Shown here: positions 1 through 26,466 of the stretch, piece after piece
Numbering within the stretch: position 1 is the stretch's first letter
Layout of the letters: the number at the start of each line of letters is the position of its first letter
DNA from: a virus
IMG/VR virus record: IMGVR_UViG_3300032242_001112
Coordinates: 1 to 26,466 of that record
Direction: 5' to 3' (one strand)
Length of the DNA stretch: 26,466 nucleotides
Translations under genes and position numbers: made by a program
The notes under the pieces: model-generated
Database searches by the model: none
The model's input: only the letters and a program-made list of their open reading frames with translations
Told to the model about the DNA's origin: nothing

Positions 1-1
1 T

Positions 2-91
2 GCTATGGCAAGGTTTGAGACTAGAGATGTAGAACGCCATCCAGTAGTTAGAGAAGTTCTTAAACTTTACAAGGAAACTGATATCGATTAA
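2..91 (+). CDS. C-terminal end of an unidentified plus-strand gene (5' truncated by window)
   Basis: An open frame enters from the window edge and ends in TAA at 89-91, giving 29 residues that end in KLYKETDID. The fragment is charged and probably helical. Its reality is supported by what follows: a perfect 15-bp hairpin begins 20 bases after the stop and also serves the convergent clamp-loader gene. I do not recognise the family from so short a tail, and the start lies outside the window. Confidence 0.55.
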   Translation, partial: AMARFETRDVERHPVVREVLKLYKETDID

Positions 92-110
92 CCCCAAATC
101 AACTCAGAAG

Positions 111-155
111 AATAAACCACACAGTTTTCGACCTGCATCGACTGTGTGGTTTATT
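111..155. terminator. Bidirectional rho-independent terminator
   Basis: AATAAACCACACAGT (111-125) pairs perfectly with 141-155 across a 15-base loop. The outer stem is A/T, so each strand ends its hairpin in a T-rich run (TTTATT on both). It sits exactly between two convergent genes: the plus-strand tail ending at 91 and the minus-strand clamp loader ending at 156, whose stop codon abuts the stem. Confidence 0.9.
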
Positions 156-1079
156 TTATTGTAGTCTAGCTAACTTGATCAAACAAGCTGATAGGTTGAT
201 CTCAGGATCACGAATAACAGCATGGTCTACTAATGCTTGTTTAATAACCAATAACGCTGAATCTTTTTGTTCTTCAGTTTTACCAAACATATCTAAGTTA
301 TGATACATCCATGTAAAAATGCCTTCAATTTCTTCTGGCCTTGCACTGGCACATAATAGTGTACGAGCACCTTTGATATCACCAGCTTTAAACAATGATA
401 CCATTTGGATTTTATAATCTGCAATACCAGAGTCTTCACTATTAGGTGTGATTAATCGACTATTTTGCACATTCTGTGAAAGGAAGTTAATACACTTACG
501 CAAATCTGGATATGTCAATTTAACATACAAGTCTAAAGTGTCTAGATCAAATTCAATACCTTCTTCAACTAAAATTGTTGCGGCACGAGCAGTAAACTCT
601 GTTTGGTCAATTGAACTAAAATGCATCTGTTGGCATCTGCTATGGATTGCGGGCATAATCTTATTAGGGCTGTTACAGGTTAAAATAAATCTTGCATGAG
701 CTGCATATTCTTCCATAATACCACGCAAGATGGCTTGTGTATTATGTGTAAGGTAATCTGCCTCATCCAACAGTACAACTTTAAATGGACCAAATGGAAT
801 CATGCTAACAAAACTAATGACAGTATCTTTCAAAAAGTCAACACCGTTATCACGACTGGCGTTAATTTCTAAAATGTCAAATCCTTCGATACCAATTTCG
901 TTTAGCAAAATTTTTGCCAATGTAGTTTTACCAATGCCCGGCCCACCACTCAACATCAAATGCGGAATGCTTTTATCTTTAATCCAACTTTCAATCTGTC
1001 GGCGTTGTGATGGATCTTTAAAAACATATCCATCAATTGTTTTAGGACGATACTTTTCCGTCCATAATTCCTTAGCCAT
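156..1079 (-). CDS. Sliding-clamp loader AAA+ subunit (gp44 / RFC small-subunit type)
   Basis: This is the ATPase subunit of a clamp loader, which opens and places the sliding clamp on primed DNA for the phage replisome. Numbered from the upstream ATG (308 aa), one sees the RFC-like N-terminus ELWTEKYRPKT, Walker A GGPGIGKTT (46-54), Walker B VVLLDEAD (102-109), sensor 1 TCN (135-137) and the SRC motif with the arginine finger (148-150). The length fits T4 gp44 or archaeal RfcS. Two adjacent ATGs exist (1082 and 1079). I chose 1079 because AAGGA then sits 6 nt upstream, against 3 nt for the other. The gene has its own predicted promoter and ends at the bidirectional terminator. No gp62 or clamp gene is visible in the window. 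Confidence 0.92.
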   Translation of the reverse strand: MAKELWTEKYRPKTIDGYVFKDPSQRRQIESWIKDKSIPHLMLSGGPGIGKTTLAKILLNEIGIEGFDILEINASRDNGVDFLKDTVISFVSMIPFGPFKVVLLDEADYLTHNTQAILRGIMEEYAAHARFILTCNSPNKIMPAIHSRCQQMHFSSIDQTEFTARAATILVEEGIEFDLDTLDLYVKLTYPDLRKCINFLSQNVQNSRLITPNSEDSGIADYKIQMVSLFKAGDIKGARTLLCASARPEEIEGIFTWMYHNLDMFGKTEEQKDSALLVIKQALVDHAVIRDPEINLSACLIKLARLQ

Positions 1080-1106
1080 CATTCTTCCTTAAAATTTTGT
1101 TTGTTA

Positions 1107-1135
1107 AGTATAGCAGATTTTACACATCTATACAA
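1107..1135 (-). promoter_or_regulatory. Predicted promoter of the clamp-loader gene with inverted repeat
   Basis: On the minus strand TTGTAT (1130-1135) is 17 nt from TATACT (1107-1112), which carries an extended TGC. A 6-bp inverted repeat, GTATAG/CTATAC (1108-1113 and 1128-1133 on the plus strand), places one arm on the -35 and the other on the -10. It lies just after the stop of the upstream gene. Confidence 0.5.
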
Positions 1136-1139
1136 ACTA

Positions 1140-1625
1140 TCATTTGTTCGTATCAAACGGCCAACTGTTACTGGGTTCTGGTCTTTGTTTAAGTTTAACA
1201 TTTTCTTCAATAACATTGCCGTCATCATCGCAGAGGCTAACTTGGTATGGTGCATAGACATGTACAGCCGTATCTTCTTCTTGCCAATCGTGTTCTCCGT
1301 CAAACAGCCAACCAGCACCACCCTCGTAGTATGCTTCACGGATTGCGTCTTGTTCTTCTTCATCAATGTCGTCACTAAATTCTAGTTCGACATTAATGCT
1401 GTCGTCAAACTCGCAACCCCAACCACCATCGGGTTTGCAGTAGGCAACATCATCACCATCCCAAGGAAGATTGCAGTCAAGGTCTTCGTCAATAAAGCCT
1501 TGTCCCCAACGATAAGTCTCATCTAAATTAAACCAGCTGATAGAGCCGTCCGCATTTTTTCGATACATTTCCACATGCCAGACAATGCTTTTCTTTTCAA
1601 GTGGTTTAATTAGATATACTGTCAT
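1140..1625 (-). CDS. Acidic hypothetical protein, paralogue of the next gene upstream
   Basis: This 161-aa, very acidic, Trp/Tyr/Gly-rich protein has no signal peptide or membrane segment. Its second half resembles the second half of the 165-aa protein encoded immediately upstream: a GGxWG-like stretch, a Glu/Asp-rich helix with EEE, a 'W-EED-V' segment, and then a D(D/E)DGNV turn. That suggests an old tandem duplication. Its ATG overlaps the upstream stop as ATGA (1622-1625), so translation is probably coupled. I do not recognise a known family. Acidity alone would allow a DNA-mimic idea, but nothing proves it. Confidence 0.75.
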   Translation of the reverse strand: MTVYLIKPLEKKSIVWHVEMYRKNADGSISWFNLDETYRWGQGFIDEDLDCNLPWDGDDVAYCKPDGGWGCEFDDSINVELEFSDDIDEEEQDAIREAYYEGGAGWLFDGEHDWQEEDTAVHVYAPYQVSLCDDDGNVIEENVKLKQRPEPSNSWPFDTNK

Positions 1626-2119
1626 TCTTCATCGTCCCAGTCAACCATATTGCCGTCTTCATCTGCACAGATAATACGGACATTACCATCTTCGTCAGTA
1701 ACTTCAATTGGTCCCCAGATCCAAACTTCAGTATCTTCTAAATACCACTCGCCCTCGTCTTCCAATGCGTATGCACCGTTGTCATCAATAAACTCTTCTA
1801 GTTCTTCTTCCTGCTCTAAAGTAAGTCCTTTAAATTCAATTTCACCCCAGCAACCACCGTCAAACATTTCAACAAGCTCGGAACCTTCAATGTTTGAACC
1901 GGATAGATTGTACATATCTAAGCTGTCTGTCTTACCATCACCACCTGGCACACAATCAAATTCAAACTGAGGGAATTGATCGTCGTTAGTTTCTACTTGA
2001 AATTCACAACTACGGAATCCATCCTTAACAAGGATACGCCCTTTGCCTTCACGCTGTACATAATGCTCATGCTGTTCGCAAGACTTTTTGTAAAATGTTT
2101 TAACTGTAAAAAATGCCAT
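1622..2119 (-). CDS. Acidic hypothetical protein (paralogue pair, member 1)
   Basis: This 165-aa acidic protein has a more basic first third (MAFFTVKTFYKKSC...) and a strongly acidic C-terminus ending VDWDDEE. The central FDGGCWGEIEF and the later EEELEEF, YLEDTEVWIWGP and DEDGNV stretches match the order of similar segments in the downstream 161-aa protein. AAGGA lies close upstream of the ATG. It overlaps the downstream gene by 4 nt and follows the 75-aa gene by 12 nt, so it is part of the same minus-strand operon. No function is recognised. Confidence 0.75.
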   Translation of the reverse strand: MAFFTVKTFYKKSCEQHEHYVQREGKGRILVKDGFRSCEFQVETNDDQFPQFEFDCVPGGDGKTDSLDMYNLSGSNIEGSELVEMFDGGCWGEIEFKGLTLEQEEELEEFIDDNGAYALEDEGEWYLEDTEVWIWGPIEVTDEDGNVRIICADEDGNMVDWDDEE

Positions 2120-2131
2120 AATTAATTTTCC

Positions 2132-2359
2132 TTATATAATTCTGCCCAACACTGTCCAAATTAATTGATCTAGTTCTTTTTGGTAATCTTGACCTGATCT
2201 ACGCTTGAGCCAAATTTTCTCTAACACTTCTTTGGCATCAAAGTCTGCTTCAGTAGGCAACGAACCTCGTGCTGCCAATTCGTCAAGCAAATCATCTGTG
2301 TCAAACTCACTAATATCTACATCAACTTCAACTTCAGTGTATACAGTTTTGTACGTCAT
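2132..2359 (-). CDS. Small hypothetical protein, 75 aa
   Basis: The protein has an N-terminal strand-like segment (MTYKTVYTEVEVDVDISEF), an acidic DTDDLLDEL helix and a C-terminal helical region with KIWLKRRSG. The frame stays open upstream to 2413, but I prefer the ATG at 2359. GAGGAG stands 5 nt before it, and it overlaps the stop of the upstream gene as ATGA (2356-2359). No family is recognised. It lies in the operon that runs from 3663 down to 1140. Confidence 0.7.
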   Translation of the reverse strand: MTYKTVYTEVEVDVDISEFDTDDLLDELAARGSLPTEADFDAKEVLEKIWLKRRSGQDYQKELDQLIWTVLGRII

Positions 2360-2604
2360 ACTAACTCCTCTACAATTCCTAAAACTTCTGCCAAGATGAT
2401 TAGCCATCCGCATACTTCAAATGATCCCATAATAAGGACAGCACCAGCGGCAATTCGTACAGCACTTTTTAAGATACTGACATAAAAATGACCTTTGCTA
2501 GTATCTTTAGGTTGAATATTCAACAATGGTGGATGATGCGGGCAACGGCCCTGATTGTAATCACACTCTGGAGTATATTCCTTATTGCAGGTATTACACT
2601 TCAT
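2356..2604 (-). CDS. Small zinc-ribbon-like membrane protein, 82 aa
   Basis: The N-terminus carries possible metal ligands C3, C6, C14, C21, H23 and H24, in the form CNTC...C...CPHH. The C-terminal half, from about residue 48 to 79, is strongly hydrophobic (AAGAVLIMG, GWLIILAEVLG) and should be membrane-inserted. The combination suggests a small membrane-anchored zinc-binding protein, but I know no function. It overlaps both neighbours by 4 nt (ATGA at 2601-2604 and 2356-2359), so it is translationally coupled within the operon. Confidence 0.7.
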   Translation of the reverse strand: MKCNTCNKEYTPECDYNQGRCPHHPPLLNIQPKDTSKGHFYVSILKSAVRIAAGAVLIMGSFEVCGWLIILAEVLGIVEELV

Positions 2605-2969
2605 TTCAATGATTCCATTGTGATAATTTTATCAATCTCGTGTCCGAAATCTTTATCATTAGTAATAACATACAGGCCAGTTTGGCTACGATCTCGCTGA
2701 CGATCATAGCGGCGTGTCTCGATAACTCGACCGCCATTAGCAGTATATATAGTAAATTGAATAGCACGATCAGGCTGATCAATTTGAGGTTCACCACGCT
2801 CTATTCCAGCCGGCCTTATTGCTAAACCATTCATGCTATTGTTATCATTATCGGTACTGCGTGAAAACCATCGTTTAATCCAACCTTGTCGCTTTTTAGG
2901 CTTTACCATTTGACGACTATCTGACTCTTCTGCATATTTTGCTGCTGCTGTTACTGCATATCCATTCAT
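2601..2969 (-). CDS. Conserved-looking hypothetical protein, 122 aa
   Basis: The first half is basic and low-complexity (KPKKRQGWIKRWFSR, DNDNNS). The second half looks like a compact beta-rich domain, with AIQFTIYTANGGRVIETRRY followed by GLYVITNDKDFGHEID. There is no signal peptide or membrane segment. It overlaps both neighbours by 4 nt. The two-part build suggests a short targeting or nucleic-acid-binding tail plus a folded domain, but no family is recognised with certainty. Confidence 0.72.
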   Translation of the reverse strand: MNGYAVTAAAKYAEESDSRQMVKPKKRQGWIKRWFSRSTDNDNNSMNGLAIRPAGIERGEPQIDQPDRAIQFTIYTANGGRVIETRRYDRQRDRSQTGLYVITNDKDFGHEIDKIITMESLK

Positions 2970-3430
2970 TTCTTATTCCTTTCTGCTTCTGCCACACGCT
3001 TGCGTAGACTTGAACTACTAAACGAATGATCTCGTCCGTTATAAACGATTTCAATTCCCCGTGCTTTACAGATATCTTTACCTGTAAAGTCTTTGTCTGC
3101 GTACTCTATACCTAATATTCTAACATCTACTGGTAAAATAAGCAAGAGATCTTCCAGGTCCTTTTCTGTTTGATATACAACAACTTCATCCACATTGCGA
3201 TTTGTACTAACTTGGATTTGGCGTTCTACAATACTTTGGATTGGGGGATTTTTTGTGTCTGGTCGATCAATAGTTGGATCCGTTTGTAGTGCAGCAATAA
3301 GATAATCACAATGATTTTTAGCTTCTGCTAACATTGCTACATGTCCAGCATGGAATAGATCAAATGAGCTAAACACAATGCCGATGGTTAATCCATCTTG
3401 TTTTAGTTGTTTTATTTTGTTGAATATCAT
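2966..3430 (-). CDS. Cytidylyltransferase-like nucleotidyltransferase (HIGH-type fold)
   Basis: This 154-aa protein should transfer a nucleotide to a phosphorylated substrate, making a CDP- or ADP-activated sugar or alcohol. The nucleotide-binding signature HAGH (27-30) follows the first strand GIVFSSFDLFHAGH. The C-terminal FSSSSLRKR (137-145) corresponds to the ISSTxxR motif of TagD/RfaE-C-type enzymes. The length suits a single-domain enzyme. The substrate cannot be read from the sequence. Possible roles are activation of a sugar or polyol for virion or DNA modification, or NAD-related metabolism. It overlaps both neighbours by 4 nt. Confidence 0.85.
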   Translation of the reverse strand: MIFNKIKQLKQDGLTIGIVFSSFDLFHAGHVAMLAEAKNHCDYLIAALQTDPTIDRPDTKNPPIQSIVERQIQVSTNRNVDEVVVYQTEKDLEDLLLILPVDVRILGIEYADKDFTGKDICKARGIEIVYNGRDHSFSSSSLRKRVAEAERNKK

Positions 3431-3663
3431 TTACTTAGAATCTTTATAATTTTCTTTTGTTCTTGTTCATGTAGCCATTCCTCCTCTGGGCCAAAGGTAG
3501 GACAGCGAGCCAGTGCATCTTCAAGGATCCACTTTAATCTATATAAGTCTTGTTTGGCACCCCAAGCAGTGAATCCGTCATTACGGAAATCAGTAGCATC
3601 GTATGCAGCAGCATTAATCTCTCTCGCTGCATCGGTTATGTTATAAGAATATTTAAAGCCCAT
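3427..3663 (-). CDS. Small hypothetical protein, 78 aa, possibly leaderless
   Basis: The sequence MGFKYSYNITDAAREINAAAY...WGAKQDLYRLKWILEDAL looks like a small helical protein. No function is recognised. The start is unusual. It is the only ATG in frame, has no Shine-Dalgarno sequence, and lies in the 3' arm of an 11-bp hairpin. A predicted promoter (TTGACT, 17 nt, TAACAT with TGC extension) would start RNA at the A of this ATG. It is the first gene of the 3663-1140 operon and overlaps the nucleotidyltransferase gene by 4 nt. Confidence 0.72.
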   Translation of the reverse strand: MGFKYSYNITDAAREINAAAYDATDFRNDGFTAWGAKQDLYRLKWILEDALARCPTFGPEEEWLHEQEQKKIIKILSK

Positions 3664-3687
3664 GTAACAATGTTAGCATGGGCTTTA
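3654..3687 (-). promoter_or_regulatory. Hairpin covering a start codon, promoter -10 in its loop
   Basis: Plus-strand AAAGCCCATG (3655-3664) pairs with CATGGGCTTT (3677-3686), plus one more T-A pair. The start codon of the 78-aa gene (3661-3663) is in one arm, and the predicted -10 TAACAT (3670-3675) is in the 12-base loop. In read-through RNA from groES the hairpin could act as a weak terminator or block translation. RNA starting at the local promoter would lack the 5' arm. Confidence 0.7.
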
Positions 3688-3698
3688 TTGAAAGTCAA
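3670..3698 (-). promoter_or_regulatory. Predicted sigma70-type promoter, leaderless start
   Basis: TTGACT (3693-3698) is separated by 17 nt from TAACAT (3670-3675), which is preceded by TGC as an extended -10. With a 6-nt discriminator the +1 is 3663, the A of the start codon. Confidence 0.55.
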
Positions 3699-3707
3699 CA
3701 ATTTATA

Positions 3708-4049
3708 TTATGCAATTGCTCGGAATACATCTTCAGGTTTATAATCAGATCTAATCATAACAGCATTGTTATCGATACCATGTACATTGACAATAGTACC
3801 ATCTTCCTGCTCAATTTCAAATTTTCGAGTCCAACGACCGTGTTCAAGTAAGATCCATTCGCCTACTTCTAAATCGTGTTGATCTGGACCCACCGCCCAA
3901 ATCTTTGCCCAGCGTGGTCTGATACCTTGTGTTTTTCCATTATCGGATGGAATAAAGATACCTGATGCAGTTTTTTCTTCACCAAACTGCATATCACATA
4001 CTAGGACCTTGTCACCTAGTGGTTTAATTGTTCCTAAAATTTTTGCCAT
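3708..4049 (-). CDS. GroES-like co-chaperonin
   Basis: This 113-aa protein should cap the host GroEL ring, as T4 gp31 does for folding of the capsid protein. The N-terminus KPLGDKVLV matches the GroES core. The segment from about 21 to 40 (FGEEKTASGIFIPSD) is the mobile loop with the hydrophobic GIFI needed to bind GroEL. VGPDQHDLEVGEWILLEHG is the usual 'G..V..GD.V' barrel part. It is slightly longer than E. coli GroES (97 aa) and near gp31 in length. The start has AGAGGA upstream and directly follows the stop of the preceding gene (TAAATG). It lies downstream of tail genes, suggesting late co-expression. Confidence 0.88.
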   Translation of the reverse strand: MAKILGTIKPLGDKVLVCDMQFGEEKTASGIFIPSDNGKTQGIRPRWAKIWAVGPDQHDLEVGEWILLEHGRWTRKFEIEQEDGTIVNVHGIDNNAVMIRSDYKPEDVFRAIA

Positions 4050-4352
4050 TTATTCCTCTGTGGGCGATTTTTTAAATTTGTTAACTGGAGCAACAGCTAC
4101 TGGTGGTGTTGCTATCGACGGTGTTGCTACTGGCTCAGCAGGTGCGTCTGCTTGTACTCTTGGTTTAGCTTTGGGATTATTTTGATAATACTCTGCTACA
4201 ATCTCTTCACGCTTCTTGATGATTCTACCACCTGGGCCTAACTGGTCTCCACGAGCATTAACTTTGGCATTGCCTACAGCTGGAACTAATTCGTTTTGGC
4301 GCATTAGTTTATCCATATCTACCATTTTACCTTGTAGTGATCTATAAGACAT
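4050..4352 (-). CDS. Hypothetical protein with Pro/Ala-rich tail, 100 aa
   Basis: The N-terminal 60 residues are compact and well ordered (MSYRSLQGKMVDMDKLMRQ, VGNAKVNARGD, GPGGRIIKKREEIVAEYY). The tail is a Pro/Ala/Val-rich linker (about 65-92) ending in the basic-acidic KFKKSPTEE. A folded head with a flexible tail suits a virion or scaffold-associated protein, but that is inference. AAGGA stands upstream of the ATG. It abuts groES with no gap and follows the polymerase-like fragment by 10 nt. Confidence 0.7.
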   Translation of the reverse strand: MSYRSLQGKMVDMDKLMRQNELVPAVGNAKVNARGDQLGPGGRIIKKREEIVAEYYQNNPKAKPRVQADAPAEPVATPSIATPPVAVAPVNKFKKSPTEE

Positions 4353-4362
4353 TTTATTTTCC

Positions 4363-4872
4363 TTATTTTAAAAACTCATTTATATCGAGTTTATATTTTA
4401 TACTATCTATTTTGTGTATACCAATTAAGTATAACACATAACTGGCAACACTGCTACCTCTACCAACACCCCATACGATTTTATTTTCGCGAAGTGTGTC
4501 TACTAAGTATTTACAATAGAACAATAGGTCGAACATGCCATGTTGGATAAAAAGTTCCAATTCTTGACTTACTCGATTTGTTTGTTCATCTGTAGTACAC
4601 ATGCCATACAGCATCTCCACTAGATTTGGATAGTAGTCTTTGGGCATAAACCAATTTGATTGATTATCTTTATCAAATTGTTCAATACTATTGTTATGAT
4701 TGGGTAATTGTTTTAACTCAGCAATTCGATCTGCATTAATAGATCGTGCTTGATTAAATTGTTCAATTAGATCAATATATGCATCTTCAAGGGAGATAAT
4801 CTTCCCTGTGTACAATGCATTAAATGCTTCTAATTCTGTTAGTTCTATTTCACCGTAATTACTGATTTTCAC
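4363..4872 (-). CDS. DNA polymerase III alpha (C-family)-like fragment, 169 aa
   Basis: The C-terminal part, YCKYLVDTLRENKIVWG followed by VGRGSSVASYVLYLIGI, resembles the bacterial PolIII alpha palm segment 'GxGRGSxxGSLVAYxLGIT-x-DPLKY-x-LxFERFLN'. The GVGRGSSVAS stretch is at 135-144 and the protein ends at LDINEFLK. In PolIII the catalytic PDxDxD motif follows just after this point; here the protein stops, so those aspartates are absent. It is therefore unlikely to be an active polymerase by itself. An ATG at 4917 also opens the frame but has no ribosome site. GTG at 4872, with GGTGGA upstream and an N-terminus KISNYGEIEL, is a better start and overlaps the upstream gene by 14 nt. Confidence 0.7.
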   Translation of the reverse strand: MKISNYGEIELTELEAFNALYTGKIISLEDAYIDLIEQFNQARSINADRIAELKQLPNHNNSIEQFDKDNQSNWFMPKDYYPNLVEMLYGMCTTDEQTNRVSQELELFIQHGMFDLLFYCKYLVDTLRENKIVWGVGRGSSVASYVLYLIGIHKIDSIKYKLDINEFLK

Positions 4873-5410
4873 CGCGTCCACCCTTGACAACTCGAGGCTC
4901 GAATTTTGGGCGGTCATTGAGATCTAAGTCATCCCATGATATATCTATTTCGGATCCAGTATTCAAAGAATCTTTATTCCACCAATGATCGCCAGCCAAC
5001 TTTAATCCAGTTTCTTCTGGATCTGTAATACAATATTGTATATGATCGCCGACTGCGCTGTCAATAGTAATGAATCCAATATCAAAATATTTCTGTGTAA
5101 TTGCTGTAAACTTTTGAAGTAATATACAACCTACAGCATAATCATATGGTTCGGATGGAAAATATACAACATTGGTATCAATTGGTTCTATGGCATTAAT
5201 AATAATGTTAGTATCGCAAACAAATACACTGTTATCTAACAATGTATCTATCAAACATCTCATACGCCTAAAACCATTTGCAATTTGTTGTGGAGCTACA
5301 GGTTCAATTCCAATACTTATTGTGTAGTGGTTAGGCAGTATAATCTTATCTGTGATAATTGTGCAGGAAAATGAAGCTGGCCAAATATAGTGTTCTAAAT
5401 TAATCGACAT
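4859..5410 (-). CDS. Hypothetical protein, 183 aa
   Basis: The protein is a mixed alpha/beta sequence with no signal peptide or membrane segment. It is rich in Ile, Asp and Thr, with an acidic C-terminal third (SEIDISWDDLDLNDRP) and a basic-glycine end (VVKGGRGENQ). Several isolated Cys and His residues occur, but no recognisable metal motif. It starts inside the end of the upstream 81-aa gene (11-nt overlap) and overlaps the polymerase-like gene downstream, so it belongs to the same transcript. I do not recognise the family. Confidence 0.7.
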   Translation of the reverse strand: MSINLEHYIWPASFSCTIITDKIILPNHYTISIGIEPVAPQQIANGFRRMRCLIDTLLDNSVFVCDTNIIINAIEPIDTNVVYFPSEPYDYAVGCILLQKFTAITQKYFDIGFITIDSAVGDHIQYCITDPEETGLKLAGDHWWNKDSLNTGSEIDISWDDLDLNDRPKFEPRVVKGGRGENQ

Positions 5411-5645
5411 TAATTAAATCGTCCAAACCTTGGTCGTGATTTTTTCTAGTAATCTCTTTATTTGCGTCATGATGTCGTTGTTGTTGTTCTGATCGATATG
5501 CTTCTAAATTTGTTAAAATTTGATCTGCAATCCCGCCCTGTCCTAATCTCATGGCAATATGATATTTTTTATTTAGATCAAGTAATTTAGCTTCTAAATC
5601 TTGATCTGTTAATTTACTAATGTTCCCCAATAATGGATTAAACAT
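5400..5645 (-). CDS. Small helical hypothetical protein, 81 aa
   Basis: The sequence is mostly helical and charged: a central LTDQDLEAKLLDLNKKYHIAM, then ANKEITRKNHDQGLDDLINVD. Its ATG directly follows the stop of the fibre gene (TAAATG), so translation is coupled to a tail protein. A small helical protein in this place could be a tail assembly factor, but there is no direct evidence. Confidence 0.7.
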   Translation of the reverse strand: MFNPLLGNISKLTDQDLEAKLLDLNKKYHIAMRLGQGGIADQILTNLEAYRSEQQQRHHDANKEITRKNHDQGLDDLINVD

Positions 5646-6776
5646 TTAAACCCCTATAGCAAACCAATAATATTGTCCTGCAGAGTAACCGCTTCTATAA
5701 GCACCGTTTTGTAGGAAAGTAAATCCTGTGTTATTGGATGATACAATATCTGCTTTTGTATCTAGATTACCATTACCAGATGAATTATATAATGTTGTTG
5801 TTATATTAAAACAATTAACAGTAAACGGTGTAGGGAAAGTGACACTATTTGTCGCTTCACCAGAAGTACCTGCATCTGATAATCCCCATTGTAAAATTAA
5901 ACCACTTGGCAACTTTTGATATCCGTTCTGTGCAAGTGATGCGTTGAATGAATTATATGAAAGTGTCGTTGGTAATTCTATACTGGCAGGATCTAACAAT
6001 GATAATGTATTTGGTACATCTAATCCAGCATTAAACATTGCTCTATCATATGTACTTAGTACACCGCCAATAACAACATCACCACTGACACCAATACCAC
6101 CGCCACCATCTACTACCAATGTTCCATCAGTACTTGTAGTTGCTGGTACTCCAGCAGTTAGCGTAACAACATTATCAAATGCATTGGCAATGCTGCTATT
6201 AATTGTGCCAGATGTGACTACATTAAAGTTACTAAATGTTGGATTTGTAATATCCACGGCACCAGCAGTGAACGATGGTGATACCGGAGTATAGTTAACT
6301 GTTAGCCCACTTACAGAAGTTACTGTATAAACAGTATTATTAACTGTGAAGGTGGCACCCTTTAATACACTTGACGGGTCGTTATATGCAGTAAATTTTC
6401 CTTCAGTTGGCGAAATTGAATTTATTCTAATATTGTTTATATTTGGAAAAAATGCAATGTTACCAGCTCTACCATTTGCTTTAATTACCGTTGGGAATTG
6501 AGAACTATCATTTGGGTTCGTGCCTGTTGTTACAACATTAGTACCGCCAATAATAAGTTGATTTAATGCAGAAACAACTTGTGTTCCTGTAACATATGGA
6601 GCATTAACATTTAATGTAGTTGCAGCCAAACTGTTTAGGTGAGTTTGCACTCCGCCCAATGCAGCTTGAATATTACTAAAGTTATCCCTAAAACCCTGGC
6701 TGTTATTATCCTGCCCTGGTTTAGGGTATGCTGTATCAATGTTTGCAATGTAAATGTCTACGGTGCTTGTGGTCAC
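5646..6776 (-). CDS. Tail fibre protein with gp53-like C-terminal domain
   Basis: This 376-aa structural protein has three parts. The N-terminal segment (IANIDTAYPKPGQDNNSQ, then FRDNFSNIQAALGG) has the 'GxDN...F..NF..I' pattern also seen at the start of the tailspike at 18329, probably a virion-attachment motif. The middle is Thr/Asn/Val-rich and contains one copy of the fibre module seen many times in the giant fibre (DGTLVVDGGGGIGVSGD). The C-terminal 90 residues (KLPSGLILQWG...VTFPTPF...NNTGFTF...YYWFAIG) match the gp53-like tail-fibre tip family. The frame is open to a TTG at 6788, but GTG at 6776 has GGAG 6 nt upstream. A late-type promoter octamer lies at 6796-6803. Confidence 0.85.
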   Translation of the reverse strand: MTTSTVDIYIANIDTAYPKPGQDNNSQGFRDNFSNIQAALGGVQTHLNSLAATTLNVNAPYVTGTQVVSALNQLIIGGTNVVTTGTNPNDSSQFPTVIKANGRAGNIAFFPNINNIRINSISPTEGKFTAYNDPSSVLKGATFTVNNTVYTVTSVSGLTVNYTPVSPSFTAGAVDITNPTFSNFNVVTSGTINSSIANAFDNVVTLTAGVPATTSTDGTLVVDGGGGIGVSGDVVIGGVLSTYDRAMFNAGLDVPNTLSLLDPASIELPTTLSYNSFNASLAQNGYQKLPSGLILQWGLSDAGTSGEATNSVTFPTPFTVNCFNITTTLYNSSGNGNLDTKADIVSSNNTGFTFLQNGAYRSGYSAGQYYWFAIGV

Positions 6777-6795
6777 TGTGTTCTCCAATTCGTTC

Positions 6796-6803
6796 TATTT
6801 ATG
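6796..6803 (-). promoter_or_regulatory. Candidate T4-type late promoter (CATAAATA)
   Basis: CATAAATA differs from the T4 late consensus TATAAATA at one base. It lies between the giant fibre stop and the next fibre gene. A start about 6 nt downstream would give a short leader holding the GGAG ribosome site. Confidence 0.45.
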
Positions 6804-6807
6804 GCCA

Positions 6808-9800
6808 TTAAGCCTTGGCAATTATCTTTTTAATTTCTTCAATTTCAGATTTCATTCTGTTAACTTCAGATTTTAATTCATCAACTTCGGCTTTTAGTCC
6901 ATTAATAGCAGCAAATGATAATGATACTAGTTTAGTATAGTCAACAGCTAATGAGCCATCATCTTTAACTCTTACAGCTAATGGGAATACTTTTAGAACA
7001 TCTTGTGCAATTACTCCAAAGTCATCTTTGTGTAAGAAATAGTCATCAACTCCGCCCTGTGTAGCAATATATTCATCAGTCCAGCTGAATGTCTTACCGC
7101 CAATGAATCCAACAGCTTCAAGAGCTGCTTTGCCATCAATGTCCTTGACATTCTCTTTAAACTTGATATCTGAAGCACCATAAGCATATACAGTTAAGAA
7201 ATATCCATTTTTCCATTTATATGCTGCTGCCCCTAAGTTAATTGTCCCATCAACACCTGCTCTAACAGTTGGTCCAACACTAGTACTATCGCCGCTGTAA
7301 TCTGAAGCAACCAATAATATATTTGCAGTGGATGCTAACACTGCACCTGATTGCCCTCCAGCTGTCACATATGATTCAGTAGCACTAAGTGTTGAAACGT
7401 TAGTATACGCAGCTGATTGAGCATTATATCTATATTCAGTTGAATATAATCTAGCAGTAGGACTTTCAAAATAAAGTGTGTTATATCCAGTTAATGCTGA
7501 TCCTGTACCAACAGCAACATATTTTGCCGTTAACGACGGGGCAGGACCCGTGGCACCTGTTGGGCCAGCAGCACCAGTAGCACCTGTCGGACCTGTTGGA
7601 CCAGTAGCACCTGCCCCAGTAGCACCCGTTGGACCCGTTGGTCCTGTTGGACCAGCCACTGTACTATTGGCACCAGTAGCACCAACTGGACCAGTAGCAC
7701 CTGTTGGGCCTGTTGGTCCTGTTGGACCAGCCACTGTACTTGCTGCACCAGTAGCACCAGTAGCACCTGCACCAGTAGCTCCTTTTACACCAGTTGCGCC
7801 AGTTGGGCCAACGAGTCCTGTAGCACCTACACCTGTAGCACCAGCTGGACCAGTAGCACCAGTTGGACCAGCAGAACCTGTAGCACCTGATGGACCCGTA
7901 GCACCTGGTACGGTGGATGCTGGGCCAGTAGCACCTGATGGACCAGTTGAACCTACACCTGTAGCACCAGCTGGACCAGTTGCGCCCGTTGCACCCTTTA
8001 CACCAGTTGCACCAGTTGCACCTGAGCCTGTAGCACCTGCTGAGCCAGTTGCACCTGTAGCACCAGCAGCAATTGCACCCCATGAATACGATGTTCCGTT
8101 CCAAGCTAAGTATGTATCCTGAGTCGTTGGAGCTGTAATAAACGATGTAACTCCAGGCCCAGTTTGATATAGAATCTGATTAGCAATACCGCCAGCAATA
8201 TTAGATACTGCACCTTTAATTGCCCCACCTACCCATAAATCTTTGCTAATACCAACACCACCTGCAACAGTTATAGCACCTGTAATAGCACTGGTTGCGT
8301 TAAGCGTGGATGTTGCTGAGAATTGTCCTGATACTGATGTTACGACCGCTCCACCTGGATTTGATACAACAAAGTTAGTTGTTCCTGTAGGGTTACCCAT
8401 TTTGATAGCACCTAAACAAATAGAACAGCCAGACACATAAATGTGACAAATTGGACTAGTTGGAGAACCAATTGTTCCTCCTCCAGGGAAAATAATACTT
8501 GATGCAGAATTATTAAAGTTTATGCTTCCACCAACCCATAAATCACCACCAATACCTGCACCACCTGCAACAACTAATGCGCCAGTTAATGTTCCAGTTG
8601 ATTTTGCAAATGAAGTAGCAGTAAATGTAGCACCAGTAATATTGTTAGCACCAGAAATATTTCCGTTACCACCAGCAACAGAAATTCCAACGCCAACATT
8701 CAATGCTCCGCCAATACCAACACCGCCCCATACTTGTAAAGCACCTGTGTTAGTACTTGTTGATATTGTGGTATTTTTAATTAAGAATGTACTTGTAGTA
8801 CCAGTACTACTGCCACCACCTCCACCAATTGAACCACCAGCACTATAAATGTTACCGCCAACATATAAATCCCCGCCAATACCAACGCCACCACCAACGA
8901 CCACTGCACCAGTTATTGTGCTAGTGGATGCTATATAAGAAGTAGCAGTAAATGTATTAGCAGTAATATTATTAGCACCAAAAATGTTACCACCAGTGCC
9001 AGCAACTGAAATACCTCGAGTTACATTTAATGCACCGCCAATACCTACTCCACCAGTAACAACTAATGCACCAGTAGTAGTGGATGTCGATGTAGCATTA
9101 CTAGTTAACGAAACAACTCCAGTATTAGGATTAATACTAAAACTACTTGTAGTAAATTCTGGTAATGAAACTGCAAATGCACTGTTAACGCTGACAAGCG
9201 TTGGATAGTAACTAGCGTTAGTAGCTGTGGCCTGTATAGTAATAGAAGTACCTGTTCCGCCACCGCCACCGCCAACAACATTGGCTGCATGGATTACACC
9301 GCCAACCCATAAGTCGCCACCAATGCCAACACCTCCACCAACAACTAATGCGCCAGTGCCTGTGCTAACTGATTGTGCATATGATGTAGCAGTAAATGTT
9401 GCACCTGTGATATTATTAGCGCCAGAAATGTTTCCACCAGAACCAGCAATAGCAATATTTGCTCCAACATTCAATGCACCACCAACACCAACACCGCCAG
9501 TAACTAGTAATGCACCAGACTGTGTTGAAGTAGATGGTGTAATATTATTAATCCATAAAGTTGCAGTAGTATATGTACCAATGCCACCAGTGCCACCGCC
9601 ACCAGTACCGCCTGATCCAGCAGGCCCGTAACTTACTTCACCAGTTGATGTATTGTAGAATAATCCAACTGTTGTGGCAGAACTTCTAAATCCAGCAACA
9701 TACATTGTACCACCAATAGCAACCCCACCAGTGACAGTTAATGCACCAGTTTGAGTTGATGTTGAACTATTTGTATTGGTAATATTGATTGGATTAGTAG

Positions 9801-12800
9801 TAGAATACCCTCTATTAGTTACACTTTGTAGGGTACTAATATCAGTAATAACTTTTAGGGTTGATGTACTTGCAATAAACCCAACATTATTTGTTGGGAA
9901 ATTTCTCTTAGAAGTTCCCCATATAATTCTTACAGCACCACTACCACCACTACCACCAGCAGAAGTTGGAGAGAAGCTACATGCATGAGCACCAGATCCA
10001 CCGCCACCGCCATATAGTCCGCCAGTTACACCACAACGGCCACCTAGTAGGTATATGCCTGAACCATTATTACCATTAGCACCACCAGATCCACCGCCGC
10101 CGCCAGTTGCTGGTACTGCGGTATTGCCCATTGTACCAGCAGCACCGCTATTGCTAGATCCATATAGTCCAACTCCGCCACCAGATGCTCCTGAGCCAGC
10201 CATATTTCCGTTACCGATAGTATCGTTATATGGAGCGCCACCGCCACCGCCAGCGCCGCCAACACCTGCTGTTGCTGCTGTACCTGGAGCACTTGCGCCA
10301 TGTCCATTTCCACCACGACCGCCAACACCAGAGTAGCCGCCAGCACCACCACCGCCACTACCTTGTAAAGTACCGCTTCCGTCAAAATTTCCACCAATAC
10401 CACCAGCACCACCGCCAACACCAATAAATGTACCACCAGCAGCATTACCAGTTAACTGTCCGCCTTGACCGCCAAATGCAGCTACGAAGTTAGTTGAACT
10501 AAAGTAACTTACGCCACCAGCAGTTCCTGTTGTTGCTGCATTTGATAACGCACCACCAGCACCACCAGCACCTACTACGACAGTATATGGTGTTCCTGGA
10601 ACAACAGCAAATTCATTCATGTAACCTAATGCACCACCGCCACCAGCGCCGTACATGTTACTACCGCCGCCACCGCCACCAATAACTACAACAGATGCAG
10701 TTGTAACGCCAGCTGGTACAATGAATGTATAAACACCTGGTGTTGTATAAGTGATTTCAGTAGCACCTAATGTAGTGATTGAAATATCAGTACCTGCGAT
10801 GTATGGAGAACAATTTATTGATCCGTATATTGTTCCGCCAACATATAAATCTTTACCAACAGCAACACCGCCAGTAACAACTATTGCACCAGTTGTGGTA
10901 CTAATTGAATTACTTGTGCTAGCAACCGCCAATGAATTAACAGTTAATAAACTATTTGTACTAGCATATGATAGTTTTGTGTCGCCAGCTAATGGCTGGT
11001 ATGTGCCAACTCCAGGAGTTAATGTTAGGTAATAAGTACCTGTGGTAGTTGTTTGAGCAACCAACACATTATTGGCATTGGATGCAGTATTTGCAAATAT
11101 ATTATTACCAACAATATTACCGTGGATAGTACCGCCAATCCACATATCGCCACCAATACCAACACCACCGGCAACAATTAATGCACCAGAAGTAGTACCT
11201 GTACTTTGTGTAGTATTATAAGTGCTAATGACATCATCAGTAGTTACAAATGTTGTAGTAACTGTTGTTAGCTGAATTGTTAGCTTTTGAGCAACAATCT
11301 CACCACCAACATATAAGTTACCGCCAATACCAACGCCACCAGCAACAGTCAATGCACCTGTTGTAGTGCTAATTGAGGCAGTAGTTGCATTAAAAATACC
11401 ACTGGTCGCAGTTAATATACCAGTAATTGCTGCACCGCCTAAGACACTTAGCCATGCATTTTGGATGCTGGTAGTAGTGTTAATTATTAGCTGACCATAC
11501 TGATTTAATCTCATCAACGATCTAGCTGTGAATGTAGCATCCTTAGCACCGCCAACTATTGGAGAAGCTAACCACTTAAATCCTAAATCTGGATCTACTT
11601 GGAAGTTAACTGCATTTCTATTGGCATATGCATATGATAATCCAGCAGATCCCAAATACATACCAGACATTACATTCAATGTTTGTCCGCCACCTGCTAC
11701 ACTACCTGCATAACCAGCAGCGCCATATGTTCCTAACTTGCCATTAAAGTCAACAAAACTAGTAGTAGTACTCCATACATTAGTATTAGTACTTCCAACA
11801 TATATGCTGCCTAATGCATCTAATTCACCAACAATTGAAACTCTACCAGTACCTGGATTTACAGTGAACGAACTAGTAGTATATTCGAGCATATACGAAC
11901 CGCCGCCTGCATTGTTAGCACTAACAAATGTTGGATAAAAATCAGCATTTACTGTTTGCGCAAATGTTGCAACTGATGTGGCACTGTTTGCAAAACCAGT
12001 ACCTTGGGTAACCCAATTAAATCCCGAACCTGCATCCCATGACAATATAGTACCACTTACTAATGGTGCTACAATAAAGTTAGTAGTGTCTTGAGCAGTC
12101 TGTACTAAGATTTGTCTAGCGGCACCACCAGCAATGTTTGTAGCAGTATTAGCATAACCTGAAGTATTAGCAAACAATGCAGTTGACGCAGTCGTTGCCC
12201 AGTTTGATGTATTTGCAAATAACGCATATGTCGCTGTAGTTGCCCAGCTTGCTGTACTTGCAGATAATGCATTTGATGCTGTTGTTGCCCAACTTGCGGT
12301 AAATGCGAAGGTTGCTGTTGTTGCATAACTTGAAGTATTAGCAAACAATGCAGTTGACGCAGTTGTTGCCCAACTTGATGTATTGGCATTTAATGAATAT
12401 GTTGCAGTAGTTGCGTAGCTCGATGTAGTTGCAGTACCAGCATACAATGCAAATGTTGCAGTACCAGCATATGATGCATATGTTGCTGAAGTTGCAAATG
12501 TTGCGTTGGTAACAGAATTAACAGTTCTCCAGTTAAATCCTGTACCAGAAGCCCAAAATAACGCTTGATCATCTACAGTTGGTGCTACAATAAAGTTTGT
12601 AGTACTAGGCCCTGTTTGTACTAAAATTTGTTTATTGGTGCCACCACCAATACTTACAGCCGTTGTTGCATAGCTTGATGTATCTGAAACCAATGCTCTA
12701 GTTGCAGTTGATGCCCAGCTTGCAGTGTTGGCAATTAATGCAGTTGATGCAGTGGTTGCCCAACTTGCTGTAAATGCAAACAATGCATATGATGAAGTGG

Positions 12801-14559
12801 TTGCATATGTTGCTGTTGTTGCGGTACCTGCAAAATATGCAAAAGTTGCAGTGTTTACAACACCGCCAGTGAACAATGAACCATTTTGGTAAATGTCGCC
12901 AGTGAAATTAATATTTCCACCAACAAATAAATCTTTCTTAATACCACCGCCACCGTCGACAATTAATGCACCGGTTGTTGGGGATATAGAATTTAATTGA
13001 TTGGTAATGTGTGCAGCACCAGCAATATTAGCATATCCGCCAACATTTAAGTTACCGCCCATACCAACACCACCTACAACAGTTAACGCTCCTGTAGTAG
13101 TTGATACACTAGTTACGGTACTAAGGATTGTAGCACTGTTGCCAACATTTAAGTTACCGCCAATACCAACGCCACCTGCAACGATTAACGCGCCAGTAGT
13201 AGTTCCTGTACTCTTTGCAGTGCTGGCAATTGTAGCATACCCACCTGCATTAATATTTCCACTAACACCTAATCCACCACCAATAACTTGTAATGCACCA
13301 CTTGCTGTGCCAGTGCTTTGTGTGTTTATAGTGCCATCACCAACTACCTGTACAATGGAGTTGAATAAGGATCCGCCATGAGTAACAATTCCGCCTTGAA
13401 TAGTAAGTGCGGCTGTACTAGTGCTACCTGCTGGATACAATGCAGGTGTAGCAGTATTACTAATATTAACTGTGCCTGCAAATGAGTTAACTGCATTTGG
13501 ATCAGCTTGTACTACACCGTATCGGTTAGTAATATTACTATTTGCAATTTGGGTTGGTAAATCTATGTACAAACCATAATAGTTTGTAACAGTATTGGAA
13601 CCAGTTGAATTAATATTACCAATAGTTGTTTTTAATTTAACACCGTAGAAATTATCAACAAGGATACTACTGCTGGTAGTTAGTGTACCGATATAGTTTA
13701 CTTGATTGAAACCAACAATTGTTCCAACATTACCTACTTTAACCTCGACGGTATCTGACACACCGACAATATTTTGTGTATAGATAGAAGGATCAGAATT
13801 ATAAGAATTATGTCCTGTACGGATAGCAATACCAGTTAAGTTTGTACCGGTGCTATAACTAAAATCATACGATGAGTTTCTAAATGTATCAATTTTTACG
13901 CCAGTTGAATAAACTGCGGTATCAGTGCCAGCTGCTCCTACTATTGGGAGAACATACATGCCTGCCAGTTGTGAAGTAACTAATGATGCTGTTGTCGAGA
14001 TAGAAGGATTGAATACTGCACCGTAGACTGGGTTTGATACACTGCCAGTACTTGTGGCAGTTACACTTACAAATATTCCAGCCCAAATATTGCTATTGTT
14101 ACCTGAACTATTGGTATATGCAAAACTAGAGGTATTTGCAGAACTGATAGATCCAGCTACATTTAAGTTGCCACCAATACCAGTACCGCCGTTAACCCGC
14201 AACGCCCCAGTAAATGGGCTTACACTAACTGTAGTGGCAGTTACTAGTAATTGGGGAGTTGATAATACGCCAGTGCTGTTTAGGAAATTTAAATCTAGTT
14301 TAACATGCTCATTAGCAAATGCATCTACTCCAGTAGCATCTACCATTGATGGGTAATATGTTACAGGAGCATTTCCTACAATCTCAGTATTGAATACAGC
14401 AGTTGCATTGGGGATTGATATATCAGACAACAATAATTGCTGAACTTGTGGGACAGTAATATATTGGTTAACTGCTAAGTCTTGAACAATGAATAATGTT
14501 GTCCCGGTAGTGGGATTGAACAAATGTGGAAGAGCAGTGAGATTCGGTCGTTGTGGCAT
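6808..14559 (-). CDS. Giant modular tail fibre with S74 intramolecular chaperone
   Basis: This 2583-aa fibre likely forms a trimeric host-recognition appendage. From the N-terminus: a head region (1-130); about 17 copies of a roughly 25-aa module of form [25 protein letters not shown]; 15-residue ASWATTA-type repeats (about 567-810); a glycine-rich domain (about 1271-1545) opening with [20 protein letters not shown]; more modules; a collagen-like GXY stretch (about 2165-2338); and a C-terminal peptidase S74 domain (about 2461-2583). The latter begins [11 protein letters not shown], containing the Ser-Asp at which endosialidase-type chaperones self-cleave, and ends in a coiled coil ([20 protein letters not shown]). 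The S74 domain should drive trimer folding and then be released. A late-type promoter precedes the gene. Confidence 0.93.
7545..8066 (-). repeat. Collagen-like GXY repeat in the giant fibre
   Basis: Nine-base units encode Gly-X-Y triplets, mostly GAT, GPT, GPA and GVG, with short interruptions (STVAGP, STVPGA). They should form a collagen triple helix ahead of the C-terminal chaperone. The DNA closely resembles the collagen-like stretch in the tailspike gene at about 17865-18195. Confidence 0.9.
9930..10760 (-). repeat. Glycine-rich domain of the giant fibre
   Basis: Runs of four to six glycines alternate with short polar or aromatic segments. The domain begins with [20 protein letters not shown], the hallmark of the glycine-rich domain seen in phage and bacterial adhesins. 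It may be a surface-exposed binding module. Confidence 0.75.
12140..12860 (-). repeat. 45-bp / 15-aa tandem repeats in the giant fibre
   Basis: Units of the form [15 protein letters not shown] repeat every 15 residues (45 bp), with W/Y alternation and some shortened to 12. They form two blocks separated by a non-repeat insert at about 12500-12655. The regular aromatic spacing suggests a repeated structural turn along the shaft. Confidence 0.85.
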
Positions 14560-14574
14560 TATTAAAGTACCTAT

Positions 14575-14601
14575 CTAGATTAAATTTATCTAGTATTTAT
14601 T
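14575..14601 (-). promoter_or_regulatory. Late-type promoter AATAAATA followed by an inverted repeat
   Basis: AATAAATA (14594-14601) is one base off TATAAATA. Immediately downstream CTAGAT and ATCTAG (14588-14593 and 14575-14580) form a 6-bp inverted repeat with a 7-base loop, placed before the start of the giant fibre. The predicted start near 14588 falls at the end of the first arm. Confidence 0.5.
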
Positions 14602-14622
14602 GTTTTCTAAATATACCAATTA

Positions 14623-16680
14623 TCAAAGAGTGGAACTGGGGAAAATTAGGTATTGGACACCTAAATTATCCAATGTTTGTTCTACATTGATACGGTCTAT
14701 TGTAAAGCTGATATGATTAAATGCATACGGAGTCTTGCGTATTCTATTAACCACTTTATAACCTTGATTAGGTAATGTATAGCATAGCACTGATACAATA
14801 GGAAATCCTTTCCCAGATGCTATTGCTGTTTGCACAAATAACGGTCGAAGCCCTGCATTTACCAATATATTTCCAGAATTTAAAGATTCTAAAGATTTTT
14901 GCATATTTGATATACTGCTAGGCCAATAGGTAGTGCCGTTTATTATTTCAGATTGATTAATTCCTTCTTGGGTATCCACAATATTCACATACACTACATC
15001 ATAAACTGGGTTTCCGTTTTGATCCAATGCTGTCATTGATTCAACTTTACCAAAATATAAATCCTTTTTATGGAAGTTATGATCCATGGCTGCGGCATAA
15101 TCATCGAGATTCAATTGTTCAATACCATATTCTATATACACTTTTAATTCTGGTTGTATACTGAAATTTGGATCATCCTTGTTATAAATTATTTCTGGAA
15201 TGAAAATATCAGTTCTACTCAAATATTCTTTAAAACTGTGTTGTTGAGCGATAGGTAAGAAAGGTTTGAGATAGATATTGGTATAGAAATGGCTAGGAGT
15301 AACTACTTGTAAATTAAATTTTCTGGAATTAAATGCGTATGGATATGAATTACTTGCTACGGAATTATTCCATAACATAGTAGTATATGTACCAGTACTA
15401 GCCACTACTGTGGCAGTGTATGTTCCTGTAACAGTAGTAGATCCATATAAGTCTCCAAATTCACCAAGAGTTAATCCATTTGGGAAACTGCCATTAACTA
15501 TTGAATATTTTAAATCATATTTGCTTTCAGTATGGGTTGCGGATATTTTAATATATGCATTTGTATTTTGATTTATTGATCCCAAATCTGGCGGAGTTAT
15601 CCAAGATATTACATTTTCTTCATTATGTAATATCGTCAATGTAAAAGTATTAGTTGCAGATGTTATATTGCCACTTCTAGATTCTACTTTATTAGCAATT
15701 ACTGTAATTGGATATGTTATTAGATACTCTGATTGTGAAGGGACAAAACCGTATATATAACCAGTTACTGGATCTAATGATACACCTGGAGGGAATATTG
15801 TACTAGTACCAGTATTAAATGTTACAACTCCAAGAGTAGAGTCAGGCTCATATACTGTGATTGGAATATAAATGTTGTCGTTGGATCTATAAGTACCCAA
15901 GTTAGATGGAGTGGTAAATGTTAATGGTAATATGGCACTTACAGTACTTGAACTTGCATATGTTGATGTGAATACACTGACGGCTTGGGTAAATGTACCT
16001 ACATAGATAGATGCAGTTGAGCTGACATCATAATTAAAAGTAAGCAGTTGTGTATCAACTCTAAATGTATTAGAGTCAATTACTGACATTGTTAACTGTT
16101 GTGTGCTTGATGTAACACCGTCCGTAGCTTCTACAGTAAACTTATATGTTTGAATTACATCAGGTGCCAATATTAAATCAATAATTCCAGATAACACACC
16201 GTTAGATAGTAAGGTTAATCCGTTTGGTAAGGTACTTCCATCAGAAATTAATTTATAGGTAATATTATAATTTTCAGGAGTTGGCACCGGCGGAATCACT
16301 GGCATCGGTTGATGTACTGTTTCTTTATTAATAAAGAAATTGTTTATGCTAGGACCCAATAAAGTATGTGTAGATGTACCAGTATTAAGTACCCATACTG
16401 GCCCTGCTGATTTCTTTACTGCTATTTGGAATGTTTTATCTGATATCTTACCTGTAACACCGCTTGTTGCCCTTATCACAAATGTACTTGTAGTAACACC
16501 TACAGTGGGTTTTACAAATCCACTGATAAGTCCGGTATTGTCTAAATGTAAATTATTAGGAAGTTTGCCTGAGATAACAGAATAGCTGATAGCATTGGTG
16601 GCAGTGACTGTAACTGAGGTACCTGTACCACCATCAAAAGATCCTAAAAATCCATTAGTTGTCCATTGTAAATCTGACAT
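14623..16680 (-). CDS. Structural protein with putative Ig (He_PIG-like) repeats
   Basis: This 685-aa protein has at least four copies of the 'Y.(I/V).G.LPNGL.L...G.(I/L)SG' signature of He_PIG/cadherin-like beta domains. Examples are YSVISGKLPNNLHLDNTGLI (about 33-52), LPNGLTLLSNGVLSG, FPPGVSLDPVTGYIYG and FPNGLTLGEFGDLYG. The C-terminal 190 residues differ (FYTNIYLKPFLPIAQQHSFKEY...), with no repeat, and may attach it to the virion. It sits between a tailspike and the giant fibre, 5 nt after the tailspike stop, so it is probably a tail or fibre-network component. No clear Shine-Dalgarno is seen; translation may be coupled. Confidence 0.82.
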   Translation of the reverse strand: MSDLQWTTNGFLGSFDGGTGTSVTVTATNAISYSVISGKLPNNLHLDNTGLISGFVKPTVGVTTSTFVIRATSGVTGKISDKTFQIAVKKSAGPVWVLNTGTSTHTLLGPSINNFFINKETVHQPMPVIPPVPTPENYNITYKLISDGSTLPNGLTLLSNGVLSGIIDLILAPDVIQTYKFTVEATDGVTSSTQQLTMSVIDSNTFRVDTQLLTFNYDVSSTASIYVGTFTQAVSVFTSTYASSSTVSAILPLTFTTPSNLGTYRSNDNIYIPITVYEPDSTLGVVTFNTGTSTIFPPGVSLDPVTGYIYGFVPSQSEYLITYPITVIANKVESRSGNITSATNTFTLTILHNEENVISWITPPDLGSINQNTNAYIKISATHTESKYDLKYSIVNGSFPNGLTLGEFGDLYGSTTVTGTYTATVVASTGTYTTMLWNNSVASNSYPYAFNSRKFNLQVVTPSHFYTNIYLKPFLPIAQQHSFKEYLSRTDIFIPEIIYNKDDPNFSIQPELKVYIEYGIEQLNLDDYAAAMDHNFHKKDLYFGKVESMTALDQNGNPVYDVVYVNIVDTQEGINQSEIINGTTYWPSSISNMQKSLESLNSGNILVNAGLRPLFVQTAIASGKGFPIVSVLCYTLPNQGYKVVNRIRKTPYAFNHISFTIDRINVEQTLDNLGVQYLIFPSSTL

Positions 16681-16685
16681 AATGA

Positions 16686-18329
16686 TTAACTGTATGAACC
16701 GTCTTGTAATCTATTATTAATAATAACCACATCGGTATCAATTGAATTGCTATTTACATTGACATATGCATTAGTTTTATTAGCAAAGAAATTATTATTA
16801 GTAACTAGTGTTCTTGCAACTGGATTAGATCCGCTTTTATAGAATGTCATTCCATAATTCTGTGTTTTAGAAGCCTGATCATCGTAACATCTATTACCTA
16901 TTACTGTTATATCAGTAGCAATCCCATTATTTGGACCAGAATTAATAGTAATACCGCTGGCATTTGCAAGTGCAGCATAATATACGGTATTTTTTCCATT
17001 ATTAAAACATATATTGTTTGATACAATAGTACCAGTGCTATCAGTTAAGGTTATTCCATCACCATCACACCTAGCGATTATATTATCAGAAACAATATGT
17101 TCAACGCCACCAATTTCTAAACCAGATGCAGCAATGAGGCTTCTAGTTGATGTACTAATGTAGTTGCCAATATAGCGAATATTTTTGCCATCTTCATTAG
17201 TGAACACTGTAGATTCGCCGTTACTTTCACAATGGTTGTTAGTAAACGAACCGCCAACTGGCATAAAGTATGCTGCACTCCAACGATTATTTCTAAAGAA
17301 GCAGCCATCAACAACCGCGTTGTATGATATGTATCCGCCAGTTTTAGCAATCCATAATGCAGGGCCGCCTTCGTTAGCATTAACTGGCGCAGGATGTCCA
17401 CAGTTCTGGAAGGTACATCCTAGAACTAATTGATTCTTACATCCGCCCAATCCCAATCCCAAATAAGTGTGATTTTGAACAGTGACATTTTTAAATTTAA
17501 TATTGTATACTGCTGAGAATACTGCCAACGCCACAAGTCTATTTGAATTATTATTTCCATCCAATGTCATATCTTCCATGGAAATATTGCTATCTTGATA
17601 TAATGTACCTGGATTAGAGTTTACTACCATAATCATTGAACTTGATGCACTTGCACCTAATTTTAATATAGTAGCACCTTCTCCGTCACCATACAGTCGA
17701 GTGTTGCCAGGGATGGATATTGAATTTGCAGTAATTAGATATGTGCCTGCTGGAAAATATAAACTTGATCCAGCGGCAGCAGTTAATGCGGCATTAATAG
17801 CAGCAGAATCGTCCAATGAACCGTTACCCACTGCACCATAAGATTTGACACTAAATGAGATTCCAATGCCAGTAGCACCAGTCGAACCTCTAGGTCCAGT
17901 TGCACCTGGAACAGTTGATACAGGGCCAGTAGCACCCGTGGCACCTGCGCCAGTAGCACCAGTTGGACCTGTAGCACCAGTTGGACCTGTAGCACCCCCT
18001 GGAGAACCAGGTGTACCAGTTGCGCCTTTTGCACCAGTTGCACCTGTGGGTCCTGTTGGGCCCGTTGCACCTCCTGGAGTTCCTTGTGGGCCAGTTGCTC
18101 CAGTTGGACCAGGTACAGTACTATTGGCACCAGTAGCACCTACGGGGCCAGTTGCTCCTGCAGGACCAGTCGCTCCATCTGCACCAGTAGCACCTTGAGC
18201 CAAACCAGCGCCATACAGATCGTTAAAATTGTTATTAATTTTATCGAAAGCTGCATATAAGTTATCACCAGTTCCGGTATTTGGGCCTTCCCCTAGATTA
18301 ATGGGGCGTGGATTAAGATACAAAGTCAT
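16686..18329 (-). CDS. Tailspike: collagen-like stalk plus pectate-lyase-type beta-helix
   Basis: This 547-aa protein starts with [20 protein letters not shown] (10-29) and [10 protein letters not shown], an attachment motif like that in the fibre at 6776. A collagen-like stalk follows (about 46-156). From about 158 the [19 protein letters not shown] start and YFPAGTYLI identify a Pectate_lyase_3-type right-handed parallel beta-helix, with later NN-rich rungs ([28 protein letters not shown]). Such spikes bind and often cleave surface polysaccharide. Catalytic residues cannot be assigned by eye, so depolymerase activity is inferred. ATG is preceded by AAGGA 8 nt upstream. Confidence 0.88.
17865..18195 (-). 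repeat. Collagen-like GXY repeat in the tailspike
   Basis: Gly-X-Y triplets ([12 protein letters not shown]) with the same short breaks (STVPGP, GTPGG) as in the giant fibre. It forms the stalk between the attachment motif and the beta-helix. Confidence 0.88.
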
Positions 18330-18339
18330 TTATGGATTC

Positions 18340-18369
18340 CTTCTAAGAGTACTATTAGAAGTATTTACC
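18340..18369 (-). promoter_or_regulatory. Late-like promoter and inverted repeat before the tailspike
   Basis: GGTAAATA (18362-18369) shares the TAAATA core with T4 late promoters but has two mismatches. CTTCTAA/TTAGAAG (18340-18346 and 18355-18361) form a 7-bp stem. The 3' arm covers part of the AAGGA ribosome site (18338-18342). A start at about 18355 would remove most of the 5' arm. Confidence 0.4.
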
Positions 18370-18384
18370 TAAAATGACTTTTGG

Positions 18385-18609
18385 TTAATGTAGCACTCTA
18401 TTTTCCAATTCGTGTATATTGTCTATTCCAAATATACTTAAAATCATTAGCACTTCTTCTGGGGGATCTTCCATTAAATGTTCAGGTATCATAAACGATT
18501 TTAATCCGCCATCTGGTCCTAGTACAAATCCAAAATCATCCGGACCGTAATCGTTTTCTTCATCGTATTCTTCAACTGTAATAGTTGCTTCGACATTATT
18601 GTTGGGCAT
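18385..18609 (-). CDS. Small acidic hypothetical protein, 74 aa
   Basis: The protein begins MPNNNVEATITVEEYDEEND and contains DFGFVLGPDGGLKSF, then a helical end (PPEEVLMILSIFGIDNIHELE). The frame stays open to a GTG at 18621, but the ATG at 18609 has GGAG 6 nt upstream and is preferred. It stands alone between the superoxide dismutase gene and the tail cluster, with an extended -10 (TGT-TATACT, 18626-18631) just upstream. No family is recognised. Confidence 0.7.
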   Translation of the reverse strand: MPNNNVEATITVEEYDEENDYGPDDFGFVLGPDGGLKSFMIPEHLMEDPPEEVLMILSIFGIDNIHELENRVLH

Positions 18610-18642
18610 ATTCTTCTCCACTATGAGTATAACACATTTTTA

Positions 18643-18667
18643 ACAGATTTAGCTAGTTTAAATCTGT
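18643..18667. repeat. 9-bp inverted repeat upstream of the 74-aa gene
   Basis: ACAGATTTA (18643-18651) and TAAATCTGT (18659-18667) flank a 7-base loop. Neither strand has a T-run after it, so it is not a classical terminator. It covers the place where the -35 of the TATACT promoter (18626-18631) would be, so an operator is possible. Confidence 0.55.
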
Positions 18668-18682
18668 CAGTTCGCTGACCAA

Positions 18683-19234
18683 TCAATTGTCCTCCATAGT
18701 TGCATTGATTTTGGACCAATCAATGATTTTCCATTGGTTGTCCAGGTACTTCTTTTTATCGGCTTGGTAGTCTAATGCCCATGCGTGTTCCCACCAATCA
18801 ATAAGTATCACTATATCCTTCTTGATTTCATGATTTTTAATTGTTTTAATTTCGCCATTCTTAGCAAGATAAACCCATCCACTACCTTGTATTCCCATGG
18901 CAGTTTTTTCAAAAACCTCTTTGAATTTATCCCAAGTCTTAAAATGAGTGTTGATAAAGTCTAAAATCGCACCGTCGGGAGAGTTACTGCCCTTTGGCGG
19001 ACGAAATTGACTAAAATAAATGTTGTGTAAGTATGCACCTGCTTCATTAAAATCTAAATCGCCTTCCCCATTATTAAAGCGATCTACATATCCCTTATAG
19101 AGTTTCCCATAATGATAATCCATAGCTTGTTTACTTAGGCTGCGTCCTAAACTGTCACGGCCGTAATTTAAACTAACTTGTTCTAGTGTTTTAATTTCTC
19201 GGCCTTCAACAATAGTCTTAATGAAATTGTACAT
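18683..19234 (-). CDS. Fe/Mn superoxide dismutase
   Basis: The protein should convert superoxide to oxygen and hydrogen peroxide. Counting from the ATG at 19234 (183 aa), the metal ligands are all present: H41 in DYHYGKLYKGYV, H70 in AYLHNIYF, and D146 and H150 in DWWEHAWALDY. The gating Tyr is kept (Y49), as is GSGW (117-120). Second-sphere residues are unusual: Gly rather than Gln four residues before H70, as in Mn enzymes, and His135 (IKNHE) about where Mn enzymes have Gln. The His pair after the first ligand in E. coli SodB is Leu-Tyr here. The frame is open to a TTG at 19252, but ATG is likelier. No strong ribosome site is visible. Confidence 0.9.
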   Translation of the reverse strand: MYNFIKTIVEGREIKTLEQVSLNYGRDSLGRSLSKQAMDYHYGKLYKGYVDRFNNGEGDLDFNEAGAYLHNIYFSQFRPPKGSNSPDGAILDFINTHFKTWDKFKEVFEKTAMGIQGSGWVYLAKNGEIKTIKNHEIKKDIVILIDWWEHAWALDYQADKKKYLDNQWKIIDWSKINATMEDN

Positions 19235-19278
19235 AGGTAAATATCTTGTCAAGTGGTTAACAGGGCATCCAAGGACCC

Positions 19279-19395
19279 CTAACTACGAACTTTCCCTGTC
19301 TTTGCGTAGTACAGCCAATGTGGCTTAAAGGTAAATTGGCACTTGACTTCATTTTCTGCATACCAGTATTTAGCAGCTATTAAATAACTGTACAT
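19279..19395 (-). CDS. Possible 38-aa microprotein in the divergent region
   Basis: An ATG at 19395 opens a short frame (MYSYLIAAKYWYAENEVKCQ..., ending KTGKVRS) that stops at TAG 19279-19281. Its aromatic-basic composition looks protein-like and it points the same way as the dismutase gene. There is no Shine-Dalgarno, and it overlaps the probable promoter of the plus-strand gene on the opposite strand, so it may be chance. Confidence 0.25.
   Translation of the reverse strand: MYSYLIAAKYWYAENEVKCQFTFKPHWLYYAKTGKVRS
19343..19372 (+). promoter_or_regulatory. Candidate promoter for the plus-strand membrane protein
   Basis: TTGACT (19343-19348) is 18 nt from TATTTA (19367-19372). A late-like ATTAAATA (two mismatches) follows at 19379-19386, and AAGGA lies 9 nt before the ATG at 19415. 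Either element could be used; neither is strong. Confidence 0.35.
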
Positions 19396-19414
19396 TTTAA
19401 AAGGAATCCATATC

Positions 19415-19792
19415 ATGGAATTTATTATTGGTCTTTTCGTAGTTGCATTTGCAGCATATTTTTTATTCTTCCGTACGAAGAAAACAGCTACTCCTGAAGT
19501 AGTCGAAGCGCCTTACAAGGTTGAAACAACTACTGTGGCTGCACCTGTAGCACCTGTGGTTGAAGAAGTTAAGGTTGAAGCACCTGCTCCTGTAGTAGAA
19601 GCTACTCCTGAGCCAGTTGCAATTGTTGTAGCAACACCTGCTAAAGCTCCACGCAAACCACGCGCCGCTAAACCAGCAGCCGCTAAAGTAGTCAAAGAAA
19701 AAGCCCCGGCAAAAGCCAAGGCTCCTAAAGTTGCTGCTAAAGCTCCTGCAAAGAAGCCAGCTGCTATCAAAGCAAAATCAAAGAAAGCCTAA
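19415..19792 (+). CDS. Membrane-anchored Lys/Ala/Pro-rich protein (histone-H1-like tail)
   Basis: This 125-aa protein starts with a single hydrophobic segment (EFIIGLFVVAFAAYFLFF, residues 2-19). A Pro/Val/Glu-rich acidic spacer follows (about 25-75), then a basic Lys/Ala/Pro tail (about 78-125) with units such as KAPRKPRAAKPAAAK and KAPKVAAKAPAKK. The tail resembles histone H1 or bacterial H1-like proteins, so it may bind DNA or RNA while the N-terminus sits in the inner membrane with the tail in the cytoplasm. It could instead be a cell-wall or TonB-like spacer. It is the only complete plus-strand gene here and its 3' end overlaps the end of uvdE by 15 nt. Confidence 0.75.
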   Translation: MEFIIGLFVVAFAAYFLFFRTKKTATPEVVEAPYKVETTTVAAPVAPVVEEVKVEAPAPVVEATPEPVAIVVATPAKAPRKPRAAKPAAAKVVKEKAPAKAKAPKVAAKAPAKKPAAIKAKSKKA

Positions 19793-20806
19793 TTTTTTAG
19801 CTTGATCCCCAAGGGCAAAACTCGAAAGATTTTTGCCTTTACTTTCGGCCATAATGTCGAAATTTTCTAAAAAGCTCAGTGCCCATTCATTTACTGCATT
19901 ATTCCAGTAAAAATCAGAATGTGCTCTGAGCTTTTGTTTTTTGTGTCCAGACTCCAATAAGGTCTTGTAGTCGGGCATTACATCGGGATTGTGTCCCACA
20001 AGCCAATCTTCACGACTGACAGAATAGTGCATTGTAGGTCTAACACCACGCCAAGAGTTAATAACTCGTTGTGCATAAATGGAGTTGGGCTTTATATAAA
20101 GACCTTCTCTAATCCAAAAATGGTGTATGTCCAATACTGTAGGTATAATATCAGCAAGCTCTAAACAATCACTCAATCCCCAAGCATTTTCTTCGTTTTC
20201 TAATGTAATTGTGTTACGGGCTTCTGGGCTGAGTCGTTTATAAGCTGCTCGGATACCTTCTGGACCAGCCTTGCCTGAAATGTGTACATTGATTTTTAAG
20301 TCTTGGAAAACTTGACCGTAGCCCATATACCTAGCCATATCGGCATGGTATTCAAATTCTTCTATACTTCGGTCAACGATGCCGGGATTGTCGCTGGCAA
20401 GGACAGTAAACTGTCCAGGATGGAAGCTAAGCCGAACATTATTGTGCCTAGCGTTGTCGCCAATAGACTTAAAATTTTTATCGCAATAGTCCCTAACATC
20501 ACTACGCTGCCAAAAATAGCTCCAATCGCGCTGGGTATAAGCAGGAAGCAAATCACTGCTAAGGCGCACCATCCTAAAGGTCTCATCTAATTTACCTACT
20601 CTTTCTACAAGTTTTCGAGTTGACTCGATATTTTGGACCATAAGGTCCCATAGTTTTTGTTCTGCAACATCTTTAGTCTGTCTATTCAACCATGTGATTG
20701 TAGTACCACCGGTGTTGTATTGTTTAGCATCATCAGTGGGCTTGATACCATTAACTTGGTCAGGAGTATCAATCCACTTACAGGCAAATCCGATTTTCTT
20801 AGTCAT
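19778..20806 (-). CDS. uvsE: UV damage endonuclease UvdE (UvsE)
   Basis: This 342-aa enzyme nicks DNA 5' to UV photoproducts and starts alternative excision repair, independent of UvrABC. It shows the UvdE TIM-barrel series: IGFACKW near the start, RLSFHPGQF (125-133), INVHISGKAGPEG (172-184), TLENEE (201-206), LDIHHFW (225-231), HYSVSRE (260-266) and RAHSDFYWN (294-302). The His, Glu and Asp residues in these segments are the metal ligands known for the family. The length is about normal or slightly long. Its ATG overlaps the stop of a 35-aa membrane peptide (ATGA), and it ends the operon that begins with the QueD-like gene. It would protect a phage exposed to sunlight. Confidence 0.94.
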   Translation of the reverse strand: MTKKIGFACKWIDTPDQVNGIKPTDDAKQYNTGGTTITWLNRQTKDVAEQKLWDLMVQNIESTRKLVERVGKLDETFRMVRLSSDLLPAYTQRDWSYFWQRSDVRDYCDKNFKSIGDNARHNNVRLSFHPGQFTVLASDNPGIVDRSIEEFEYHADMARYMGYGQVFQDLKINVHISGKAGPEGIRAAYKRLSPEARNTITLENEENAWGLSDCLELADIIPTVLDIHHFWIREGLYIKPNSIYAQRVINSWRGVRPTMHYSVSREDWLVGHNPDVMPDYKTLLESGHKKQKLRAHSDFYWNNAVNEWALSFLENFDIMAESKGKNLSSFALGDQAKKLGFL

Positions 20807-20910
20807 AAAATAACACTTAAAAAGAATATAATTAAAGCAATGCCTGGGTTACCTGTTATAAAGGCAAACATGGCTAATATAGTTCCGTAGAACATATGAT
20901 CACTGCCCAT
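20803..20910 (-). CDS. 35-aa hydrophobic peptide
   Basis: The ATG at 20910 gives MGSDHMFYGTILAMFAFITG, then NPGIALIIFFLSVIL, a probable single or hairpin membrane segment. The stop overlaps the uvdE start as ATGA (20803-20806), and the start overlaps the end of the AbrB-like gene. Coupling on both sides argues that it is translated. Another in-frame ATG is 5 codons later. No function is known. Confidence 0.55.
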   Translation of the reverse strand: MGSDHMFYGTILAMFAFITGNPGIALIIFFLSVIL

Positions 20911-21073
20911 TTTGAACTTTCTGGATGCACCATGTGCCATCCTTGTTATCGATAAATTCCAAAGTATCACCCTCTACCCAACCTTGCAAGTCTAGCAAGT
21001 CTTGTGGTAAAGGCATGACAAGATCGCCACTGCCATCATTAGCTTCTTCAAGAGTAACGGTCCAATTTGTCAT
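20900..21073 (-). CDS. Small AbrB/SpoVT-like protein, 57 aa
   Basis: The sequence MTNWTVTLEEANDGSGDLVM then PLPQDLLDLQGWVEGDTLEF resembles the swapped-hairpin AbrB/MazE fold, with the pattern 'G.(L/I)..P.PxxLL...GW.EGD.L.(F/W)'. Such proteins often bind DNA as dimers, but short phage members have no assigned role. Its ATG shares one base with the stop of the upstream gene (TGATG), so it is translationally coupled, and no separate Shine-Dalgarno is seen. Confidence 0.65.
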   Translation of the reverse strand: MTNWTVTLEEANDGSGDLVMPLPQDLLDLQGWVEGDTLEFIDNKDGTWCIQKVQNGQ

Positions 21074-21246
21074 CACATGCGAATATGTGAAAGTTTAATA
21101 TTGACATATGCAATAACTGCATATACAGCCGCCCAAATAAAATCCCCGCTAACAAGAGATTCTAGACAGGATAGCGTAAGCCAACCAATAATAAACCAAT
21201 TGATCGCATCTTGATTGCGAACATACCAATTTCTAAACTGACTCAT
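21073..21246 (-). CDS. Small membrane protein, 57 aa
   Basis: MSQFRNWYVRNQDAINWFII begins an amphipathic then hydrophobic stretch (residues 15-31), and a second hydrophobic segment (about 36-50, DFIWAAVYAVIAY) follows, with a basic tail. Two membrane passes are likely. AAGGA stands upstream of the ATG, 24 nt after the sugar-nucleotide enzyme. No function is known. Confidence 0.65.
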   Translation of the reverse strand: MSQFRNWYVRNQDAINWFIIGWLTLSCLESLVSGDFIWAAVYAVIAYVNIKLSHIRM

Positions 21247-21270
21247 ATTAATTCCTTCTAAAACACTATT

Positions 21271-22206
21271 TTACACGATAGTACGGAAATAGTCAATCGT
21301 TTTGATTAGGCCCTGCTCTAATGCAATCTTAGGTTCCCAATTGAGCATTTTCTTAGCTTGAGTAATATCCGGACGGCGTTGTTTTGGATCGTCCAAGGGC
21401 AACGGTTGTTGAAGGATTTGACTCTTGCTTCCGGTTAATTCGATAACTTTATGTGCCAATTCCCACATAGTAAACTCGCCTGGGTTACCAATATTAACTG
21501 GACCAATGAAACTATCATCTGGATGATTCATATGTGCCTGCATAGCATCCAATAAGTCATCAACATAACAGAAACTACGAGTTTGCATGCCGTCACCGTA
21601 GATAGTAATGTCTCGACCTTGTAGTGCCTGAACAACAAAATTACTGACAACTCTGCCATCATTTTGAGCCATTCTTGGGCCATATGTGTTGAAAATACGC
21701 ACAATCTTTGCCTTAACATCGTGAACACGGTAGTAGTCCATGAACAATGTTTCAGCTGCTCGTTTACCTTCATCGTAACAACTACGGATACCAATTGGAT
21801 TTACATTGCCCCAATATGATTCTGGTTGTGGATGTTCGGCAGGGTCACCGTAGATTTCACTAGTACTGGCCTGCAGGATCTTAGCTCCGGTGCGTTTGGC
21901 TAATCCCAATAGATTATAAGATCCCAACACACTAGTTTTCATAGTTTGAATAGGATCCCATTGGTAGTAAAACGGGCTTGCAGGGCAAGCTAGATTATAA
22001 ATCTCGTCTACTTCTACATATAGTGGAAAGCACACATCTTGTCGAAGAACTTCAAAGTTTTTACGATCTAACAAATGGGAAATATTGTTTTTGCTACCTG
22101 TGAAGTAATTATCAACACATAGCACATGATGTCCTTCTTCAACTAGCCGATCACAAAGATGGCTACCAAGAAATCCAGCCCCACCTGTTACTAAAATCTT
22201 TTTCAT
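21271..22206 (-). CDS. UDP-glucuronate decarboxylase-like SDR (UDP-xylose synthase type)
   Basis: This 311-aa extended short-chain dehydrogenase has an NAD-binding [11 protein letters not shown] (6-16), the active-site segment STSEIYG (114-120) and the YxxxK pair Y144/K148 in [21 protein letters not shown] and RSFCYVDDL follow. The [20 protein letters not shown] stretch is characteristic of UDP-glucuronate decarboxylases, which make UDP-xylose; related dTDP-glucose 4,6-dehydratases lack it. It may supply a sugar for modifying DNA, virion or host surface. The length is normal. It follows a 47-aa gene with an ATGA overlap. Confidence 0.9.
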
Positions 22207-22346
22207 TTGTTATCCTTATTTTCTACGATCCCGTATTGTCTATACATCCAGGCAATAAATTGTTCAATAGGTAGCTTTGGACCTACTTGATCTGAATATA
22301 CTTTGTATGCTGTAGATACTTTTTCTAACCAATCTTTATCTTTCAT
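22203..22346 (-). CDS. Small hypothetical protein, 47 aa
   Basis: [20 protein letters not shown] then [20 protein letters not shown] is a small helical, soluble-looking protein. GGTGAG lies just upstream of its ATG and its stop overlaps the UDP-sugar enzyme start (ATGA at 22203-22206). No family is recognised, but coupling and codon flow support translation. Confidence 0.6.
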
Positions 22347-22350
22347 AATC

Positions 22351-22542
22351 TCACCAATGTCTTATTGTATTTGCGATAATAAAGAAGCAAGTAATAACAT
22401 GAATTGTAACCCAGAAGGTTTTTAAAAAAAGTGCTATTCTAGCTTCTTTTAATGTGAGAATAGGCACCTGGGGCCTATCCTCATCTGTTTGTCCCATTAG
22501 GTGCCCAGTAGCCCGGGCCCATATTTGTTCAAGTGTGTTCAC
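22351..22542 (-). CDS. Small membrane protein, 63 aa
   Basis: The N-terminal half is soluble and polar (MNTLEQIWARATGHLMGQTD). The C-terminal half, about residues 36-59, is a hydrophobic membrane segment (ALFLKTFWVTIHVITCFFII). It overlaps the end of the QueD-like gene by 4 nt (22539-22542). No function is recognised. Confidence 0.65.
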   Translation of the reverse strand: MNTLEQIWARATGHLMGQTDEDRPQVPILTLKEARIALFLKTFWVTIHVITCFFIIANTIRHW

Positions 22543-23036
22543 GCGAACAAGTCCTCATTCCATTCTCTATGACCTTCACGGTAGGCCATATTACTCTGTG
22601 TTTCTCTAACTTCTACGCGATAGCACCATAGGCGCTGTGCTTCACCTTCGCCCCACATTTCAGGAATATAAACACCATTAATATACTTGTACAGCATATC
22701 GCTAAGTCCTTCACAACCTATCCTAGGAAGTACTACAATTTTAGCCATGTTCTTTTCTTGTAGCATTTTGAATGTCTCCATATCTGGATCATCTGCGGCT
22801 ACAATAAGTGTATGATCAAATTGATCTTCAAGAATCTTTTTGAGTTCTTTTAGACCACCGTAGTCGGCGGCCCAATTGCGAACATCTAGGTCATTGGTGC
22901 CAAAGTAGAACTTCATGCTAAATGAATAGCCGTGAATTAGATTACAATGGCTGTCTGCTCTCCACTGTCTATACGCACATGGAAATGCGTCGTGGTATTC
23001 CTTAGTACTTGTGTACTTGTAGGTAATTGGTGTCAT
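22539..23036 (-). CDS. QueD / 6-pyruvoyl-tetrahydropterin synthase-like protein
   Basis: The fold signature of QueD is clear: YHDAFPCAYRQWRADSHC then NLIHGYSFSMKFYF (14-45), DYGGLKELKKILEDQFDHTL (58-77) and VEVRET near residue 144. QueD makes 6-carboxytetrahydropterin for 7-deazaguanine synthesis, used for queuosine or phage DNA modification. Two of the usual three zinc histidines look replaced: FEAAH becomes FPCAY (Y22), and HGH becomes HGY (H35, Y37). Cys31 and D74-H75 are kept. At 165 aa it is longer than E. coli QueD (120). No QueC, QueE or FolE is in the window. It starts the operon running to uvdE and has its own promoter. Confidence 0.82.
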   Translation of the reverse strand: MTPITYKYTSTKEYHDAFPCAYRQWRADSHCNLIHGYSFSMKFYFGTNDLDVRNWAADYGGLKELKKILEDQFDHTLIVAADDPDMETFKMLQEKNMAKIVVLPRIGCEGLSDMLYKYINGVYIPEMWGEGEAQRLWCYRVEVRETQSNMAYREGHREWNEDLFA

Positions 23037-23047
23037 GCTGTTTTTCT

Positions 23048-23086
23048 CCTATGTTAATTATAGCATAGGCTTGCAGAATTTGTAAA
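23048..23086 (-). promoter_or_regulatory. Promoter of the QueD operon with -10 in a hairpin loop
   Basis: TTTACA (23081-23086) is 18 nt from a perfect extended -10, TGC-TATAAT (23057-23065). CCTATG/CATAGG (23048-23053 and 23064-23069) flank the -10, and the arm nearer the gene contains part of the AGGAG ribosome site (23046-23050). The predicted start near 23050 excludes the 5' arm. Confidence 0.65.
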
Positions 23087-23118
23087 GCGGGATGAATGCA
23101 CTAAAGGCCGCTGTAGTG

Positions 23119-23289
23119 TTATTTAAGGTTTTTAATTTCGTGTTGAACAATTTTTAGTTCGTCCTGGAGATGTACAATCATTTCTATTTCTTTTTTTCTA
23201 TCAAAATATAGTTTGCCAAATGTAAATGCAAATAATGTCCAGCCTATGAATCCACCTATGAATAATACTGTTAATAATTTTTCTTCCAT
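23119..23289 (-). CDS. Small membrane protein with basic coiled tail, 56 aa
   Basis: Beginning MEEKLLTVLFIGGFIGWTLF, the protein has one membrane segment (about 5-25) followed by a charged helical tail (DRKKEIEMIVHLQDELKIVQ) likely to form a coiled coil. The frame is also open from an ATG at 23301, but that codon lies inside a hairpin arm. The ATG at 23289 has GGGAG 6 nt upstream. The topology is holin- or spanin-like only in a loose sense; no function is proven. It follows clpP. Confidence 0.65.
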   Translation of the reverse strand: MEEKLLTVLFIGGFIGWTLFAFTFGKLYFDRKKEIEMIVHLQDELKIVQHEIKNLK

Positions 23290-23294
23290 AATTT

Positions 23295-23332
23295 CTCCCA
23301 TAAGTGTAAGTATTTAGACTAACTTATGGGAG
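23295..23332 (-). promoter_or_regulatory. Hairpin hiding a ribosome site, late-type promoter in its loop
   Basis: CTCCCATAAGT (23295-23305) pairs perfectly with ACTTATGGGAG (23322-23332) around a 16-base loop. The GGGAG Shine-Dalgarno of the 56-aa gene is in the 3' arm. The loop carries TCTAAATA (minus strand, 23311-23318), one base off the T4 late consensus. A start about 6 nt downstream, near 23305, would remove the 5' arm. Confidence 0.75.
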
Positions 23333-23339
23333 GATTTAG

Positions 23340-23933
23340 TTAAGAGTTAATGCGTTTCTCAATTATCTTATCACATAACCCATAAGCTAGTGCTTCTTCA
23401 GCACTCATAAATGTATCACGATCCATATCGCGTTCAAACTCAGCATAAGTCTTTCCAGCAGTATTGTGGTCAACATACAGCTTAGTCAACATATCCTTCA
23501 TTTTGGTGATCTCTTGATATTGAATAGCAATGTCACTTTGCATACCACGGGCCCCGCCACTGGGTTGATGAATCATATGTCGTGCATATGGCAACATATA
23601 ACGCTTACCTGGATGTCCTGCTTGTGCTAGGAAACTACCCATACTACACGCTTGTCCAATAACATAGGTACATACATCGGGTTTAACAAACTGCATAACA
23701 TCATAAATGCCCATGCCGCTAGTAATTACACCCCCAGGACTATTGATATAAAAGTGAATATCCTTTTCACTATCGGCGCTTTCCAAATGTAGCAACTGTG
23801 CAATGACAAGGCTAGCACTGGCATCATCAACTGGTCCATTTAGGAACACAATGCGCTCATTAAGCAAGCGACTAAAAATATCAAAGGCTCGTTCGCCTTG
23901 ACCGGTCTTTTCGACCACCATTGGTACTAACAT
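23340..23933 (-). CDS. clpP: ClpP-family serine protease
   Basis: The 197-aa protein should assemble into the double-ring ClpP chamber and degrade proteins fed by a Clp ATPase. Its catalytic triad is complete: S97 in GQACSMGS, H122 in HMIHQPSGG and D173 in [12 protein letters not shown]. The INSPGG (63-68) strand and the conserved end YGLCDKII are typical. It has no long propeptide; it begins [20 protein letters not shown] like host ClpP. AAGGA is 6 nt before the ATG. It has its own promoter. In phages, ClpP may serve as a prohead-type protease or degrade host factors, which the sequence does not settle. Confidence 0.94.
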
Positions 23934-23954
23934 TTATTTTCCTTATTTTTATAT

Positions 23955-23991
23955 ATTGTAACAGAAAGGCAAGTATTGTCAAGTACTTGCC
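23955..23991 (-). promoter_or_regulatory. clpP promoter nested in a terminator-like hairpin
   Basis: TTGACA (23977-23982) is 16 nt from TACAAT (23955-23960) with TGT extension. The -35 is in the 8-base loop of an 8-bp inverted repeat, GGCAAGTA/TACTTGCC (23968-23975 and 23984-23991). On the minus strand the stem is followed by TTTCTGTT, so it may also end upstream transcripts. Confidence 0.7.
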
Positions 23992-24015
23992 CTTTGTACT
24001 TTGTCAAATTAAAAC

Positions 24016-24327
24016 TTATTGCAAGTCCCAAACTTTCCCACCAGCATCACGATAGTAGTCGTCGTTGGCATTCACAACAGTCTTTTCTTTATCCACTGGA
24101 TCATTTACATACCATTGTGTACTACCTGCTTCTTGGAAAGCGTAGATAGTACCAACCGTAGCAATTGCCGGAGCAGGCTGATCAGTAGTTGTTGTAGTAG
24201 TTGTGACAGTTGTATGTGTCACTTCGTCATCAAAATCATCATAAATCACAGGTTCACTCCTACGGTTAACGGCTACTATAAGAGCCACGATTAGCAAAAT
24301 AAAAAATGTTACAATAAGAAAAGTCAT
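24016..24327 (-). CDS. Membrane-anchored protein with Thr-rich linker, 103 aa
   Basis: An N-terminal hydrophobic segment (TFLIVTFFILLIVALIVAV, 2-20) is followed by basic RR, which suggests the rest is cytoplasmic. Then come an acidic stretch, a Thr run (TTVTTTTTTT) and a C-terminal domain with TQWYVNDPVDKEKTVVNAND. The ATG directly follows the stop of the upstream secreted protein, so the two are probably one functional unit. No family is recognised. Confidence 0.72.
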   Translation of the reverse strand: MTFLIVTFFILLIVALIVAVNRRSEPVIYDDFDDEVTHTTVTTTTTTTDQPAPAIATVGTIYAFQEAGSTQWYVNDPVDKEKTVVNANDDYYRDAGGKVWDLQ

Positions 24328-25011
24328 TTAAAAAACTCCAATAATAAACAAAAACAATAAAATACACGCAATACCAAGTACAATCATACCTGCAATTTCC
24401 CAATTGCTTGGTCCTGCTTTTTCAAGCACTACAGGTTGTGTTGCTGAATTCTGATATTGAACAGCATCTGCAGGAGCAGGTTGTGCCGCCATCCCACCAT
24501 TCACAGGTGTAAACTGTCCGTTTTGGTAAGTACCAACTTGATATCCTTGCTGATTAACAACTCGACCATCAGGATAAAGTAATGCATTACCATTATATCC
24601 GCCTCCTGAATACACTACTGTATTATGGGGGTGCATCATGTTGCCAATAATCAAACCAGTTAACAGTCCGTTGCTATAACCAAAGCCCATGCCCATACCA
24701 CCGTACATCATAGGAGCACCTGCATAACCACCGCCACTAGTACGGCGAGTCATGGTAGTAGTTGATGTAGTGGTAGTAGTTGTTCGAGGTGCAGCCGCTG
24801 GAGGAGCACTAAAGCTACCTTTTTGTACTGACGGAGAAGCCGGAGCACTGAAACTACCTTTACTAGGGCTAGGGGCACTTGGTGCGCTAAAACTCCTGCC
24901 ACCGCCTCCACTAAAACTGTGGCTACCTCCACCCCCTCCGCCACCAGGCTTGGCATCAACTGCACCGACTAGTGCAATACTACATGCAAGGGCAATTAAA
25001 AGTTTTTTCAT
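24328..25011 (-). CDS. Secreted Gly/Ser-rich protein with C-terminal membrane segment
   Basis: The first 20 residues (MKKLLIALACSIALVGAVDA) are a clear Sec signal peptide with a likely VDA cleavage site. Gly-rich HSFSGGGGRSF follows, then three SFSAP units with KG spacers, a Thr run (TTTTTTSTTT) and Gly/Met-rich GGYAGAPMMYGGMGMG. A YPDGRVVNQQGYQVGTYQNG repeat-like segment comes next, and the end is a hydrophobic helix (IAGMIVLGIACILLFLFIIG). It should be exported and anchored in the inner membrane facing the periplasm. The build looks bacterial and may be host-derived. Lysis or superinfection control are possible but unproven roles. Confidence 0.78.
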   Translation of the reverse strand: MKKLLIALACSIALVGAVDAKPGGGGGGGSHSFSGGGGRSFSAPSAPSPSKGSFSAPASPSVQKGSFSAPPAAAPRTTTTTTSTTTMTRRTSGGGYAGAPMMYGGMGMGFGYSNGLLTGLIIGNMMHPHNTVVYSGGGYNGNALLYPDGRVVNQQGYQVGTYQNGQFTPVNGGMAAQPAPADAVQYQNSATQPVVLEKAGPSNWEIAGMIVLGIACILLFLFIIGVF

Positions 25012-25024
25012 ATAATTTCCTGTA

Positions 25025-26140
25025 TTAAAAATCGTAATAGTTGTATGCTTTTTCTTTGATACGAGTCAATGTAACTTGACCGTATTTGGTAGTAAACACA
25101 AACTCACCTTTGGCAGCATCAAGGCTCAACAAATGGCTAGCTTCAACATCAATTTCAAACCACCTTTCATCGTCATCATTGTCAGATACTGTAGCAGTCA
25201 AGCTGTCGTTGACTGCAAGTTTGCGCTTCTTTTTAACTGTTAAAGCACGGTAGCTGATATTAATTCCTTCTTTACCCAATGGGTTGCCGCGCCATTCATC
25301 ATTGCTAATTTTTTCAGCAGGGATTTCAATTCCATTGTGAACCAATAGAACAGAATATCTAGCACCGCTGTCAAATTCAGGTTTTGCATTCAACATACGG
25401 ATAGCATCTTGCGGAGTTTCACCATAACGGTTCATTTCTTCACAAAGTGCTTTTAGCATGTCAAAGTTAAATTCACCAAACAAGCTGGCAATATTAACAA
25501 CTTTGTCAATGTGTTCTTTTGAATTTAAATTGTCGTTGCAGTATTCACGGATGAATGTTGCTTCCAAGCCTTTAAAATCCAACATATAGAAGATACGACC
25601 TGGGCGGTTACGCATATGGCTGTCAATACGGTACTTGTCGTTGCAAGTTAGAATGAACAGTTTTTTGCTAGGGAATACACCATCCAACAAAGTTAGAATT
25701 TCTTCTTGGTCATCTTTATCGTAGACCTTTTCAAATTCATCAAACAAGATAACACATGGTTGATCAATTGCTTGAATCAATGCATTAAACTTATCACCTG
25801 TCCAAGGAGCATTGATAACAATCGTAGGGATGCCCAGTTTAGCAGCTTCTACACTCAAATTCTTAGCCAACAGTGTTTTGCCAGAACCCTTTTCACCGTT
25901 AAGCATAACACCAGTACTGGGATCACGGCTCATGAATGTTTGGAGAATACGATCTGTGTTTTTCAATGTATCGCCATAAATTTTTCCTTTGATTTCAAAT
26001 GAATCAATTGATTGGAAAAACAAATTACCGAATTGGTCTTGTTGGATAATGTAATTACCAACAGGCAATACTTTATGAAGATCTAGGCTAAGTTCATCGC
26101 TTGCACGATATGTATTGCCGTTGCGTAAAAAATATGTCAT
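25025..26140 (-). CDS. AAA+ ATPase of unknown role
   Basis: Numbered from the ATG at 26140 (371 aa), the ATPase core shows Walker A GEKGSGKT (82-89), Walker B VILFDEFEKV (130-139), sensor 1 TCND (165-168) and the arginine-finger region RNRPGR (177-182). The first 70 residues form a separate N-domain, and the last 100 contain a basic KKKRK and an acidic DNDDDE before a beta-rich end. The frame is open to 26200, but that start would lie within the -35 box, so the ATG at 26140 is preferred. No clear ClpX-type IGF loop is seen, so a ClpP partnership is not supported. Confidence 0.85.
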   Translation of the reverse strand: MTYFLRNGNTYRASDELSLDLHKVLPVGNYIIQQDQFGNLFFQSIDSFEIKGKIYGDTLKNTDRILQTFMSRDPSTGVMLNGEKGSGKTLLAKNLSVEAAKLGIPTIVINAPWTGDKFNALIQAIDQPCVILFDEFEKVYDKDDQEEILTLLDGVFPSKKLFILTCNDKYRIDSHMRNRPGRIFYMLDFKGLEATFIREYCNDNLNSKEHIDKVVNIASLFGEFNFDMLKALCEEMNRYGETPQDAIRMLNAKPEFDSGARYSVLLVHNGIEIPAEKISNDEWRGNPLGKEGINISYRALTVKKKRKLAVNDSLTATVSDNDDDERWFEIDVEASHLLSLDAAKGEFVFTTKYGQVTLTRIKEKAYNYYDF

Positions 26141-26171
26141 AAAAACTTTATGTGTTTGTTTATATGTGTTA

Positions 26172-26206
26172 ATTATACAGTAAAACCAAAGGACTGTCAA
26201 GTCCTT
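26172..26206 (-). promoter_or_regulatory. Near-consensus promoter of the AAA+ gene, -35 in a hairpin loop
   Basis: TTGACA (26195-26200), 17 nt, TATAAT (26172-26177) is a perfect sigma70 consensus. The -35 is exactly the 6-base loop of AAGGAC/GTCCTT (26189-26194 and 26201-26206), whose upstream arm also contains part of the stop codon of the preceding gene. A T-rich stretch follows the stem. Confidence 0.85.
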
Positions 26207-26465
26207 AGAAGTTATCTTTTACTGGATTATTATTTGCAAGTCCTGCAACTATTTGAAATTGTTCCCATGCTCGCTTCACTGCGGGATTACTGTCTATATC
26301 GTCTGATGATAGGCTCACCTCCATCCAGTAGTAGTTCATCCGGCGAGGACGAGCCCCAAACTTTCGTGGTTGATGTAGCTTGCCTGTTTCCCAAAGTTCA
26401 ATACTGACTTGACGAAAACGGTCTTCGTCCTCATCAGTATAGTTATACCATTCGGGATTATTGTA
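26205..26465 (-). CDS. C-terminal end of an unidentified minus-strand gene
   Basis: A frame with no stop enters from the right edge and ends in TAA (26205-26207), giving 86 residues. It includes an acidic YTDEDEDRFRQVSIELWETG, a basic KFGARPRRMNYYWMEV segment and a helical end (VKRAWEQFQIVAGLANNN). The stop codon lies in the hairpin carrying the next gene's -35. The N-terminus is outside the window and I do not recognise the family. Confidence 0.65.
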   Translation of the reverse strand, partial: YNNPEWYNYTDEDEDRFRQVSIELWETGKLHQPRKFGARPRRMNYYWMEVSLSSDDIDSNPAVKRAWEQFQIVAGLANNNPVKDNF

Positions 26466-26466
26466 A

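Follow-up and report, generated by a model that had tools for sequence, protein, structure and literature searches.

The window analysed here, a 26,466-base IMG/VR virus contig that is itself a fragment, carries towards one end a series of minus-strand genes in the order AAA ATPase, two small secreted or membrane proteins, clpP, a 56-aa gene, a QueD-like gene and NAD-epimerase. The clpP open reading frame (23340..23933, minus strand) belongs to the head-maturation-protease/ClpP family (Pfam CLP_protease, 3.8e-75; phrog_94, 2.3e-47), and PHROG and Pfam annotation of the window genes places the QueD-like product in the 6-pyruvoyl-tetrahydropterin synthase type. Between them, the 56-aa gene (23119..23289, minus strand) encodes a protein with one likely transmembrane segment and a C-terminal coiled-coil-like tail (MEEKLLTVLFIGGFIGWTLFAFTFGKLYFDRKKEIEMIVHLQDELKIVQHEIKNLK), both judged by eye from the sequence. 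Neither PHROG (at E<=0.001) nor Pfam (above its cut-off) gave a match for this protein. A tblastn search of 50,697 phage records was likewise negative, and cultured relatives are absent from that collection.

The gap between clpP and the 56-aa gene is occupied by a hairpin. Read 5' to 3' on the minus strand, the clpP stop codon TAA (23342-23340) is followed by CTAAATC, CTCCCATAAGT, the loop TAGTCTAAATACTTAC, ACTTATGGGAG, AAATT and the ATG at 23289, with 7 nt between the stop codon and the 5' arm. The original prediction described a perfect 11-bp stem with GGGAG in its 3' arm and a late-promoter-like box in its loop, and inspection of the sequence finds these elements exactly as claimed. The 5' arm CTCCCATAAGT (23322..23332) pairs perfectly over 11 bp with the 3' arm ACTTATGGGAG (23295..23305), which holds both the Shine-Dalgarno (SD) sequence GGGAG (23299-23295) and a second in-frame ATG at 23301; the intervening loop (23306..23321) is 16 nt long. 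This is the longest close inverted repeat of the 26-kb window. The stable fold anticipated for the surrounding stretch was also recovered (-23 kcal/mol with the plus strand folded, against -10.6 +/- 2.6 for shuffled sequences; z -4.85, 0/200), and the stem-loop on the minus strand has a computed energy of -17.5 kcal/mol. In folds computed with 180 nt of context, GGGAG pairs with the 5' arm at a probability of 0.99 in read-through RNA. No intrinsic terminator or terminator-like T run was found at the hairpin on either strand. An Rfam search returned no family at gathering score, its weak matches to eukaryotic miRNA and snoRNA being judged chance. A pairing of the clpP 3' end (23391-23379) with the 5' arm was considered as a possible switch and rejected: at -19.5 kcal/mol it is strong in the window and unconserved among relatives (2/35 at p<0.05).

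The loop holds the late-promoter-like box TCTAAATA (23311..23318, minus strand), with the core TAAATA at 23316-23311. By itself the octamer is ordinary, with 7 copies of TNTAAATA in the window where 12 would be expected, and the box stands above chance because its place is conserved in relatives. Because a T4 late promoter places its box roughly one helical turn ahead of the start (PMC2988020), the +1 of the late RNA is predicted at 23305 (minus strand), the sixth base past the box. T4 geometry thus gives the same position near which a late start had been proposed. This +1 is also the first base of the 3' arm, so that the predicted late RNA would be unable to form the stem; the computed probability that the SD is unpaired rises from about 0 in read-through RNA to 0.77 in the predicted late RNA.

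We propose that RNA entering through clpP would contain both arms, form the 11-bp hairpin and bury the SD, and that the small membrane protein would not be made early as a result. Once late transcription begins, a gp55-type sigma factor would recognise TCTAAATA in the loop and start RNA at about 23305; this RNA, without the 5' arm, would carry a free GGGAG in an unstructured leader of 16 nt and would be translated. From this arrangement we infer a late start at 23305, read-through early in infection, repression of the gene in that RNA, and use of gp55 by the window's phage. Probably only late-started RNA can make the small membrane protein, which would render it strictly late, as originally suggested. 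A sigma70-like site before clpP (TTGACA-16-TACAAT; 23955..23982, minus strand), identified by consensus match only, is a possible source of early read-through RNA in the window: it matches the consensus at 11 of 12 positions, has TG ahead of the second hexamer and reaches p=0.02 when the 110 nt upstream are shuffled. Such a site is rare among relatives (2/29 at p<=0.05, namely the window and L054), and as a general origin of early RNA it was rejected as good in the window but not conserved.

A ClpP search yielded 80 IMG/VR loci, and counts were made on distinct sequences. Where a small membrane gene follows clpP, the two are separated by a hairpin that has TAAATA in its loop and the SD in its 3' arm. 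TAAATA lies at the corresponding place in 35 of the 38 distinct clpP-adjacent loci with a small membrane gene; in the other three (L066, L070 and L080) the membrane gene follows clpP without it, and among the 35, two loci (L025 and L031) show scarcely any hairpin or none. Most other loci resemble the window in that computed folds free the SD in the predicted late RNA. Directly before TAAATA, the 35 clpP-adjacent hairpins have G in 20 cases, T in 14 and C in one (the window, at 23317). This base is never A, which is among the commonest bases at this position at other sites of the same phages and is also the T4 consensus; the hairpin box may therefore be weak or of a variant class.

The membrane protein occurs in two forms, one with a single transmembrane helix and a helical tail and the other a two-transmembrane version of about 104 aa. 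A second set of loci, chosen by the two-transmembrane form and not by clpP or TAAATA, comprised 49 distinct starts, 23 of them with TAAATA 18-45 nt upstream; most of these 23 have a significant hairpin, in some cases with wholly different stems. Many distant two-transmembrane homologues are without the hairpin-promoter unit. For the single-transmembrane family, a profile of the closer subset gave 12 loci only, the whole-family profile being too divergent for scanning. At L065 (about 3599-3653), and also at L153, the start codon is itself part of the 3' arm and is not preceded by an SD, and the predicted late RNA would be almost leaderless.

Across about 50 distinct IMG/VR sequences the loop TAAATA is constant and the arms change together. 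Among 52 distinct sequences, pairing between an arm and its own partner averages -13.9 kcal/mol, against -9.5 with the 3' arm of a random relative (z -12.4; 0/20,000 permutations reach the observed sum), and the 35 clpP-adjacent loci give z -9.9 against permuted arms. These permutations are uncorrected for shared ancestry, and thinned sets therefore matter; the 21 least-alike sequences still give z -9.0 (0/20,000). Fully replaced stems continue to pair, as in L142 (GTCCTGACTTT/AAAGTCAGGAT) and L152 (AAATTGACCTGATAT/ATATCAGGTCAATTT). A column test on a MAFFT alignment gave a covariation score of 0.258 compared with 0.208 when shuffled (0/500), with pairing at 69% as aligned and no higher than 54% when slid. 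Folding is stronger for the sense than for the antisense strand (Wilcoxon p 0.004), and the stems contain 30 G-U pairs compared with 15 A-C mismatches (p 0.036, with cells that are not independent), both of which indicate a constraint on the RNA of the sense strand.

TAAATA is about tenfold enriched upstream of genes in relatives; the window copy of the 8-bp box is TCTAAATA in place of TATAAATA. In two long relatives, G010 and G011 (206 and 131 kb), it lies within 70 nt upstream of 48 genes versus 4.3 expected and of 30 versus 3.8, respectively, the expectation coming from TAAATA density and the gene calls being rough. The corresponding controls were 4 and 4 downstream and 19 and 9 antisense, the antisense counts including a contribution from divergent promoters. 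Genes preceded by TAAATA include those for tail sheath, tail fibre, virion proteins and a holin-like protein. In the window it precedes three tail-fibre-like genes, a 125-aa plus-strand gene and the 56-aa gene; the 2583-aa window gene (14559-6808) is called fibre-like from repeats only. A different gene in G010 matches a holin family and also has TAAATA, so the 56-aa protein need not be the holin.

A gp55 homologue (phrog_234, E 1e-25 to 1e-28) is present in G010, G011, G016 and G023, and a profile of the phrog_234 matches adds homologues in G038 and G042; gp55 and the hairpin share a contig in G010, G011, G016 and G038. No gp55 was found in the window's 26-kb fragment or in most relatives' contigs, all of which may be fragments. 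When genes preceded by TAAATA were scanned for pairing between the SD and a 5' arm, the membrane gene ranked strongest in six of the seven relative contigs scanned and second in the seventh (G003). As a positive control, the same scan of T4 recovered gene e, read as AATACCTTCTA, TAAATA and CTTAGGAGGTATTATG, and I-TevII among the best sites.

Related hairpins occur before fibre-like genes. In G010 (about 38665, L087) and G011 (about 87387, L101), a TAAATA hairpin precedes fibre-like genes of 2009 and 1786 aa; the start codon is paired within the outer stem of this hairpin (CCATTGA with TCAATG). In L035, L051, L064 and L074, a longer hairpin with CTAAATAGTAG on its 5' side lies directly after clpP. 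Its outer stem takes in the SD that immediately precedes the start codon of a fibre-like gene about 300 aa long; in L051 and L074 this hairpin is the fibre-like gene's own.

An arrangement of this kind could also reflect translational coupling, in which the hairpin silences the gene unless a ribosome ending at the clpP stop codon opens the lower stem, and the membrane protein would then be made whenever clpP is translated. With the stop codon 7 nt from the 5' arm in the window, a ribosome that terminates there would extend to the foot of the stem, and the distance from the start of the stop codon to TAAATA is usually 33-34 nt in relatives. However, this distance varies, reaching 80 nt in L005, and the membrane gene of L051 and L074 has its usual hairpin even though the fibre-like gene, about 300 aa long, lies between it and clpP. 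The unit therefore belongs to the membrane gene and not to clpP, which argues against coupling as its main purpose, and coupling would leave the conserved loop TAAATA unexplained. We regard coupling as unlikely. Hairpins between genes are often processing or stability elements, and the structure could accordingly be an RNase III-type site or the 3' end of the clpP mRNA, with TAAATA as an RNA loop motif. The missing T run speaks against such a role, and a loop motif would not explain why TAAATA is also enriched before genes that have no such hairpin; we give this explanation very little weight.

The inverted repeat might instead act in DNA, as an operator to which a dimeric protein binds around the promoter, with the RNA hairpin incidental. 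Operators commonly take the form of an inverted repeat with a promoter box at its centre, and an operator over a T4 late promoter is known from I-TevI autorepression (PMC2988022). Yet the stem sequences change wholly between phages while pairing is kept, the G-U excess and the better sense-strand fold point to RNA, and the SD sits in the 3' arm at a working distance from the ATG. An operator thus appears highly improbable.

We consider it very likely that the small membrane gene is controlled by a timing device with two layers, like that of T4 gene e. Covariation of the arms at the RNA level around an invariant loop TAAATA supports the proposed hidden SD and late promoter, and the late-promoter part of that reading draws further support from the enrichment of TAAATA before late-type genes, the presence of gp55 in hairpin-bearing relatives and the recovery of T4 gene e. 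The device would then extend from a handful of T4 genes to an evolved, portable unit under RNA-level selection, across a broad set of uncultured phages whose sigma and replication genes are of T4 type, and would single out the small membrane protein as the gene these phages most need silent before the late phase. More speculatively, and with considerable doubt, the unit may mark a conserved, apparently undescribed membrane/coiled-coil family whose early expression is harmful, together with a distinct late-promoter subclass ([A/T][G/T]TAAATA) unlike the TATAAATA type of structural genes. If true, such a family could be, for example, a lysis-timing or membrane-remodelling protein.

Two further elements were observed in the window. 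The leader upstream of queD (22539-23036, minus strand) spans 23037-23115 on the minus strand, is conserved in about 30 relatives and overlaps a TTTACA-18-TATAAT site in the window. It consists of an AGCGG-loop-CCCGC stem, an A-rich linker (UAUACAAA) and a UUCUGC tail. Covariation is seen in the stem (AGUGG/CCCAC, ACCGG/CCCGG, AGAGG/CCCUC; z -8.0) and base pairing between loop and tail (GGCAU with UGCC, GACAU with AUGUC; z -3.8), giving an H-type pseudoknot that resembles the preQ1-I riboswitch. The leader has no Rfam match and is a candidate for a new class of preQ1/preQ0 riboswitch. Just after the clamp-loader gene, a perfect 15-bp inverted repeat with a 15-nt loop (window 111-155; AATAAACCACACAGT / ACTGTGTGGTTTATT) is perhaps a terminator.

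The mechanism proposed here is already documented for T4 genes; what is new is the gene, the phage group and the breadth of covariation. In T4 e, soc, 49 and I-TevI, read-through RNA conceals the SD or AUG, which becomes accessible through late promoters located within or next to the 5' arm, and read-through RNA of gene e, which encodes lysozyme, is repressed about 100-fold (PMC3014915). The original prediction's appeal to e, soc and 49 as users of the same logic agrees with this literature. A similar arrangement sequestering the ribosome-binding site (RBS) is described for Aeh1 mobE, I-TevII, I-TevIII and segB (PMC2988022). Judged from sequence alone, the features of gene e-type cases are found here: a stable hairpin pairs the SD in computed folds of read-through RNA, the late box is sited such that the RNA from its predicted +1 is without the 5' arm, and permutation and column tests find the structure kept by compensating change. 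T4 gene e has the same layout, with a late box in the loop (TATAAATA in T4), the SD in the 3' arm and a late RNA that omits the 5' arm, whereas it encodes lysozyme and not a small membrane/coil protein, and TAAATA lies 19 nt from the ATG compared with 27 nt in the window. The box also differs, being NNTAAATA here, with G, T or C and never A before TAAATA. In Aeh1 late promoters a/gC replaces TA at -13/-12 (PMC2988020); like these, the window's TCTAAATA keeps the core TAAATA and changes the first two positions, while the relatives, unlike Aeh1, mostly have AG or AT there. T4 soc, 49, I-TevI, I-TevII and segB and Aeh1 mobE share the RBS-sequestering hairpin from which a late promoter removes the 5' arm. 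These T4 and Aeh1 cases are single genes, several of them homing endonucleases, whereas here about 50 distinct stems accompany the same kind of gene.
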